From positions 1,281,501 through 1,345,500 of the forward strand of contig NZ_VKKU01000002.1 of the NCBI RefSeq assembly GCF_007280415.1: 64,000 nt of DNA. Reading direction: 5' to 3'. The position numbers were made by a program, and so were the translations under genes. Origin of the DNA: Sphingorhabdus contaminans (GTDB lineage Bacteria; Pseudomonadota; Alphaproteobacteria; Sphingomonadales; Sphingomonadaceae). The notes beneath the pieces were generated by a model. It was not told the DNA's origin and made no database searches. It worked only from the letters and a program-made list of their open reading frames with translations. Below, one piece after another: positions 1 through 64,000 of the stretch (positions are counted from its first letter, which is position 1; each line of letters begins with the position of its first letter).

Positions 1-1
1 G

Positions 2-1081
2 ATCCGGTGGAACCATCCTGAACGCGGCGATATATCGCCAGCCCTGTTCATTCCGATTGCCGAGGAAACCAATCTTATTGGCCAACTCGGCGAATGGGCC
101 TTGCAAAAGGCATGTGAGCAAGCCGCAACCTGGCCCGGGAAACTACGCGTTGCGGTAAATGTCTCCCCCATCCAGTTTGCCAACGACATGCTTCCAAAGC
201 TTATCGAAGGCGCACTGACGACTTCCGGACTTTCACCCGACAGGCTGGAGCTTGAAATCACAGAAGGCGTATTCCTGCAGGAAAGTTCCGACACCGACGC
301 CATGTTTCAGGCGTTAAAGAAGATAGGCGTCCGCCTCGCGCTCGATGACTTTGGAACCGGATATTCTTCGCTCGGCTATTTGCGGACAGCGCCCTTTGAT
401 AAGATAAAGATTGACCAGAGTTTCGTTCGCACCGCGACCGAACCCGGCAGCCGTGACGGGGCGATCATCGCCGCCATCGTGGCCCTCGCCGACGCGCTGG
501 ATATGGATACGACGGCAGAGGGTATTGAATCCCTCGACCAATTGGCCATGATCCGCGATCTCAACGTCAGCCATGTGCAAGGATTTGTGTATAGTCAGGC
601 GGTTAGCAACGAAGTTCTGCTGGAAAGGCTGCGGGCAGGAGAATGGTCGATTGTTCCTTCTGGCCCCGCGGTAACACGTGGCGATCGCCTGTCGATGTAT
701 CGGAAAATCGGCGCGATCCACGAAAACCATTGTTACAATGTCGTCTTGCGCAATCTGTCCGTTTCGGGGGCGCTGATCGAAGGTATTTTGGACGTGCCGG
801 AAGGGACCAAATTTGTTCTCGATTTCGGGGATGGACAACTCGCCGTTTCGACCGTGGTTCGATCCATGGGGCATCAGCAAGGTCTGGCTTTTGAAGAGCG
901 TCTGGTAAACGATGGCAATGGCGGCTTATGCACCAGCCGCAGGATTTCCCCCTATATGCTTGCCGCAGCCGGCATGCCCATCAGCAATCTCCCGCCTGGA
1001 TATTATCAGTCTACCGAAGCCGAAACCCGCCCCAAATCCTTGCCGGTGTTCAGTACGGTGAGTGACTGGAAGGCTGGCTGA
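2..1081 (+). CDS. EAL-domain c-di-GMP phosphodiesterase with C-terminal PilZ domain (5' end outside window)
   Basis: The reading frame is open from base 2, so the gene starts upstream of the window. About 359 residues are visible. The first 200 are most of an EAL domain: AVNVSP (Asn), LEITEG (Glu), DDFGTGYSSL (paired Asp), KIKID (Lys), AEGIE (Glu) and QGF (Gln) all keep the residues needed for hydrolysis of cyclic di-GMP to pGpG. The EAL signature itself lies before base 1. From about visible residue 230 a PilZ-like domain follows, with a basic stretch and an NLSVSGA motif typical of c-di-GMP binding. A GGDEF or sensor domain may precede the EAL, but this cannot be seen. An active, product-regulated phosphodiesterase is the likely role. 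Confidence 0.88.
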   Translation: MRWNHPERGDISPALFIPIAEETNLIGQLGEWALQKACEQAATWPGKLRVAVNVSPIQFANDMLPKLIEGALTTSGLSPDRLELEITEGVFLQESSDTDAMFQALKKIGVRLALDDFGTGYSSLGYLRTAPFDKIKIDQSFVRTATEPGSRDGAIIAAIVALADALDMDTTAEGIESLDQLAMIRDLNVSHVQGFVYSQAVSNEVLLERLRAGEWSIVPSGPAVTRGDRLSMYRKIGAIHENHCYNVVLRNLSVSGALIEGILDVPEGTKFVLDFGDGQLAVSTVVRSMGHQQGLAFEERLVNDGNGGLCTSRRISPYMLAAAGMPISNLPPGYYQSTEAETRPKSLPVFSTVSDWKAG

Positions 1082-1158
1082 GTTTCCTCTATTCCCCGCT
1101 TGCGAAGTGGCGCGATTGAGGGGTAGAACCATTCTCTGTCTTTACGAGAGGGAACAGG

Positions 1159-1692
1159 ATGCGGAAAATCAGGCAAATCGGTTTCATTATTGCGTTGGCT
1201 TTGGTGGCATCGCCCACTGTGGCCAAGGATGACAAACTGACCGAGGCGCGTCCCCCTATCTTCGAAGAATTGGTCAACTGCCGGACCATTGCCGACCCCA
1301 CCGAGCGCTTGTCTTGCTACGATGCGAAAGTTGCCGCGATGGACGAGGCGGAAAAGAAGGACGAACTTGTCCTTGCCGATAAGGAATCGATGAAAGAAGC
1401 GCGGCGCGGCCTATTTGGCTTTTCCATCCCCAAGCTGAAGATTTTCGGCAATGACGGCAAGGAGGACGAGAAGTTTGAGCTGGTTGCCAAGATCGATTCT
1501 GCTTATCAGGCCAGCCCTGGCAAATGGACGATCCTTCTCGATGATGGTGCACGCTGGGTGCAGATCGATTCGCAGGTTATGCGCAAAAATCCGGAACGCG
1601 GTATGGAGATCAAGATTCGCGAAGCGGCCATGGGCAGCTATTTCGCGAATATCAATGGACAGCGTGCCATCCGCATGCGGCGCGTGAACTAG
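1159..1692 (+). CDS. Conserved periplasmic protein of unknown function
   Basis: 177 residues with an N-terminal signal peptide (basic start, hydrophobic FIIALALVAS, cleavage near VAK). The mature part has a CRTIADPTERLSCYDA segment. This two-cysteine pattern recurs in sphingomonad secreted proteins and in VasI-like type VI accessory proteins. A small beta-rich C-terminal domain follows (WTILLDDGARWVQID). The start has GAGAGGGAACAGG just upstream. It stands alone between the EAL-PilZ gene and a GNAT gene, and no type VI genes are in the window, so the VasI resemblance should not be read as function. The two cysteines could form a disulfide. Confidence 0.75.
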   Translation: MRKIRQIGFIIALALVASPTVAKDDKLTEARPPIFEELVNCRTIADPTERLSCYDAKVAAMDEAEKKDELVLADKESMKEARRGLFGFSIPKLKIFGNDGKEDEKFELVAKIDSAYQASPGKWTILLDDGARWVQIDSQVMRKNPERGMEIKIREAAMGSYFANINGQRAIRMRRVN

Positions 1693-1726
1693 GCAAGTTT
1701 TCCATACCTGCGCGGCCTATGCGGAA

Positions 1727-2245
1727 ATGACCGATTTGGTATCTATACCTACGCTGAATACCGCGCGTCTCGAACTGCGGGCACCCATAGGCGAAGACTA
1801 TCCTGTGTACCGCGATTTTTTTGCCGATGCAGAAGCTTCGCATTTCTATGGCGGTCCTTTGGACGCCGACCGGGCATGGCGCGTGCTGGCCACCGACCTC
1901 GGTCATTGGGCGTTACGCGGCTATGGCCGCTGGTCCATTGTTGAAAAGGCCACAGGACGCATGGTCGGAGGCTGCGGCCTTTGGTGGCCAGAAGGCTATC
2001 CCCGGTCAGAACTCACTTGGTGGATTATCCCTGCCGCCCGCCGGCATGGATATGCTCTCGAAGCCTCCCGCGCCGCAATTTCCTTCGGCTATGACAGGCT
2101 TGGCTGGGATATGGTGGAAACCCATATGAATGATGACAACATCGCTGCGCGGAAACTGGTCGAGAAACTAGGCGGCAGCATATTCATGCGCGAAACATTT
2201 CCGGACGGACTGGCGCGGGATATCTTCCGGTTGCCACGCTCATAA
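1727..2245 (+). CDS. GNAT family N-acetyltransferase (RimJ/RimL-like)
   Basis: 172 residues with the layout of the Acetyltransf_3 branch of GNAT proteins. It has an N-terminal TARLELRAP strand, central GCGLWWPEGYP and LTWWIIP strands, a modified acetyl-CoA loop around AARRHGYALEA, and a C-terminal NIAARKLVEKLGG helix that is diagnostic for this branch. Relatives acetylate ribosomal protein N-termini or small amines. The substrate here cannot be read from sequence. It starts 34 bp after the preceding gene and may be cotranscribed with it. Confidence 0.85.
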   Translation: MTDLVSIPTLNTARLELRAPIGEDYPVYRDFFADAEASHFYGGPLDADRAWRVLATDLGHWALRGYGRWSIVEKATGRMVGGCGLWWPEGYPRSELTWWIIPAARRHGYALEASRAAISFGYDRLGWDMVETHMNDDNIAARKLVEKLGGSIFMRETFPDGLARDIFRLPRS

Positions 2246-2286
2246 TCAGAAGGGAACGGGCTGCACTTGGTTCGGCATGGCGGCGG

Positions 2287-3216
2287 CTAAATCGCCGGAA
2301 TCACCAGTCTTGGGTCAATCCGGGCGCTGTTCCATTTCATGCCCCAATGCAGATGCGGACCGCTGGCACGACCGGTCGCACCGACTTTTCCGATAATCTG
2401 CCCTTGCTTCACTACATCACCTTCGCGCACCAAAAGCTCGGAGCAGTGCAGGAAGGCGCTGTTGAGGCCCATGCCGTGGTCTATCATCAGCAAATGCCCT
2501 TCCAATGTGAAAGCCTCATCAACCGCAGCGAGCGTGACTACGCCGTCGGCTGGCGCGACGAAGGGAGTGCCTGAAGGTGCGGCTATATCCATGCCGCTAT
2601 GGTAACTGCCGGGCGTGCCATTATAGATGCGCTGCGCACCGAACAGTCCGGAGATTCGTCCTGTCACCGGGCGGATGAAATTCTGCCGCCATCCATCACT
2701 GTTTACCCGTAAAGCGCGCGCGGCATTGATCCGGGCCAGTTCCGGTCCGCGCCTCGCCTGAAATTCCTCGGTCGTTTTGGCGCCGCCGGTCGGGTTGGCA
2801 GCGACATGTTCGATCTTCCAGTTACCCGGTGCAACAGAAAGATAATGCTCCATACGCTGCCCGTCAGAAAACAGAGCGACCAGACTGGCGCTATTTTCAG
2901 CATCGCGATCAAAACCGATCAGGAAGAAGCCTTCGGCCGTTAAGGGAAGTTCGGTGCCGTTGAACAAGACCGCACGGGTACCGCTCGGTGCCCGGGCTGT
3001 CACGAGGCCTCCTTGGACTGCAGGTGCGGAAAACCAGAAGTCGGGGCGTTGGCTTTCCACCGGAATGCTCACGGAATGTGTCGGTGCAGCCTGCGCGGGA
3101 GTTGGCCCGACCGTGACCGGTGCATTACGCGCAGGGGTGGATGCTTGTGGCGGTGTGGCCGTGCATGTAGCGAGAGCCGCGAAAGCCACCGCAATAACCG
3201 AGCCGCGTCCGCGCAT
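2287..3216 (-). CDS. M23 family metallopeptidase (murein hydrolase type)
   Basis: 309 residues from the preferred ATG at 3216; an in-frame start at 3264 would overlap the upstream gene. A hydrophobic export segment (SVIAVAFAALATCTA) is followed by a Pro/Ala-rich linker, a beta-rich middle domain and a C-terminal LytM/peptidase M23 domain. Zinc ligands are intact: HSGMD gives His and Asp, and HLHWG gives the HxH pair. It probably cleaves peptidoglycan cross-links in the periplasm, or activates amidases if catalytic turnover is weak. The gene is last in a run with xseA and the DUF2093 gene. An AGGA sequence about 10 nt upstream supports the start at 3216. Confidence 0.88.
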   Translation of the reverse strand: MRGRGSVIAVAFAALATCTATPPQASTPARNAPVTVGPTPAQAAPTHSVSIPVESQRPDFWFSAPAVQGGLVTARAPSGTRAVLFNGTELPLTAEGFFLIGFDRDAENSASLVALFSDGQRMEHYLSVAPGNWKIEHVAANPTGGAKTTEEFQARRGPELARINAARALRVNSDGWRQNFIRPVTGRISGLFGAQRIYNGTPGSYHSGMDIAAPSGTPFVAPADGVVTLAAVDEAFTLEGHLLMIDHGMGLNSAFLHCSELLVREGDVVKQGQIIGKVGATGRASGPHLHWGMKWNSARIDPRLVIPAI

Positions 3217-3223
3217 CGGAGAT

Positions 3224-3421
3224 TTATCCTTTTCCGAGCGCCGCCCGTGTCGAAATTTCCGCACTGGCGTAGGGTTCCTGCTTGATCACACTCCAATAGC
3301 GTAATTCTTCCAACGGGATGGCCTGCCCAGTGACCGCGCACAGTACATGGTCCCCCGGACTCAACAGACGGAATCCATTTGCCATATAATGGAGGCGTGC
3401 GACTTTATTTTTGCTCAACAT
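3224..3421 (-). CDS. DUF2093 family small protein
   Basis: 65 residues with the compact DUF2093 pattern: a basic N-terminus, GFRLLSPGDHVLCAVTG, then IPLEELRYWSV and QEPYAS. The family is found in Alphaproteobacteria and has no known function. It contains one CAVTG cysteine that might bind a metal. An ATG at 3427 is also in frame, but the GGAAGG ribosome site abuts it directly, while the ATG at 3421 has a normal six-base spacing. The gene lies between xseA and the M23 peptidase gene in the same direction, with short gaps on both sides. Confidence 0.85.
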   Translation of the reverse strand: MLSKNKVARLHYMANGFRLLSPGDHVLCAVTGQAIPLEELRYWSVIKQEPYASAEISTRAALGKG

Positions 3422-3471
3422 CAACATCCTTCCATTATGGCGCAATGCGCATGAATGGGCAATGATGGCCT

Positions 3472-4884
3472 TTAGCCTTCAAACAAATTGCCCTGATTTG
3501 GTGCGGGACGCGGCGCTTTGGGAGTGGCGGGCCTGGGCGGATTTGCCGCACCATGTATCGTGGCTCCGACCTCTCCATCGGCAAAGCGCAGGCCGACATC
3601 ACCGGCCAGCAACGCGGCCTCGCGGCTGATAATAGTTTTGCCATGCGCGTCAGTGACCCGGGCAAAGCCGCGTTTCAACGGAGCTTCGGGATGTAAACTG
3701 CCTGCCAGCCGTGCGAGCGCATCCAGCCTTTGCTGTCCCTGATCCACTCGGCGCGCCAACAGGCGGGGGTGCAGCATCTGGGCTGGACCGGAAAAAGCTA
3801 GTTCAGCCTTTCCTACACGCGTGCGGAGCGACTGGCGCAGCCGTTCGGCCAATTCGTCGGTCCGTTGCTGGTGCGGGGCGGACAGGTCGGTCAGTTTCGG
3901 CATAAGGCGGCGCTGCGCCTCCAACCTCTCCGTCGCCCGGTCGACATGACGACGGACTGCGCCTGACATCCGCAATGCGGCCTGCCCGACGCGCTGCAGC
4001 AATTCGCTACGTACCGGTACGGCCATTTCGGCTGCGGCGGTTGGTGTCGGTGCACGGACATCCGCGGCAAAATCGCATAAGGTCGTGTCGGTTTCATGTC
4101 CCACGGCTGAAATGATCGGAATGGTGCAGCCCGCGACCGCGCGTACAACAACCTCTTCATTGAACGCCCATAAATCTTCAATCGACCCACCACCACGCGC
4201 AACGATGACGAGATCGGGCCGCGGTACAGGTCCACCGGCTTCCATGGCTGAAAATCCGTTGACGGCACGGGCAATCTGGGCGGCGGCACCTTCACCTTGG
4301 ACGAGCACTGGCCAGACCAGGACATGGCTAGGAAAGCGGTCCGCAAGGCGGTGAAGAATGTCGCGAATTACCGCGCCCGTTGGGGATGTAACGACACCAA
4401 TAGTGCGGGGCAGTGAAGGAATGGGGACTTTTTTCTGGGGTGCAAAAAGACCTTCGGCGGCAAGACGTGCCTTCAGCTTTTCGAACAGCAGCATCATTGC
4501 GCCTTCACCGGCGACTTCGAGGCTTTCGACGACAATCTGGTAATTGGACCGGCCCGCGTAGGTGGTCAGTTTGCCGGTGGCGATGACTTCCAGGCCGTCT
4601 TCGGGGGCAAAGGGCAGGCGTGCTGCACCGCCTTTCCACATCACCGCATCAAGGCGGGCATTTTCATCCTTCAGGCTGAAATAGATATGCCCGGACGCTG
4701 CGCGCTTGAAACCGGAAATCTCCCCGCGGACGCGAACATGTCCGAAGCGGTCCTCGACCGTCCGCTTGAGCGCGGATGACAATTCGGACACGCTCATGGC
4801 CTGGGCATTGTCGCCGGCGCGCTCCTCGGCTAACAGGCGCGCAGTTGGGCCGTTGGGGTCATTAAAAGGGGCGTTGTCGGACAT
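3472..4884 (-). CDS. xseA: Exodeoxyribonuclease VII large subunit
   Basis: 470 residues, the usual family length. An N-terminal OB fold ([24 protein letters not shown]) is followed by the ExoVII large-subunit domain with [37 protein letters not shown] and [29 protein letters not shown] split across the centre. It then has a coiled-coil region and a C-terminal beta segment (LKRGFARV). It is the catalytic subunit of the nuclease that degrades single-stranded DNA to oligonucleotides; xseB is not in the window. The ATG at 4884 overlaps the purD ATG on the other strand. An alternative ATG at 4899 would extend the overlap to 17 bp. Confidence 0.96.
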
Positions 4885-6154
4885 GAATATCTTGCTCATC
4901 GGTTCAGGCGGACGTGAACATGCGCTCGCGTGGAAGCTCGCACATTCACCTTCCTGTGATACACTCTACGCCGCGCCCGGCAACCCCGGGATAGCTGAGG
5001 AAGCAGAGCTGTTGGATCTTAATGTCGCCGACCATGCTGCCGTGATCTCCTTTTGCGCGGGATATGATATCGGATTGGTGGTGGTGGGACCCGAGGCTCC
5101 CCTGGTTGATGGATTGGGTGACTCTCTGCGCGAAGCCGGCATTCCCGTATTCGGACCGAACCGGCAGGCCGCGCAGCTCGAAGGTTCCAAAGGTTTCACC
5201 AAAGATATGTGCGCCGCCGCCAACATCCCGACGGCGGGCTATCGGCGGCATGACAACAAGGCCGCTGCATTGGCAGGACTTGATGAGTTTAAACCGCCCT
5301 ATGTGATCAAAGCGGACGGGCTGGCCGCCGGAAAGGGCGTGATCATTGCCGAAAGCCGAGGCGAGGCCGAGGCAGCGATAGAGGATATGTTCGGCGGTGG
5401 CTTTGGAGATGCCGGAGCAGCGGTCGTGTTGGAAGAATTTATGACCGGTGAAGAAGCAAGTTTCTTTGCCCTGACCGATGGCCATGATGTTGTCGCTTTC
5501 GGTTCGGCGCAGGACCATAAGCGGGTAGGCGATGGGGACACCGGTCCAAATACCGGTGGCATGGGGGCGTATTCCCCCGCATCCGTGCTGACACCTGCTC
5601 TGCAGGACGAGGTGATGGAGAAAATCATCCGGCCTACCGTTGCCTATATGGCGGATCAGGGAATGCCTTATTCGGGCGTATTGTTCGCCGGATTGATGCT
5701 GACCGATGAAGGGCCAAAGCTAATAGAGTATAATGCCCGATTTGGTGACCCCGAATGCCAGGTTCTGATGAGCCGTTTCCAGGGCGATCTGGTTACCCTG
5801 ATGCTTGCCGTTGCAACCGGTAACCTTTCGTCTGCGGACTTGCCCAGCTTCTCGTCCGGCACGGCATTGACGGTTGTCATGGCGGCCCAAGGATATCCCG
5901 GCACTCCGAAAAAGGGAGGGGCAATCTCAATCGACTATGTCACCCAGGCCAAGGTCTTCCATGCAGGCACTGCGGAAAAAGATGGCATGCTTATTGCCAA
6001 CGGCGGCCGGGTGCTCAACGTGACGGCAATGGGCAGCAATGTGACCGAAGCACAGCGCAATGCCTATGCCGCAATTGAGACAATTGATTTTCCAACCGGT
6101 TTCTACCGCCGAGACATTGGCTGGCGGGAAGTGGAGCGCGAGTCAGGCATTTGA
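4883..6154 (+). CDS. purD: Phosphoribosylamine-glycine ligase (GARS)
   Basis: 423 residues, the normal PurD length. It starts with the N-terminal domain ([18 protein letters not shown]), followed by GPEAPLVDG, the ATP-grasp core ([24 protein letters not shown]) and the signature [12 protein letters not shown]. It ligates glycine to phosphoribosylamine with ATP, the second step of purine synthesis. A reading frame extends upstream to 4706, but that part is antisense to xseA and does not look like PurD. The ATG at 4883 has AGGGG 12 nt before it. Its start codon overlaps the xseA start on the opposite strand, so its promoter must lie inside xseA. Confidence 0.97.
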
Positions 6155-6228
6155 TTTGCGCTTTTGCTTTCTTCGAAAATTTGCTTAACCTGCCGCGTTG
6201 AATTGAGGGCCGTTTCGGGGAGAAAATC

Positions 6229-7077
6229 ATGACAGCATCTTTGTTGATTATCGTAAGCGCCATTATCATATTCACAGCATTAATGTGGTGGCTGCTCGCA
6301 TTAGGTTCGGTCAAAAAAGGATCCATAGAAAAAGATACTGCAGCGCCCAAGGCTGTTCCGGCACCTCCGGTTGCAGCAGCCCCTCCTCCTGCTGCACCTA
6401 AAGCGGCCGAACCTGCCAAATTGATGGATGATCCGGCGCCTGCGTCAAAGACCGCGCCGGCGAAGGCTCAGGCACCGTTAAAGGCCGCCGCGACCAAGGC
6501 TGCCCCTGCCAAACCGGCAGCAAAAAAAGCCGCCGCGCCCAAGCCCGCTGCACCTAAGGCAAAGGCAGAAAAAGCGGTCACAGCGAAAGCGGCTGCACCA
6601 AAACCGGCGGCTAAAGCGCCTTCTAAAGCACTGGCAAAGACAAAAGCTGACCCAGCACCCAAGGCAAAGGCGGCAACCAAAAAGGCTGCGACAGCTCCTG
6701 CGCCCAAGACTCCGGCCAAGGCAGCGGCAGCAGCACCTAAGGCTTCTCCAGCAAAAGCAAAGGCGGCACCGAAGCCGAAAGCAGAAGCCAAACCAAAGAC
6801 GGCTGCGAAGCCTGCCATTCCGGACAATCTGGAATTACTCAAGGGCGTTGGTCCCAAATTGAACACGCTGCTTAAATCGCTTGGTGTCACCAGCTTTGCC
6901 CAGGTTGCGAAGATGACGCCTGCCGATGTGGCGGAACTGGACAGCAAGCTTGGTACTTTCGCTGGCCGGATTACCCGCGACAATTGGGTTGATCAGGCGT
7001 CGCTTCTGGTCGCAGGCGATGTCGCCGGTTTTGAAAAGAAATATGGCGCCCTCGGCAGCGAGATCGCCAAAGGCTGA
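6229..7077 (+). CDS. Membrane-anchored Ala/Lys/Pro-rich protein with C-terminal helix-hairpin-helix domain
   Basis: 282 residues in three parts. Residues about 3-27 are one transmembrane helix (LLIIVSAIIIFTALMWWLL). Residues about 36-197 are a low-complexity linker of Ala, Lys and Pro that resembles the tail of histone H1. Residues about 198-275 form a helix-hairpin-helix domain (LLKGVGPKLNTLL, then DVAELDSKLGTFAGRI) of the type found in predicted flap-endonuclease-like proteins and at the end of some NuoE proteins. The basic linker and HhH domain suggest membrane-tethered DNA or RNA binding, but no catalytic residues are visible. It follows purD by 75 bp. Confidence 0.8.
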   Translation: MTASLLIIVSAIIIFTALMWWLLALGSVKKGSIEKDTAAPKAVPAPPVAAAPPPAAPKAAEPAKLMDDPAPASKTAPAKAQAPLKAAATKAAPAKPAAKKAAAPKPAAPKAKAEKAVTAKAAAPKPAAKAPSKALAKTKADPAPKAKAATKKAATAPAPKTPAKAAAAAPKASPAKAKAAPKPKAEAKPKTAAKPAIPDNLELLKGVGPKLNTLLKSLGVTSFAQVAKMTPADVAELDSKLGTFAGRITRDNWVDQASLLVAGDVAGFEKKYGALGSEIAKG

Positions 7078-7087
7078 TTAGGAACCC

Positions 7088-7104
7088 CTCCCGGGTTGCG
7101 GGAG
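7088..7104. terminator. Short GC hairpin between convergent genes
   Basis: A CTCCCG/CGGGAG stem of six pairs with a five-base GGTTG loop lies between the convergent ends of the HhH gene and the DUF1272 gene. No T-run follows on either strand, so it is at best a weak or Rho-assisted bidirectional terminator. Confidence 0.35.
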
Positions 7105-7107
7105 AGG

Positions 7108-7296
7108 TCAAGCCGTCTTGCGGACGCGCGTAGGTCGCGGTTGCAATACCCCGCCACAATTGGGGCATCGTCCGCCGAGCGGACCATCCACACAGGGCGC
7201 GCAGAATGTGCATTCATAGCTGCAGATGCGTGCATCATCGCTTTCCCATGGTAGCGGTGTTGCACAGCGTTCACATGTGTCACGCATTTCCAGCAT
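7108..7296 (-). CDS. DUF1272 domain-containing small zinc-ribbon-like protein
   Basis: 62 residues containing the full DUF1272 pattern: MLEMRDTCERC, DDARICSYECTFC, then CPNCGG. Eight cysteines in CxxC-like pairs point to one or two structural zinc sites. The function is unknown. A strong AAGGAGGG ribosome site precedes the ATG. The gene is the last of a four-gene same-strand run (SCO, YcgN-like, metallopeptidase, DUF1272) with gaps of 10 bp or less, and is probably cotranscribed. Confidence 0.9.
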   Translation of the reverse strand: MLEMRDTCERCATPLPWESDDARICSYECTFCAPCVDGPLGGRCPNCGGVLQPRPTRVRKTA

Positions 7297-7306
7297 GATA
7301 CCCTCC

Positions 7307-8041
7307 TTATCGTCCGACCCGTTGCAAACCGGTTCCGTGCATTTTCAGCCAGCGATCTGCGGTTTTGCGCTCACCTTCATATAGCTCATCCAGCCAGGCG
7401 TAGAAAGCCGGGCTATGGTCCATATGCCGCATATGCGCGACCTCGTGCGCGATCACTGAGCGCCGGACATATACAGGCGCCATGATCAGGCGCCAGCTGA
7501 GCGATATCGTGCCCCTGCTGGAGCAACTGCCCCAACGGCTGCGGGGATCGCCTAGCGATAGCCGTGGAACCGGCTCGCCTGCCTTTTCACAATAGTGCCG
7601 GATCTCCCGTTCATATATCTGGCGCGCCTCTGTCTTGAGCCAGCGTAGAATGCGCCCTTCAACCGAGGTTTCAGGCCCACCAAGCCGTATCACCCCTTCG
7701 CTGCGCCGGACTGAGCGCGGCCATTCTTCGCGCCATTCAATCACATGGCTTTCGCCCTCGACCGCGATTTCCCCGCCGGGGCGTATGGGTGCTGCATCCG
7801 GCGCACTTTGCAAGCGTGCCGCGATCCATTCACGCTTCTTGGACACAAAATCGAGCGCGACAGTGGTTGGCGTATAATGGGGCATGGTGATCCGAATTTC
7901 CCGCTTTACCGCATCGGCGCGCATGGAAATGCGGCGTGCGCGCGGGTTGCGCCGGATCCGTACCGGAACCTTCTCGCCCTCGATATCTACCTCCGGGTCA
8001 GAGAGGCTGTTCGATAATATGGTTTTCAAGCGGTCCAGCAT
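7307..8041 (-). CDS. YgjP/M48-like metallopeptidase (DUF45)
   Basis: 244 residues. The N-terminal half is basic and beta-rich (VRIRRNPRARRISMRAD). The C-terminal half carries the zinc site HEVAHMRHMDHS, with LGDPRSRWGSCSSRGTISLSWRL just before it, the classic signature of the YgjP/DUF45 group. These are compact zinc peptidases related to SprT and M48, and E. coli YgjP has also been reported to hydrolyse UTP. The true substrate is unknown. It overlaps the upstream YcgN-like gene by 44 bp if its start at 8041 is right, which indicates tight coupling. Confidence 0.87.
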   Translation of the reverse strand: MLDRLKTILSNSLSDPEVDIEGEKVPVRIRRNPRARRISMRADAVKREIRITMPHYTPTTVALDFVSKKREWIAARLQSAPDAAPIRPGGEIAVEGESHVIEWREEWPRSVRRSEGVIRLGGPETSVEGRILRWLKTEARQIYEREIRHYCEKAGEPVPRLSLGDPRSRWGSCSSRGTISLSWRLIMAPVYVRRSVIAHEVAHMRHMDHSPAFYAWLDELYEGERKTADRWLKMHGTGLQRVGR

Positions 8042-8432
8042 GCAGTTCGGATATTGCCCGACCTTTGACGGACATGCCAGCCTGATGAATCGTTTCCGGA
8101 CTTCCGCTTACGAGATAGTGCCATTCGGGCAGCGGCTGTCCTGCCGCGCGCAACACATAGGCGCATGTGGACGGCAACCAGACATATTCGTCAATCTTGC
8201 GTGGTGTCAGCCGAAGGCATTCGGGTACAATGGCTTTACGGTGGCGATAATCGGCACAGCGGCATGTGTGCAGATCCAGCAATTTGCAAGCGACATTGGT
8301 GGGATAGATACGACCGGTATCCTCATCCTCAACCTTGTTCAGGCAGCATTTGCCGCATCCATCGCACAGTGCTTCCCATTGCGCGCGGTTCAGCGTATCG
8401 ATCGGCGCTTCCCAGAAGGGTGTTTCAGCCAT
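7998..8432 (-). CDS. YcgN/UPF0260 family cysteine-cluster protein
   Basis: 144 residues from the ATG at 8432. The N-terminal FWE and CDGCGKCCLNKVED motifs, the following CKLLDLHTCRCADY and later PSTCAYVLRAAGQPLPEWH are hallmarks of UPF0260 (E. coli YcgN). The CxxCxxCC cluster resembles zinc or iron-cluster binding sites, but the activity is unknown. The frame is open further upstream, but that part lies inside the SCO gene. The chosen ATG begins 7 bp after the SCO stop codon, consistent with an operon. Confidence 0.88.
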   Translation of the reverse strand: MAETPFWEAPIDTLNRAQWEALCDGCGKCCLNKVEDEDTGRIYPTNVACKLLDLHTCRCADYRHRKAIVPECLRLTPRKIDEYVWLPSTCAYVLRAAGQPLPEWHYLVSGSPETIHQAGMSVKGRAISELHAGPLENHIIEQPL

Positions 8433-8439
8433 CGCAGGG

Positions 8440-9075
8440 TCAGCGAACCCACTTTTCAAGTTCGGCTTCAACCAATTTTGGCGCGCCTTCATTCGCATCT
8501 GTCTTCGGCTGATCGGCTGGCAGGATCGCAATTGGTTTGCCGTCGGGCCCCATCAAATAGGGGGTCTGGCTATGGCTCATCAGGTAATTCTCGGGCGAAG
8601 ATCCTTCAACGCGGCTCGAATAAATCGCGAATTTTTTGGCGGCATCGGCTATTTCAGCATCGGTACCTGTCAGGCCCAGCGCCCGGGAATGAAACGCGCC
8701 TACAAATTGCTTGAGCACCTCTGCTGTGTCGCGCTTGGGATCGACGGTAATGAACAATGGCTGGATCTTGGCGGCCAGTTCGGGTTTGGACTTTTCAAAG
8801 GCTTTCAGGCCGGCCATCAAATTTTGCATGTCTGGCGTGCAGATGTCGGGGCAATTGGTATAGCCGAAATAGACGATACGATACTGGCCGTCGAATTCCT
8901 TCCACGTCCGCTTTTTGCCGTTCTGGTCGGTCAGGGTGAAATCGCCGCCAATCGCCGCACCCGCCAATGGTGCATCCGCCAGCGAGGGCTGGGTTGGCCC
9001 TTGATTACAAGCGCTCGTGACAAGCAGGAGGGACGAAAGTGCGACCGATAGCGCGAGACGGTGATTTTTGTTCAT
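8440..9075 (-). CDS. SCO1/SenC family copper chaperone lipoprotein
   Basis: 211 residues with a lipoprotein signal ending LVTSAC, followed by a thioredoxin fold. The copper-binding CPDIC motif and a downstream His (YLMSHSQTPYL) match SCO proteins, which deliver copper to the CuA centre of cytochrome oxidase or keep its cysteines reduced. ITVDPKRDTAEVLKQF is the family signature. An in-frame ATG at 9090 is an alternative start; 9075 gives a cleaner signal peptide. First gene of the four-gene minus-strand run. No cytochrome oxidase genes are nearby. Confidence 0.93.
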   Translation of the reverse strand: MNKNHRLALSVALSSLLLVTSACNQGPTQPSLADAPLAGAAIGGDFTLTDQNGKKRTWKEFDGQYRIVYFGYTNCPDICTPDMQNLMAGLKAFEKSKPELAAKIQPLFITVDPKRDTAEVLKQFVGAFHSRALGLTGTDAEIADAAKKFAIYSSRVEGSSPENYLMSHSQTPYLMGPDGKPIAILPADQPKTDANEGAPKLVEAELEKWVR

Positions 9076-9133
9076 AGCGGGGCCAGACATGGTCTGCTAA
9101 TGCACGGATATCAAGTATTTTGGGCAGTAAATT

Positions 9134-9787
9134 ATGGGGCGGTTTTTCGTGAACAAGAAAATGTTTTTGGCTATTTTGGCGGCATCACTGTTTCCGCTGG
9201 CGTCCGGCGTCGTGGCTCCGCCAGCCCAAGCCCAGTTTTCGGACAGCTACAACTTTCTGAAGGCTGTCCGCGAACGCAAAGGCGAAGAGGCGGAGAAATT
9301 CCTGTCGGAACCCGGAACCGTGATCGTCAACACGCGTGACAGCACCAGCGGCGAAACCGCGTTGCACATTGTCATCACCCGTCGCGATTCAACATGGCTT
9401 GGATATTTGCTTCAAAAAGGCGCCAATCCCAACCTGGCGGATAAGAAGGGTACGACGCCCCTGATGCTTGCGACCCAACTCAATTATGTCGAAGGTATCG
9501 ACTGGTTGGTGAAGAAAAAGGTGCAGGTGGATCAGACCAACCGTTCGGGAGAGACCGCGCTGATCTTGGCGGTTCAGTTGCGGAATGCCGAAGCGGTGCG
9601 CGCCTTGCTAAAAGCCGGTGCCAATCCCGACAAGAAGGATAGCCGGGCTGGTTATTCGGCCCGCGACTATGCCAAACAGGATGGACGCGCGACCGCCATC
9701 GTTTCGATTATTGAAAATCATGGAAAGACGGACGCTCCGAAAAAGCCGGCAGAGCTCGACTTTTCGGGTATTGGCGACAGCAAATAA
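9134..9787 (+). CDS. Secreted ankyrin-repeat protein
   Basis: 217 residues. A signal peptide (MFLAILAASLFPLASG, cleavage near AQAQ) is followed by about four ankyrin repeats, seen as GETALHIVITRRD, GTTPLMLATQLNY and GETALILAVQLRN with LLQKGANPNLADKK and LLKAGANPDKKDS loops. Such periplasmic ankyrin proteins are common in sphingomonads and probably bind other proteins. It has no enzymatic motif. The start at 9134 has no clear ribosome site, and a GTG at 9149 or an ATG at 9161 is possible. It converges on msrB with a 3-bp gap. Confidence 0.85.
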   Translation: MGRFFVNKKMFLAILAASLFPLASGVVAPPAQAQFSDSYNFLKAVRERKGEEAEKFLSEPGTVIVNTRDSTSGETALHIVITRRDSTWLGYLLQKGANPNLADKKGTTPLMLATQLNYVEGIDWLVKKKVQVDQTNRSGETALILAVQLRNAEAVRALLKAGANPDKKDSRAGYSARDYAKQDGRATAIVSIIENHGKTDAPKKPAELDFSGIGDSK

Positions 9788-9790
9788 AAT

Positions 9791-10273
9791 TTATCCGGGG
9801 ATGAACTTCATCGCCACGCCATTCATGCAGTAGCGTTTGCCCGTCGGCTTTGGTCCGTCGTTGAATACATGACCCAAATGCCCGCCGCATCGGGCGCAAT
9901 GCACCTCTGTGCGTGGCAGGCCGATCTTGTAGTCGGTCTTTGTGCCGATCCCGCCCGCCAGCGGCTGCCAGAAACTTGGCCAGCCGGTGCCGCTGTCATA
10001 TTTGGTGTTTGAGGAAAAAAGGCGCTGGTTGCATCCGGCGCATACAAATGTTCCTTTGCGCTTTTCCTTATTCAACGGACTTGTGAAGGGCGTTTCTGTG
10101 TCCTCCTGACGCAGCACGCGGTACGCTGCGGGCGACAGCTTTTTCCGCCATTCCGCATCGGTCAGTGTGACAGCAAAGCGGGCCTTGGCGGTTGCGTCCT
10201 TGCCGCATCCGAACATGAACGCGGCAACACCTATGCTGCCCAAGGAGAAAAATTGACGCTTGCTCAGCTTCAT
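9791..10273 (-). CDS. msrB: Peptide-methionine (R)-S-oxide reductase, exported
   Basis: 160 residues. After a twin-basic, hydrophobic leader (KRQFFSLGSIGVAAFMFGCG) comes a complete MsrB domain. It has CAGC and CARC zinc pairs, SGTGWPSFW and the catalytic cysteine in RYCMNG, where many homologues have RYCINS. The leader ends in a lipobox-like GC, so it may be a Tat- or Sec-exported lipoprotein that repairs methionine-R-sulfoxide in envelope proteins. No msrA or msrPQ gene is adjacent. Confidence 0.93.
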   Translation of the reverse strand: MKLSKRQFFSLGSIGVAAFMFGCGKDATAKARFAVTLTDAEWRKKLSPAAYRVLRQEDTETPFTSPLNKEKRKGTFVCAGCNQRLFSSNTKYDSGTGWPSFWQPLAGGIGTKTDYKIGLPRTEVHCARCGGHLGHVFNDGPKPTGKRYCMNGVAMKFIPG

Positions 10274-10335
10274 GACGAATATCCTTTATCTGGTGACAGA
10301 CCTAAATACGCATGATGCTGCCAAAAGGTTTCATC

Positions 10336-11616
10336 TCAATATTTGGAAAGCTCCACCATCATCTTGCGGTAGCCATGCACGAAGCACCCTGACACGCGTT
10401 CAGGCTCGGCCACCACATTGGGACGCAGGCGTCGTGCAGCCATTTCTTCGAGCAGGATGCGGATCTGCAGTTCGGCGAGACGCGCACCCACGCAACGGTG
10501 GATGCCATAGCCAAAGGCAAGATGTCGGCGTGCATTTTCACGGTCGACGATCAACTTGTCCGGGTTGTGGAACACGCTTTCGTCACGGTTTGCGGACAGA
10601 TACCACATACCGATCTTGTCCCCGGCCTTGATTGGCGCGCCGAAAAGGTCATGGTCACGCAATGCCGTACGCCGCATGTGGGCGAGCGGTGTCTGCCAGC
10701 GGATGATTTCGCTGACGGCATTGGGGATGAATTCGGGATTCTTTTCCAGCTTTTCCCGTTCGTCCTGGAAGCTGTGCAGACCATAAGCATAGCCCGACAT
10801 GGAATTACGGGTCGTATCATTTCCGCCGACGATCAGCAGGATCAGATTGCCCATATATTCGAAGGTCGTCATGTCCTTCATCGGCGAATGGATCATACGG
10901 CTGATAAGGTCCGGCGCTTCGCCCCGATCTTTGCGTTCGTCCCACAGGCGCTGGAAATAGGCGCCCATTTCGAACATTTTTTCCAGTCGGGCTTTGCGGG
11001 TTTCTTCTGTACGGAACAGTTCCACGTCGCCTGCCCAATCCGACCATTCGGTAAGCTTGCGGCGGTCTTCCCACGGGAAGTCGAACAGCAGGGCAAGCAT
11101 TTGTGTCGTGAGTTCGATCGACACCAGGTCAACCCAGTCAAAGGCCTTGCCCAAAGGAAGCGAGTCGAGCAGTTCACCGGTGCGACGGCGTATGTCACCG
11201 GACATTTGCTCCATGGCTCCCGGCGTAAAGGCAGGGGCGATTACACGGCGTTCCTCGGTATGTTTCGGCCGGTCCATTGCAATGAACATGGGCATAACAA
11301 TCTTTTGATCGTCCGGGATAGGCTCATCCAGCGCATCGTCGTCAATCAGCGTGATTCCGCCATGTTCAAACGAAGACGAATATATGTCCGGCAAGGCCTC
11401 CACATGCTGGATTGCCTTCAAAGTGGTCACATTCCAATAGCTGCCGAAATCGGACCCTTCGATCTTGTTAATCGGAGCTTTGTCCCGCATTTCCTTGAAT
11501 ATTGGATGCCAACGATCTTCGGTGTAGATTTCCGGACGGGTGACATCCCATTCATGCGGCGCCTTGTTGACTTCCCAAGGAAGCGAATCGGATTCGAAAA
11601 TGGGGGCAGTGGCCAT
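10336..11616 (-). CDS. CYP153-like cytochrome P450 (alkane terminal hydroxylase type)
   Basis: 426 residues from an ATG with AGGAG eight bases upstream; a longer start at 11649 is less likely. Diagnostic stretches are MFIAMDRPKHTEERR, SIELTTQMLALLFDFPWEDRRKL, the I-helix NLILLIVGGNDTTRN, the ExxR region SEIIRWQTPLAHMRR and the heme loop FGYGIHRCVGARLAE. These match the CYP153 family as remembered, whose members hydroxylate medium-chain alkanes or other hydrocarbons at the terminal carbon. No ferredoxin or reductase is adjacent; the nearest in the window are 45 kb away. It stands alone among housekeeping genes, well separated from the catabolic block. Confidence 0.9.
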   Translation of the reverse strand: MATAPIFESDSLPWEVNKAPHEWDVTRPEIYTEDRWHPIFKEMRDKAPINKIEGSDFGSYWNVTTLKAIQHVEALPDIYSSSFEHGGITLIDDDALDEPIPDDQKIVMPMFIAMDRPKHTEERRVIAPAFTPGAMEQMSGDIRRRTGELLDSLPLGKAFDWVDLVSIELTTQMLALLFDFPWEDRRKLTEWSDWAGDVELFRTEETRKARLEKMFEMGAYFQRLWDERKDRGEAPDLISRMIHSPMKDMTTFEYMGNLILLIVGGNDTTRNSMSGYAYGLHSFQDEREKLEKNPEFIPNAVSEIIRWQTPLAHMRRTALRDHDLFGAPIKAGDKIGMWYLSANRDESVFHNPDKLIVDRENARRHLAFGYGIHRCVGARLAELQIRILLEEMAARRLRPNVVAEPERVSGCFVHGYRKMMVELSKY

Positions 11617-11707
11617 TGGGGTAACTCCTCTCGACGCTGAAACTGCCACTACTTACAAATATGTCAATCCCGTTTCGATAAGCAACTGATCTCGAATTTT
11701 AAACAAT

Positions 11708-12934
11708 TCAACCGCGGACGGTGATCAACCCGAACAATTTGCGCTTGCCTGCATCCTTGATCCGACCGGCATTCCCCGATTTCATAACGTTGCGTTTGAA
11801 CAGCACGACCCCAAGGCGCAGCAGAAGAATGGCAAACAGGATCTGGCCGATAATAGCCACGGCATGATGCCACAGATTTGGCTCAAGCGCGGCTCGGCCG
11901 ATCATTGCAAAGGGCGAGCTGAACGGAAAAATTGCGGCAAATTGTTCAACCGGCTGGCCCGTCTTCGTCAAAGCATAAGAGGCAAAGAAGAAGTTTATGA
12001 GTTGCGCCATCGTCACGGGCATCGAAATTGTCTGTACCTCGCGAACGGTCGCGGCCATCGCGCCGATACCAAGGAAAAGCGCCCCCAGCATCAGATAAGC
12101 CATGATGAAATAGGTAAAGCACAAGGTGATGAAAATCGGCCAGCCTACCGCCGGCGTCGGGAAGTTGGGAATCCCCTGCGCCACCTGAAGACCAATGCCG
12201 CCGACCGCGGTCCAGACAAATATGCCAAGCAATGCCATGCCCAGCATGGCAAACAGCTTGCCCAGAAAGACCGATTCCATGGGAATGGAGGCGGCCAGTA
12301 TTTCGATAATCTTGTTCGATTTCTCTTCGACGAGGTTCGACAAGACCATTCCTGCCAGCAACATCGTCAGGAAAAAGACCAGGATTTGGCCGCCCTGTGC
12401 CGTGACGGTGCGCAATTGCTTGTCATTATTGGCCGTCTCCGCCACGAAATCGGCTTTGGCTTCGGGTAACTTCATTGCTGCCGGGTTTCGGGCATAAGCT
12501 GCGAGCAACTCAATGGCCGCGCTCTCTCGTTCAACAGCCCTTTTGGTTCCGGTAACTGTGGGATCTTCGAGGCTACCGGTTACAACAACACTCAGATTAT
12601 CTTCCTTCTTTTTCAGATAATCTTGCGGATCCTTGTTCCCGTCGCGGGCCGGATCACCGACAATTTTCATCTGGGTGAAATAACTTTCCCCCATGTTGAC
12701 GGCGAGGGTCTCGCGGGCCTTCATCATTTTTTCGGAGTCCGGCTGGACCATGGCTAGTCCGACGACAGGCTGCGCGGCTTCACGTGCGATTTGCCCGCCT
12801 AGATTTCCCGCAGCGATGCCGACCAGGACCGGGAAAAACGGGCCAAGCAGAAAGAAGATGAAGGCCTTGGAATAGATGATCGCCGTGAAGTCGCGGCGGG
12901 CGATGACCAGGGCTGCGCGGAAAATCTCCTTCAC
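11708..12934 (-). CDS. ABC-2 type transporter permease (NatB-like)
   Basis: 408 residues. One N-terminal membrane helix (AFIFFLLGPFFPVLVGIAAG) precedes a large periplasmic domain of about 150 residues. About five more helices follow from TAQGGQILVFFLTMLLAGMV to the end. LVEEKSNKIIEILAASIP is the hallmark of the NatB/COG1668 permeases that act with NatA-type ATPases in efflux. It starts with GTG, overlapping the ATPase stop in a GTGA, so the two are translationally coupled. The transported substrate is unknown. Confidence 0.9.
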   Translation of the reverse strand: MKEIFRAALVIARRDFTAIIYSKAFIFFLLGPFFPVLVGIAAGNLGGQIAREAAQPVVGLAMVQPDSEKMMKARETLAVNMGESYFTQMKIVGDPARDGNKDPQDYLKKKEDNLSVVVTGSLEDPTVTGTKRAVERESAAIELLAAYARNPAAMKLPEAKADFVAETANNDKQLRTVTAQGGQILVFFLTMLLAGMVLSNLVEEKSNKIIEILAASIPMESVFLGKLFAMLGMALLGIFVWTAVGGIGLQVAQGIPNFPTPAVGWPIFITLCFTYFIMAYLMLGALFLGIGAMAATVREVQTISMPVTMAQLINFFFASYALTKTGQPVEQFAAIFPFSSPFAMIGRAALEPNLWHHAVAIIGQILFAILLLRLGVVLFKRNVMKSGNAGRIKDAGKRKLFGLITVRG

Positions 12935-13863
12935 AATATCTCTCCAGCTACAGGTTCATCCATTTCGGCGGCCACCGATTCACCCGCAATCGCAACAAAG
13001 GCATCGTGAAGACCGGGGCGTTCGATCGACAGGGATTTGATGCCCGCCTTGCCCTCTACCAATGCGGTCAAAAGCGGCTCCACACCGCTTTCGGGGAGAG
13101 TGAAATGCCACCAATGCCCCTCCGCACGCGTGTCGGCGGGCAGCGCCTTGCGCCACACGCCATCCAGCGTTTCGGTTTCAAGGTGTACCTGCGGGCGCAA
13201 CCTGTCACGGGCTTCGGACACCAACCCGTCAAAGCTTATCTTGCCCTTTGCAATGATGGCGATGCGTTCGCAAAGGCGTTCGGCATGCGCGATCACATGG
13301 GTCGAAAAAATGACCGTCACACCCTTTGCCGCCTGAGCCCGGATCATTTTTTCAAGCTTTGCCTGATTGAGTGCGTCCAGGCCTGAAAAAGGTTCGTCCA
13401 GCACGATCAGTTTCGGATCATGGACGATGGTGCCCATCAGCTGCACGGTTTGCGCCATGCCCTTGGAAAGCTGCCGGATTTGGCGATCAGCGGCGTAGCC
13501 CAGGCCAGCTTCTTCCAGCAACGCCCGGCCTTTTTCTTTACCTTCCTTCAGCGAAAGGCCACGCAGTGCGCCCATGAACGCGATCGTATCGACGGCACGC
13601 ATCGATTGATACAGGCCACGTTCTTCGGGCAGATAGCCGACATTGCGCGACTGCGTGATGGGTCGGTCCGACCCGAGCAAAGTGCGCACGCCTTCATCGG
13701 GATCGATGATACCCAGCAAGGTACGCAACATTGTCGTTTTCCCGGCACCATTTGGTCCCAATATGCCGAAAATGCTGCCTACAGGTACTTTCAGGTTTAC
13801 GCCGTCGACTGCCCGAAATCCGTCGAATTGCTTGACAAGTCCCTGTGCCTCGATTGCATACAT
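12931..13863 (-). CDS. ABC transporter ATP-binding protein (NatA-like)
   Basis: 310 residues. Walker A is GPNGAGKTT, the Q-loop region is YLPEERGLY, the signature is LSKGMAQ, Walker B is LIVLDEPFSGLD and the switch His lies in STHV. A C-terminal DUF4162-like extension follows (KISFDGLVSEARD). The preferred start at 13863 gives MYAIEA; the upstream frame to 14238 is antisense to queG. It pairs with the following permease as an exporter of the NatAB type. The start lies 48 bp from the divergent queG start, so both promoters share a very short region. Confidence 0.93.
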   Translation of the reverse strand: MYAIEAQGLVKQFDGFRAVDGVNLKVPVGSIFGILGPNGAGKTTMLRTLLGIIDPDEGVRTLLGSDRPITQSRNVGYLPEERGLYQSMRAVDTIAFMGALRGLSLKEGKEKGRALLEEAGLGYAADRQIRQLSKGMAQTVQLMGTIVHDPKLIVLDEPFSGLDALNQAKLEKMIRAQAAKGVTVIFSTHVIAHAERLCERIAIIAKGKISFDGLVSEARDRLRPQVHLETETLDGVWRKALPADTRAEGHWWHFTLPESGVEPLLTALVEGKAGIKSLSIERPGLHDAFVAIAGESVAAEMDEPVAGEIL

Positions 13864-13911
13864 TCTGTAACGCGCCCCGGATGATATTGAGGTGCTGAAT
13901 AGGGTTGGCGT

Positions 13912-15069
13912 GTGAAAAGACACAAGACAAATTTGGTTAACGCGCTGAAAGCCAAGGCGGCTAGCGAAGGATTTGTCGCCATCGGCATTGCGCCCGGCCA
14001 TTTGGCGCCGGCGGCAGGTGCGCGGCTGAGGCAGTGGCTGGACGATGGTTGCCATGGTGAAATGCTGTGGATGGAAAACCGCGCGGACCAACGCGCAAAC
14101 CCGGATATCCTCTGGCCGGATGTGAAGTCGGTTATCATGCTGGGCATGAGCTACGCCCCCGCGGCCGACCCAATGGCGCTGGCGGACTGCGGCGACCGCG
14201 CGCGCATTTCCGTCTATGCTCAAGGCCGCGACTATCATGATTTAGTCAAAGGGGCACTGAAACGTGTTGCCGGCTGGCTGGCGCATGAGGCGGATGTGGG
14301 GGTCAAGGTTTTCGTAGACACCGCTCCCGTCATGGAAAAGGCACTGGCCGAAGCCGCCGGTCTTGGCTGGCAAGGCAAGCATAGCAATGTGGTCAGCCGC
14401 GATCATGGAAGCTGGTTGTTTTTGGGCGCGATTTACACGACGGCGCAACTTGAGCCCGATAAAGCAGGGACGGACAGATGTGGTTCGTGCCGTGCCTGTC
14501 AGGATATTTGCCCGACCAACGCCTTTCCCGCTCCCTATAAAGTCGATGCGCGTCGGTGCATTTCCTATCTGACCATCGAACATAAGGGGCCGGTTGATCG
14601 GACGCTGCGTCCTTTAATGGGCAATCACATCTATGGGTGCGATGATTGTCTGGCGGTTTGTCCGTGGAACAAGTTTGCGAGCTCGGCGGCTGCGCATAAG
14701 GCTTTTTTGCCGCGTGCCGAATTGGTTGCGCCACGCTTGTCGGATCTGCTGACATTAGATGACACGGCATTCAGGGCGTTGTTTTCAGGCTCGCCAATCA
14801 AACGGATTGGCCGCAACCGATTTGTGCGCAACGTCCTGATCGCAGCGGGGAATAGCGGGGACACAATGTTGCTGCCTCAAATCATCCCATTGGTGAATGA
14901 TCCAGACGACGGGGTTCGGGGAAGCGCGATCTGGGCATTGGGGCGGCTGGCACCCACCGAGTTTGAGGACATGAAAATCCGCCATGCGCCGTTAGAGATG
15001 AGTCCCGATGTCCGGGCAGAATGGGACTTTGCCCCAGACGAAGGCTCCGTTCCTGCACTGCTCGCCTAA
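13912..15069 (+). CDS. queG: Epoxyqueuosine reductase
   Basis: 385 residues from a GTG start. The N-terminal cobalamin-binding domain contains GCHGEMLWM and [22 protein letters not shown]. Two [4Fe-4S] motifs follow, [12 protein letters not shown] and CDDCLAVCP, and a HEAT-like C-terminus ends with [15 protein letters not shown]. It reduces epoxyqueuosine to queuosine in tRNAs with GUN anticodons, using cobalamin and electrons from the clusters. The stop codon overlaps the stop of the opposite lipoprotein gene by four bases (CTAA). Confidence 0.96.
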
Positions 15070-15449
15070 CGACGGCTCAGCGCCTCGACACAGGCGGCGC
15101 GGTCTACTTCGGCGCCGTCACTTCGGCGGGCATCAATATGCGTGACTATTTCGCTGCCGCCTTTTCCGTCGGGATATAGAAAGGCATCAAGCACGCAGGC
15201 TTTGCCGCTAAACTGCATCTTGCGGCCGTAGACTTCGATGACATCGAGGCGGGGTTCGCCAAACAGGCGTTTTAAAGTCGCTATGTCTTTACCCATCACT
15301 GCTTCCAGTCCTTTCTTTTCAAGGACGGGGCGACCGGGGAAAGCCGAAGCCGGGCGTTCGGCAGGTGTTTGCGGGCGAGGTGCCGGTGCCGGTGCGGACG
15401 CACAGCCGGCGACCGCAATGCTCATCAGAACAGGGAGGACAAGTTTCAC
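15066..15449 (-). CDS. Small lipoprotein of unknown function
   Basis: 127 residues with a lipoprotein signal ([12 protein letters not shown]), then a Pro-rich linker and a conserved-looking domain with [22 protein letters not shown] and a second Cys near the end. The two later cysteines may form a disulfide. GTG start overlapping the upstream EI24-family stop in a GTGA, indicating coupling. The function is not recognised. Its stop overlaps that of queG on the other strand. Confidence 0.78.
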
Positions 15450-16111
15450 AGTTTCGCGACTCCCGAATGCACCATATGAACGGCCATGGCGGTTGCCAGA
15501 ACAGGCACAAAAAGGTTGAGGACCGGCACCAGCATCCCCGCAGTTCCCAATAGTCCCAAAAGCAGGCGGGGTAGTTTGCGGATGGAACCGTGATCCTGAC
15601 CGTGGCGGGCAATCAGCATATCTTCGAGATCGCGACCCAGCAGCAGTGCGTTGACAAGCAGGAAAGCGATGGCCGTACCGATGCCGGTAAAAAGCAGCAC
15701 CACATAAACCGGAAGTGCCAGAAGATTATAGGCAATGACCCGGATAACCGAACGGATCGCCATCTTCACGCCCGTCGCAAGTCCGGGGCGCTTGCCTGTG
15801 TCGGCATGGTGCGGATAGTGGCGGTCTTCGACGGCATCGATGATGTCGTCGGCAAAGATCCAGGTCATCGCAACGGCGACGACCCGGAACAGCAACACCG
15901 CGGCTAACAAGGATAATGCCGCAGACAGCAACGCCGACCAGGTTCCGTCATCGGCCAGTTGCAGCCAATCGAAAAAGGCATCCAGCCCAAACCAGAGGCC
16001 GATACCGATCAGGACAAAGGCAGCAAGGGTAAGGGTGATGACCTTGACCAGGAGCAGAGCGACGCGTCGGTCCGTGAGGCTTTGGAACGACAATATAAGT
16101 GCTTGGATCAT
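15446..16111 (-). CDS. EI24/CysZ-like membrane protein
   Basis: 221 residues with four to six membrane helices, including VKVITLTLAAFVLIGIGLWF, LLSLLAAVLLFRVVAVAMTW and LPVYVVLLFTGIGTAIAFLLVNALLLGRDL. The last pattern plus RKLPRLLLGLLGTAGMLVPVLN is typical of the EI24 domain shared with sulfate permease CysZ. No sulfur genes are nearby, so sulfate transport is only a family-based possibility. It is cotranscribed with the following lipoprotein gene. Confidence 0.85.
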   Translation of the reverse strand: MIQALILSFQSLTDRRVALLLVKVITLTLAAFVLIGIGLWFGLDAFFDWLQLADDGTWSALLSAALSLLAAVLLFRVVAVAMTWIFADDIIDAVEDRHYPHHADTGKRPGLATGVKMAIRSVIRVIAYNLLALPVYVVLLFTGIGTAIAFLLVNALLLGRDLEDMLIARHGQDHGSIRKLPRLLLGLLGTAGMLVPVLNLFVPVLATAMAVHMVHSGVAKL

Positions 16112-16184
16112 GGATGCACTCTAAAGCGCTTGCTCCAAATGTCCAATCCCACTAGGGCGCGCCGGACCGTAAACAGGATATATT

Positions 16185-17180
16185 ATGACTGAAATTCGTT
16201 ATGACGTGCTCGCAATCGGCAATGCGATTGTAGATGTTATCGCCGATACCGATGATCGTTTCATCACCGAACAGGGCCTGACCAAAGGCAGCATGCAGTT
16301 GATCGACGAAGCGCGGGCAAAAGCGCTTTACGACCATATGGGGCCGGCACGTGAAATCAGTGGTGGTTCGGCTGCCAACACTTTGGCCGGTCTGGCGCGC
16401 TTAGGTCATAAAACCGCATTTATCGGTCAGGTGGCAAATGACCAGCTGGGCAATGTGTTCGCACATGATATCCGGGCTGGCGGCATCCATTTTGATATTC
16501 CGGCGCGTGAAGGCGCCCCGGCGACGGCCTGTTGCTATATTCTGGTGACGCCTGACGCCCAGCGTACCATGAACACCTTTCTGGGTGCGTCGCAATATCT
16601 GCCCGCGCGGCTGATCGACAAGGAACTGATCGAGAGCGCTGCAATTCTGTATCTCGAAGGCTATTTGTGGGACCCAGAAGAGCCGCGCGCCGCCATGCGG
16701 ACAGCCATCGACGTCGCACGCGCGGCGGGGCGCAAGGTCGCCCTGACGCTTTCCGACGCATTTGTCATTTCCCGGCACGGACCCGACTTCCTGGCTGAAA
16801 TGGATGCAGGACGGATCGATATCCTTTTTGCAAACGAAGTCGAAATCTGTGCGCTGCATGGCAGCGATGATTTCGAAGCATCGGTTGCGGCAATTGCGGC
16901 CAAGGTTCCGCTGCTGGTGTGCACGCGTGGCGAACATGGGGCGATCGCTGTCGAAAATGGCGTGCGGACCACAGTTGCGGCAGAGCCTGTTTCACGTCTG
17001 GTCGACACCACCGGAGCAGGAGACCTGTTCGCAGCGGGCGTCTTTGCAGGTATCGCGCAAAAGCGGCCGATGGCCGACTGCCTGACGATGGGTGCAGTGT
17101 GTGCAGCCGAGATCATCTCCCATTATGGCGCGCGGCCTGAGGCCGATATCGCCGAACTGGTGCGCAACAGGCTGGGCTAA
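16185..17180 (+). CDS. PfkB family kinase, adenosine kinase-like
   Basis: 331 residues. An N-terminal strand DVLAIGNAIVDVIA is followed by the substrate motif GGSAANTLAGLARLG and the C-terminal PfkB signature DTTGAGDLFAAG, which includes the catalytic Asp and anion hole. This subtype in Alphaproteobacteria is usually annotated as adenosine kinase, phosphorylating adenosine to AMP. A ribo- or fructokinase cannot be excluded from sequence. The gene is monocistronic, and its stop overlaps the flippase stop on the other strand by four bases. Confidence 0.9.
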   Translation: MTEIRYDVLAIGNAIVDVIADTDDRFITEQGLTKGSMQLIDEARAKALYDHMGPAREISGGSAANTLAGLARLGHKTAFIGQVANDQLGNVFAHDIRAGGIHFDIPAREGAPATACCYILVTPDAQRTMNTFLGASQYLPARLIDKELIESAAILYLEGYLWDPEEPRAAMRTAIDVARAAGRKVALTLSDAFVISRHGPDFLAEMDAGRIDILFANEVEICALHGSDDFEASVAAIAAKVPLLVCTRGEHGAIAVENGVRTTVAAEPVSRLVDTTGAGDLFAAGVFAGIAQKRPMADCLTMGAVCAAEIISHYGARPEADIAELVRNRLG

Positions 17181-18673
17181 TCGGACTTCTTGCGGAACAG
17201 CACCCGGTCGTCCGGGCCGAAACCCCACCGCCAGATGATCCAGCTATACAGTCCCAAAATGACCGGGATGCCGATGGTCAGTTCCACCCATTCGAAGCGG
17301 GCAGGAACACTGACGATCAGCATTCCGATACCGGCCGCGCCGATGACCGCGAAGATAAGGGCGCTGCGCCAGATACTGATGCCGTGACCCAATAGGCGGC
17401 TCAGGAAACGCGATTTGATGATCGAACCGATGCCGAGCGAAATCATCAATCCGCACGCGACCGCTGCAGCCTGGTAAAGACCGACATAGGACGGCTTTAT
17501 TGGCAAATAGGGAATAAGCATGATGAGCCCCACGCTTACCAAAGCCTGGACGGCGAGCATCATGATGGAGATCAGCAAATTGCGGTGCCGCGCCATATAG
17601 ACCAGAGCCGATTCACTGACGACCGCCGTTGCGGCGGCTACTTCTGCGGCCAGCAAAAAGGCGAGGGCACCTGTTCCGCCAACAAATTCAGGCCCCACCA
17701 GACCCATGACCGCTTCGCCCGGTATGCCAAGGGCCAACGCGATTCCGGCTTGCGCAGCGATAATCCAGAAACCCACCTGCCCGACTTGCCGGGCAATTTC
17801 GGCATAGTTTTTGGTCTGTAAATTACGGGTAATGACAGGCCCTAAAATCGGGTCAAAACTGGTTTTCAGCTTTTGTGGCAGGCTGGCGACCTGTTGGGCT
17901 ACATAATATATCCCGACCACCGCAGGCGAGGCGAACAACCCCAAAATGGCAAGGTCCAGTCGGCGGCTTCCCCATTCCGCGGCATCGGCAGCGGCGAGTG
18001 GCAGGTTGCGGCGCGCGATGACATAGGATCGAGACAGGCTCGGCACCCAACCCCAGGCGATCCCGTAACTGCGCCACAAGGGCCATAAGGCGAATAGCAA
18101 TGCCGCAATCAGTGACGTGACATAGGCAAGGATCAAGCCGTCGCGCGCCGAATAAAAGTAGAAGGCACCGGCGGCAATGCTGATGGTCCACGGTTCCACA
18201 ATGGCGCGCGCACGCACGGTTGATACGATATCAAAGCGGTAAGCCAGAGCCGCAAGCGCAATGTCGGTGGCGACGATGGTGAAAATGACGAGCGGCAGGA
18301 ACCGGTCCAGTCCGTTTATCGCGCTGTTGGGAAACATGATTTGCGGCACGGCGATCAGAAATGCGGCTCCAATTGCCGAGGCGAGCATTGCCGAAAACAT
18401 GGCGTCGGCGACCAGATTGGAATGGGGTCGTTCGCCTTGCGATAAAAGTTCCGCCAAGCCCCGGCGCAATCCGAGCGTTGCCAGTTGCGCGACAAATTCG
18501 ACAATCAATATCGCATAGGCAAAGCGGCCCAAGGCTTCAGGACCGTAAAGCCGCCCGGCGATAAACAGAAATGGGATGCGCGCCGCAAGCCGCAGGAGAA
18601 AGCCGAAAACATTCGTCCGCCCGCCTTTGGCCAGCGCCTGAATGTCATCCTCATCGGTCCGGACTTCGGTCAA
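17177..18673 (-). CDS. Oligosaccharide flippase family membrane protein
   Basis: 498 residues with about 12-14 membrane helices. The N-terminal part (FLLRLAARIPFLFIAGRLYGPEALGRFAYAILIVEF) is the typical start of polysaccharide-biosynthesis/MVF-family flippases, with LKTSFDPILGPVITR in the middle. It probably moves lipid-linked saccharides across the inner membrane. No glycosyltransferases are adjacent, so the glycan is unknown. The gene ends on the kinase stop codon and starts 45 bp from the end of gpsA. Confidence 0.88.
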   Translation of the reverse strand: MTEVRTDEDDIQALAKGGRTNVFGFLLRLAARIPFLFIAGRLYGPEALGRFAYAILIVEFVAQLATLGLRRGLAELLSQGERPHSNLVADAMFSAMLASAIGAAFLIAVPQIMFPNSAINGLDRFLPLVIFTIVATDIALAALAYRFDIVSTVRARAIVEPWTISIAAGAFYFYSARDGLILAYVTSLIAALLFALWPLWRSYGIAWGWVPSLSRSYVIARRNLPLAAADAAEWGSRRLDLAILGLFASPAVVGIYYVAQQVASLPQKLKTSFDPILGPVITRNLQTKNYAEIARQVGQVGFWIIAAQAGIALALGIPGEAVMGLVGPEFVGGTGALAFLLAAEVAAATAVVSESALVYMARHRNLLISIMMLAVQALVSVGLIMLIPYLPIKPSYVGLYQAAAVACGLMISLGIGSIIKSRFLSRLLGHGISIWRSALIFAVIGAAGIGMLIVSVPARFEWVELTIGIPVILGLYSWIIWRWGFGPDDRVLFRKKSD

Positions 18674-18717
18674 TATCTCATCCCTGTTGGCCGGAGGCTA
18701 GCGCAATCGCTGGCAAC

Positions 18718-19713
18718 TTACCAGCTTTCGGCCTTTAGAGGACGCGAGAGCAAGGCTGCGGTCACATCACCGACATTGGCCTTGCCCTCCAGCAAAGCGC
18801 AGACGGCGGCGACGATGGGCATTTCAATTCCGAGCTTCTGGGCGGATTGCAGCAATACAGGCGCGGTGAATGCACCTTCGGCGACCGTGTTTCGATCCGA
18901 AAGCAGGGCTTCGGCAGACAGACCCTGGCCCAACCCCCGACCGAGCGAGAAATTACGTGAATTGTCCGAACTGCATGTTAGCACCAAATCGCCTAGACCG
19001 GAAAGACCGGCAAGCGTTTCAGGCCGTGCACCACGGGCGAGACCATAGCGCTGAATTTCCGCAAATCCACGCGCGATTAAAGAGGCACGCGCGTTGAGAC
19101 CCAGGCCAGCCCCGTCAACAACGCCGCAGCCGATGGCCAGAACATTTTTCACCGCGCCGCCGATTTCGGCACCTGTCACATCCTCCGACCAATAGGGCCG
19201 GAAATGGGGCGCTGCGATCAGGCGCATCAGTACGGCGCCCATAGCCTGATTTGCCGTTGCCAATGTGATGGCCGTCGGCTTTCCGGCCGCCACCTCATGC
19301 GCGAACGTAGGACCGGAAAGGACGGCAAGCGGGTTTTCGGGCCGCACCTCGGCCGCGATATCCGACATGAGCATTTCGGTGCCTGCCTCAATGCCTTTTG
19401 CACAGAGCAGCAGCGGCGCGTCCGTCTTGGGGAGTGCGGTGAGCGTCGCGCGGACATGTTGGGCAGGGGTGACGATCAAAAGCGCGCCACATGCCTCCAT
19501 AGCGGCAAGATCGCTGGTGGCCCGAATATTGGATGCGAGTTTCAATCCGCTCAGAAAAAGACTGTTTTCGTGCGTTTCATTTATCGCCGAGACAACTTCG
19601 CTCTCGCGCGCCCAAATGAGGACCTCCGGATGGATTTGCGCCATCACGGACGCGAGGGCTGTGCCCCAGGCGCCGCCACCTACAATGCCGACAGGGTATC
19701 GCTTTTCACTCAT
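18718..19713 (-). CDS. gpsA: NAD(P)-dependent glycerol-3-phosphate dehydrogenase
   Basis: 331 residues. The Rossmann motif [13 protein letters not shown] is followed by [25 protein letters not shown], the catalytic Lys in GAVKNVLAI, and [11 protein letters not shown]. It reduces dihydroxyacetone phosphate to sn-glycerol 3-phosphate for phospholipid synthesis. The chosen ATG at 19713 overlaps the tsaD stop in ATGA; the longer frame upstream lies inside tsaD. The tsaD-gpsA order is common in Alphaproteobacteria. Confidence 0.96.
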
Positions 19714-20744
19714 GCTTTCACTCCAGCACCCCGGGCAGGGGCCGCATTCGGGTCCAGTGGCCAGCGCGGTCGCGCAACAAAATCCAATCCGTCGGTCATA
19801 CCGGCTGCCAGACGTTCGGCTCCGGCCCATGCGATCATCGCGCCATTATCGGTACACAGCCATAGAGGTGGCGCGACGAAACGCATGCCCCGCTCATCAG
19901 CAAAATCGGCCAGCATTGTACGGATGGCGCCATTGGCGGCTACGCCCCCGGCAACGACCAAAGCGGACAAGGGTTCGATACGATCCACGGAATAGCTGAG
20001 CCGGTCGAGAAGGCAGTCGACAACAGCCTGTTGAAAGGATGCCGCGATATCCTCGACCCGATATTGACCGGACTCATGCGCGCGCAACACCGCACTTTTA
20101 AGCCCGGCAAACGAGAAATGCGGTTCGTCCGCACCTTTTAACGGCCGGGGTAGAGGAACCGCACTGGCATTCCCATTTGCTGCAGCCCGCTCGACAGCCG
20201 GTCCGCCCGGAAAACCCAGCCCCAAAATTTTGGCAGTCTTGTCAAATGCTTCGCCCACAGCGTCATCAATGGTTGTTGCCAACCGGTCATATTCGCCAAC
20301 CCCGTTGACCCGCAATAACTGGCAATGGCCACCCGATACGAGAAGCAGCAAATAGGGGAAGGAAAGATCAGCATCGACCAGACGGGGCGAAAGCGCATGT
20401 CCTTCCAGATGGTTGACAGCAATCAAAGGTTTGTCCGTTGCCATGGCGAGCGCTTTTGCGGTGACCAGTCCAACCATGACACCACCGATCAAACCGGGGC
20501 CTGCGGTTGCTGCAATGGCATCAATGTCGTCAAGGGTCATGCCCGCTTCATCCAGCGCCGCCTCTACAAGTGGTGTCATCAGTTCCGCATGCGCGCGTGC
20601 CGCGATTTCGGGGACTACGCCGCCAAAGGCGCGATGATGGTCCTCTTGTCCGGCGAGTGCGTGCGCCAAAATCGTCCTGTCGGAACGCACGATAGCCGCC
20701 GCTGTCTCATCACAGCTTGATTCAAGACCCAGAATAATTGCCAT
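19710..20744 (-). CDS. tsaD: tRNA N6-threonylcarbamoyladenosine synthase subunit TsaD
   Basis: 344 residues. It opens with [15 protein letters not shown] and has the [17 protein letters not shown] signature. The metal site is NHLEGHAL (two His) plus the later [10 protein letters not shown] with Asp. Together with TsaB, TsaC and TsaE it transfers threonylcarbamoyl to A37 of ANN-decoding tRNAs. Divergent from hemC with only 42 bp between the starts, a conserved pairing in this lineage. Confidence 0.97.
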
Positions 20745-20786
20745 TGCCCTTTCCCATAGGTGCCTGCCTCGCTATGAACAAGCGGC

Positions 20787-21725
20787 ATGACGGTCCCTGA
20801 ATATACTTCGCACACCCCTTTGCGCATCGGAACGCGGCGCTCACCCCTTGCTCTGGCGCAGGCAGAAATGGCGGCAGCGGCAATCAGGCAGGCGCATAAT
20901 CTCGAGGAAAGCGCGGTCATTTTGGTGCCCATGCTGTCCAGCGGCGACAAAATACAGGACCGCCCCTTGGCCGAGATTGGCGGTAAAGCGCTTTGGACCA
21001 AAGAGCTGGAGCGCGCCCTGATTGAGGACGATATTGATATCGCCGTGCACTCCATGAAAGATGTGGAAACCGTTCGGTCACCCTTATTCAAATTGTCGGC
21101 GATGCTTCCGCGGGCAGATGTGCGTGATCGGTTGATTGGGGTCACAAATCTCGACGACCTGCGGCCGCAGGCCGTTATCGGAACGTCCAGTCCACGCCGG
21201 GCGGCGCAGTTAAAGGCAATGCGGCCTGATCTTGAAACCCGGCCCATTCGGGGCAATGTCGCGACGCGCATGGCGCAGGTGGCGGCTGGCGAATTTGATG
21301 CAACCCTATTGGCGGCTGCCGGACTGGACCGTCTTGGTCAACCAGATGTGGGGACCAGCTTGCCGCTTGAAACCATGTTACCCGCCGCGGCGCAAGGCGC
21401 CATCGGGATTGACCATTTGGCGTCCCGGGACGAACTTGCGGTGTTTTTGCAAGCGGTCAACCATCCGGCGACCTTTACGGCGGTAACAGCGGAACGGGCA
21501 TTTCTTGAGGCACTGGGCGGCAACTGCCATTCCCCGGTCGCAGCACATGCAACCTGCAACGCCGATACCATCACATTGCGCGGCGAAATACTGTCCGAAG
21601 ACGGCAGCGAACGTCACAGCGGCATTCTGGAATTCGTGTCGGATGACCATGAAGGACCGGCCCGCCTTGCCCATGCATTGCTGGAAAAAGCCGGCGACCG
21701 GTTGCGGCACCTGTTTGCACCGTGA
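20787..21725 (+). CDS. hemC: Hydroxymethylbilane synthase
   Basis: 312 residues. It has IGTRRSPLALAQAE, HSMKD with the porphobilinogen-binding Lys and Asp, the Arg-rich GTSSPRRAAQL, and the dipyrromethane cofactor Cys in LGGNCHSPVAAH. It polymerises four porphobilinogens to hydroxymethylbilane in heme and cobalamin synthesis. The stop overlaps the hemD start (GTGA), so the two are coupled. Confidence 0.97.
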   Translation: MTVPEYTSHTPLRIGTRRSPLALAQAEMAAAAIRQAHNLEESAVILVPMLSSGDKIQDRPLAEIGGKALWTKELERALIEDDIDIAVHSMKDVETVRSPLFKLSAMLPRADVRDRLIGVTNLDDLRPQAVIGTSSPRRAAQLKAMRPDLETRPIRGNVATRMAQVAAGEFDATLLAAAGLDRLGQPDVGTSLPLETMLPAAAQGAIGIDHLASRDELAVFLQAVNHPATFTAVTAERAFLEALGGNCHSPVAAHATCNADTITLRGEILSEDGSERHSGILEFVSDDHEGPARLAHALLEKAGDRLRHLFAP

Positions 21726-22375
21726 AGCTTCTGATCGTTCGTCCCAAACCGGGAGCCGATGCCACAGCCGCCCGTGTTGAAGCGGCGGGACACATTCCGG
21801 TCTGCCTGCCTTTGTTCGCAACCCAGGCCGTGGAATGGAATCTGCCTGAGGTTGGTGATTTTGACGGGATATTGCTGACCAGTGCAAATGCCTTGCGCCA
21901 TGTTGACGACCGGCTTGTACAACTGACCTGCCTGCCGCTCTATGCGGTAGGACAGAATAGTGCGGACTATGCGCGGCGTTCGGGCTTTGACGTAAAACAT
22001 GTGGGGTCCGCAGGAATAGAAAGCCTTTTGGAGCAGATTGATGCGCGTCGCCTGCTCTGGCTCGCAGGGGAAGACCGGACGTCCTTTGTACCGCCGCCCG
22101 GCATGCATATCGATTGCCGGATTGTTTATCGCAGCGCCACTCTGCCGGTTCCGGATGATTTCACCGGGAAGTTGTTGGACGCAGATTATGTCCTCTTGCA
22201 TTCCGCCCGCGCGGCATCGCGGTTTTGCTCTTTGGTTGAGGAACTCGAGATTCCGAAGGACAGGATTTCAATTGCGGCATTGTCCGAAAAAATAGCTTCA
22301 GCAGCAGGAACAGGCTGGGCGAACGTCCGGATCGCGCCGGCGCCGACCGATAACGACCTCTTGTCTCAATTATAA
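21722..22375 (+). CDS. hemD: Uroporphyrinogen-III synthase
   Basis: 217 residues from a GTG that overlaps the hemC stop. HemD is poorly conserved. The opening LLIVRPKPGADATAARVEAAGH, the DGILLTSANALRH segment, LWLAGEDR and a Tyr/Ser-rich second half match the two-domain fold that cyclises hydroxymethylbilane with inversion of ring D. The position after hemC supports the call more strongly than any single motif. Confidence 0.9.
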   Translation: MKLLIVRPKPGADATAARVEAAGHIPVCLPLFATQAVEWNLPEVGDFDGILLTSANALRHVDDRLVQLTCLPLYAVGQNSADYARRSGFDVKHVGSAGIESLLEQIDARRLLWLAGEDRTSFVPPPGMHIDCRIVYRSATLPVPDDFTGKLLDADYVLLHSARAASRFCSLVEELEIPKDRISIAALSEKIASAAGTGWANVRIAPAPTDNDLLSQL

Positions 22376-22434
22376 ACGCCCTTTACAAAAAGCCATGCTA
22401 ATCCCTAACTGGTGGTTGGGACGAAGGGGATTTA

Positions 22435-23268
22435 ATGACTGAATTTGCGACGAATGCCGCAACTCCGCGCAATGGAGTCCGTTTCAAGCATATAGCCTTG
22501 CTGCTATTCGTTGCCTTTGCGGGCGGTGCCGGGGCCAGCTGGTGGCTGGCGGATGAATATGGGCTGCTGGACCAGAATAGCGCGCCTGCGCCGATAGGAC
22601 CTGTACAAGACAAAGCACCCGTACAGAATGTAGCCGCCGTGCCGCTGGCGGTTCAACCCTCGGTGTCATCCGTCGATTCTGTGATCGCTGCCGGAAATAC
22701 GGCGCGGGCGGAAGGCTTGCTGGTGGCGTTTGCGGCCCGGCGCACTTTGGATAGTGGCGCCCCCCTTGGATATCTGGCCGACCAGCTTCGGCTGCGTTTT
22801 GGTGCGACCCAGCCCAAAGCGGTCATGACGGTTTTGCAGGCGTCACAGACCCCGATTACACTACAATCCTTGCAGGCAGACCTGACAGCCATAGACAATA
22901 TGTTGGTCACAGGAACGCGCGAGGAAACGGTTTGGGCGACTATACAGCGTGAATTTTCCGAACTGTTTGTATTGCGCAAATCCGAATCGCCGTCGCCTGC
23001 ACCGACACAAAGGCTGCTTCGTGCGCATGCATTGGTCGAGTCGGGGAATTTGGGAGGGGCAATTCTGGAAGTATCCGAAATGCCCGGTGCCAATTCGGTG
23101 GAAGCGCAGGCATGGCTTGTTCGTGCGCGCACCTACAATGAAACGCGCAAGGCACTCGATCAACTGGAACGAAGCGCATTAGCCGCGCCACCCTTACCAG
23201 TGGCGCCCGTCATGCCGCCCATCGCTCCGGAGCCGCAGACAGCTTTGCCGACGACGACACCAGAATAA
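22435..23268 (+). CDS. Mitofilin/HemX-like inner membrane protein
   Basis: 277 residues. A short cytoplasmic N-terminus precedes one membrane helix at about residues 19-37 (HIALLLFVAFAGGAGASWW). Then comes a Pro-rich linker, a helical domain of about 170 residues and a Pro-rich tail. Proteins of this shape, downstream of hemCD in sphingomonads, are annotated as mitofilin-like or HemX-like. There is no catalytic motif. A scaffold role is suggested by family and position only. Confidence 0.75.
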   Translation: MTEFATNAATPRNGVRFKHIALLLFVAFAGGAGASWWLADEYGLLDQNSAPAPIGPVQDKAPVQNVAAVPLAVQPSVSSVDSVIAAGNTARAEGLLVAFAARRTLDSGAPLGYLADQLRLRFGATQPKAVMTVLQASQTPITLQSLQADLTAIDNMLVTGTREETVWATIQREFSELFVLRKSESPSPAPTQRLLRAHALVESGNLGGAILEVSEMPGANSVEAQAWLVRARTYNETRKALDQLERSALAAPPLPVAPVMPPIAPEPQTALPTTTPE

Positions 23269-23317
23269 AAAGCGTCATAAATCTTTCATAAATGTGCGCC
23301 TGACATATACAGGCGTC

Positions 23318-24037
23318 ATGGCAACGCGATTCTCCAATTTCAATCTGGCGAACAAGCAGGCAGGCAGTGCCGATAGTGCACCGCCCTTGCCGCTATTGGC
23401 GCGCGAGGCGCTCTCCTTTGCCTATATGCGGACCAGTGCCGCCTTTGCCTCGACCGTTCCTCTCGATGTTGCCGGTAATGGTCGGCATGTTATGGTCATA
23501 CCCGGATTCATGGCATCTGACCAAACGACGTCCCGCCTGCGCCGTTCGTTGCAAAATGCCGGCTTTGCTGCCCATGGCTGGGGTCTTGGCCGGAACAAGG
23601 GGATAAGGTCGGATATTTTCGAAAGACTGGGACGCCGTGTTGAAGAACTCGCGATCGACGGGCCTCTGACCCTTGTTGGATGGAGTCTCGGCGGGCTGAT
23701 TGCGCGCGAATATGCAAAGGTCGCACGTCACGATGTTGACAAGGTCGTTACCTTGGGCAGCCCTTTTTCAGGGGATCCCCGCGCCAATAACGCATGGCGT
23801 CTTTATGAATTTGTCGCAGGATATAAAGTCGACAATCCTCCGATTGACGTGATCCTGTCGGAAAAACCGCCGGTCCCAACCTGCGCTTTCTGGTCCCGCA
23901 ATGACGGGGTTGTTGCCCCCGGTTCCGCCTGCGGTCAGCATCATGAATCGGATCATCAGGTTGAACTGGATTGCACGCATATGGCATTTGTCGCGCAACC
24001 CGACGCCATCCGCGCCATTGCCCGGGTTCTCGTTTAA
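23318..24037 (+). CDS. Alpha/beta hydrolase (lipase/PGAP1-like)
   Basis: 239 residues. HVMVIPGFMASD gives the oxyanion loop, GWSLGG the nucleophile elbow with Ser, and TLGSPFSGDP a lipase-like loop. FWSRNDGVVAP supplies the Asp, and CTHMAF near the end supplies the His. The order and LGSPF motif resemble PGAP1 or triacylglycerol lipases. There is no signal peptide, so it is cytoplasmic or membrane-peripheral. The substrate is unknown. A GTG at 23294 is an alternative start; ATG at 23318 has AGGCG just before it. Confidence 0.82.
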   Translation: MATRFSNFNLANKQAGSADSAPPLPLLAREALSFAYMRTSAAFASTVPLDVAGNGRHVMVIPGFMASDQTTSRLRRSLQNAGFAAHGWGLGRNKGIRSDIFERLGRRVEELAIDGPLTLVGWSLGGLIAREYAKVARHDVDKVVTLGSPFSGDPRANNAWRLYEFVAGYKVDNPPIDVILSEKPPVPTCAFWSRNDGVVAPGSACGQHHESDHQVELDCTHMAFVAQPDAIRAIARVLV

Positions 24038-24131
24038 AGGCCTCCGCTTCTGCCCACTCTGGCGGGCCATTTCGCCAACTTAGCGGTTGTGGAATGAATA
24101 TGCTGTGCTTTGCCATGGAGAAGAAGCCGAC

Positions 24132-24147
24132 TGGCACGATGATTGCT
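24132..24147 (+). promoter_or_regulatory. Sigma-54 promoter upstream of flgA
   Basis: TGGCACGATGATTGCT matches the sigma-54 -24/-12 consensus TGGCACG-N4-TTGCW at every defined position. Expected transcription would begin about 12 nt downstream of the -12 element, leaving a leader of roughly 25 nt before the flgA ATG at 24182. This is the normal promoter class for middle flagellar genes in many Alphaproteobacteria. Confidence 0.88.
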
Positions 24148-24181
24148 TAGTTCTTGAAGAGTTCATTCTTCAGGAGCCTTT

Positions 24182-24613
24182 ATGCACCACATACTCTTCA
24201 TCGTCGCCGCCGTTTCGGGAGGTTTTGAGGACTTGCAGGCTTTGGATAGCCGCATTTCCGCCATCGCTCCCCAGGCCGAACAGGTCGATAAACGCCTGAA
24301 ACTGGCGCAATGCCCTGATGCACCGATTGTGGCGCCCCCGGCGGGCGGAGCCGTGATTGTCCGCTGCCCAGCGCTCGGCTGGCGCTTTCGCGTGCCTGTA
24401 AAGGCGTCGCTTGAACCAGCTGGATCACCAGAAATCGTCATTCGCAAGGGCGAAATGGTCGAATGCGTTTCAGATGGGCCGGGTTTTGCCGTTTCTACCA
24501 CCATGATTGCATTGGAAGACGCGGCAGCAGGTCAGCCTGTCCGCGTCAAATCGCTGACATCGTCGACGACTATGACGGCCTATGTCAAATCCCGGGGTGT
24601 CGTCTCGTTCTGA
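24182..24613 (+). CDS. flgA: Flagellar basal body P-ring formation chaperone FlgA (short form)
   Basis: 143 residues with a weak signal sequence (HHILFIVAAVSG) and a SAF-type domain. The VIVRCPALGWRFRVPVKA segment and the ending GQPVRVKSLTSSTTMTAYVKSRGVV match the FlgA C-terminus. FlgA helps FlgI assemble into the P ring in the periplasm. The protein is shorter than two-domain FlgA homologues. The sigma-54 promoter upstream and the flgM, flhA and fliA genes downstream support the call. A strong AGGAG precedes the ATG. Confidence 0.85.
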   Translation: MHHILFIVAAVSGGFEDLQALDSRISAIAPQAEQVDKRLKLAQCPDAPIVAPPAGGAVIVRCPALGWRFRVPVKASLEPAGSPEIVIRKGEMVECVSDGPGFAVSTTMIALEDAAAGQPVRVKSLTSSTTMTAYVKSRGVVSF

Positions 24614-24747
24614 AGCCTGCAGGCGGATCGGTCTACAAGATTGATTTGACAGCAATTTCGTGTGCAATGCAGAGAAACCGGCGCTTGCCGCCACTTTTGT
24701 CCTGTGACGGGCGGGTAAAAATTTTTTTCATCCGCCGAATATTTATA

Positions 24748-24767
24748 AAAGTTTAAGACTAAACTTT
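24748..24767. repeat. 20-bp perfect-arm inverted repeat upstream of flgM
   Basis: AAAGTTTA, four bases (AGAC), then TAAACTTT: eight-base perfect arms in an AT-rich stretch 75 bp before the flgM start. No T-run follows, so it is unlikely to be a terminator for flgA. It could be an operator for flgMN. Confidence 0.55.
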
Positions 24768-24841
24768 GCGCGGCAGTCGCCGTTTCTGCTTTCATACAGG
24801 CTGTCGGTTTCCCGACGGTCGATATGGAAAGGAACAGAAAA

Positions 24842-25114
24842 ATGGTGGATTCCGTTACATTCGGACCAGCCAGACTGGCTCCGGGTCTCCGTGCGTCTGG
24901 TGCCGCGGAGGCGGCGCCGAAGCGTGAAAAAATGCTCAAACCTGCTGCTCCGCACAGTTTGAGCCTTGCGACAGCATTGGCGCAAAAGGGCCCCCCATAT
25001 GACGCCGAAAAGGTCGCCTCGTTGCGGGCGGCGCTGGCGAGTGGCGCATATAAGGTCGATTTGGGAGCTGTTGCCGACGGTATCATCCGCTTTGGTGGAC
25101 AGGATCTGGGCTAG
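24842..25114 (+). CDS. flgM: Anti-sigma-28 factor FlgM
   Basis: 90 residues from an ATG with AAGGAA seven bases upstream. The disordered N-terminal half is Ala/Pro/Lys-rich. The C-terminal half has the FlgM core PYDAEKVASLRAALASGAYKVD followed by the AVADGII helix, which wraps around sigma-28. FlgM holds FliA inactive until it is secreted through the completed hook-basal body. FliA is encoded 3.2 kb downstream, and the FlgN-like gene follows by 3 bp. Confidence 0.93.
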   Translation: MVDSVTFGPARLAPGLRASGAAEAAPKREKMLKPAAPHSLSLATALAQKGPPYDAEKVASLRAALASGAYKVDLGAVADGIIRFGGQDLG

Positions 25115-25117
25115 CCC

Positions 25118-25411
25118 ATGATGGATGCCGTCCTTCAATGCCAGTCCGACCTGATCGCGGCGCTTGATACGCAGGATGCGGATGCAATCCTGTCGGCGAG
25201 TGGCGCGTTGTCGCTGGCGATTGAGAAGTTGCGGCAAGCACGGGGCGCCCCTCCCAAGGATCAGCTTTCTTACGGCATGAAACAGGCCGAGGCGGCACGT
25301 ACCCGGGTCAAATATCTGACGGCCTGGAATAGACAGAAAATTGACCGTTTGGCCGAATATCGCGGTCAGGCGTCGTCCGCAATTTATGTGATGCCGCAGA
25401 AACACGCGTAA
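25118..25411 (+). CDS. FlgN-like flagellar export chaperone
   Basis: 97 residues, almost entirely helical (QCQSDLIAALDTQDADAILSA, then AIEKLRQAR and KQAEAARTRVKYLTAWNRQKIDRLAEY). This all-helical small protein directly after flgM fits FlgN, the export chaperone for hook-associated proteins FlgK and FlgL, whose sequence is poorly conserved. The call rests on position, length and predicted fold rather than a motif. Confidence 0.65.
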   Translation: MMDAVLQCQSDLIAALDTQDADAILSASGALSLAIEKLRQARGAPPKDQLSYGMKQAEAARTRVKYLTAWNRQKIDRLAEYRGQASSAIYVMPQKHA

Positions 25412-25431
25412 AAGCAGGGTTTTTACAAAAC

Positions 25432-25447
25432 TGGCACGGGCATTGCA
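25432..25447 (+). promoter_or_regulatory. Sigma-54 promoter upstream of the lytic transglycosylase-flhA-fliA unit
   Basis: TGGCACGGGCATTGCA fits the TGGCACG-N4-TTGCW consensus perfectly. Transcription would begin near 25458, about 20 nt before the ATG at 25479. It marks the start of a separate unit after flgMN and makes the TTG start at 25443 impossible, since that codon is part of the -12 element. Confidence 0.88.
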
Positions 25448-25478
25448 GTTCATCCCGCATGAACAACCGGACCAGAAT

Positions 25479-26261
25479 ATGACACGCCCGATTAACGATA
25501 CGGGATCACCACATAGGGTGACGGCGGCAATTGCCCGCGCATCGGCACGTACCGGTGTCGATTTCGACTATTTAATGGATCAGGCCCGTATCGAAAGCGG
25601 GATGCGCCCCGATGCGCGCGCGGCCACATCCAGCGCGACGGGCCTTTATCAATTTACCAAGCAAACATGGCTGGGCACCGTGAAGGAACATGGCGCTTCC
25701 CATGGTATGGGATGGGCCGCAAATGCTATTTCCCGCAATTCGGACGGAACCTTTTTCGTTTCAGATCCGTCGACGCGCGCAGCCATTCTTGATTTGCGCA
25801 GCGATCCGGATGCGGCCGCAGCGATGGCCGCCGAATTTGCCGCAGACAATGGCGCATATCTGCAGGAACGTATTGGGGCCAGTCCCGAGCCGGTCGACCT
25901 TTATCTGGCGCACTTTCTGGGTGCCGAAGGGGCCGCGAAGTTTCTCGACGCCTATCGCGCTGATCCGACGCAGAGCGCAGCACCGCTTTTTTCCGAAGCC
26001 GCGCGTGCAAATCGCCCAATTTTCTTCCGCGATGACGGTGGAGCCAGGAGCCTGGCCGAAATCCGCCAGAATTTCGCGGCCAAGCTCGGCAATACGCAGA
26101 GCCAGTTTCCCGCCTTGAACAGACAGAGCAGCCATATGGCGTCCTCATCCAACACCGGACGTACGCCGCTTGAAATGGCGACGATGCTGCCCATGCCGAA
26201 AAAGCTTGATCTGAACTTTGCACGCGACGCCTATCGCCGCCTGTCGGGCATTTCGTCATGA
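25479..26261 (+). CDS. Flagellar lytic transglycosylase (SLT domain)
   Basis: 260 residues from the ATG at 25479. The SLT fold shows DYLMDQARIESGMRPDA with the catalytic Glu in ESG, then SSATGLYQFTKQTW, and EPVDLYLAHFLGAEGAAKFL. It should cut peptidoglycan glycan strands to let the flagellar rod through. There is no Sec or Tat signal at the N-terminus, so it may leave through the flagellar export system as FlgJ does. Its stop overlaps the flhA start (ATGA). A sigma-54 promoter lies directly upstream. Confidence 0.87.
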   Translation: MTRPINDTGSPHRVTAAIARASARTGVDFDYLMDQARIESGMRPDARAATSSATGLYQFTKQTWLGTVKEHGASHGMGWAANAISRNSDGTFFVSDPSTRAAILDLRSDPDAAAAMAAEFAADNGAYLQERIGASPEPVDLYLAHFLGAEGAAKFLDAYRADPTQSAAPLFSEAARANRPIFFRDDGGARSLAEIRQNFAAKLGNTQSQFPALNRQSSHMASSSNTGRTPLEMATMLPMPKKLDLNFARDAYRRLSGISS

Positions 26262-28372
26262 TGGACCGGCTCAACCTCTCCATCTGGCTGCAAACCATAA
26301 AGGGTGGTGCGCTGCCCGTCGCGGTGTTGCTGCTCGTCATGCTGATGATCGTACCGATACCGGCAATGCTGCTGGATGTCGGCTTCATCCTGAACATCAT
26401 GATCAGTCTGGCGGTCCTGATGGTCGCCATGAACGTCGCCAAGCCGCTCGACTTTTCGGCATTTCCGACCGTTCTGCTGCTAGCCACATTGTTCCGGCTG
26501 GCCCTGAACGTGGCGTCGACCCGCGTCGTTCTGGTGGACGGCCATAATGGCGTTGCTGCTGCGGGCCATGTTATCGAGGCTTTCGGCGCCATTTTGATCG
26601 GCGGCGATTACATCGTCGGCCTGTTCGTCTTCGCCGTGTTGATGATCATCAACATGGTCGTGATCACAAAGGGTGCCGGACGCGTGTCAGAAGTGTCTGC
26701 CCGTTTCACACTGGATGCATTGCCCGGCAAGCAGATGGCGATCGATGCCGATCTGAACGCTGGTCTCGTCACCCCCGATGAAGCCAAGGCGCGGCGTCAG
26801 GAAGTGGCGACCGAGGCGGACTTTTACGGTTCGATGGACGGTGCCTCCAAATTTGTGAAGGGCGACGCCATTGCAGGCCTGCTGATCCTGTTCGTCAATA
26901 TTTTTGGCGGACTGATTCTGGGCGTCGTCAGCCATGATCTCAGCTTTGGCGATGCGGCCGAGATTTATATCAAGCTCGCCATTGGCGACGCGCTGGTTGC
27001 ACAGGTGCCCGCGCTCCTGCTTTCCATTGCCGCGGCAGCCATTGTTACCCGCGTATCTTCGCCCCTCGACCTGTCTGGGCAGATTTCGACGCAGTTCGGG
27101 CATGCCCGCGCTTGGGGTCCGGTTGCCGCCATTCTCGCACTGCTGGGAATGGTTCCGGCGATGCCCCAACTCGTCGTGCTGCCTGCCGCTGCGGTCGCAG
27201 GTGGTATATGGTGGTTGCTCCGCCGTGTGGAAAAGGCGCCGCCAAAGCCGGACGAGACTATCGTCGACGCAACCCCCGGCCATGTTATCGAATGGCACGA
27301 AATCGCAGAAACCGCGCCCATCACGCTGGAGCTCGGCTATTCTCTGGTCAGCCTTGTCGATGAACGGAAAGGCGCGCCGCTGATGGGCCGTGTCACCGCC
27401 ATCCGCCGGCAGCTTTCACGCGAATTTGGCTTTGTCGTGCCTATGGTGAAGGTGACCGATGATCTGTCGCTTCCCGGAAACACCTACCAGATCCGGATTT
27501 CGGGTGTTCTGGTCGGCGAAGACAGCGCCTGGGCAAATGAATTGCTCGCGCTTGATTCCGGCGACTGTCTGGAGGGTATTACCGGTCGCGCGGTCAAGGA
27601 TCCCAGCTTTGGACTGGATGCCCTCTGGATTGCAGAGCGCGACCGTATCGATGCCGTTGCCGCAGGCTATACGGTCGTTGACCCTGCGACCGTTATCGCA
27701 ACCCATTTGAACCAGTTGGCGACCGCGTCCGCCGCCGAATTATTTGGCATGGATGACGCGCAGGCGTTGATCGACAATCTCAAGGAAAGCTACCCGCAAC
27801 TGGCCGCCGGTTTGACGCCCGCGCCCTATTCGCTCGCTGCGATCACCGCGCTGTGCCGCGCACTTCTGGCCGAGCGTGTTCCGCTGCGCGATTTCCGCCG
27901 CGTGGCCGAGGCTATGGTCGATCTTGCGCCGCGGAATCTGGACGCGTCCGATCTGGTAGAGGCTGTCCGTCAGCGTCTTGGACCGCTTATCGTCCAGACC
28001 ATCGTCCCTGTGAAAATGCCTTTGCCGGCGATCACATTCGATGGCGAACTCGAAAATCTGCTTGTCCAGTCGGTACAAACTGCACCCTCTGCGAACTGGC
28101 CGTTCGAACCGGCACTTGCCCGTCGGATCATCAGCGCGGTGGATGAAGCGGTGCAGCCTATGCTGGTCGCCGCGCGCAGCTTTGCCGTCATCACATCCCC
28201 GCTGTGCCGTGCGGCTGTCGCGCGCCTCCTGCGGGCGCAGTTCAGCGACGTCGCTGTGCTGTCCTTCCTCGAAATTCCGGAAACCAAAAAAGTCGATGTG
28301 ATCGCCGTTGTCGGCGGCACGCCGCGTCTGGCTGATGCCAACCCTTACAAAGGAGACCATGATGCTGAATGA
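26258..28372 (+). CDS. flhA: Flagellar biosynthesis export gate protein FlhA
   Basis: 704 residues, normal family length. The N-terminal half has seven or eight membrane helices, starting ALPVAVLLLVMLMIVPIPAM. The FHIPEP signature lies around RVSEVSARFTLDALPGKQMAIDADL split across residues 145-170. The C-terminal half is the cytoplasmic ring domain that docks chaperone-substrate complexes. It is the core of the export gate with FlhB and FliPQR, none of which is in the window. It is translationally coupled to the preceding transglycosylase, and fliA starts inside its last codons. Confidence 0.97.
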   Translation: MMDRLNLSIWLQTIKGGALPVAVLLLVMLMIVPIPAMLLDVGFILNIMISLAVLMVAMNVAKPLDFSAFPTVLLLATLFRLALNVASTRVVLVDGHNGVAAAGHVIEAFGAILIGGDYIVGLFVFAVLMIINMVVITKGAGRVSEVSARFTLDALPGKQMAIDADLNAGLVTPDEAKARRQEVATEADFYGSMDGASKFVKGDAIAGLLILFVNIFGGLILGVVSHDLSFGDAAEIYIKLAIGDALVAQVPALLLSIAAAAIVTRVSSPLDLSGQISTQFGHARAWGPVAAILALLGMVPAMPQLVVLPAAAVAGGIWWLLRRVEKAPPKPDETIVDATPGHVIEWHEIAETAPITLELGYSLVSLVDERKGAPLMGRVTAIRRQLSREFGFVVPMVKVTDDLSLPGNTYQIRISGVLVGEDSAWANELLALDSGDCLEGITGRAVKDPSFGLDALWIAERDRIDAVAAGYTVVDPATVIATHLNQLATASAAELFGMDDAQALIDNLKESYPQLAAGLTPAPYSLAAITALCRALLAERVPLRDFRRVAEAMVDLAPRNLDASDLVEAVRQRLGPLIVQTIVPVKMPLPAITFDGELENLLVQSVQTAPSANWPFEPALARRIISAVDEAVQPMLVAARSFAVITSPLCRAAVARLLRAQFSDVAVLSFLEIPETKKVDVIAVVGGTPRLADANPYKGDHDAE

Positions 28373-29072
28373 AGCCCGCGCCGCTTACGCCCGTCCCGAT
28401 GCGACGAGTCCTGCGCGTCTGATAGAAGCGCATAGTGCCCTTGTCCGCCGGGTCGCCTGGCATGTGCACAGCCGCATGTCGACGGCGATCGAGGTTGAAG
28501 ACCTGATCCAGATTGGCTTCATTGCGCTTGTCGAGGCCGCCCAGAATTTTGAAGATCGCGGAATCGCCTTTGCGCCTTATGCGTCGACCCGCATTCGTGG
28601 CGCGATGGTGGATGCCCTGCGCCGTGATGCCCGGATGGGCCGCGCGGGCATGGCCAACCGCCGTTACTTGGCCGGTATACGCACGCGCCTGGAACAGGAA
28701 TATATGCGCCCGCCGACCGATGCTGAAATGGCCGATGCTGCGGGTCTCGATCCGCAAGCCTATTATGCGATGGCTGCATCAACGCAGGCCGTGGGCCAGG
28801 AATCGATCGATGAAAGCTATTCGGACCATGATATGTGGTTTGCAGATCTTGCCGACAGCGCCGATACCGCCATGGAAAAGGCGCAGTTGCGCGAGGCCCT
28901 CATTGCCAATCTCGCCAAGCTGTCCGAACGCGAGGCCATGATCCTGCAACTCTATTTTGTGGAAGAGCTGAATCTGGACGAAATCGGCGAGACATTGGGC
29001 GTTGGTGCTGCACGCGTCTGCCAGATCAAAAAGGCGGCGCTGGACAAGATGCGGATGCTGATGGCGGATTAA
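28362..29072 (+). CDS. fliA: RNA polymerase sigma-28 factor FliA
   Basis: 236 residues. Region 2 is seen as LVRRVAWHVHSRM, VEDLIQIGFIALVEAAQNF and FAPYASTRIRGAMVDALRRD. Region 3 is RPPTDAEMADAAGL, and region 4 is LSEREAMILQLYFVEELNLDEIGETLGVGAARVCQIKKAAL. This is the FliA/RpoF group that transcribes late flagellar genes. GGAG precedes two ATGs; the second (28362) has the better spacing. The gene overlaps the end of flhA. Its stop overlaps the DUF1905 stop on the other strand by four bases. Confidence 0.95.
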   Translation: MLNEARAAYARPDATSPARLIEAHSALVRRVAWHVHSRMSTAIEVEDLIQIGFIALVEAAQNFEDRGIAFAPYASTRIRGAMVDALRRDARMGRAGMANRRYLAGIRTRLEQEYMRPPTDAEMADAAGLDPQAYYAMAASTQAVGQESIDESYSDHDMWFADLADSADTAMEKAQLREALIANLAKLSEREAMILQLYFVEELNLDEIGETLGVGAARVCQIKKAALDKMRMLMAD

Positions 29073-29389
29073 AGCGTTACGCTAACCCGCACCTCGTCGC
29101 CTGCGACCAGCTCCTCCGCTTTACGCACCGCTGCCTTGACCGGAAGCAGCCAGCCGCCGCTCCCCTTGTCCGGGAATATGGATGTATCCCAGGACGTCTC
29201 CCCGATGGTGACATGCACCTTCATCGCCCCCCAACCGCGCCGCCGCCCGCTTTCGAGCCGTCGCATCAGGGCAAGGGCATGAATCGCCTCGGCCGCTTCG
29301 CCTTCTATTGTCAGAAAATGCCAACTCGCCGCAGCCTTGTCGCTGTTCCACAGCCACAGTTTCGCGGTTATATGGTGTGTCTCGGTCAT
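29069..29389 (-). CDS. DUF1905 domain-containing protein
   Basis: 106 residues with the DUF1905 beta-barrel pattern: AKLWLWNSDKAAASWHFLTI, GWGAMKVHVTIGETSWDTSIFPD split along the chain, GGWLLPVKAAVRKAEEL and a final DEVRVSVTL. The family is widespread and has no known function. It ends on the fliA stop codon and is followed upstream by the cyclophilin gene 12 bp away, with which it may be cotranscribed. Confidence 0.9.
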   Translation of the reverse strand: MTETHHITAKLWLWNSDKAAASWHFLTIEGEAAEAIHALALMRRLESGRRRGWGAMKVHVTIGETSWDTSIFPDKGSGGWLLPVKAAVRKAEELVAGDEVRVSVTL

Positions 29390-29401
29390 CGCTGACCTCT
29401 T

Positions 29402-30427
29402 TTACTTGGCCGTTTGCCGCCGCACCGGGACCGGAATGTTGCAAATATCCGCGCCACCCGCCGGCCTTATGAAAAAGGGATCGCGCCGGTTCGCCCGCGC
29501 GTCGGCATAGGCTTTGAAGCTGTCGCTCTCGGTCCGCAGATATTCGAAAGACGGAACATTTTGCGCGTCGGACCCTAGGCGTACCGACAAAATCGGCACC
29601 CGTTCTGCTTCCTTTTCGTAAAAGCCCAGCGCACCTGTGCCGCGCGGCAGGCTGGACAGATGCTCGATCCCTTCGATGACGCGGCCGACCAAGGCGATAT
29701 TACGGTCCAGATGCCGCGGTGCATGGCCGATGACCGTATATAGCTCCGCGCCTGTGCCGGTGTCCGGGGAAAGGTTCCGGCCAACGCCAACCATGCCATA
29801 ACAATGGATGGGCCACTGCGTTCCCTTTAGATCAAATGCAATCGGCCAACCTTCCACCACCGCATGGGCATCGGCGTACAGATCGGCTTTGAGCGATTTC
29901 CGGAGCCGCTTAGAAAGCTCACTCTGGGAGGCATTCTTGGACTTCGGGAATTTGTCTGCAAACTCTGGGAAGTTTTTATGAAACGAAGATAGCGTCGTAT
30001 CTAGCGCTTCGAGACGAATTTTGAGATCTGATGTTGCAGTATACTCACTCTCAGGCACCGCCGCCAATCCCTCTGGCAAAGCCTTCTTCTCCGTAGCATC
30101 GCCCCATTGGACAACATAATTGTCCTGCACACGGTTGATACTGGTGCCGTCCCACCATTTGGCGTTTGCCAGTTTGCGGATATTGCCGATCCACCCCTTG
30201 CTGAACGGGGCCGGCATCAACTGGATCACCACGCGGCGCGGCCTTCCCGCCGCGTCGGGCGCCAGGTCCATGACCAGCAGATCGGACGCCGCAATAGGGG
30301 CCCATTCCTGTGCCTTGGCCGCCGCGACAATCTCGCCCGGCGCGGGATAGGTTTTTTGCTCTTGCGCGATAGCTGGCGATGCTGCGCAAAATGCGGCGGC
30401 GGCGGTCAAATTCAAAAATCTTTTCAT
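29402..30427 (-). CDS. Cyclophilin-type peptidyl-prolyl isomerase, exported
   Basis: 341 residues with a signal peptide ending near AIAQEQ. The cyclophilin fold is recognisable in RRVVIQLMPAPFSKGWIGNIRKLA, WWDGTSINRVQDNYVVQWG, CYGMVGVGRN, TVIGHAPRHLDRNIALVGRVIEGIEHLSSLPRG split across the protein. A 60-residue Lys/Ser-rich helical insertion (about residues 130-190) interrupts the fold between VPESEYTAT and DAHAVVEG, and its DNA looks more AT-rich than the flanks. It likely assists periplasmic protein folding. Confidence 0.88.
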   Translation of the reverse strand: MKRFLNLTAAAAFCAASPAIAQEQKTYPAPGEIVAAAKAQEWAPIAASDLLVMDLAPDAAGRPRRVVIQLMPAPFSKGWIGNIRKLANAKWWDGTSINRVQDNYVVQWGDATEKKALPEGLAAVPESEYTATSDLKIRLEALDTTLSSFHKNFPEFADKFPKSKNASQSELSKRLRKSLKADLYADAHAVVEGWPIAFDLKGTQWPIHCYGMVGVGRNLSPDTGTGAELYTVIGHAPRHLDRNIALVGRVIEGIEHLSSLPRGTGALGFYEKEAERVPILSVRLGSDAQNVPSFEYLRTESDSFKAYADARANRRDPFFIRPAGGADICNIPVPVRRQTAK

Positions 30428-30507
30428 GGAACGGCTTATGGCAAATCACAGTGCCTTGCGAAAGCGCAAAGGAGCCGCTAGGGGCGTCGCTTCCCCCAAG
30501 GGGATGC

Positions 30508-30598
30508 GGAGACGTGGCCGAGTGGTCGAAGGCGCTCGCCTGGAAAGTGAGTATACGTCAAAAGCGTATCGAGGGTTCGAATCCCTCCGTCTCCGCCA
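30508..30598 (+). tRNA. tRNA-Ser (anticodon GGA)
   Basis: The seven-pair acceptor stem GGAGACG/CGTCTCC closes a class II tRNA with a long variable arm. The D-arm region is TGGCCGAGTGG, the anticodon loop is CTGGAAAG with anticodon GGA, the T-arm is GAGGGTTCGAATCCCTC, and CCA is encoded. It decodes UCC/UCU. It marks the boundary between the core region and the catabolic block. Confidence 0.97.
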
Positions 30599-30988
30599 CC
30601 TAGTCTGCCTTCTGGGTCTTAGCTGAGGATAGCGGCTCCCCCAGTTTTTGCGCGCACAGATACGTCATGGCAGCTTCATTGATTCCTGCCTTGAGCTCAA
30701 GTGCTTATCGCTCCAGGTGCGACGATTTCAATTTAACATAAAATCGAATAGCGAGCCCCCACTAGACTGAAGCGAAGACTATCCTTGACGACGCTGTCAG
30801 GGTATAATGCAGGCGTTGTTCAGGTGAACCATAGATTGCTAATACTTCGTTCTGGCCCGACGCAAGTCCGATCCGCTGCTTCAATTCTTCGTCTACGCCT
30901 CGCTCCACAATCACTTGGCCACAGACCGTCACTTCATTGACCAATAGAGCTATGGAACCAACGGCTATGCCGGACTAGCAAAAGCCGG
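30599..30988. other. Gene-poor spacer between tRNA-Ser and the catabolic block
   Basis: No convincing gene, integrase fragment or repeat of the tRNA 3' end is visible in these 390 bases. On the minus strand one frame (about 30762-30980, no good start) encodes an unrecognised stretch containing NEVLAIYGSPEQRLHYTLTA. It could be the decayed end of a larger gene, but no family is recognised. The spacer is more AT-rich than its flanks. Confidence 0.4.
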
Positions 30989-32335
30989 TCACGTACTTGT
31001 TCGGGACGCCATCAGCGAACGAACGGAAGGCAATGCAAGCCAAAACGCAAGTGCGCTAAGGGGCAAGATTGAGAGTGAGCAGAGCAGTAGAGATTCCCCA
31101 ATAGCTTGGCCACCACCGAGTGCGTCAGTCACAGTTGCCACAAGTAGCGGGGCACCGCCGAGAGCGATCACCCCATTGATAGCAACGAGGAGCGATGCTG
31201 CTTTTCCACGCATTTCTATCGGCGTAATGATCTGAAGAATAGTGACCGGCAAGCTTAGGTAACCCGAGATGATAAGGAAATAGAGCCCGACCAAGAAAAG
31301 CGAGTGACCCGGGTCGGGAACAGCAAAGATCGCGACGGCGACAATGGTCGCAATCATGGTAGTGATCGCAACATAACGCAGATGTGCGTCGGTCACACCT
31401 CGCGAAAACCAAAAGTCGACTATTTTGCCATGCAATGGTAACCCGACGACCGTTCCGACTGATATTGCCAGCCCAAGGGATGGACCGATTTGAGCCGTTG
31501 AGAGCCCATGCACCCGCTCGAAAAAAACCGGCATCCAAGCTTGCAATCCGACAGCAACCATTCCCACCAGTACAAGTCCTAGATGATGAGGCACGACAAA
31601 GCGCCAATTGGCCTTTACAACTTTAAAGTAATCAGCGTAGCCGACCTTATGGACTTTATCGCATGAAGAAATACGGGGATCCCGGATTGTGAATGCAAGA
31701 AAGGCTATAAGTAATCCCGGCGCGCCGACGATCAAAAAGATGGCTTGCCAGCCTCGCAAGGTCACTAGCCCCATCACGTCATAACTCGTGTCTGGCGAAA
31801 TTAAGAGAGTCAGCGCTCCGCCGATCGCAAGGGAAACTCCTGCCCCGATCTTAATACCGGTCGAATAAACCGCCATCGGCAAAGCGAGTCGTTTGGGCGG
31901 AAAATAGTCGGACAATAGCGATTGCGATCCGGGCCCCAAAACGGCTTCGCCGGCGCCTATCGTGGCCCGTGCCGCAAAGAACGACCAGAAGTTCTGAGCC
32001 ATACCGCAGGCCATGGTGCCGATACTCCAGACTGTCACGCCGGCCCAGATCACCAAAGGGCGGCTATATCGGTCAAGCGCCCAGCCGATCGGTAATGCTC
32101 CGAGACAGAAGAATAGGCCGAAGGCGATACCCATCAATGCGCCCATTTGAATCTCGCTGAAACCCAGATCGGCTTGGATCGGTATGACCAGCAGCGAAAG
32201 CAAATTGCGGTCGAGCACCGACAGCGTCATCAGAACCGTAAGGATTCCGACTGTGAACCAGCCCTGCCTTTCCGGCGGGTAAGCAGAAGCGGTGGATGGA
32301 GGTTTATCCTCAGTAGAGTGTGAGTGCCGTTCCAC
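30989..32335 (-). CDS. MFS transporter, spinster-type
   Basis: 448 residues from a GTG two bases after the SDR stop codon; a longer frame to 32380 overlaps the SDR. Twelve membrane helices are expected. The first helix has LDRNLLSLLVIPIQADLGFS, the loop after helix 2 is GWALDRYSRP, and ARATIGAGEAVLGPG with LLSDYFPPKRL follows. These are features of the spinster-like MFS group common in sphingomonad catabolic clusters. It probably imports the growth substrate or an intermediate. Third gene of the ligase-SDR-MFS unit behind operator 34904. Confidence 0.88.
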   Translation of the reverse strand: MERHSHSTEDKPPSTASAYPPERQGWFTVGILTVLMTLSVLDRNLLSLLVIPIQADLGFSEIQMGALMGIAFGLFFCLGALPIGWALDRYSRPLVIWAGVTVWSIGTMACGMAQNFWSFFAARATIGAGEAVLGPGSQSLLSDYFPPKRLALPMAVYSTGIKIGAGVSLAIGGALTLLISPDTSYDVMGLVTLRGWQAIFLIVGAPGLLIAFLAFTIRDPRISSCDKVHKVGYADYFKVVKANWRFVVPHHLGLVLVGMVAVGLQAWMPVFFERVHGLSTAQIGPSLGLAISVGTVVGLPLHGKIVDFWFSRGVTDAHLRYVAITTMIATIVAVAIFAVPDPGHSLFLVGLYFLIISGYLSLPVTILQIITPIEMRGKAASLLVAINGVIALGGAPLLVATVTDALGGGQAIGESLLLCSLSILPLSALAFWLALPSVRSLMASRTST

Positions 32336-32337
32336 GC

Positions 32338-33120
32338 CTATTTTGGTGCCATACGGATCGCGCCGTCGAGGCGGATACACTGGCCGTTGAAGTAGGTGTT
32401 GCGGTTGAGTTCGGCGACAAGACTACCGAATTCCTCCGGCTTGCCGAGGCGCTTTGGAAAGGGAACCGCCGCGCCCAAGGCATCGATGACGTTCTGCGGC
32501 ATGTTGCTGACTAATGGCGTTGCGAAAATACCCGGCATGATCGAGTTACAGCGGATGCCCAGATCCATTAGATCGCGGGCAATCGGCAGGACCAGTCCGT
32601 TCACGCCGGCCTTGGCCGAGCCGTAGATGACCTGTCCGATCTGCGCATCTTGGGCGGCGACCGAAGCGGTCAGGGTGATGCAACCACGCTCGCCATCGTC
32701 GAGCGGCTCTAGTTCGCTCATGCCAAGCGCCGAGAGCGAGGCCATTCGGTAGGACGCGACGAGGATGCCCTGGACCCCAAATTCATAGTCTTCGGTAGAC
32801 GTCCGCTTGAATTTGCTGGTCTCCTTGTCGAACGACAGGGTCTTGCCGCGCCGTGATGCCATGGCGCAGTGAACCAGAATGCGTTCCTGACCATGTGCTG
32901 CGCGTGCCTTGGCGAAGCCTTCGTCCGCACTTTCCTCGCTCATGATGTTGACGTTGCAGAAGACACCACCGATGGCATTGGCAACTGCTTCACCGCGTTC
33001 CTCGTTGATGTCGAAGATGGCGACCTTCACCCCTTGGTCAGCAAGCGCTTCGGCCGCTGCTTGACCGAGCCCCGAGGCGCCACCTGTGACTACGGCGGAA
33101 ATCGAATTGTTCAGCTTCAT
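32338..33120 (-). CDS. Short-chain dehydrogenase, 3-hydroxyacyl-CoA dehydrogenase type-2-like
   Basis: 260 residues. The cofactor motif is TGGASGLG, and Asp after the second strand (IFDINEE) favours NAD. The catalytic set is Ser in LTASVAAQD and YGSAK. The inserted segment after the NNAG-equivalent (MASRRGKTLSFDKE) and IMPGIFATPLVSNMP match the HSD17B10-like group that oxidises 3-hydroxyacyl-CoA or hydroxysteroids. Between the CoA ligase and the MFS gene in one unit. Confidence 0.88.
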   Translation of the reverse strand: MKLNNSISAVVTGGASGLGQAAAEALADQGVKVAIFDINEERGEAVANAIGGVFCNVNIMSEESADEGFAKARAAHGQERILVHCAMASRRGKTLSFDKETSKFKRTSTEDYEFGVQGILVASYRMASLSALGMSELEPLDDGERGCITLTASVAAQDAQIGQVIYGSAKAGVNGLVLPIARDLMDLGIRCNSIMPGIFATPLVSNMPQNVIDALGAAVPFPKRLGKPEEFGSLVAELNRNTYFNGQCIRLDGAIRMAPK

Positions 33121-33175
33121 GTTTGTTCACTGCCTTCCTTGAATATGTCCGATTTACGATTGGTTGCCCGGCGCC

Positions 33176-34717
33176 TCAGACGCTTGTCGTCTGGCCCTTC
33201 CCCCAATAGCTGTCGCGAAGGAGTCGTTTGTACAGCTTGCCATTGGGGTGGCGGGGAAGCTCCTGCATGAAATCCAGCCGACGTGGGGTTTTTATATGCG
33301 ACAGGTTGGCTCTCGCATAACCCAGCAGCTCATCGCGCAACGCTTGGTCAGCATCACTCCAATCCTGTGGCTGTATCACTGCTACCACTTCCTCGCCCAT
33401 GTCTTCATTGGGCGCACCGACGACCGCTGCATCGGCAACCTTGGGGTGCAAGATCAAGAGATTCTCTATTTCCTGAGGGTAAATGTTGACCCCGCCCGAG
33501 ATGATCATGAAACTCCTCCGGTCGGTGAGATAAAGGTAACCCTCCTCATCAACCCAGCCCACATCACCCAATGTGGTCCAGCCATATTTATTGCTGTTCT
33601 CCGTCACTTTCTCGGGCGCGTTGTGATAGCTCAGCGGTGGTCCATCCGAGAAATGGACGACGCCTTCGCTGCGCGGGGGCAGGGGTTCTCCGTCTTCGTC
33701 GCAGATCTGGATCTTGCCCACGATCGCACGGCCGACCGACCCTTTGTGTGCCAGCCATTCTTCGGAAGTGATATGGCAGAATCCAATGCCCTCCGATCCG
33801 GAATAATATTCGTGAACGATCGGCCCGAACCAGTTGATCATCTGTTCCTTGATCGGGATGGGGCAGGGCGCTGCGGCATGAATCACTGACACCAGGCTTG
33901 AGACATCGTATTTCTCTGCTGCGCCAACGGGAAGCTTGAGCATTCGAACAAAATGGGTCGGTACAAATTGGGCGACATCGATCTTAAAACGTTCGATGAG
34001 CTGCAGGACATGCTCTGGATCGAACTTCTCCATCACGATCACTGTCCCGCCCAAGCGGTGAATTCCCAGCGCCCAACCTAGTGGCGCGGCATGGTAGAGC
34101 GGCGCTGGAGAAAGATAAGTGCACCCTTCGCCAATACCGAAAGGCCCCTGAATAAGGTGATCGAGGAAAGTCTTGTCTAGGATTGATCCTCCGGTTAGCG
34201 GGCGCTTGATTCCCTTGGGTTTTCCAGTGGTGCCAGATGAGTAAAGGATCGATCCGCCAGCGGTTTCATCGACTACGCTGGTTTCCGGAAACGCATTCCG
34301 CGCCTCTTCCCAGCTGGTGTAAGGAGCGACGGTCGTACCGGTCATGAACAGCTTGATGTCACCGGGTAATATATTGGGCAACTGGTTGGCAGCCTCACCG
34401 ATGCCGGAGGACACAACTAGGGCACGCGCTCCGCAATCCCGGACGATGTATTCGATCTCACCCGCCGAGAGCTTGGACGAAATGCAGGCATAATAAAGAC
34501 CCGAACGTTGCGCCCCCCAGACAACCTCGAAAAATTGAGGGTTGTTATCCATGCAGATAGCAACAACGTCGCCCGCTTTCAGACCTAGAGAAAGTAGTAA
34601 GTGGGCAGCCTGGTTCGATCGATCGTCAAGCTGTCGATAGGTGACCACCTCGCCAGAAACCGCCATAATATATGCGGCTCTATCTGGGTGTGACTTGGCG
34701 TGAACAGTCGGATGCAT
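33176..34717 (-). CDS. AMP-forming acyl-CoA synthetase (FadD-like)
   Basis: 513 residues from the ATG at 34717, with GGAG nearby; a GTG at 34840 would add 41 residues that do not look conserved. The P-loop is YSSGTTGKPKGIKRP, the A8 hinge is TLGDVGWVDEEGYLYLTDRR and the catalytic Lys is in HPNGKLYKR. The IKRP variant after the P-loop occurs in ligases for bulky acids, such as steroid side-chain acids. It activates a carboxylic acid as its CoA thioester. First gene of a unit that begins at operator 34904-34923. Confidence 0.9.
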   Translation of the reverse strand: MHPTVHAKSHPDRAAYIMAVSGEVVTYRQLDDRSNQAAHLLLSLGLKAGDVVAICMDNNPQFFEVVWGAQRSGLYYACISSKLSAGEIEYIVRDCGARALVVSSGIGEAANQLPNILPGDIKLFMTGTTVAPYTSWEEARNAFPETSVVDETAGGSILYSSGTTGKPKGIKRPLTGGSILDKTFLDHLIQGPFGIGEGCTYLSPAPLYHAAPLGWALGIHRLGGTVIVMEKFDPEHVLQLIERFKIDVAQFVPTHFVRMLKLPVGAAEKYDVSSLVSVIHAAAPCPIPIKEQMINWFGPIVHEYYSGSEGIGFCHITSEEWLAHKGSVGRAIVGKIQICDEDGEPLPPRSEGVVHFSDGPPLSYHNAPEKVTENSNKYGWTTLGDVGWVDEEGYLYLTDRRSFMIISGGVNIYPQEIENLLILHPKVADAAVVGAPNEDMGEEVVAVIQPQDWSDADQALRDELLGYARANLSHIKTPRRLDFMQELPRHPNGKLYKRLLRDSYWGKGQTTSV

Positions 34718-34903
34718 CGATTCTCCGAAGGCGTAGTAGTCTTTACGGTGGAGCCGTCCCAAGCGCCAATTCAAGAAAGTGGGCGCCTGTTGTTTGACAG
34801 CATCCAATGATCGCAGACGCAATCCCTTTAGGCTTCGCACGGGAAGATACCTCGAAACAAGGCATTCCTAGATTGAGACCCTCGATCAAGTCGTCATGTA
34901 TAT

Positions 34904-34923
34904 AAAACTAACGGGTAAGTTTT
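34904..34923 (-). promoter_or_regulatory. Catabolic regulon operator 1 with adjacent -35-like box
   Basis: AAAACTAACGGGTAAGTTTT, an imperfect palindrome. On the minus strand it is preceded, three bases away, by TTGACA (34927-34932 as TGTCAA on plus). It lies between the CoA ligase (minus) and the hydratase/dehydrogenase (plus) genes. Five closely matching sites occur downstream. Confidence 0.85.
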
Positions 34924-34967
34924 TCTTGTCAAGTCTGGTGTCATATGGGATGGCAGGAGCGTAAGAT

Positions 34968-37004
34968 ATGGTCGTTAGTGGAGCCGACGAAATGCAATCT
35001 GTTACTACAACGCGAGATGGAGAAGTGCTGATCCTTACGATCGATAATCCTCCGGTAAACGCCTTGAGTTGGCATGTCCGCAATGGGATCGGCGAAGAAA
35101 TCGGTAAGGCGGTGGCAGATAATAGCGTAAAGGCGATTGTCCTCATCTGCGCGGGCCGCACTTTTATAGCCGGTGCCGACATCTCAGAAATGGGCAATCC
35201 GAATATTCCCAGCGGCCTTACATTTCTGGAAGTGTTCGATACCTTCGAATATGCTGACAAGCCTATAGTAGCAGCCATTCACGGGTCGGCGCTGGGTGGT
35301 GGATTTGAACTGGCGCTAGTGTGTCACTACCGGATCGCGGTTCCTTCCGCACAACTCGGCCTACCAGAAGTCAAACTGGGCCTCATCCCCGGCGCTGGAG
35401 GAACGCAGCGCCTGCCGCGCGTCGTCGGAATTGAGCAGGCGGCAATCATGGTGTCGCTTGGCGAACCGATTTCCGCGGTCGAGGGGCATGAGCGTGGGCT
35501 GGTCGACCGGCTGGCCGAAGAGACGAGCCTCAGGGCAGATGCTATAACCTTTGCTCGCGAGTGTATTGCCATGGGGCCGCGATCGACTCGCAATTTGCCC
35601 GTTACCGGCAATCTCACCGCGATCGAGAAACTCAAGGAAGAAAACGCCCGCAAGTGGCGAGGTTTTGAAGCGCCTTATGTCGCTCTCAAGTGTGTTGAAT
35701 TTGCAGCTGGTGTGGAAGACCCCGAGGATGGTTTGCAGTTCGAGCGCGAGGAGTTTGTGCGTCTTCGCGAAGGAGCACAGACCAAGGCCCAACGGCACAT
35801 GTTCTTTGCTGAGCGACAAGCGGCCAAGGTCGATGGCTTGCCCAAGGATACTCCGCTGCGCGACATACGGCGTGTCGGGGTGGTTGGTGCAGACACCAAG
35901 GGTTGCGGCATCGCGATGAATTTCCTGCAGAAGGGAATCCCGGTCACCTTGGTCGAGCAGGCACAGGATAATCTCGACAGCGGTGTCGGACTAATCCGCA
36001 GAAATTATGAAGCTTCAGCCGCCAAAGGCCGTTTCAGTGCTGAGCAGGCCGAACAGATTTTGGACCTCCTGAGCCCGTCGCTTGCTCTCGAAGATCTTTC
36101 CGACTGCGATCTGGTGATCGAAGCCGTCTATGAGGAGATGGACGTCAAGCTGGAGGTGTTCGCCAAGCTCGACCGGATCTGCAAGCAGGGCGCGATCCTT
36201 GCGACCAATACCAGTTATCTCGACGTGAACGAAATCGCTTCGGCGACATCGCGGCCGCAGGATGTGCTGGGCATGCACTTCTTCTCGCCCGCCAACGTCA
36301 TAAAGCTGCTCGAAGTGGTGCGAGGCAACGAGACTTCGGACGGTGCGCTCGCGACCGTGATGGCCTTGGCCAAGAGGATCGGCAAGATCGCGGTGGTGGC
36401 CGGTGTTTGCGATGGCTTTATCGGCAACCGCATGTTTGCCCAGCTCCAGCAGGCAGCGCTGCAACTGTTGCTGGAAGGTGCATCGCTCGAGCAGATCGAC
36501 CGGGCTCATTTCGTCTTCGGTATGCCGATGGGTCCCTTCCGGATGAGCGATCTGGCGGGACTAGATGTGGGCTGGCACCGCGATCCTTTGCGGGTCGAAA
36601 CGATCCGCGATGCGCTTTGTGCAGCCGGTCGGCTTGGTCAGAAGAACGGGAAGGGATTCTACGATTACGACGAACGGCTCAACGGCACTCCATCGCCCGA
36701 GACCCTCGCAATCATCGAAGATTTTCGTTCACGATCAAACCTTCCCAAACGCGAAATTACCGACGAGGAGATTATCGAGCGTACGCTACATCCTATGGTC
36801 AACGAAGGGTGCCTTATCCTCGAAGAAGGCAAAGCCCAGCGCACGTCGGACATCGATGTGGTCTGGGTTCATGGCTATGGATGGCCCGCCTATCGCGGGG
36901 GCCCAATGTACTGGGGTGAACAAGTAGGGGCGGGTAGGATCGCTGCCGCGTTAGAGAAACAAGGCATCTCAATTGCCGCAAAGTTGAAGGCAATGGCTGT
37001 TTAG
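34968..37004 (+). CDS. Fused enoyl-CoA hydratase/3-hydroxyacyl-CoA dehydrogenase (FadB/peroxisomal MFE-like)
   Basis: 678 residues. The N-terminal crotonase domain has AGADISEMG for the oxyanion hole, and both acidic catalytic positions are present in GGGFELAL and LPEVKLGLIPGAGGT. The 3HCDH NAD domain starts near residue 300. Its glycine motif is GADTKGCGIA instead of the usual GxGxMGxGIA. The catalytic His is kept in GMHFFSPA. Two C-terminal 3HCDH domains follow. It catalyses hydration and oxidation in beta-oxidation. ATGs at 34968 and 34992 both have GGAG sites. Divergent from the ligase across operator 1. Confidence 0.93.
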   Translation: MVVSGADEMQSVTTTRDGEVLILTIDNPPVNALSWHVRNGIGEEIGKAVADNSVKAIVLICAGRTFIAGADISEMGNPNIPSGLTFLEVFDTFEYADKPIVAAIHGSALGGGFELALVCHYRIAVPSAQLGLPEVKLGLIPGAGGTQRLPRVVGIEQAAIMVSLGEPISAVEGHERGLVDRLAEETSLRADAITFARECIAMGPRSTRNLPVTGNLTAIEKLKEENARKWRGFEAPYVALKCVEFAAGVEDPEDGLQFEREEFVRLREGAQTKAQRHMFFAERQAAKVDGLPKDTPLRDIRRVGVVGADTKGCGIAMNFLQKGIPVTLVEQAQDNLDSGVGLIRRNYEASAAKGRFSAEQAEQILDLLSPSLALEDLSDCDLVIEAVYEEMDVKLEVFAKLDRICKQGAILATNTSYLDVNEIASATSRPQDVLGMHFFSPANVIKLLEVVRGNETSDGALATVMALAKRIGKIAVVAGVCDGFIGNRMFAQLQQAALQLLLEGASLEQIDRAHFVFGMPMGPFRMSDLAGLDVGWHRDPLRVETIRDALCAAGRLGQKNGKGFYDYDERLNGTPSPETLAIIEDFRSRSNLPKREITDEEIIERTLHPMVNEGCLILEEGKAQRTSDIDVVWVHGYGWPAYRGGPMYWGEQVGAGRIAAALEKQGISIAAKLKAMAV

Positions 37005-37054
37005 GAAAATGCCGTTTTCGTAGCAATGTCAGCCCAATCAGAGAGGAAGCAATA

Positions 37055-37465
37055 ATGCGAGAGACAAGATCAGGAGGATGCCTGTGCGGTGCGGTGCGGT
37101 ATGAGGTCGCATGGCCACCGCTGGGCGTGAGCGCCTGCCATTGTACCCATTGCCAGAAGCAATCTGGATCTGCATTTTCCATCATTGCCCGCGTGCCGCG
37201 CGAGGCGTTGGAAGTAACGGGAATTTTGACCGACTTTTACGATACGGGGGAAAGTGGAAGCCCAGTGATCCGGCGTTTCTGCGCGAAGTGCGGATCGCCC
37301 TTGATCTCCGAAATTCAGCAAGAGCCGTTGGATTCATTTTTCTTCATCAAGACGGGTACGCTTGATGATACGTCAAGCGTCGTTCCCACTAGTCATTGGT
37401 GGACCAGCCGCGCGCAAGACTGGTTCAAATTTCCCGATGGTGCGGTAATAATGGACCGTCAGTGA
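37055..37465 (+). CDS. GFA/CENP-V family zinc protein
   Basis: 136 residues with the GFA zinc-binding cysteines: CLCGAVRYE, CHCTHCQKQSGSAF and FCAKCGSPL. The family is named after glutathione-dependent formaldehyde-activating enzyme, but most members are of unknown activity, so formaldehyde chemistry should not be assumed. GAGAGGAAG precedes the ATG. It follows the hydratase/dehydrogenase gene by 50 bp in the same direction and may share its transcript. Confidence 0.88.
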   Translation: MRETRSGGCLCGAVRYEVAWPPLGVSACHCTHCQKQSGSAFSIIARVPREALEVTGILTDFYDTGESGSPVIRRFCAKCGSPLISEIQQEPLDSFFFIKTGTLDDTSSVVPTSHWWTSRAQDWFKFPDGAVIMDRQ

Positions 37466-37677
37466 CGAGCAAATTCAATAGAGTTGCGGTTTCGGAGATG
37501 TCGTTTGTTGTGAGCTTATTCATCCTCGCATAACCAACAAGACCCCATTGGGCATTGTTCGTTACACGCGCCTGGTCGTCAATTCGCAAAAATCTTGCTT
37601 TGTCGCTATAAAGGATGCCTGGACAACTACATGGTGACCAAGGCTTTCGAACAATTCACTGGCCGCCTTGCCGAATG

Positions 37678-38775
37678 CTATCGATTGAATTCCTTGTGGT
37701 AGCGTGGGATGAAGTGGTTCTTGCCTTTGATCTTGCTGGTGAACCAATCTCCGACTGTCATTCCTTCCTTGCCCAGCGGGACTACGCTGACCCCAAGTTT
37801 TGGCCCCAGCGGGACTAAAATAGGCGGAATTCGCCAACCCTTGTAGGGTTGGAGACTCTCCACCCGCTGTCCCGCGGCAAGCTTTAGTAGAGCACGTTTC
37901 ATCCAAGGCACATGCTTGCCAATAGCGACGATGGTCATCCCGTCACCGGTTGCTGCAAGATCGCCAAGCACAAAGACATTGGGCAGGCGCGATGGGCGCA
38001 GCCAGGAATCGACCGATAATTGCCCGTTGGGTTCGCATCGGACGCCCGGAAGTTCGTGTGCCGGGCTGTCAGCCGCGTGGGCGCCGATTGTCGGGATGAT
38101 CAGACCGGATAGAACAGAACCGTTAGCCAGCGTGATCTGGCCAGTAAAGGGAGCACTGGTTTGCTTGAGGTTGCGCACAGGCGAATTTAAACTGACTGTC
38201 ACCCCAAGTGCATTGAAGCGTTGGGTCAGTTCCTTGTGGAGCTTTTCAGTATACATCGGAAATAGCCGCGACTGATCGCCAACAAGCGTCACTTTCTTGC
38301 CGGGAAAGGCGACCTTGATTTCGCCGGCTAGTTCCACTCCGGCCGCACCTGAGCCCACTATGACTACACTATCTGACTGGGCGATCTGTTTGGCGGTCGA
38401 GATCAGCGTATGTTTGAAAGACGGGATGTTATCGTCCTGAGGTTTGAACGGCGCAGCATAGCGCGATCCGGTGGCAACGACAATGGCATCCGCCTGGATG
38501 CGCGCGTCATCGGCGAGCGTGATACCGCCCGGATCGATTGAGACGACGCGTCCATGTACGACGCGCCCTCTATTCAGCAATCGGTCATAGGGGATTACAA
38601 TCTCGTCGAGTAGATCTGGTTCGACCACAGCACGCAATGTCGCAGGTGTCATGACGAAGGCCTCTCGGGCCTCGATTAACGTTACATCGACATGGTTATC
38701 TAGCATCCGTGCAAGACTAAAACCCGCATAGCCGCCACCTACGATAGCAACCCGAAAATCTTCTTTCGATCCCAC
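37678..38775 (-). CDS. FAD-dependent oxidoreductase, AMID/FSP1-like (type II NADH dehydrogenase fold)
   Basis: 365 residues from GTG, three bases after the FAH-family stop. FAD motif: AIVGGGYAGFSLAR; TPATLRAVVEP; ATGSRYAAPF; NAD(P) motif: VVIVGSGAAGVELAGE; FAD ligand: FVLGDLAA. This is the AMID/FSP1 branch, whose members reduce quinones with NAD(P)H. In this operon it may pass electrons from an intermediate to quinone or supply reductant to a dioxygenase. Third gene of the VOC-FAH-oxidoreductase unit. Confidence 0.87.
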   Translation of the reverse strand: MGSKEDFRVAIVGGGYAGFSLARMLDNHVDVTLIEAREAFVMTPATLRAVVEPDLLDEIVIPYDRLLNRGRVVHGRVVSIDPGGITLADDARIQADAIVVATGSRYAAPFKPQDDNIPSFKHTLISTAKQIAQSDSVVIVGSGAAGVELAGEIKVAFPGKKVTLVGDQSRLFPMYTEKLHKELTQRFNALGVTVSLNSPVRNLKQTSAPFTGQITLANGSVLSGLIIPTIGAHAADSPAHELPGVRCEPNGQLSVDSWLRPSRLPNVFVLGDLAATGDGMTIVAIGKHVPWMKRALLKLAAGQRVESLQPYKGWRIPPILVPLGPKLGVSVVPLGKEGMTVGDWFTSKIKGKNHFIPRYHKEFNR

Positions 38776-38778
38776 GTC

Positions 38779-39696
38779 TCAGGACTCCGCCACCATGGTG
38801 CCTTCGATGTACCCCAGTCCGTCGATCTCGCAGCGCACCACATCGCCGGGTTTCAGGAACTTGGGTGGCATGTTGGCGACACCTACACCCGCAGGCGTGC
38901 CGGTGAAGACAAGATCGCCTGGTTCCAAGGTCATGCCCACCGAAAGGTGCTCGATCTGAGTATCCACAGGAAAGACCATGTCGCTGGTGTTGTTATCTTG
39001 CCGCAGCTCGCCATTGACATAACAGCGCAGACCCAGTGCCTGCGGATCGCCCAACTCATCAGCAGTCACGATCCACGGACCGATTGGCGCGTGCGTGTCA
39101 AAGCTCTTGCCGAGCGACCATTGCGGGCTGGCAATCTGCCAGGTGCGTTCGGTTACCTCGTTGCCAACACAGTAGCCGAAGACAGCACCAAGCGCGTCGC
39201 CCCGAGCGATGTGCTTTCCGCCCTTGCCGATCACTGCGACAAGTTCAATCTCGTAGTCCGTGCTAGATTCGGCGATAGCAAAGATCGCTTTGATTTTGTC
39301 AGGAAAATGGCCGACGTGCTCTTCGGGAACCTTGGTTCCCTTGGTGATGATAATCGGATCATAGGGACCGTTGATGCTAGTTTGAGCCTTGGTGAAAAAG
39401 CCAGGACGACTAGGTGCGTCGCCCCCGCCAAACTTCTTTCCCTCCTCGACGTGTGAATGGTAATTGAGCGTTGCCCCGAAGATCTTGCCCGGCCGCTGTA
39501 TCGGCGCCTCAAGCTTCACCGAGGCCAGGGGTATGCCCTCCTCCGTAGTTGCCTTCGCTTCGAGACCAGGTTTAAGGCTATCCCAATCGCGGATAAGGTC
39601 TATCATGGTTCCGGGAACACCCGTGTCGATGACTGCGTCTCCAACGACGATACCCGTTCGGGTCTGTTCATTGGCGGTATAAGTGCAAAGCTTCAT
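38779..39696 (-). CDS. Fumarylacetoacetate hydrolase family protein
   Basis: 305 residues from an ATG overlapping the VOC stop (ATGA). The FAH core includes IFGATLNYHSHVEEG, metal-binding ExE in DYEIELVAVIGK and GKSFDTHAPIGPW, with FTGTPAGVGV near the end. The third metal ligand, usually Asp in NDVSARD, appears here as Glu in GNEVTERTWQ. Family members hydrolyse or decarboxylate ring-cleavage products. Its coupling to a dioxygenase-like gene suggests the step after ring opening. Confidence 0.92.
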   Translation of the reverse strand: MKLCTYTANEQTRTGIVVGDAVIDTGVPGTMIDLIRDWDSLKPGLEAKATTEEGIPLASVKLEAPIQRPGKIFGATLNYHSHVEEGKKFGGGDAPSRPGFFTKAQTSINGPYDPIIITKGTKVPEEHVGHFPDKIKAIFAIAESSTDYEIELVAVIGKGGKHIARGDALGAVFGYCVGNEVTERTWQIASPQWSLGKSFDTHAPIGPWIVTADELGDPQALGLRCYVNGELRQDNNTSDMVFPVDTQIEHLSVGMTLEPGDLVFTGTPAGVGVANMPPKFLKPGDVVRCEIDGLGYIEGTMVAES

Positions 39697-40700
39697 GTGT
39701 TTTGTCCTTCGTGCTGGCGAGAGAATCGACGTTTCGTGCGAACGAATAGCGAAAGCATTCGTTTCACGAGGCCAACAGGAATACCGCCAATCGGAATTGG
39801 TGGTCCCCATTGGGCCTTAAACAGGGTATCGATCGACTCAATCGTTGGCGGTTGATCGGCAGTGTAGACATCACCATCGGTCCAGTGTTCCAGTTCGTTG
39901 CCAAATGGATCTTTCCAATAGTCGAAAAACTGGCTGCCAAGCACGTGCCTCCCAAGGCTCCAGAACGACTTTCGCTTCTTTGATTTGAGGTAGTCGTGGC
40001 CCATCAGTAGATCGTCAACACTAGGTACCTCGAAGGCCGCGTGCAGATTGCGGCGTCCACCTGGCAGTTGAAGCAACGCCAGAGTGTGATGGTCCGTTGG
40101 CTGGTCGCCCAGATTGCAACGCAGGAACGCGCCCAGTGGTACGTCTTTGGCAGCTTCAATTTCGTTGGTGGTCAACAATCCGAAGCGGTCTTTGTACCAT
40201 TTTTCGCTCACGCGGTAATCACTGACCGCAAGCCCGGTGTGCCCAATTCGATGTGGGTGAGAAGGCGCTGGTTTTAGCCGTACTTCCCGGTTGAGCCGAG
40301 GTTTGGCGGCCGGAGTATTAAACGCTTCACCGATCAGCGGAAACGATGGCTCGTTATTCGCCTGATCGGCAACAACCTCAATGCGGTAGCCATCCGGGTC
40401 TATCAGGCGAAGAATTTTGCCTCCACCCGGCTCAGTCGAAATCTCGACCGGAGCATCTTCGTGGTCGGCAAGTCTTTCGAGATCTTCAACTGATCTGGCA
40501 AGAAATCCGACTGCAAGGAATTCGGCTTTACCGGGCTCGGTCACATGAAAGAACGGCCTGCCATCAGTGCCCTTGCCATAAAGTCGGCCATTGACCTCGA
40601 AGCATTTCATGCCGAAGTCCTCGAGAAATGAGCGCATTACGGCAAGGTCCGGCGCCGCATACCGGACATGGGCGATATCCTGGACAGTGATTATCGACAT
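39693..40700 (-). CDS. VOC superfamily protein, type I extradiol dioxygenase-like
   Basis: 335 residues from an ATG with AGGAGG seven bases upstream. Two VOC modules are present: an N-terminal one (VRYAAPDLAVMRSFLEDFG) and a C-terminal one from HRIGHTGLAVSDY. The likely iron ligands are His in RIGHTGL, His in RRNLHAAFEV and Glu in GNELEHW, the 2-His-1-carboxylate set of type I extradiol dioxygenases. It may cleave a catechol-like ring. No ring-hydroxylating oxygenase is in the window, so the catechol source is unclear. First gene of the unit behind operator 40765. Confidence 0.83.
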   Translation of the reverse strand: MSIITVQDIAHVRYAAPDLAVMRSFLEDFGMKCFEVNGRLYGKGTDGRPFFHVTEPGKAEFLAVGFLARSVEDLERLADHEDAPVEISTEPGGGKILRLIDPDGYRIEVVADQANNEPSFPLIGEAFNTPAAKPRLNREVRLKPAPSHPHRIGHTGLAVSDYRVSEKWYKDRFGLLTTNEIEAAKDVPLGAFLRCNLGDQPTDHHTLALLQLPGGRRNLHAAFEVPSVDDLLMGHDYLKSKKRKSFWSLGRHVLGSQFFDYWKDPFGNELEHWTDGDVYTADQPPTIESIDTLFKAQWGPPIPIGGIPVGLVKRMLSLFVRTKRRFSRQHEGQNT

Positions 40701-40764
40701 CGCCAAGCCTCCTAACGTCACGCACTTTTGTTGAGATGCCGTGAGTCTCAACAAAAAACAATTA

Positions 40765-40784
40765 AAAACTTACTGGTAAGTTTT
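40765..40784 (-). promoter_or_regulatory. Catabolic regulon operator 2 with adjacent -35-like box
   Basis: AAAACTTACTGGTAAGTTTT, the most symmetrical copy. TTGACA reading minus lies four bases upstream of it (40789-40794 on plus as TGTCAA). It is 65 bp before the VOC start and drives the VOC-FAH-oxidoreductase unit. Confidence 0.87.
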
Positions 40785-40881
40785 TAATTGTCAAACTGCA
40801 ACTCAAGCCTAGCTCATCTTGGAAAATTGGGCACGTAATTCCTCCAGTCAGTGAAATGGGTTCACAAACGAAGCTTTGAAG

Positions 40882-43059
40882 TCAGGGCATTGCTGCACTG
40901 CCTTCGGCGCGGGACACGGTGATCTTGATGCCGTCCAAGTGGACGACAGCCGATACTTGTTCCCAATCGCGGGGATCGGATGACGCGAGTACATTGAAGT
41001 TTGCCCCGGGCAACGAATTTGCGTGCCGCCAGCCGCCGTCATGGCCCCAGCCATGCGGGTAGCACGCCGAACCGCGGACCACTTCATAGCTCATTTCGGC
41101 TTCAATTAGGACTGAACCGGTTTTGCTGGAGACGCGCACCATGTCACCGTCTGCAATGTTGCGTGGCGCTGCATCGTCAGGGTGCATCAGCAGGGTCGGA
41201 CGATCGCCGCGGACCAGCCGCTCGACGTTATGCATCCATGTGTTGAGCGATCCTAAACTGCGTCGACCGAAGAGGAGCAGTGTTTCATCGTCATTTTTGG
41301 GATCGGACAGCAGACGCGCCAATTCCTTCGGCAACAAATCGGGCCAAAGCTGGGGACGCTTGCGTTCGTTCTGGATCCGGTTCCAGCTTTCCTGTGCATT
41401 GACCCCTGGCGCCAAGCGAATCCCGTGAGGGAACCAGTCTCGTAATTTTGCGATTGAGAGGCCATCCGGATTTTTGCCCATCTGATCCCCGTAGGGCCCG
41501 CGGCGGAGCATTTGGTCGGCGATGTCCATGAGTTCTGGCTGAGGCCTATCGGTGGTGGCAAAAGCGGAGAACAGTCGGGGTAAACCCATTCTGCCCAGAA
41601 TTTCGTTGTAGATGTCCGCTTCAAGGCGAGCCTCGCCAAGTGGCGGAATCACCTCTGGCGTAAACTGGACCCATGGGCGCGGTGCATTAGCCATGAAGGC
41701 GAGAGTTAGATCTGCGCGCTCATAGAATGTCGGCGCGGGCAGGATGTAGTCTGCTAGTTTGCCAGTTTCGTTTACGTAGAAATCAATCGACACGAGTAGG
41801 TCGAGCTTCGCAAAAGCCGCTTCGGCTGCCTCCGGGTCCGGATAGGAGTGGAGAGGGTTACCGCTGTCGACAAACAGCGCCCGAACCTGTCCCTTGCCCG
41901 GCGTTGCAATCTCCGCGGCAATGCTACCGCTTGGCATGAAACCCATCAGGCTAGGCAATCCCGAGACGCGTGACTGCGCTTCGTCATGCGCTGGCGTTTT
42001 GGTGGCTAGCGCACTGAACGGAACATCACCGATCACCCATCCGCCTGGAACACCGAAACGACCGCAGGCGATATTGAGATATTCGATAAGGAGGTTGGTC
42101 AACGTCGAAAACCGGCCTCGGCAAGTGCCAAGCCGACCATAGCAGGCACTGGTACGGGCCTTGGCAAAGCGCTCTGCAAGCTGGCGGATTGAAGCCGCAT
42201 CGATCCCGCATCGCAGGGATGCGATTTCAGGAGAAAATGGCTGCAAGGCATCGCGTAACTGCTCCCAGTCATCGGTGCGCTGTCGCAGGATTTCGGTGTT
42301 AGCTAGTCCGCCGGCGAAAATGTGATTGAGTATGGCGCACAGCAGCCAGGCATCTGAATCTGGGCGGATTGCGATGTGCTCGAAGCGCTTTGCGGTCTCG
42401 GTACGGCGCGGATCGATCACCACGACACCGCCCCGCGCATGGATCTCGTTGAGCTTGTGGAGCGCCAGCGGTTCCGTGACCATGGAGAAGTGCGAAACCA
42501 TTGGATTTGCCCCGATCATGATCAGAAAGTCGCACGACTCCAGATCAGCAAATGTGTGATGAGCTGGGCTGCCATAGACCAGTTCTTCAGCAAGGAACTG
42601 TGCCCCGGTGTCGGCATGGAGCGGCGAAAAGATCTTATCTGCACCTAGCTTTGCCAGGAACATCCGTGCGTACATGATGTGCAGCGTAGAAAATGCTGCC
42701 GGGTTGCCCAGATATGTTGCGATGGCGTCCGCGCCGTTTGCCTGAATGATCTGAATCAACCGTGCTGCGATGTCGCGCAGCGCAGTATCCCAGTCGACCG
42801 GTTCAAACTCACCAGTTACCCGATTCCTTTTAAGCGGATTGGTGACGCGGTCTTGGTCGTACATAACATCGACCATGCCGGGACCTTTGATACACAGATG
42901 ACCTTGAGAGGCAGGATGATCGCGGTCAGGGAGAATCTTGGTGATTTTGCCCTTTTCGACATTTGCCAGCAAACCGCACTGCGCCTCGCACAAACGACAA
43001 TAAGTTGGGTGCAATCCGTCTTCGCCGGGTTTCGATCGATTATTGGCGTTCCATGTCAT
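40882..43059 (-). CDS. Molybdopterin-dependent oxidoreductase (DMSO reductase/formate dehydrogenase superfamily)
   Basis: 725 residues. N-terminal [4Fe-4S] ligands are C21, C24, C28 and C56. Next come DWDTALRD, the WLLCAILNHI region and a C-terminal molydopterin dinucleotide-binding domain (LLFGRRSLGSLNTWMHN, MHPDDA, VRVSSKTGS). No twin-Arg leader is seen, so it is cytoplasmic. At the usual Mo-ligand position (around SPLHADTGAQ) no Cys or selenocysteine is evident; Asp is a candidate. It could hydroxylate, dehydrogenate or reduce a pathway intermediate. GGAGG precedes the start. It faces operator 3. Confidence 0.88.
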   Translation of the reverse strand: MTWNANNRSKPGEDGLHPTYCRLCEAQCGLLANVEKGKITKILPDRDHPASQGHLCIKGPGMVDVMYDQDRVTNPLKRNRVTGEFEPVDWDTALRDIAARLIQIIQANGADAIATYLGNPAAFSTLHIMYARMFLAKLGADKIFSPLHADTGAQFLAEELVYGSPAHHTFADLESCDFLIMIGANPMVSHFSMVTEPLALHKLNEIHARGGVVVIDPRRTETAKRFEHIAIRPDSDAWLLCAILNHIFAGGLANTEILRQRTDDWEQLRDALQPFSPEIASLRCGIDAASIRQLAERFAKARTSACYGRLGTCRGRFSTLTNLLIEYLNIACGRFGVPGGWVIGDVPFSALATKTPAHDEAQSRVSGLPSLMGFMPSGSIAAEIATPGKGQVRALFVDSGNPLHSYPDPEAAEAAFAKLDLLVSIDFYVNETGKLADYILPAPTFYERADLTLAFMANAPRPWVQFTPEVIPPLGEARLEADIYNEILGRMGLPRLFSAFATTDRPQPELMDIADQMLRRGPYGDQMGKNPDGLSIAKLRDWFPHGIRLAPGVNAQESWNRIQNERKRPQLWPDLLPKELARLLSDPKNDDETLLLFGRRSLGSLNTWMHNVERLVRGDRPTLLMHPDDAAPRNIADGDMVRVSSKTGSVLIEAEMSYEVVRGSACYPHGWGHDGGWRHANSLPGANFNVLASSDPRDWEQVSAVVHLDGIKITVSRAEGSAAMP

Positions 43060-43112
43060 GTTTTCCTCCGACGCTCCAAGCGAGGTGAGGTCAGTCAGTA
43101 TAAAAATTGCAA

Positions 43113-43132
43113 AAAACTTACCAGTTAGTTTT
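43113..43132 (-). promoter_or_regulatory. Catabolic regulon operator 3 with adjacent -35-like box
   Basis: AAAACTTACCAGTTAGTTTT. TTGACA on the minus strand lies four bases away (43137-43142 on plus as TGTCAA). It sits between the molybdopterin gene (minus) and the CYP108-like P450 gene (plus). Confidence 0.86.
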
Positions 43133-43276
43133 AGCTTGTCAAACGTCCATTTGGGCGGTAGCCAATGTCGGAGAACTCGTGTCGGCGCTGGCGCGGGCTG
43201 AGCTGAGTTGACATCGTTGTTGCACTCGGAGGCAATGCGGTGCCTGAGATAGTTTTTCGATGAGGTTTGGAGAAAT

Positions 43277-44548
43277 ATGACGCTGCACCAGTCTTTAGCT
43301 GAAGCGATTGTCGATGGTCGGGCCTATGCGGATGGCGACAGGATCGACGAGGTGTTCCGTTGTATAAGGAAGGAAGCTCCTCTGGATGTGGCCCAGCCAG
43401 AAGGCTATGACCCCTTTTGGGCCGTAAGCCGTCACGCTGACATCAAAGAGATCGAACGTCAGCCGGATCTTTTTCACAACGCGGACCGGGCTGTTGTTGT
43501 CCAGACTACATCGAACGCTGCCAAGATCCGGCAAATGACTGGAGGGGAAGCAAACATGGTTCGTAGCGTTGTGTCAGTCGATGGAAAGGAGCACAAAGAT
43601 CTTCGCGGGATATTGTTCCCGCACCTAACTCCTCGTTCCGTTCGTCCCATGGAAGAGCAAGTACGCAAGATTGCGTCCGAGTTCGTCGACCAGATGCTCG
43701 GATTTGGTGACGAATGCGATTTCGCTAAGCAAGTCGCCTTCCTCTATCCACTACGGGTCTTGATGGCATTCATGGGAGTCCCGCCTCAGGACGAGCCGAT
43801 GATGCTTAAGCTTACTCAAGAGATATTCTCCGGAAACGATCCGGAGTTGAACCGCTCTGGAAAACAGCAGACTCCGGAGGAGGCTCTTCAGGCAACCCTT
43901 GCCAGCATCGCCGAGATGGAAAACTACTTCCTTGACGTGACCACGCGGCTACGTGAAACGCCGGACAGCGGACTGAACAGTCTTATCGCGAATGCGAAGA
44001 TTGATGGAGACTATCTGACTCGCCGACAACTGCTTGGCTATTATATAACGGCCGCCACGGCAGGCCATGATACTACCTCAAATGCAACTGCGGGAATAAT
44101 GTGGGCACTGGCAGAAAGACCTTATCTTTTCGAGCAGATAAAGCAGGATCGTACTCTCATCCCGGCGCTTGTCGATGAAGGTGTGCGCTGGGTAACACCG
44201 GTTAAACATTTCATGAGATCGGCCACCGCAGATTGCGAATTGGCTGGTCAGAAAATAACGAAGGGCGATTGGTTGATGCTATGTTACAGCTCCGCCAATC
44301 GCGACGAGTTAGTCTTCGACGATCCATTCGACTTCAGGTTGGATCGCAAAGACAACCCGCAGCTTGCATTCGGGTACGGTGTCCATGTTTGTTTGGGACA
44401 GCATTTGGCGCGGCTGGAAATGCGCGTGCTGATGGAGCAATTGTTCGATAGGCTAGCGTCTGTTGAACTTTCGGGAACACCGGCGCGGACGATATCCAAT
44501 TTTGTCTGCGGACCAAAGCGGGTGCCGATCCGCTACAAGACGAATTGA
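43277..44548 (+). CDS. Cytochrome P450, CYP108 (P450terp)-like
   Basis: 423 residues. I-helix: TAATAGHDTTSNA; ExxR: DEGVRWVTPVKHFMRSA; heme loop: FGYGVHVCLGQHLARLEM with the Cys near residue 372. The ending SVELSGTP...NFVCGPKRVPIRY, together with EGYDPFW and HADIKEIERQPDLF near the start, resembles remembered P450terp (CYP108A1), the alpha-terpineol hydroxylase. A terpenoid, alkyl-aromatic or other hydrophobic ring substrate is therefore plausible. First gene of the P450-rubredoxin-hydratase-acyl-CoA dehydrogenase unit, divergent from the molybdenum enzyme. Confidence 0.9.
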   Translation: MTLHQSLAEAIVDGRAYADGDRIDEVFRCIRKEAPLDVAQPEGYDPFWAVSRHADIKEIERQPDLFHNADRAVVVQTTSNAAKIRQMTGGEANMVRSVVSVDGKEHKDLRGILFPHLTPRSVRPMEEQVRKIASEFVDQMLGFGDECDFAKQVAFLYPLRVLMAFMGVPPQDEPMMLKLTQEIFSGNDPELNRSGKQQTPEEALQATLASIAEMENYFLDVTTRLRETPDSGLNSLIANAKIDGDYLTRRQLLGYYITAATAGHDTTSNATAGIMWALAERPYLFEQIKQDRTLIPALVDEGVRWVTPVKHFMRSATADCELAGQKITKGDWLMLCYSSANRDELVFDDPFDFRLDRKDNPQLAFGYGVHVCLGQHLARLEMRVLMEQLFDRLASVELSGTPARTISNFVCGPKRVPIRYKTN

Positions 44549-44561
44549 AAAGGCGGAATCG

Positions 44562-44741
44562 ATGAGCAACTCGTCTCGAAAGTGGCGCTGCCGCAGTTGT
44601 GGTTACATCTATGACGAGGCCTTGGGCTTGCCAGAGGATGGCATCGCTCCAGGCACGCCTTTCGAAACCATTCCGGAAGACCTTTTTTATTGCCCAGACT
44701 GCGGCACGGAAAAGCAAGATTTCGAATTGGTGGATTATTGA
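44562..44741 (+). CDS. Rubredoxin
   Basis: 59 residues. Iron-sulfur ligands are C10, C13, C44 and C47 in CRSCGYIYDE and CPDCGTEKQDFEL, the complete rubredoxin site. The ATG at 44562 is 14 bp after the P450 stop, with AGGCGG before it. Rubredoxins usually serve AlkB-type hydroxylases. No AlkB is in the window, so its partner could be the neighbouring P450, a desaturase elsewhere, or an acyl-CoA dehydrogenase route. Confidence 0.93.
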   Translation: MSNSSRKWRCRSCGYIYDEALGLPEDGIAPGTPFETIPEDLFYCPDCGTEKQDFELVDY

Positions 44742-44766
44742 TCTGCAAGTTTAAAGGGATGAAGCC

Positions 44767-45558
44767 ATGACCGCGCAACATATCAGGATTGAACGGTTGG
44801 GTGCCATTGAGCGGATCACGCTGGCGAGGCCTGAAAAGCGGAATGCCCAGAACAAAGCAATGCTCGAAGGCTTGGATGCTGCGTTGAAACGCGCAGAATT
44901 CGACGACGAAGTGCATGTTGTTATCCTGGCTGCAGATGGCAGCAGTTTTTCGGCCGGGCACGACAATAAGGAATTAGGTGATGACTATCTGCAGCGGCCT
45001 ACGGTTGAACGTTACCAGTTCGAGGATCGCTACTATCTCGAGATTGCGCTTGGCATACGTAACCACTCCAAACCGGTGATTGTCCAAGCTCAGGGTGCGT
45101 GCATTGCTGGGGGTTTTATGCTCGCTGCGATGGCAGATATTCTGGTGGCGTCGGAGGACACCTATTTCTCCGATCCCACTGTACTATTGGGTTCAGCCGC
45201 AGTTGAAGTTTTATTCCACCCTTGGGCGCTTGGAGACCGGCTGGCCCGCGACATCCTGTTTACAGGGCGTAACTTGACGGCAGCAGAGGCTTACCAGCGT
45301 GGTTTTGTCACTCGGCTGGTCGCTCGTGACCAACTTGAAGCAGCCGCAATGGAAATTGCCGAGACGATCGGAAAGGCACCTCCCTTTGCCATGCAGATGA
45401 TGAAGCGCTCGCTCAACCGTAATCTCGATGCTCAAGGCTACAGCGTAATGATGAGTGCACATTTCGACACCCATCAACTTGTTCATACTGCTTCAAAGAA
45501 CACAGCCAGTGCCGCAGAGCGGCTTGCCAACTTCAAGAGCATCGTGGCCGGCAACTAG
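44767..45558 (+). CDS. Enoyl-CoA hydratase/isomerase family protein
   Basis: 263 residues of crotonase fold. Oxyanion loops are FSAGHDNKELG and ACIAGGFMLAAMADI. At the positions where classical hydratases have two Glu, this protein has Met in GGFMLA and Val/Leu/Gly in DPTVLLGSAAVEV, so it may be an isomerase, hydrolase or ring-opening homologue rather than a true hydratase. GGGATGAAGCC precedes the ATG. Third gene of the P450 unit. Confidence 0.87.
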   Translation: MTAQHIRIERLGAIERITLARPEKRNAQNKAMLEGLDAALKRAEFDDEVHVVILAADGSSFSAGHDNKELGDDYLQRPTVERYQFEDRYYLEIALGIRNHSKPVIVQAQGACIAGGFMLAAMADILVASEDTYFSDPTVLLGSAAVEVLFHPWALGDRLARDILFTGRNLTAAEAYQRGFVTRLVARDQLEAAAMEIAETIGKAPPFAMQMMKRSLNRNLDAQGYSVMMSAHFDTHQLVHTASKNTASAAERLANFKSIVAGN

Positions 45559-45599
45559 CTTGGAAACGCACTTATCGACTTAAGACCGGAGTAGACCGC

Positions 45600-46673
45600 T
45601 TGTCCGATACCATCGATCTGGATTTCCTCGACGAGAGCTTTGCCGAAATGCTGAGCTCCGAATGGCCGCGCGAGCGCTCAGTGGCGCATGCCCAGTCTGG
45701 GAATCTGATCGCGGCGGATCTGTGGTCGCAGATGGCGGGCCTTGGCTGGACCGCACTGAACGTTCCCGAGGAGTTCGGCGGTCTAGGCCTCGGTATCGAA
45801 GCTACCTCGCGCCTCCATGCGGCGCTAGGAGCAGTCTCGGCACCAGTCCCGATGTTGGGTACAACGATGGCAGCCGCACTCATTGCTCATGCCGGTAGTG
45901 ACCGGCAGCGTAAGGCTTGGCTTCCTGCACTTGCCGATGGCTCGATGCGGTTCGGCTTTGCACAGCCATCAGGTGCACAGCTGACCATAGAAAATTCGAG
46001 CGTCAGCGGCATTGCAGCCGACATACTCGATGCTCCATCTGCAACGCATTTTGTGTTAAACGGCAGGCGCGAGGGTAAGCGCAGCTGGATCGTCTTGGCC
46101 GCCGATAGCCCCGGTCTGTCCGTCGAGGTCCACCCCTTGAATGACACAAGCCGGACGCTTGGCAGCGTGAACTTCTCGCAAGTGACACTCGCGGAAGATG
46201 CAATCATTTCAGCGCCAGACTGTCAGCGAGTTGTCGACCTGCTCGAACACTGGAGTTGCATCGCCTTGGCCTCGGACTCGCTCGGGATTGGCGAGGCCGT
46301 GCTCAATCTGACGATCGAGTATCTCAATGTGCGAGAGCAGTTCGGGAAGGTGATCGGCAGTTTCCAGGCGCTCAAGCACCGGGTGGCTGATCACAAGACC
46401 GCCTTGGTTGGCGCGCGCGAGTTTCTGGCGCATGTGGCGTCGCTTGATCCTGGGGATCCTGCCGGGTTGATTGAAGCCCTCTCTTCAAAGGCGCACATCA
46501 CCCGGGTTGCCGCCGAGGTCGCGCGTGACTGCATCCAGTTGCATGGCGGTGTAGGTTTTACTGCAGAATTCCAGCCGCATGTCTTCCTGAAACGGGCCAA
46601 GTTAAACGAAGCACTCTATCTAACGCGCAACGAAGCGCTCGATCGGGTTGCCGATTTGCTGGAGGCAGCGTGA
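45600..46673 (+). CDS. Acyl-CoA dehydrogenase, small subunit-like (pair A)
   Basis: 357 residues from a TTG with GGAG eight bases upstream. ACAD fold features are LWSQMAGLGWTALNVPEEFGGLGLG, REQFGKVIGSFQALKHRVAD and QLHGGVGFTAEF. The middle FAD-contact motif typical of full ACADs is degenerate (FGFAQPSGA). It overlaps the next ACAD gene by one base. This small-plus-large arrangement matches the heterotetrameric acyl-CoA dehydrogenases of steroid-type side-chain degradation, in which each subunit supplies part of the FAD site. Confidence 0.88.
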   Translation: MSDTIDLDFLDESFAEMLSSEWPRERSVAHAQSGNLIAADLWSQMAGLGWTALNVPEEFGGLGLGIEATSRLHAALGAVSAPVPMLGTTMAAALIAHAGSDRQRKAWLPALADGSMRFGFAQPSGAQLTIENSSVSGIAADILDAPSATHFVLNGRREGKRSWIVLAADSPGLSVEVHPLNDTSRTLGSVNFSQVTLAEDAIISAPDCQRVVDLLEHWSCIALASDSLGIGEAVLNLTIEYLNVREQFGKVIGSFQALKHRVADHKTALVGAREFLAHVASLDPGDPAGLIEALSSKAHITRVAAEVARDCIQLHGGVGFTAEFQPHVFLKRAKLNEALYLTRNEALDRVADLLEAA

Positions 46674-47872
46674 TGACTCGGACTTTCGATATTCTTTCCA
46701 AAGTCGGCGATGAAGGAGCTTTCCGGCAAGAAATACGCGACTGGCTCGCTGTTTCGATGCCCAAGAACTGGCGTAGCGAATGGCAAGGGCTGGAAAACGA
46801 AACCCTTAAACCCAAGATGATCGACTGGCTCGAAGAGCGACGGAAAGTAGGTCTTGCCACCCCGCACTGGCCCAAGGAATGGGGCGGGCCAGGTCTGCCA
46901 TTCGGTTACCAGATAATCGTTTATGAGGAGCTGACCCGCGCAGACGCGCCCGAGCTTCACATGTACATGGTTTCGCTGTTCCAGACCCCCGCAACGCTGT
47001 TTGAACACGGCAGTCCTGCGCAGAAGGAGAAGTACCTTTCGGGGATAACTCACGGTACAGATATCTGGTGCCAGGGCTTCTCTGAACCGGGGGCCGGATC
47101 GGATCTGGCGGCGCTGCGGACAAGTGCACGCCGCGAAGGCGATCATTATGTGGTCAATGGGCAGAAAATCTGGTCGTCAGGGGCGATCAATGCCCAATTT
47201 TGCCTGCTGCTTGCCCGCACGGAGCAGAACGTAAAGCGCAAGCATGAGGGCATTTCTTATTTCATCATGGATATGAAGGCACCCGGCGTCGAAGTTCGGC
47301 CGATCCGGTCTATTACCGGCGAGCAGGAGTTTTGCGAGATCTTCATGGACGATGTGAAGATTCCTGCGGAGAATCTGATTGGCGCAGAAGGCGATGGTTG
47401 GAATATCGCCCAGTCCACTCTCTCAGCCGAACGAGGGCTTCTGATTTTTGGCGGAACAGAACGGCTTGCTCGCTCGTTCGAACGCGATCGGGTCGATGGC
47501 AAAGACAGCTGGATGCGCGATCCGCAGTTGCGCCGCGAGTATGCGGCGTTTCATGCTGAACTTCAGGTCATCCGCCTCTTGATCCGCAAGCTGCTAAAGG
47601 AGCTCGAAGCGAACCCCGACAAGGCTTCGTCAACCCTGCCGACTTTCATTAAGCTCACATGGGGGCCGTTTCTGCAGCGCTATACTGAGTTTCTAGTCCG
47701 CGCCGAAGGCCTGCAAGCGCACAAATGGAAAGCTCCGATCCCGGCAACGGCGCATACCAGCCGAATAAAGTTCATCGATTTCCTCAAGAGCTATGCTTGG
47801 ACCATCGCGGGAGGATCGAATGAGATCATGCGTAACATCATCGCCGAGAGATACCTTGGGCTGCCTCGCTAA
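46673..47872 (+). CDS. Acyl-CoA dehydrogenase, large subunit-like (pair A)
   Basis: 399 residues. FAD and substrate motifs are CQGFSEPGAGSDLA, GQKIWSSGA and GGSNEIMRNIIAERYLGLP near the C-terminus, the region that carries the catalytic Glu. The LPTFIKLTWGPFLQRYTEFL helix is typical of FadE proteins for branched or ring-bearing acyl-CoAs. The ATG shares its A with the TGA of the small-subunit gene, implying coupled translation. It converges with the SDR gene 12 bp away. Confidence 0.91.
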   Translation: MTRTFDILSKVGDEGAFRQEIRDWLAVSMPKNWRSEWQGLENETLKPKMIDWLEERRKVGLATPHWPKEWGGPGLPFGYQIIVYEELTRADAPELHMYMVSLFQTPATLFEHGSPAQKEKYLSGITHGTDIWCQGFSEPGAGSDLAALRTSARREGDHYVVNGQKIWSSGAINAQFCLLLARTEQNVKRKHEGISYFIMDMKAPGVEVRPIRSITGEQEFCEIFMDDVKIPAENLIGAEGDGWNIAQSTLSAERGLLIFGGTERLARSFERDRVDGKDSWMRDPQLRREYAAFHAELQVIRLLIRKLLKELEANPDKASSTLPTFIKLTWGPFLQRYTEFLVRAEGLQAHKWKAPIPATAHTSRIKFIDFLKSYAWTIAGGSNEIMRNIIAERYLGLPR

Positions 47873-47883
47873 AACACAACCTC

Positions 47884-48723
47884 CTACAGGCCTGCGATGA
47901 GTTCCTGCACTGCCTCCGCGACCGTGTCGATCGACCAGTCTGCGACTGAAACGCCCGGCTGAATGGGCTTTGGCTGTGCCACCAGGGACAATTGGCCGCT
48001 GGCAATCCTGAAGATCTGGCCATTGACATGGGCCGATCGATCTGAGGCTAGGAAGCAGACCGTTTCAGCGGTATGTCGGGGATCTTGAAACGGCCGAGGC
48101 TTACCTTCAACACCCTTGAACTCCTGCATCGCGGTAACCATCCGGGTCGTTGCATTGGGTGATACCGCGTTTACCCGCACTCCCGTGCCGGCAAGGTCCA
48201 GCGCCCAGCCGTAGGTCATCGAAGAGACTGCCCCTTTTGTCGCACCATAAGCACTCATCTCTGCAATTCCGCTGGCGGCTCCTGAAGTGACGTTGATGAT
48301 TGAGCCTTTCCCGGCGGCGCGCATCCTTGGAATGGCATGCATCGCGCAGTTGGCCGTACCCAGGACATTAACCGATAGCATGGCCCGAAGATCGACCGGC
48401 TTGAGATCCCAGGCTAGGCCCATGCGGAAGAGACCGGCGTTGTTCACGAGCGCATCGATCTGGCTGCGTTCGGCAATGCAGGCGTCTATCAACCTGCCGC
48501 AATAGTCCGGATCGCTGATATCGCCGCAATGCGCGACCGCCGATCCGCCGAGCTGCTTGATCCTGTCAACGGTTTCATTGGCGACATCAGCATCGAGATC
48601 GTTCACGACTACAAAAGCGCCCAAACCGGCCGCTGTCTCCGCGACGACGGCACCAATACCCCGGCCGGCTCCGGTGATTACCATTGCCTTACCGGCAAGA
48701 CTCTCGGGCGTCTTCATGTGCAT
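47884..48723 (-). CDS. Short-chain dehydrogenase/reductase
   Basis: 279 residues. TGAGRGIG cofactor motif; VVNDLD suggests NAD preference; NNAG; Ser in NVTSGAASG; YGATK. A C-terminal extension of about 40 residues (QPKPIQPGVSVADWSIDTVAEAV) resembles SDRs that act on CoA thioesters, such as the MFE-2 dehydrogenase part. It probably oxidises a 3-hydroxyacyl-CoA. GGAG seven bases before the ATG. Last gene of a minus-strand run of ligase, P450, ligase and SDR. Confidence 0.88.
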   Translation of the reverse strand: MHMKTPESLAGKAMVITGAGRGIGAVVAETAAGLGAFVVVNDLDADVANETVDRIKQLGGSAVAHCGDISDPDYCGRLIDACIAERSQIDALVNNAGLFRMGLAWDLKPVDLRAMLSVNVLGTANCAMHAIPRMRAAGKGSIINVTSGAASGIAEMSAYGATKGAVSSMTYGWALDLAGTGVRVNAVSPNATTRMVTAMQEFKGVEGKPRPFQDPRHTAETVCFLASDRSAHVNGQIFRIASGQLSLVAQPKPIQPGVSVADWSIDTVAEAVQELIAGL

Positions 48724-48744
48724 TTCTGCGCTCCTGTGTCCTGA

Positions 48745-50394
48745 TTAGAGTGACCGACCCAGCTTTTCCGCGACCAGTGCCTGCAGCTCCGGTTTCTTGA
48801 CTTTGTGGGAATGAGTGCGTGGTATCTCGTCGCTGGGCAGGAAGACAATTTCCGATGGAATCTTGTACTTGGATAGCGCTCTTATGGTCACTTCGCGCAG
48901 CAACTTGGCAGTTACGGATGCTCCGGCGGCTTTGACGACGACAGCGACAGCGATCTCACCGCGTTGCGGATCGGGCAAACCTAATGCGATGGCCTCAGCG
49001 ACATCCGGATGACGCATCAACACGATTTCGATCTCGGCCGGCGAGACATTGGCGCCGGCTACCTTGATCATGTCATTGCGGCGGCCCTTGAAATAGAAGT
49101 AGCCGTCCTCGTCGATCAAGCCGGTATCACCGGTCGGGAAGAAGCCGTCACATGTTAGATACTCGTGGCGTTCCTTCTTGTAATACTCGCGCATCAAGGC
49201 GTAACCGCGCACCCATAGCTCGCCAACCTCGCCTGCAGGGAGTGGCTTGCCGTTCTCCGGATCGACGATCAGGCGTTCCATCCCAGGTAGGTTGCGCCCC
49301 AGATTGCCGCCTTTGCCGACCGGCGAGGGGGTGCCGTACCGATTGATACTGTGCGGGCCAAAGGTTTCTGTCATCCCGATCCAGCTCTGGATGCGTTCTG
49401 GCGGAATTGGCTGTCCGGTGACTGCGTCAACCGGCGGTGCCAGACCCGAGATGTGCGAAATATCCAGGCCTTCCGCTGCTGCCGCCTGACGCAACTCTGC
49501 GCCTTGGGTCGACCATGCCGAAAAGCGGTCGATATTTTCTTCTTTCACGACCCTGAATAGCTCTGCGGAAGTCGGATTGTCGGGGAAGCACAGGGTTCCG
49601 CCGACATGGAGGGCGGGCATCAGGTTGAAATTGATTCCACCCAGCCAGAACAGATTCATGACATGTAATGTGCGGTTGCCTGGCTTTGCGTCGAAATAAT
49701 CGAGGAAGTTGAAGGTAGTCCGAACTGCGGTACCATGGGTGTGTACCACCGATTTAGGGCGCGCGGTGCTACCCGAAGTACATATGACCAGTGCCGGATC
49801 GGAAGGGTGGACCGATTCCTCAACCTTCGCCAAGAAGCTTCCATCAATCTGGGGTTTGGCAGCCGCAGCATCCAGCACTTGCTGCGGCCCTGTCAACGCC
49901 CATTTCCGATCATGGTCTCCCCAGATGATGATCCGGCGAAGATATGGATGTTCTGAAAGATATAGTTCCGGTGTCGACTGTCCTGCGAGGCCCGGCAACG
50001 CAACTTCAACTCGCTCGACATAGTTGTTCTTTAGATAGCTGGGCTCGATGATCAGGGTATCGAGGTCATGGAACTCGACCGCCCAGTCGACCTCGGGGGG
50101 CTGGTAGAAAGTGCTCATCGTGACGACAAGAGCACCGATCCGGGTGGCCGCCAAGAAAATGACTGCCCAGTCGGGTTTGTTGGACATCAGCAAGCCGACG
50201 CGGGTTCCCTTGCCAATGCCCATGGCCAGCAGCCCCTTTGCCAGTGCAGCCGATTCCTCGTCCGCCTGCCGAAAGGTGAGCCGCCGCGATCCTTGGACCA
50301 GAAATTCGGTATCAGGAAAGCGTTCGACAGCAGACTTCAACGTATTAGTTAGCGTCGGGACATAGGCCGGTTCCGGGAGACGTACTTCTCTCAT
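48745..50394 (-). CDS. AMP-forming CoA ligase (cyclohexanecarboxylate-CoA ligase-like)
   Basis: 549 residues. P-loop: CTSGSTARPKSVVHTHG, a variant common in AliA-like alicyclic acid ligases, where STAxPK replaces TTGxPK. A8 hinge: GDTGLIDEDGYFYFKGRRNDMIK. C-terminal Lys region: PRTHSHKVKKPEL. It may activate an alicyclic or medium-chain acid. AGGAAAG precedes the ATG. It lies 22 bp upstream of the SDR gene and 60 bp after the P450. Confidence 0.9.
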   Translation of the reverse strand: MREVRLPEPAYVPTLTNTLKSAVERFPDTEFLVQGSRRLTFRQADEESAALAKGLLAMGIGKGTRVGLLMSNKPDWAVIFLAATRIGALVVTMSTFYQPPEVDWAVEFHDLDTLIIEPSYLKNNYVERVEVALPGLAGQSTPELYLSEHPYLRRIIIWGDHDRKWALTGPQQVLDAAAAKPQIDGSFLAKVEESVHPSDPALVICTSGSTARPKSVVHTHGTAVRTTFNFLDYFDAKPGNRTLHVMNLFWLGGINFNLMPALHVGGTLCFPDNPTSAELFRVVKEENIDRFSAWSTQGAELRQAAAAEGLDISHISGLAPPVDAVTGQPIPPERIQSWIGMTETFGPHSINRYGTPSPVGKGGNLGRNLPGMERLIVDPENGKPLPAGEVGELWVRGYALMREYYKKERHEYLTCDGFFPTGDTGLIDEDGYFYFKGRRNDMIKVAGANVSPAEIEIVLMRHPDVAEAIALGLPDPQRGEIAVAVVVKAAGASVTAKLLREVTIRALSKYKIPSEIVFLPSDEIPRTHSHKVKKPELQALVAEKLGRSL

Positions 50395-50453
50395 ATTCAG
50401 TCTTTCCTAATGACCCCTCAACATGTTGGACGTCTGTTGCGAAACGAAAGCTG

Positions 50454-51677
50454 CTAGTTGCATCGCGCGTTAAACTTGAGGGGTAGTTTCAACAGGGAAC
50501 CCAGCTGACCGGAATAGGGCATGCTTTCAAGTGAGCCGTTGAGCTGGACATTTTCCAGCCGTTCAAGGAGCACGGTCATGGCGACGATCATCTCGGTCTT
50601 AGCTAGAACGTGGCCAAGGCAATGATGGATGCCATGGCCGAATCCTGTGTTGTAGCTATCAATCGGCCGTGAAACGTCGTAGGTATTTGGGTTGTCGAAG
50701 CGCTCGGGGTCCCGGCTGGCTGACAGAGTGTTCAAATAAATCAGCTGGCCGGCCTCGGCGTGAAAGCCGTCAAAGTCGACCGTACTACGAACGACACGTT
50801 TGTTGGCCTGAACCGTGGGGTAGAAGCGGATCGATTCATGCATCACGAACGGAATCTGCTCTGGATCGTTCAGCATCAACTCCCATGTGCCGGGGTGCCT
50901 TACAACGGCGCGTACAAAGTTTGCGAGCTGGCTTCGCGTACTGTCATGGCCTGCGAACAGAAGGTTCGTGAGGCCCCAAATCAACTCTTCCTTGCTGAGC
51001 TTTCCTTGCGCTTTCTGGGCCTCAACAATCACGGAAACAAAATCATCTTTCGGCTCCCTCGATCGACTTTCGACAAGAGGTTCAAGATAGTCCCAAAGAA
51101 CCTTTAGGGCAGCCTCGATCGCTGGTACATGAGGGGCCAACGGAACCGAAAACATGTGGGCAAGGGTGGCCGTCGCATTCTGGAAAGATGGCACATCCTT
51201 GGTGTCAACACCAAACAGCAGGCAGGCAACCGTTACCGAATAATGGTGGGTGAAGTCCGCAATGAAATCGCACTCGCCCCGATTTATGAACGTGTCGACC
51301 AAGCCATTGGCTACATCCGCCATCAATTCGCGCCTCTCGGCGATGCGACGAAGAGAAAACGCCTGACCCATGACTCGCCGAATCCGTGCGTGCTGGTCGC
51401 GAGGAAGCGCAGGCAATCGACCGTACCTGTCAAAAGACTCCTGAAGCGGGCCGCCCCCCATGTTTACCGTGTGCTCGGCGCTAGGGATATCGAACTCGTC
51501 TGCCTGAAGCATCCAGTTTAGAGTCTCATACCGCAGTACTTCAAAGCCACGTTGGCTCTTAGCTACCGGAGATTGCCTACGAAGCTGTGCTAGCACTTCA
51601 TGGGGGTTCGAGTTGAATTCTTTGCCGTGAATGTCAAGGAACGGTAGGTCAGCGGTGGCGAGTTTTTTGGTTGCCAT
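50454..51677 (-). CDS. Cytochrome P450
   Basis: 407 residues. I-helix: LLFAGHDSTRSQL, with Ser in place of the second Thr in the acid-alcohol pair region; ExxR: HESIRFYPTVQANKR; heme loop: FGHGIHHCLGHVLAKTEM. It is a soluble class I type P450, which would use the [2Fe-2S] ferredoxin and reductase encoded at 56869 and 57988. The family is not recognised beyond the CYP superfamily. GGAGAG five bases before the ATG. Embedded between two CoA-ligase genes. Confidence 0.92.
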   Translation of the reverse strand: MATKKLATADLPFLDIHGKEFNSNPHEVLAQLRRQSPVAKSQRGFEVLRYETLNWMLQADEFDIPSAEHTVNMGGGPLQESFDRYGRLPALPRDQHARIRRVMGQAFSLRRIAERRELMADVANGLVDTFINRGECDFIADFTHHYSVTVACLLFGVDTKDVPSFQNATATLAHMFSVPLAPHVPAIEAALKVLWDYLEPLVESRSREPKDDFVSVIVEAQKAQGKLSKEELIWGLTNLLFAGHDSTRSQLANFVRAVVRHPGTWELMLNDPEQIPFVMHESIRFYPTVQANKRVVRSTVDFDGFHAEAGQLIYLNTLSASRDPERFDNPNTYDVSRPIDSYNTGFGHGIHHCLGHVLAKTEMIVAMTVLLERLENVQLNGSLESMPYSGQLGSLLKLPLKFNARCN

Positions 51678-51812
51678 GATTTCTCTCCATTTAAAACTTT
51701 CACATGCTTGACAGTCCGACCTACGCGTGATGGCGAGTTGGTTCCGGTCAGCTTTTTAATTTACAATTTACGAGTCCTTCAATTTGGCCATGTTGAAAAG
51801 GCCGAGCGGCCT

Positions 51813-53312
51813 TCACGTTGAACGAGCTGTTCGATTGGAGTCTGCGGCTAGCTGCAACAGCGGCTTCAAATCCTTTTTCACGATCTTACCGGTCGGGTTG
51901 AGCGGGAGCGCTTCCATAATGAGCAGGATTCGCGGAACCTTGTTGTCCGCGAGATGCTCCTTGCAAAAGGCGCTGATTTCTTCCGGATCTGCAGAACAGC
52001 CTGGGCGAAGCGATACCGCGGCCGATACGTCCTCCCCAAGCACGGGGTGGTCTACCCCGACGACAGCTGCCTGTTGCACTGCCGGGTGTTGGTAAAGCAC
52101 GGTTTCGATCTCCAATGGAGTGATGTTATAGCCACCGCGAATAATTAACTCCTTAGATCGGCCTGAGATGATCAGGTCGCCATCGCCATCGACAAATCCG
52201 AGATCACCGGTTTTGGTCCAGCCGCCGACGAAGCTGGCTGCGGTTGCTTCCGGGTCGTTCCAGTATCGGCGTGGATGCTTCTGAATTCCAAAGATCTCGC
52301 CGATGACACCAGTTTCGGTGATGACTTTTCCATCGTCGGCGCGCAGTTGCATGTACTCGGGCATTTTACCGACACAGCCTGGTTTGAGTGCTTGGGCTGC
52401 GCTGGTCGTGCCAACCACGACGCCGCCTTCGGACATGCCGTAATTGTTGCGGATCTTAAGATGCGGCCAATTTGCCATGGCCCGAACCACCGAGTCGTGC
52501 GGCAGTGGTGCAGTCCCCGTCATGAGGTACTTCACGCCGGCAAAGTCATAGCATTCAGCGTCGGTGTGATCGAGGATCAATCGCAGCATCGAAGGAACAA
52601 GATACACCAGATCTGGCTGTTTTTCTTTGACCAGTTCGAGGAAGCCCTTGGGATCGAATTTGCGCTGGGTGATTGCTGTCGCGCCGCCGCGTACCGGCAG
52701 CATAACAATCCCGAGGTTTCCAGCGGAACCAGTCAGGGGCAGCGCATGCAATGTTGACCGAGTGCTGTCCATGTTGGTCCCGGTAACTCCCCGTGAGATC
52801 AGATCGGGATGGCTCACGACTACGCCCTTGATTTTGCCGGTAGTTCCGCTGGTCCCAAGGATTTCGGCGTCGGCGTGCGCGTCTAGGCTGTTCTGATCGG
52901 GTAGTGCTGATATGTCGCGAGGCATCTGGTCGACCGACCAGCACCCGTCGAATTTTAGATTTTTAACGAGATCGGGAACATCAGTGATACACCAGCGCGG
53001 TTCGCACAGATTCTTGTAATCCGAAACTTCAGCCGGGCTCAGCCGCGGATTAATAGGGCAGACAATGCCGCCGGCGCGGAATATCGCGAAGACGGCGATG
53101 GCCATTTCGACGGCAAAGGCATTGCTGATGGGTAAGAAGACTCGATCGCCGGGTTGCAGGCCAGATGCGGCAAGACCTCCACCTATTTCATCGGCTTCAA
53201 GGTCCCACTGGGCAAAAGTGATCGTGCGGCGAGTATCGTCATGTGCGATCTCATCACGCTGGTGCGTGGCGCGGATTTTCAGGGCATCGCTAATCCGCCG
53301 CACTTTGGTCAT
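51813..53312 (-). CDS. AMP-forming acyl-CoA synthetase
   Basis: 499 residues, short for the family. P-loop: GTSGTTGKIKGVVVSH; A8 hinge: TGDLGFVDGDGDLIISGRSKELIIRGGYNITP; Lys motif: NPTGKIVKKDL. All functional motifs are intact. It is the third ligase in the block, implying several acid intermediates. GGGAG seven bases before the ATG. Divergent from the MaoC-like gene across operator 4, and followed by the P450 gene after 135 bp. Confidence 0.91.
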   Translation of the reverse strand: MTKVRRISDALKIRATHQRDEIAHDDTRRTITFAQWDLEADEIGGGLAASGLQPGDRVFLPISNAFAVEMAIAVFAIFRAGGIVCPINPRLSPAEVSDYKNLCEPRWCITDVPDLVKNLKFDGCWSVDQMPRDISALPDQNSLDAHADAEILGTSGTTGKIKGVVVSHPDLISRGVTGTNMDSTRSTLHALPLTGSAGNLGIVMLPVRGGATAITQRKFDPKGFLELVKEKQPDLVYLVPSMLRLILDHTDAECYDFAGVKYLMTGTAPLPHDSVVRAMANWPHLKIRNNYGMSEGGVVVGTTSAAQALKPGCVGKMPEYMQLRADDGKVITETGVIGEIFGIQKHPRRYWNDPEATAASFVGGWTKTGDLGFVDGDGDLIISGRSKELIIRGGYNITPLEIETVLYQHPAVQQAAVVGVDHPVLGEDVSAAVSLRPGCSADPEEISAFCKEHLADNKVPRILLIMEALPLNPTGKIVKKDLKPLLQLAADSNRTARST

Positions 53313-53382
53313 GCCAGAGCTCCCACTATCAAATCTATTGAATAGTAAGTCCCCTTCTCACACGTCGTGAAGCTTGACAAGA

Positions 53383-53402
53383 AAAACTTACGGGTTAGTT
53401 TT
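53383..53402 (+). promoter_or_regulatory. Catabolic regulon operator 4 with adjacent -35-like box
   Basis: AAAACTTACGGGTTAGTTTT. TTGACA (53374-53379) lies three bases upstream on the plus strand, pointing at the MaoC-like gene. The -10 position with normal spacing falls inside the right arm. Confidence 0.86.
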
Positions 53403-53428
53403 ATAAATTCTCAAGGAGTGGTTTCATT

Positions 53429-54712
53429 ATGCCCAAAAAGGCCGATATCAAGCAGAGCGAAGAATGGCAGAAAGCCACGTCCTACGAGATTTTGGACAGT
53501 GACATAGAGAGGCAACGCAAACTAATCGGATACTGGGAGGCAATGAGGAGAGCCGACTATGTCCAGACGGCGTCGGAAGACTCCATCCGTAACTGGGCTT
53601 ATGGTAGCGGCGACGATAATCCACTGTTCACCGATCCCGCATATGCTCGGAAAACCCGGTGGGGCGGTGTGATCGCTCCGGGGATGATGGTAGGGCAGAT
53701 CAGCAAGCCAATGCTCGGCGATCCGCCTTCGGACGAGATCCGAGCGCTACGCAAAAGCCTGTTCAAGGGTATTCATGTCTTCGTTTCTGGTGCGGACTTC
53801 ACTTTTTATCGGCCGGTCCGACCAGGGGATTCGATCTATGCCTACGAAGGAGAGGTTTCGTGTGAGGTCAAACAGTCGGAATTTGCCGGCAGGTCGATCG
53901 TCAACGTCACGCGCCGCGTCAAGGTCAACCAGCGAGGCGAGGTGGTTGCCACCTACGATCTGTTGCGGATTCTCACCGAGCGCAAAGCTGCGGCCAAAAA
54001 GGGCAAGAACGCGGCGATCGAACCAGCGACCTACACCGATGAGGAAATGCAGGCGATCGAAGACATCTACGCTGCCGAAAAGGTGCAAGGCGCCGAGAAG
54101 CGATGGTTTGAAAGTGTCGAAGTGGGCGACAGCTTGGGCCTTCAGGCCAAGGGACCGCTTGCTGTTACGGACATCATTTGCTTCCACGCAGCGGGCTACG
54201 GATTCACCCCATATGCCCCGACGACAAACCGGCGTGCGCACAAGAACCGGCAGCGGATTCCGGCTTTCTACATCAAGAATGAACAGGGCATTCCCGATGT
54301 GGCGCAGCGTCTCCACTGGGATCCGGTTTGGGCCCAGGCGATCGGTAACCCGATGGCCTATGACTATGGGGTGATGCGCGAGAACTATCTATGGCACTAT
54401 CTCAGCGACTGGGCGGGAGATGACGGGATCATCATCCAGCTCCACGATGAGGTGCGGAAATTTGCTTATATGGGCGACGTGCAGCGTGTGACGGGCGAGG
54501 TTCTGGGAAAGCGCGATGAGAACGGCCAGAGCCTAGTGGACGTGGCGGTGAAGTTTGTGAACCAACGCGATGAGGAAAACGTGCGCGGTAAGGCAACAAT
54601 TGCCTTGCCCAGCAAGAACAAGCCGCTACCGATGTATCCGCCTGTGCCTGACGACATAGCGGAAACCGCCGCACGCATGATGGCGCGGCACTGGGAACTG
54701 GGAGGCAACTGA
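53429..54712 (+). CDS. MaoC-like double-hotdog dehydratase
   Basis: 427 residues. The first hotdog half has SEDSIRNWAYGSGDDNPLFTDPAYAR split around residues 55-75, then GGVIAPGMMVG. The second half starts near residue 245 with ESVEVGDSL and includes VRKFAYMGDVQRVTGEVLGKR. The Asp in GDDNPLF and the following position fit a hydratase 2-type site, with the usual His replaced (N-P-L-F). It would hydrate a bulky enoyl-CoA. AAGGAG before the ATG. Its stop overlaps the next gene's start by one base. Confidence 0.86.
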   Translation: MPKKADIKQSEEWQKATSYEILDSDIERQRKLIGYWEAMRRADYVQTASEDSIRNWAYGSGDDNPLFTDPAYARKTRWGGVIAPGMMVGQISKPMLGDPPSDEIRALRKSLFKGIHVFVSGADFTFYRPVRPGDSIYAYEGEVSCEVKQSEFAGRSIVNVTRRVKVNQRGEVVATYDLLRILTERKAAAKKGKNAAIEPATYTDEEMQAIEDIYAAEKVQGAEKRWFESVEVGDSLGLQAKGPLAVTDIICFHAAGYGFTPYAPTTNRRAHKNRQRIPAFYIKNEQGIPDVAQRLHWDPVWAQAIGNPMAYDYGVMRENYLWHYLSDWAGDDGIIIQLHDEVRKFAYMGDVQRVTGEVLGKRDENGQSLVDVAVKFVNQRDEENVRGKATIALPSKNKPLPMYPPVPDDIAETAARMMARHWELGGN

Positions 54713-55491
54713 TGAGCGATCTGGTGCTGACCGAAGACGATGGCGGTGTCAGGATCATCACTTTGAACCGACCTGACCGGCTAAATGCTCTGTCGACCGA
54801 GTTGATGGCTATCTTGGCCGATGAAGTTGCAGATGCCGCACGAGACGCCTCAGTGGGCTGTGTGGTGATCACGGGTGCAGGGCGCGGCTTCTGTTCCGGA
54901 GGTGACATCCAGGATGGGGGAAGCTCCGTTGTTGCGCCTAATTCGCAAGTCGGCAGCCGTATTGAGCAACGGTTCGCTGGGCTGCGCGGCAATATGGAGA
55001 CAGCAAAGCTGCTGCATGAAATGCCCAAGCCGACCATCGCGATGGTCAATGGACCGGTGGCCGGGGCCGGGGTCGGCATCGCCGGCGCTTGCGATCTGCG
55101 CTTTGCCGGGCGATCTGCCACATTCATTACGGCCTTCGACAAGATCGGCGCGAGCGGTGACTTCGGAAGCAGCTGGTTTCTCTCGAAGATTGTCGGAACG
55201 GCCGTCGCGCGCGAATTGTTCCTGCTTGGTGAAAAGCTGTCGGCCGAAGATGCCTTTGCTAAAGGAATCTACACCCGCCTCCTCGATGACGATGCCTTGC
55301 GTGCAGAAACATTGAAGGTGGCGCATAGATTGGCCAACGGACCGAGAATGGCGTATCGCTACATGAAGCAGAACCTCAATAACGCTGAAGACTGGTCATT
55401 CGAGGCACAGTTTGACACGGAGGCGCTAAATATGGGCTTGTCGACGCAGGCGAGCGCACTGATCCGTCGAGAACAGCAAAAAGACGGATAG
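54712..55491 (+). CDS. Enoyl-CoA hydratase/isomerase family protein
   Basis: 259 residues. Opening TLNRPDRLNALSTELM; oxyanion loops FCSGGDIQDGG and GPVAGAGVGIAGACDLRFA; later DKIGASGDFGSSWFLSKIVG. The canonical Glu residues are not both present (GAGVGIA, GASGDFG), and the Asp in GDFG could serve as the acid, as in isomerases. Coupled to the MaoC-like gene by TGATG. Likely acts on the same CoA intermediate series. Confidence 0.88.
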   Translation: MSDLVLTEDDGGVRIITLNRPDRLNALSTELMAILADEVADAARDASVGCVVITGAGRGFCSGGDIQDGGSSVVAPNSQVGSRIEQRFAGLRGNMETAKLLHEMPKPTIAMVNGPVAGAGVGIAGACDLRFAGRSATFITAFDKIGASGDFGSSWFLSKIVGTAVARELFLLGEKLSAEDAFAKGIYTRLLDDDALRAETLKVAHRLANGPRMAYRYMKQNLNNAEDWSFEAQFDTEALNMGLSTQASALIRREQQKDG

Positions 55492-55541
55492 CATCATCAA
55501 GGACGCGCAGCAGGCCAACTACACATGACGTTGACTTGGTA

Positions 55542-55561
55542 AAAACTAACCAGTAAGTTTC
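55542..55561 (+). promoter_or_regulatory. Catabolic regulon operator 5 with adjacent -35-like box
   Basis: AAAACTAACCAGTAAGTTTC, one mismatch at the last base. TTGACT (55531-55536) lies five bases upstream on the plus strand. It precedes the CoA-transferase gene by about 70 bp. Confidence 0.83.
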
Positions 55562-55629
55562 ACATGATTGGCCGTGCTTACCATCTCATCCGGAGACGGG
55601 CGCAAGCACACCTAACAGGAGTAAGTGCC

Positions 55630-56808
55630 GTGTCTGCCATTTTAGAAGGCATCAAGGTAGTCGATTTCGGTAAGTATATTGCCGGGCCGCTTTGCGCCGG
55701 AATGCTGGCGGACCTAGGCGCCGATGTGGTGCGCATCGAAAAGCCGGGCGGCGGCGATGACCGTTATGTTGCGCCCGCTACAGACAGCGGTGAGGGGTCC
55801 TTGTTCCTCTACGGCAATCGCGGCAAGCGCTCGCTGACCTTGGATACGAGTAAGCCAGAAGGTCGGGCCGTGCTTCATCGCATGATCGCCAAGGCCGATG
55901 TGGTCGTTGCCAACCTCTCGCCGAGTGCGCTGTCACATTTCGGTCTGGACTATGAATCGGTCAAGTCGCTGCGCGAAGACATCATCCTTGTCACCTCGAG
56001 CACGTTTCCATCGAACACTCCGATGCGGGACGCGCTCGGCCTCGACAGCATCGGCCAAGTAGTGAGTGGCGGGGTCTACCTTACGGGTGAGGCCGGGCAA
56101 CCTTACAAGTCCGCAACCGCTTATGTTGATTTCGGCACGGCGGTTTCCTCCGCCTTTGCGGCCATGGCGGCGCTTTTCAATCGGGAACGGACTGGGCAGG
56201 GCATGCACGTCGAATCCTCGCTGGTTGGAACAGCGCTCAACGTCATGGCGCCCATCTTGATGGAGCATGCGTATGGCAAAGCCCCGCGCCGTCCCACTGG
56301 CAACCGCTCGCCTATTGGCGGCCCCTCCGACATCATCAAGACCAGAGACGGCTGGTTCGTCGTGTCCGTGCTTGGCAACAAGCTGTTCGCACGCTGGGCT
56401 AAGTTCATCGGGCGACCCGAATTGACTGAGGATCCGCGCTTCGCTGACGACGCCCTGCGCGGCGTGAACGGAGATGTTCTGAGCCAGATCATGAACGAAT
56501 GGGCCAAGAACAAAACTACGGACGAGTGCATCAAAGAGCTGGTGCAGATCGGACTTCCAGCAGGGCCAGTCCTTTCCCCCGATGACATCATGGGCGGGGC
56601 TATGAGCTTGCGGGAGAGCTTCTTTCAGCAAGGGAAGTTCGGATCCGAACCTATCATGCAAATGCCGAGCCCGATCCGTTTTTCGGGCGCACCAGTCCGG
56701 GAAAATATCGAGGCCCCCGAACTCGGCAAGCACAGCCGCGAAGTGCTTGGCGATTACGGCTTTACGCAGAGTGAGATCGAAAGCCTGATCGAACGTCAAC
56801 TGGTTTGA
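55630..56808 (+). CDS. Family III CoA transferase (CaiB/BaiF)
   Basis: 392 residues from a GTG with AGGAG eight bases upstream; an ATG at 55564 sits at the edge of the operator and is unlikely. Opening VVDFGKYIAGPLCAGMLADLGADVVRIEKP; catalytic Asp region RDALGLDSIGQVVSGG; ERTGQGMHVESSL. It either moves CoA between acyl groups or epimerises alpha-methylacyl-CoA, since racemases share this fold. In a branched-substrate pathway both roles make sense. First gene of the transferase-ferredoxin-VTT-reductase unit. Confidence 0.92.
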   Translation: MSAILEGIKVVDFGKYIAGPLCAGMLADLGADVVRIEKPGGGDDRYVAPATDSGEGSLFLYGNRGKRSLTLDTSKPEGRAVLHRMIAKADVVVANLSPSALSHFGLDYESVKSLREDIILVTSSTFPSNTPMRDALGLDSIGQVVSGGVYLTGEAGQPYKSATAYVDFGTAVSSAFAAMAALFNRERTGQGMHVESSLVGTALNVMAPILMEHAYGKAPRRPTGNRSPIGGPSDIIKTRDGWFVVSVLGNKLFARWAKFIGRPELTEDPRFADDALRGVNGDVLSQIMNEWAKNKTTDECIKELVQIGLPAGPVLSPDDIMGGAMSLRESFFQQGKFGSEPIMQMPSPIRFSGAPVRENIEAPELGKHSREVLGDYGFTQSEIESLIERQLV

Positions 56809-56868
56809 CGATTGTTGATGAAATCAAGGACGCTCAATGAGCGAACCAATGGAGGAATGGTATTAGTC

Positions 56869-57192
56869 ATGACGACAATCGTTTTTTTCGAGCCTGACGG
56901 AACCCGGCGCGAAGTAGAGGCCAATCCTGGCGAAAGCCTCATGGAAGTTGCCGTGCGCCATGGGGTCGAGGGGGTTGATGCCGATTGTGGCGGGGTGTGC
57001 GCCTGCGCGACATGTCATGGTCACATTGATCCCGCGTTCTTCGGCCGCTTGCTGGCAATGAACGATACCGAAGATGCGATGCTCGAACTAGTTGAAGACC
57101 AGAGAGCGGCCAATTCGCGGCTGCTTTGTCAGATTCAAGTTGGGCCCGAACTGGATGGGATCGTCATTAAGCTACCTGGCGTTCGGCGCTGA
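56869..57192 (+). CDS. [2Fe-2S] ferredoxin, adrenodoxin/terpredoxin type
   Basis: 107 residues. Cluster ligands C40, C46, C49 and C87 in the C-x5-C-x2-C plus distant Cys arrangement of vertebrate-type ferredoxins. ESLMEVAVRHGVEGV and the PG/LPGV ends fit P450 redox partners such as terpredoxin and putidaredoxin. ATG at 56869 is 12 bases after GGAGGA; an ATG at 56857 is too close to the ribosome site. It probably feeds the P450s at 43277 and 50454. Confidence 0.93.
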   Translation: MTTIVFFEPDGTRREVEANPGESLMEVAVRHGVEGVDADCGGVCACATCHGHIDPAFFGRLLAMNDTEDAMLELVEDQRAANSRLLCQIQVGPELDGIVIKLPGVRR

Positions 57193-57248
57193 TTCAGGTC
57201 CCTGATTGCTATATTCGGTCGAAGCCAGATGGATGGGAAGCACTCAAG

Positions 57249-57929
57249 ATGAGCAATGACCAGCTAGCGCCAAGATCCGGGGTGGCACCAGGCACACGCT
57301 GGCGTTGGTTGGCACTATTCTTCTTTGGGGCCGCGGTTCTGGCGGGGCCGGTCTACTTCGCTGCTGAGATAGAGCGGATTGCAAACGTCGCCGTCGAATT
57401 CGCACGGACCAGTCCGCTCCTCGTGGCAGGGGCAATTGTGGTGGCCCTCGCGCTCGACATATTCCTGCCCGTGCCCAACGGCGTGACCAATACGCTCGCA
57501 GGCGCGATCTTCGGATTCGCGTTCGGCTCCGTAGTGATCTGGATCGGTCTTATGGCAGCGAGCCTGCTTGGTTATACCGTTGGAGTTCTGGCAGCGCGGC
57601 CCCTTGCGCTCAAACTGCTCGGCGAACAGGAACTGATCCGCGCACACCGTTTTGCCAGTGGTACGGGGCCGCTGGTGCTGATCTTCTCCAGGCCGGTTCC
57701 GGTTTTTGCCGAACTCGCGACTATTGCATCCGGTATGGCAGGAATGAGACTTGGACAATTCGTGATCATTACCGGTCTTGCGAACATTTCGGTTGCTATA
57801 GTCTTTTCCGCTATCGGCTCTGCTGCTTTTGCCGACCAATCCGGATTACTCGCCATGACCGGCAGCGTCGTCCTTCCGTTGATTGCATGGCTTGTATTTC
57901 GTCGCTGGCACACAAGGCAAAGTTCATAG
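57249..57929 (+). CDS. TVP38/TMEM64 (VTT) family membrane protein
   Basis: 226 residues with about six membrane segments. VTT signature: FLPVPNGVTNTLAGAIFGFAFG, then LLGYTVGVLAARPLA and FSRPVPVFAELATIASGMAGM. These DedA-like proteins are linked to lipid scrambling or membrane homeostasis. Its placement between the ferredoxin and the ferredoxin reductase is unusual and may relate to membrane stress from a hydrophobic substrate. Confidence 0.86.
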   Translation: MSNDQLAPRSGVAPGTRWRWLALFFFGAAVLAGPVYFAAEIERIANVAVEFARTSPLLVAGAIVVALALDIFLPVPNGVTNTLAGAIFGFAFGSVVIWIGLMAASLLGYTVGVLAARPLALKLLGEQELIRAHRFASGTGPLVLIFSRPVPVFAELATIASGMAGMRLGQFVIITGLANISVAIVFSAIGSAAFADQSGLLAMTGSVVLPLIAWLVFRRWHTRQSS

Positions 57930-57987
57930 CTACGGGCGGCAGCCTACCCTAATGTCAATCCGAGCCTTCGCAAATATGAGAAAGCAT

Positions 57988-59214
57988 ATGCCGCATTTTG
58001 ATGTTTTGATCGTGGGGGGTGGTCAGGCAGGGGCCTATGCGGCAATCCAGCTTCGGCAGCAAGGTTTTGTTGGCACCGTCGCCATCGCCGGGCGCGAGAA
58101 CGAGCTGCCCTATGAACGACCTCCGCTTTCCAAGGAGTATCTGCTCGGTGATAAGGAATGGGAGCGTCTGCTGATCCGTCCAGCTTCTTTTTGGCAGGAA
58201 AAGGCTATTGCATTGCTGCTGGGACTTGAGGTGACCGCGGTCCAACCAACAGCGCGGCAAGTAACCATGAACGATGGCAGCAGTCTGGGATATGGCAAAC
58301 TTATCTGGGCAACTGGCGGAGAGCCGCGCCGCCTGGCTTGCCCCGGCACGGACCTAAAGGGGGTTCACGTCGTTAGAACGCGGGCCCATGCCGACGCGAT
58401 TCTGGGCCAACTGTCAGATGTAAGTCGCGCGGTGATCGTGGGAGGCGGCTACATTGGGCTCGAGGCTGCAGCCGTGCTCCGGAAGCTTGGTAAGGAGGTA
58501 ACGCTCCTAGAGGCTTTGCCGCGAGTGCTTGCAAGGGTGGCTGGCGAGGATGTTTCGTCATTCTACGAAGCCGAGCACCGCGCGCAAGGTGTTGATCTCA
58601 GGACGTCAGCTGCCATTAGTGCGGTTGAGGGTTTGGATCGGGTGAGCGGAGTGCGCCTCGCTGATGGCAGCCTGATCGAATGCCAGATGGTAATTGTCGG
58701 GATCGGAATTATCCCTTCCGTAGAGCCTTTGCTCGCCGCGGGAATCAAAGGTGAAAATGGGATTGAGGTTGATGACTTCTGCCGCACCAGTGACGAGAAC
58801 ATCTACGCTATCGGCGATTGCGCCGCACAGGCCAACCGCTTTGCTGGCGGTGCAGTGCTGCGAGTCGAAAGCGTCCAGAATGCCAATGATCAGGCGGCTT
58901 GCGCAGTAAAGGCCATCCTGGGTGAAGCACAATCCTATGCCGCAATACCTTGGTTCTGGTCCAACCAGTATGATCTGAAGCTACAGACCGTCGGGATTTC
59001 GTCAGGGTATGACGCCGCGATCCTGCGCGGCGACTGTGCTGCGCGGTGCTTTTCGGTACTCTACCTCAAGGCGGGGCGTCTGATCGCTGTCGATGCGATC
59101 AACGCGACTAGGGATTATGTGCAGGCTCGCAAGCTGATCGAGGAGTGGGCGATGATCGCGCCCGAAGACCTGGTCGACACAAGCCGTCCGTTGAAAGACC
59201 TGCCACGGCTTTAG
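57988..59214 (+). CDS. NAD(P)H-dependent ferredoxin reductase (putidaredoxin reductase type)
   Basis: 408 residues. FAD motif: VLIVGGGQAGAYAAIQLR; ELPYERPPLSKEYL is diagnostic; NAD motif: AVIVGGGYIGLEAAAVLRKLG; NIYAIGDCAA; a C-terminal domain PWFWSNQYDLKLQTVG. All match class I P450 reductases (rhodocoxin, putidaredoxin and terpredoxin reductase). It reduces the ferredoxin encoded 0.8 kb upstream. ATG at 57976 or 57988; the longer frame from 57883 overlaps the VTT gene. Confidence 0.95.
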   Translation: MPHFDVLIVGGGQAGAYAAIQLRQQGFVGTVAIAGRENELPYERPPLSKEYLLGDKEWERLLIRPASFWQEKAIALLLGLEVTAVQPTARQVTMNDGSSLGYGKLIWATGGEPRRLACPGTDLKGVHVVRTRAHADAILGQLSDVSRAVIVGGGYIGLEAAAVLRKLGKEVTLLEALPRVLARVAGEDVSSFYEAEHRAQGVDLRTSAAISAVEGLDRVSGVRLADGSLIECQMVIVGIGIIPSVEPLLAAGIKGENGIEVDDFCRTSDENIYAIGDCAAQANRFAGGAVLRVESVQNANDQAACAVKAILGEAQSYAAIPWFWSNQYDLKLQTVGISSGYDAAILRGDCAARCFSVLYLKAGRLIAVDAINATRDYVQARKLIEEWAMIAPEDLVDTSRPLKDLPRL

Positions 59215-59256
59215 AGCCCGCCCTGTGCACAAGGCTCCCTGAGCGATCCCTGTCTT

Positions 59257-60510
59257 TTAGGCCATCCGCTCGATGATTATTGCTGGGGCCATGCCGCCGC
59301 CTGCGCACATCGTGACCAGGCCATAGCGGCCATCGGTGCGTTCCAGTTCGTCGAGTACGGTACCGATCAGCATGGCGCCCGTCGCCCCGATCGGGTGCCC
59401 TAGCGCGATCGAGCCGCCGTTGACATTCACCTTTTCGCGGTCGAGCTTAAGGTCTCGGATGAACTTCTCAGCCACTACCGCGAAGGCTTCGTTGATCTCC
59501 CATAGGTCGATATCGTTCACTGTCAGGCCGGCCTTTTGCAGCACTTTGCGGGCTGCCGGGACTGGGGCATTGAGCATCAGCGTTGGGCAGTCGCCCAGAT
59601 TGGCATAGGCCACGATGCGCGCACGCGGCTTTAGGCCATGCTTGTCGGAATAGTCCTTGCTGGTTAGCAGGACTGCACCCGCTCCATCGACCACGCCCGA
59701 GCTGTTGCCGGGATGGTGTACAGCCTCGAATTGGAGGTCGGTATAGACCCGCTGGATCTGTTTACGCCAAGTCCGTCCGTCACCAAGATCGACATCGGCA
59801 ATGACTTGGAACGAAGGCTTGAGTGATGCCAGACCTTCGGCGGTCGTTTCAGGACGCGGAAACTCCTCATGATCGAGAGCAAGTGAACCGTCAGGGTTGT
59901 ATACCGGCACCACCGATCGGTCGAATCGCCCTTCGCGGATCGCGCGATCGGCGCGGCGCTGACTTTCCAGTGCCAGCGCGTCGAGATCTTCCCGGCCAAT
60001 CCCCTCGATTGCAGCAATCGCGTCGGCGCAGACGCCCTGATTGGACTGGGGGTGCATGGCATCGAGCACATCGTTGTGCGAGCCAATTAATCGTGGCTCT
60101 ATTCCGAATTCGGCGCGTTGGGCAGCCAGTACCTGCTGGTAGCTCATCAATTCTGTGCCCCCTGCGACAACGCAGTCTTCCATTCCTGAAAGTACAGAGC
60201 CGGCGGCGAGATTAACGGCCGTTATGCCACCTCCGCAGAAGCGATCTAGGGTTGTTCCCGATGCCTTTACGTCATAGCCCGCAACCAGTGCTGCCATCCG
60301 GCCGAGGTCAGCGCCTTGCTTGCCTTCCTGTGTGCTGGTTGACCAAATGATATCATCGACAGTTGTGGTGTCTAGATTGTTACGTTCTTTGAGCGCCTTA
60401 AGGACAGTAGCGCCAACATTTTGAGGGTGCAGGTGGGACAGTGCACCTTTGCCTGGTTTACCAATTCCGCGAGGCGTACGGCAGGTGTCGATGATATAGG
60501 CTTCACGCAT
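59257..60510 (-). CDS. Acetyl-CoA C-acyltransferase (thiolase)
   Basis: 417 residues. Nucleophile C92 in LDRFCGGGITAVN, NEAFA, GGSIALGHPIGATGA with His, and CAGGGMAPA with the second Cys: all thiolase catalytic residues are present. It cleaves a 3-ketoacyl-CoA to acetyl- or propionyl-CoA. AAAGGAG seven bases before the ATG. It follows the flavoprotein gene by 19 bp and is in the unit behind operator 6. Confidence 0.95.
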   Translation of the reverse strand: MREAYIIDTCRTPRGIGKPGKGALSHLHPQNVGATVLKALKERNNLDTTTVDDIIWSTSTQEGKQGADLGRMAALVAGYDVKASGTTLDRFCGGGITAVNLAAGSVLSGMEDCVVAGGTELMSYQQVLAAQRAEFGIEPRLIGSHNDVLDAMHPQSNQGVCADAIAAIEGIGREDLDALALESQRRADRAIREGRFDRSVVPVYNPDGSLALDHEEFPRPETTAEGLASLKPSFQVIADVDLGDGRTWRKQIQRVYTDLQFEAVHHPGNSSGVVDGAGAVLLTSKDYSDKHGLKPRARIVAYANLGDCPTLMLNAPVPAARKVLQKAGLTVNDIDLWEINEAFAVVAEKFIRDLKLDREKVNVNGGSIALGHPIGATGAMLIGTVLDELERTDGRYGLVTMCAGGGMAPAIIIERMA

Positions 60511-60529
60511 CGGTCAACTCCTTTGTTAA

Positions 60530-61510
60530 TTAGACTATCATATCATAAAGTCGTTTGCGGATGATGCTTTCAGCATCGGCCACAATTCGATTAATCAGTT
60601 CGTGGCAGGTGGGAATGTCGTGAATGAGCCCCTGAACCATCCCGGCCCAAAACACTCCTTTTGAGAGATCGCCTGTCTGCAGAAGTTCTTTTCCCGCAAC
60701 GCCGGATACCAACTCGCGAACGTCGTCGAACACAGCATCTGGCTTAGAAAGTCGGCGTACAACTTCTTGCGATACTGCGCTTCTTCCGACTCTTGCTGTG
60801 TTCTTGAATGCGCGGAAGATCAACAAGCTGCCCCGTTCGTCATTGTCGAGATAAGCTTGCTTAACTTTGTCATGAATTGGGGCTTCTTCAGTCGCGCAGA
60901 ACCGTGTTCCCATATTTATTCCGTCTGCGCCCAAAGCAAGGGCCGCCGCGAGGCCTCTCCCATCCCCGAAACCGCCAGACGCAAGCATTGGAATCTTCAC
61001 CTTGTCAGCGGCCGCCGGGATCAGGATTAGGCCTGGGATATCATCTTCACCGGGATGTCCGGCGCATTCGAAGCCGTCGATTGAAATGATATCGCAACCG
61101 GCTTTCTCTGCCGAAAGTGCATGTCGGACTGCAGTGCACTTGTGAAGAATTGTGACCCCGTGTGGGCGAAGCATCTCCCATATTTCGCGCACCGCCTGAG
61201 TACCGGCTGTCTCGACGATGGTAATCCCGCCGTCGATGATCGCCTGTGCGTATGCTTTGTAATCTGGAGAGTTGACGGTCGGGAAGATCGTCATGTTGAC
61301 GCCGAACGGCTTTGTGGTCATCGCTTTAGTGCGTTCGATTTCATCACGAAGCGCCTGGGGAGATGGTTGGGTCAGGGCAGTAATGATGCCCAATCCGCCC
61401 GCGTTCGAAACCGCTGAAGCGAGCTCGGCATAACCGACATTCATCATTCCGCCTTGAACGATCGGATGCTCGATTCCTAGGCGCTCCGTAATTCTTGTGC
61501 GTAGTGCCAT
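60530..61510 (-). CDS. Nitronate monooxygenase/NPD family flavoprotein
   Basis: 326 residues forming an FMN TIM barrel. Opening IEHPIVQGGMMNVGYAELASAVSNAGGLGI; HKCTAVRHAL; FECAGHPGEDD with the conserved His; ASGGFGDGRGL; GADGINMGTRF. The NPD fold is shared by nitronate monooxygenases, enoyl reductases and IpdC, which acts in steroid ring degradation. In a CoA pathway an IpdC-like or reductase role is more likely than nitronate oxidation, but this is inference. Divergent from acyl-CoA dehydrogenase pair B. Confidence 0.9.
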   Translation of the reverse strand: MALRTRITERLGIEHPIVQGGMMNVGYAELASAVSNAGGLGIITALTQPSPQALRDEIERTKAMTTKPFGVNMTIFPTVNSPDYKAYAQAIIDGGITIVETAGTQAVREIWEMLRPHGVTILHKCTAVRHALSAEKAGCDIISIDGFECAGHPGEDDIPGLILIPAAADKVKIPMLASGGFGDGRGLAAALALGADGINMGTRFCATEEAPIHDKVKQAYLDNDERGSLLIFRAFKNTARVGRSAVSQEVVRRLSKPDAVFDDVRELVSGVAGKELLQTGDLSKGVFWAGMVQGLIHDIPTCHELINRIVADAESIIRKRLYDMIV

Positions 61511-61611
61511 CGGGGAAATTCCACTCCTCTAAACGGGTTGGGCTTCAATGCCATCAACCGGCACCAAAGGTTGCTAATATGCGACAGCAAGTGTCGCTGA
61601 TGACAAGATAT

Positions 61612-61631
61612 AAAACTAACCAGTAAGTTTT
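61612..61631 (-). promoter_or_regulatory. Catabolic regulon operator 6 with adjacent -35-like box
   Basis: AAAACTAACCAGTAAGTTTT. TTGACA on the minus strand is three bases away (61635-61640 on plus as TGTCAA). It lies between the flavoprotein-thiolase unit (minus) and the second acyl-CoA dehydrogenase pair (plus). Confidence 0.87.
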
Positions 61632-61727
61632 GCTTGTCAAGTGTCGTAGTTCATGGGAGAGTAAGCTTAAGTTGGGACTGGGTATCACCGATTTTCTCGT
61701 CCGAAGTATTGTGGTGTTAGAGTAACG

Positions 61728-62867
61728 ATGCAGATTTTTCCGATTCGAGCATTTGATCCCCCAGGCGATGTTACACGTCTACGTGAGCAGGTGCGGGAGA
61801 TCATACGCCAGCACGACCATCGCTGGACGCCGGAAGAGCGATGCAATCCGTGGCTCAAGTGCGATGCAAGATTCTCGCGTGCGCTGGGCGATGCGGGACT
61901 GCTCGGATTGACTTGGCCAAGGCGATATGGCGGACAGGGACGTTCGGTACTTGAACGCTATGTGGTGCTCGAAGAGCTTCTGGCGCACGGCGCACCTTGC
62001 GGGTGCCACTGGATCGCTGATCGCCAGACCGGGCCACTGCTGTTGCGTTACGGTAATGAGCTTCTGCGCGAGAAATACCTGCCGGGAATGGCCCGCGGTG
62101 AGGTCTTTGCCTGTATCGGATTGTCTGAGCCGAACGCCGGTTCAGATCTGGCGAGCGTTCGCAGTCAAGCGCGCCGGACACCCGATGGATGGGTGCTCAA
62201 CGGGCAAAAGATCTGGACAAGTAACGCCCATGAATGTCAGGCGATGTTGGCCTTGGTGCGGACCGATCCCGCGTCGGAGCGTCAGGCTGGTCTATCGCAG
62301 CTGATGATCGATCTTGACCTGCCGGGTGTTACCATACGGCCCATTATCGACATGACGGGCGAGCATCATTTCAACGAAGTCTTTTTCGATGACGTGTTGA
62401 TCCCTTTCGACTCTCTCGTGGGTACCGAGGGCGAAGGTTGGAAGCAGGCTATGGCAGAGTTGGCATATGAGCGCTCAGGGCCGGAAAGGTACCTCTCCAC
62501 CTATATGCTGTTTGTTGAACTAGTCGATGCGATCGGCGCTGATCCGCCCGAACCGGTTGTCCAGTTGATTGGCAGGTTGGCCGCGGAGATCTGGACTTTG
62601 AGGCAAATGTCGATGTCGACCGCAGCCAAGCTGGCTGCGGGTGAGGACCCGGTGATCGAGGCTTCAATCGTCAAGGATTTGGGTAACGCCTTCGAACAGG
62701 CCATGCCGCGACTCATCCAGGCGGCCGTCGATCCAGATCTGCTCGCTGGGAGTGCTTTGGAGCGGATGCTCGCGCATGTGCTTGTTGCCTCACCGAGTTT
62801 CTCGCTGCGCGGGGGCACTCCGGAAGTTTTGCGGGGGATCATCGCCAAGGGTTTGGGGTTGCGGTGA
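61728..62867 (+). CDS. Acyl-CoA dehydrogenase, large subunit-like (pair B)
   Basis: 379 residues. ACAD motifs CIGLSEPNAGSDLASV, GQKIWTSNA and the C-terminal SFSLRGGTPEVLRGIIAKGLGL, where the Glu after GGTP is the likely catalytic base. The pattern parallels the large member of pair A. The start has no clear ribosome site, so a nearby alternative is possible. The pair partner begins 13 bp after its stop. Faces operator 6. Confidence 0.9.
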   Translation: MQIFPIRAFDPPGDVTRLREQVREIIRQHDHRWTPEERCNPWLKCDARFSRALGDAGLLGLTWPRRYGGQGRSVLERYVVLEELLAHGAPCGCHWIADRQTGPLLLRYGNELLREKYLPGMARGEVFACIGLSEPNAGSDLASVRSQARRTPDGWVLNGQKIWTSNAHECQAMLALVRTDPASERQAGLSQLMIDLDLPGVTIRPIIDMTGEHHFNEVFFDDVLIPFDSLVGTEGEGWKQAMAELAYERSGPERYLSTYMLFVELVDAIGADPPEPVVQLIGRLAAEIWTLRQMSMSTAAKLAAGEDPVIEASIVKDLGNAFEQAMPRLIQAAVDPDLLAGSALERMLAHVLVASPSFSLRGGTPEVLRGIIAKGLGLR

Positions 62868-62880
62868 GGAGCAGTTGGTC

Positions 62881-63858
62881 ATGAGCGAGTCACGTCAGCT
62901 GCTTTGTGAAATGGCGAACGGACTGTTTTCCGAACTTGCCGAGGTTGGGTTCGATAATGCCTGGCCCCGGATCGAGGAGGCAGGTTTTGCTTCGCTGCTA
63001 ATCCCGGAGGAACAGGGTGGATTTGGCGGCGACTGGGGTGATGCCTATGCTGTGCTGCGAATTGCGGGACGGTATGCGCTTTCGGCGCCTTTGGGCGACG
63101 CTATCTTTGCTCCCCGGTTGCTGATGGAAGCAGGGATCAAGCCTCCTGCTGGTCTTATCGGATTGGCGAGGGCCAATGGCAAGGTTGGCTATGGACGGCA
63201 TTGCGGCTGCGTCATCTTGATCGAGGATGGTGAGCTAAGGCTGGTCGAAGTAGCGACTAGCGAGGTCGTCGAAGGCTATTCGCTTGCCGGAGAGCCATTT
63301 GACCACATCTGTCCGGGTGGCGCGCCACTGGCGAGCGCGCCGTGTGCAGCAAATCTCATCGCGATGGGAGCCTTTGCCTTGGTGGCACAATCGGCTGGGG
63401 CGCTGGACGCGGCGTTCCAACTGACGCTCGAACACGTGAACACCCGGGTCCAGTTTGGTAAGGCGTTGGGTCGCTTTCAGGCGGTGCAACAGGCCATGGC
63501 TGAATTTTCGGTCGAAGCAGCGGCGATTGATGCGGCCGGGCAGGCAATGGCTGCGGCGCTCGACAAAGGCAATGTGCTCGATGATGGGGCGGCATTCGAG
63601 ATCGCCGCTGCAAAACTGCGAGCAAATATGGCGATCGAGAAGTGTTTCCCGATTGCCCATCGACTGCACGGAGCAATCGGCTTTACAATCGAATATGCGC
63701 TTAACCGCTATACGCGCCGGCTCATGGCCTGGCGCGGGGATTGCGGTAACGACGCCTATTGGGCAGGCCAGCTGGGGCAGCACGTTTCCAAGCTGAGCGG
63801 CGGCGGCTTTTGGCCGGAAATCACTCGCCGGTCCGATGCTGCAGGATCGGTAGTGTAA
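62881..63858 (+). CDS. Acyl-CoA dehydrogenase, small subunit-like (pair B)
   Basis: 325 residues from an ATG with GAGGAG nine bases upstream. C-terminal features NTRVQFGKALGRFQAVQQAMAEF and HRLHGAIGFTIEY are retained, but the middle FAD-contact motif is largely lost. This supports a role as the non-catalytic partner in a heteromeric enzyme with the preceding gene. In pair A the small gene comes first; here the large gene comes first. Confidence 0.87.
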   Translation: MSESRQLLCEMANGLFSELAEVGFDNAWPRIEEAGFASLLIPEEQGGFGGDWGDAYAVLRIAGRYALSAPLGDAIFAPRLLMEAGIKPPAGLIGLARANGKVGYGRHCGCVILIEDGELRLVEVATSEVVEGYSLAGEPFDHICPGGAPLASAPCAANLIAMGAFALVAQSAGALDAAFQLTLEHVNTRVQFGKALGRFQAVQQAMAEFSVEAAAIDAAGQAMAAALDKGNVLDDGAAFEIAAAKLRANMAIEKCFPIAHRLHGAIGFTIEYALNRYTRRLMAWRGDCGNDAYWAGQLGQHVSKLSGGGFWPEITRRSDAAGSVV

Positions 63859-63881
63859 GCCCCAAAGGAAGGATAAACGGT

Positions 63882-64000
63882 ATGAACGACTATATTGTGG
63901 GGAAATCCATCGTTATAACCGGGGCCGGTGGAGGCTTCGGCGAACTCGTCGCACGAAAGGCTGCGGCACGTGGTGCGCTAGTCACACTGGGTGACGTGAA
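63882..64000 (+). CDS. Short-chain dehydrogenase, N-terminal part (continues past window)
   Basis: The first 39 codons are visible. SIVITGAGGGFGELVARKAAARGALV is the SDR cofactor motif (split here for length: TGAGGGFG), followed by GDV, where Asp suggests NAD. AAGGAAGGA precedes the ATG. It follows the pair-B small-subunit gene by 23 bp and is probably in the same operon. The catalytic residues lie outside the window. Confidence 0.85.
   Translation, partial: MNDYIVGKSIVITGAGGGFGELVARKAAARGALVTLGDV

Follow-up and report, generated by a model that had tools for sequence, protein, structure and literature searches.

The gene MO, found in the window (the whole 64,000-nucleotide stretch of Sphingorhabdus contaminans DNA that was analysed), lies 55 bp downstream of an operator that recurs ahead of other genes of a P450 and acyl-CoA cluster. 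We consider it somewhat better than an even bet that its product is an Asp150-liganded molybdoenzyme of a local TetR regulon that probably transfers an oxygen atom to or from a carbon of a pathway intermediate. Stated most cautiously, MO would be a soluble Mo enzyme acting on a pathway intermediate, with a ferredoxin or a flavoprotein as its partner in electron exchange. Two elements, Asp150 as the candidate Mo ligand and a lineage separate from FDH, Nap and YdeP, go beyond what an earlier reading of the same DNA, made from the sequence alone (the sequence-only reading), had offered.

MO belongs to the DMSO reductase superfamily

The gene and the residues discussed below are located as follows.

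40882..43059, minus strand: MO, molybdopterin (bis-MGD type) oxidoreductase, 725 aa, ATG start
42892..42999, minus strand: codons of the [4Fe-4S] cysteines Cys21, 24, 28 and 56 of MO
42610..42612, minus strand: codon of Asp150, candidate Mo ligand of MO

Judged by its domains, MO is a DMSO-reductase-superfamily protein with three domains: Pfam Molybdop_Fe4S4, Molybdopterin and Molydop_binding occur in this order, each scoring above its own cut-off. Cys21, Cys24, Cys28 and Cys56, along with Lys58, share alignment columns with the [4Fe-4S] cysteines and Lys44 of FDH-H, and they are kept in the family alignment. The domain scores and the four kept cysteines agree with the sequence-only reading, which had described a superfamily enzyme with an intact [4Fe-4S] site. 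That reading had also described a protein without a twin-Arg leader, and by eye the N-terminus MTWNANNRSKPGEDG has neither a twin-Arg motif nor a hydrophobic stretch. No beta or gamma subunit genes were present among the scanned ORFs neighbouring MO. We predict that MO is soluble and single-subunit, with one [4Fe-4S] cluster and a bis-MGD cofactor.

A full-length AF2 model of MO (pLDDT 87, pTM 0.90) has the superfamily catalytic-subunit fold, with Z scores of 25.8-33.4 over 497-674 residues among the matches listed (n=50). In these structural superpositions Arr, Nap, FDH, Psr and acetylene hydratase reached Z 30.6-33.4, and the arsenite oxidases about 28. When the model was searched with Foldseek, acetylene hydratase was the top match by E-value, which could suggest that MO is a non-redox hydratase of the same kind, acting on an unsaturated intermediate. 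FDH-H came second with a nearly equal E-value, however, FDH, Nap and Psr were close behind, acetylene hydratase superposed at Z 31.6 against the best value of 33.4, and several enoyl-CoA hydratases are already encoded in the cluster around MO. We regard the hydratase reading as highly improbable.

MO is not a housekeeping formate or nitrate enzyme

The best PDB sequence matches of MO are formate dehydrogenases, and its top NCBIfam match is Fdh-alpha (TIGR01591), as would be seen if MO were a formate dehydrogenase (FDH) or nitrate reductase that had moved into the cluster. The Fdh-alpha score, however, is 243 bits, with the cut-off at 666, and the best 25 of the 27 NCBIfam models matched all stay below their own cut-offs, including NasC (158 bits, cut-off 1100), NapA (71 bits, cut-off 931), the type II, Asp model TIGR03479 (136 bits, cut-off 985) and BisC, TIGR00509 (130 bits, cut-off 1017). 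MO2, a paralogue in the same genome, likewise falls under every NCBIfam cut-off among the matches listed. His141, Arg333 and Gln335 of FDH, the first two of which we take to have catalytic roles, correspond to T151, V346 and F348 in MO, and those FDH residues occur in 0/17 rows of the MO clade. A true FDH, at 917 bits and above the cut-off, is encoded elsewhere in the genome. A displaced enzyme of this kind is scarcely credible, and the housekeeping role was rejected; the sequence-only reading had named clear orthology to such an enzyme as one finding that would overturn it, and none was clear.

The likeness to the FDH alpha subunit (FdhF type, DMSOR type I) extends to domain order, [4Fe-4S] motif, Lys58 and overall fold. 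MO differs from it in having Asp for Sec/Cys in the ligand column, in lacking the three FDH residues above and in having no adjoining partner subunit.

An invariant aspartate is a candidate molybdenum ligand

Asp150 is invariant in 62/62 family members, a count that excludes L005 (an FDH, with Cys), L008 (Glu) and L042 (a fragment, with a gap); L001-L004, L044 and L045, which are duplicates or pieces, were removed before the family was aligned. At this column the third paralogue of the same genome has Glu and a true FDH has Cys. As reference ligands we assume Ser191 of TorA, Ser205 of DmsA, Cys179 of NapA and Asp222/Asp223 of NarG. Codon 140 of FdhF, checked in the sequence, is TGA, encoding Sec.

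The superfamily alignments and structure prediction proposed by the sequence-only reading as a way to find the ligand were run, and with mixed outcomes they point to Asp150 as the candidate. In single-profile runs with the full-family profile, Asp150 fell on FdhF 140, NarG Asp223 and YdeP Cys182, and off the NapA Cys and the TorA Ser; with a profile of the MO clade it fell off the ligand in 5/5 references. MAFFT alignments of the full family with eight references placed Asp150 on FdhF 140, NapA Cys179, YdeP Cys182 and the FDH Cys in 4/4 modes; in none of the four did TorA or DmsA align by its Ser, and NarG was one off. When the MO clade alone was used, MAFFT shifted the register six residues upstream relative to FDH and Nap, again in 4/4 modes, and with a single reference at a time Asp150 was on FdhF 140, NarG 223 and YdeP 182 and off for NapA, TorA, DmsA and the genome's own FDH. 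Profile-profile comparisons against deep profiles of FDH and Nap disagreed among themselves, with Asp150 on FdhF 140 in 17/36 runs and six residues upstream in 19/36; against Nap alone, the upstream register was returned in 12/12 runs.

In a balanced alignment of 56 sequences, the Asp150 column coincides with FdhF 140, NapA Cys179, YdeP Cys182, TorA Ser191 and DmsA Ser205. It holds Cys in 7/7 FDH rows (FdhF Sec140 being entered as Cys) and in 5/5 Nap rows, and NarG Asp223 is one column away. We also modelled residues 136-346 of MO as a domain with AF2 (pLDDT 86.9 overall, with lower values of 60 and 76 for the first and second blocks of ten residues). The structural aligner paired residues 4-5 of this domain model with FdhF 131-132 (7z0t, 1aa6 and 1fdi), which puts Asp150 (fragment residue 15) at about FdhF 142, two residues from the ligand at 140 and eight from the rival position 134; because the aligner reports range ends only, this could shift by a few residues.

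The Mo of arsenite oxidase is not known to have a protein ligand, and the same could hold for MO, with Asp150 serving a structural purpose or as a proton relay; such an enzyme would still be compatible with a pathway role. The ambiguous register of Asp150 by sequence alone and the good superposition of the arsenite oxidases are consistent with this reading. The invariance of Asp150, the 56-sequence alignment and the domain superposition argue against it, and we find it unlikely. With the alignments mixed, and the 56-sequence alignment and the domain-model superposition in its favour, Asp150 is in our view a probable Mo ligand of MO. The suggestion that MO has no obvious Mo ligand therefore holds in part: neither Cys nor Sec stands at the usual position in the alignments, but the invariant aspartate probably fills the place.

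A Mo-ligand Asp, as predicted here, is what the Asp-type (type II) enzymes NarG, perchlorate reductase and ethylbenzene dehydrogenase have, and the MO model superposes on PcrA at Z 27.7 and on ethylbenzene dehydrogenase at Z 26.9. Unlike those enzymes, MO is shorter and has no Fe-S beta-subunit gene among its scanned neighbours. If a scaffold resembling FDH and Nap carries an invariant Asp, the ligand-based classification would gain a lineage; Asp150 also offers a single residue to test. Passages of PMC6650914 divide the DMSO reductase family by ligand into Cys/Sec, Asp and Ser types. Haloarchaeal DmsA/TorA, for which an Asp ligand outside the classical Asp-type enzymes is proposed there, offer a precedent; the likeness is one of description, and unlike MO they are discussed in those passages as respiratory reductases (PMC6650914).

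MO shares an operator with a cluster of P450 and acyl-CoA genes

The palindrome AACTNACNNGTNAGTT has six exact sites in the window, compared with 0 in 100 shuffles.

43115..43130, unstranded: operator AACTTACCAGTTAGTT, 55 bp upstream of the MO start codon
43137..43142, minus strand: TTGACA, a -35-like box adjoining the operator and oriented toward MO
40767..40782, unstranded: operator ahead of the extradiol dioxygenase-like gene
34906..34921, unstranded: operator between an acyl-CoA ligase gene (minus) and the FadB-like gene (plus)
53385..53400, unstranded: operator ahead of a MaoC-like gene
55544..55559, unstranded: operator ahead of a CoA-transferase III gene
61614..61629, unstranded: operator between an NMO-like gene (minus) and an acyl-CoA dehydrogenase gene (plus)

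Across the 3.29-Mb genome the palindrome occurs exactly at 8 places, all inside 35 kb (C2:1316406-1351251), and a reversed-pattern control gave 0. All of these operators (8/8) are intergenic and ahead of cluster genes; one precedes a TetR gene (L006 1435-2037; PF00440, PF17932) and one lies between sulfatase and TonB receptor genes. TTGACA occurs a few bases ahead of the palindrome, exactly at 6/8 operators and as a one-base variant at 2/8. On the other side of the MO operator, where a P450 gene begins at 43277, no TTGACA-like box was seen toward the P450 in the 25 bases inspected. The exact site and the box pointing toward MO support the claim, made from the sequence alone, that the gene is under shared operator control. 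We infer that the TetR gene product, as a putative repressor, is the obvious candidate regulator of the cluster. No operator with up to 3 mismatches was found in the 900 bases from 19001 ahead of MO2 (L006 16831-19071), and 12 scanned MO-clade orthologue loci gave only 3 matches, with 2 mismatches each.

The genes nearest to MO, and a ferredoxin gene further along the cluster, are the following.

43277..44548, plus strand: cytochrome P450, nearest solved relatives P450terp (1cpt) and 3tkt
39693..40754, minus strand: extradiol (catechol) dioxygenase-like protein, downstream of MO
38779..39810, minus strand: FAA-hydrolase family protein
37678..38775, minus strand: Pyr_redox_2 FAD/NAD(P) oxidoreductase (FADox), candidate electron partner of MO
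34968..37004, plus strand: FadB-like enoyl-CoA hydratase/3-hydroxyacyl-CoA dehydrogenase
56812..57192, plus strand: [2Fe-2S] ferredoxin (Fer2), directly downstream of the CoA-transferase gene

On the CoA side, the cluster encodes acyl-CoA ligases, acyl-CoA dehydrogenase pairs, enoyl-CoA hydratases, FadB, a CoA-transferase and thiolases. Its redox and ring-cleavage genes comprise two P450s, an NMO-like flavoprotein, a ferredoxin, a ferredoxin reductase, the extradiol dioxygenase-like protein and the FAA hydrolase. NCBIfam and PDB comparisons of the cluster genes gave nothing decisive on the pathway substrate. The P450 beside MO scores 389 bits with P450terp and 370 bits with 3tkt, which we take to be CYP108 enzymes that act in terpene or aromatic metabolism; resemblance to P450terp is no more than a hint that the substrate is a terpenoid or an aromatic compound.

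MO belongs to a lineage apart from FDH, Nap and YdeP

A FastTree phylogeny of the 56 sequences, rooted on NarG as the sole type II (Asp) member of the set, places MO in a lineage separate from FDH, Nap and YdeP. The MO clade is monophyletic (17/17, support 0.996), as are MO and MO2 together (39/39, 0.988) and these plus MO3 (40/40, 0.991); support was weak for MO2 alone (0.55) and for FDH (0.29). A TIGR03479 search of 200 genomes at E <= 1e-150 for further Asp-type members gave 0 matches.

At E <= 1e-60, relatives of MO occur in 44/199 genomes of the taxonomic family, and at E <= 1e-115 in 3/199 genomes of the family, 3/396 of the order and 4/385 of the class, the own genome being counted throughout. 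These counts indicate that the wider MO+MO2 family is common in the taxonomic family and that the MO clade is rare and patchy. A search of the literature by titles and abstract openings did not find the MO lineage described; it may be described elsewhere. M. tuberculosis Rv0197 is termed an uncharacterised oxidoreductase in a passage of PMC2936551.

The MO clade is often found close to acyl-CoA or P450 genes

The MO-clade loci were gathered by the MO sequence alone. The immediate neighbours of MO relatives vary among organisms, and genes resembling those of the cluster recur nearby. An acyl-CoA dehydrogenase (ACAD) pair stands beside the relatives in L009-L011, and L010 also has flavin monooxygenase-like and HpcH/HpaI aldolase genes (Pfam). 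A Rieske oxygenase and an acyl-CoA ligase are near the relative in L068, and homologues of P450, Fer2 and acyl-CoA ligase near that in L069. In L070, L083 and L084 the relatives have nearby a TonB receptor and a P450 44% identical to the cluster's own. L085 encodes an adjoining FadB (a 46% homologue of the FadB-like protein), an ACAD pair and an acyl-CoA ligase, and L086 an ACAD pair and an NMO-like gene 9-14 kb off.

Homologues of the cluster's ACAD, ACS, ECH/FadB, CaiB and P450 were counted at up to 8 kb, these classes having been fixed after the first table. The first comparison set 16 MO-clade loci against 16 MO2 loci picked for full flanks, with the MO2 of the own genome and others left out, and gave 12/16 versus 2/16 (Fisher p 0.001, only indicative given the unequal flanks and related loci). 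Among loci with full flanks the counts were 9/11 for the MO clade and 2/16 for MO2. At any flank length they were 12/16 versus 10/50, most MO2 loci having only about 1.5 kb of flank per side; among the ten are the MO2 of the own genome, near ACAD and thiolase genes, and four family members near an acyl-CoA ligase (L047, L048, L050 and L064). P450 homologues alone were near 4/16 MO-clade loci versus 0/16 for MO2 (p 0.10), or 0/50 over all MO2 loci. Because many loci are closely related, the counts are not independent, and the proximity of the MO clade to acyl-CoA or P450 genes is a tendency. Together with the operator, the similar neighbours in relatives lend support to the view of MO as an unusual molybdoenzyme within an aerobic P450/CoA pathway.

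MO might instead be a passenger, co-regulated with the cluster and without a pathway role. The rarity and patchiness of the MO clade (the order-wide count above) and the changing nearest neighbours would be in keeping with this; the operator and promoter box that MO has of its own, and the tendency of its relatives to adjoin oxidative or acyl-CoA genes, speak against it. We consider the passenger reading very doubtful.

Among the cluster's own neighbours of MO, the extradiol dioxygenase and FAH were rejected as partners, homologues being found at up to 8 kb in 0/16 loci of relatives. FADox is not supported as a conserved partner either: it was never the best match of any region in the relatives' loci (E 1e-15; E 1e-6), although weaker or overlapped matches would stay hidden. 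No conserved electron partner was seen adjoining MO.

Proposed role of MO

In our proposal, MO would be one gene of a TetR-controlled local regulon spanning about 35 kb. The TetR repressor would sit on the palindrome beside the -35 box and would leave when the growth substrate or a product of it, perhaps a CoA ester, arrives. MO, with the Mo of its bis-MGD cofactor held by Asp150, would then probably transfer an oxygen atom to or from a carbon centre in an intermediate, water being the oxygen donor if the reaction is a hydroxylation or a product if it is a dehydroxylation. The [4Fe-4S] cluster would pass electrons to or from a ferredoxin or flavoprotein.

Asp-type members with organic substrates, such as ethylbenzene dehydrogenase, perform water-based C-H hydroxylation, which favours hydroxylation by MO. 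A Mo hydroxylase may be redundant, however, because P450s of the same regulon are already able to hydroxylate, and the removal of oxygen is equally attractive since these P450s are present and oxygenases cannot remove oxygen. That MO carries out such oxygen-atom chemistry on a pathway intermediate is plausible, if a little short of an even chance, with hydroxylation and dehydroxylation about level.

The main rival is a general oxide-repair role. MO would then be a cytosolic repair or detoxification reductase (for S-oxides, N-oxides or similar), BisC-like, brought into the regulon to clear over-oxidised by-products and standing outside the carbon route. A single-subunit protein with no leader by eye and no dedicated partner would suit this role, and the sister MO2 lacks acyl-CoA and P450 homologues in 14/16 full-flank loci, as a general-purpose enzyme might. 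Against repair stand the Asp, rather than the Ser of TorA/DmsA, in the ligand column and a BisC-family score far below its cut-off. On balance this role seems somewhat unlikely. The weights given to these readings rest on the operator, fold and ligand evidence and not on the neighbourhood contrast.

A bolder version of the preferred oxygen-atom reading would make the lineage one of soluble, Asp-liganded molybdoenzymes in aerobes that act as water-dependent C-H hydroxylases (or in reverse) on terpenoid- or steroid-like acids or CoA esters. These would draw on the same ferredoxin pool as the regulon's P450s, in which case electrons from the Mo step could reach the P450 step. We hold this to be distinctly unlikely. 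To our knowledge, superfamily Mo enzymes that place oxygen on carbon come mainly from anaerobes. If a Mo enzyme is indeed tightly co-regulated with an oxygenase-rich pathway, aerobes too would rely on oxygen chemistry with water, or on the removal of oxygen, for steps at which oxygenases fail.

Comparison with known systems

Other DMSOR enzymes with organic substrates include acetylene hydratase and the catechol dehydroxylases, the latter likened to MO by description in passages of PMC7028382; unlike MO, the dehydroxylases come from gut anaerobes and some form Tat-exported complexes (PMC7028382). AtcABC and other molybdoenzymes of anaerobic steroid degradation, likewise compared by description, place water-derived oxygen onto steroid-like carbon; as outlined in PMC8399759 these pathways are anaerobic, whereas the MO cluster is oxygen-using.

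The sphingomonad edc cluster for estradiol differs from the MO cluster in its operator sequence, and the main text of the edc paper does not contain the word stem 'molybd' (PMC7793797). As described in parts of PMC7793797 and PMC8700777, the edc cluster with EdcR has in common with the MO cluster a P450, a ring-cleaving dioxygenase and a TetR palindrome overlapping promoters, the EdcR palindrome overlapping degradation promoters in another sphingomonad (PMC8700777).

Paralogues of MO and the edge of its cluster

Two paralogues of the molybdopterin oxidoreductase MO are found in its own genome, one of them belonging to MO2, the sister group of the MO clade. These are listed here with a tRNA gene that we consider a possible integration point.

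L006 16831-19071: MO2 paralogue, about 20 kb beyond MO
L008 from about 6122 on (genome C2:1161118): third paralogue, solitary; Glu occupies the probable Mo-ligand column in the alignment comparison
Window 30508-30598: tRNA-Ser(gga), close to the left edge of the cluster

The MO2 gene lies close to genes for an acyl-CoA dehydrogenase and a thiolase, and no regulon operator was found in the 900 bases scanned from L006 19001 on, with up to three mismatches allowed. Elsewhere, two molybdopterin oxidoreductases (L071 1486-4241 and 15202-17142) are encoded on pNIN3, a conjugative plasmid of Sphingobium sp. JS3065, and one of them adjoins an NADPH-dependent FMN reductase.

Sulfatase and sulfotransferase-like genes, and palindromes near MO relatives

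Also on L006, one of the regulon's operators is flanked by a sulfatase on one side and a TonB receptor on the other (4750-8960), and the substrate might enter the cell as a sulfate ester. One relative has a Sulfotransfer_3 gene whose start overlaps the end of MO (L069 8886-10016 and 10016-12136), an arrangement that we set beside the sulfatase in the window's own regulon.

In two relatives, MO and TonB have a similar palindrome between them (L083 11262-11277 and L084 9496-9513), which may serve these relatives as their own operator; the L084 copy reads TTTAAATG-N2-CATTTAAA.

Source labels in the MO tree

When placed in the MO tree, L013, titled Bifidobacterium breve, clustered with Svornostia and Solirubrobacteraceae, while L020, titled Klebsiella pneumoniae, fell near Williamsia and Ornithinibacter. 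These single-gene placements suggest that both MAG titles may be wrong.
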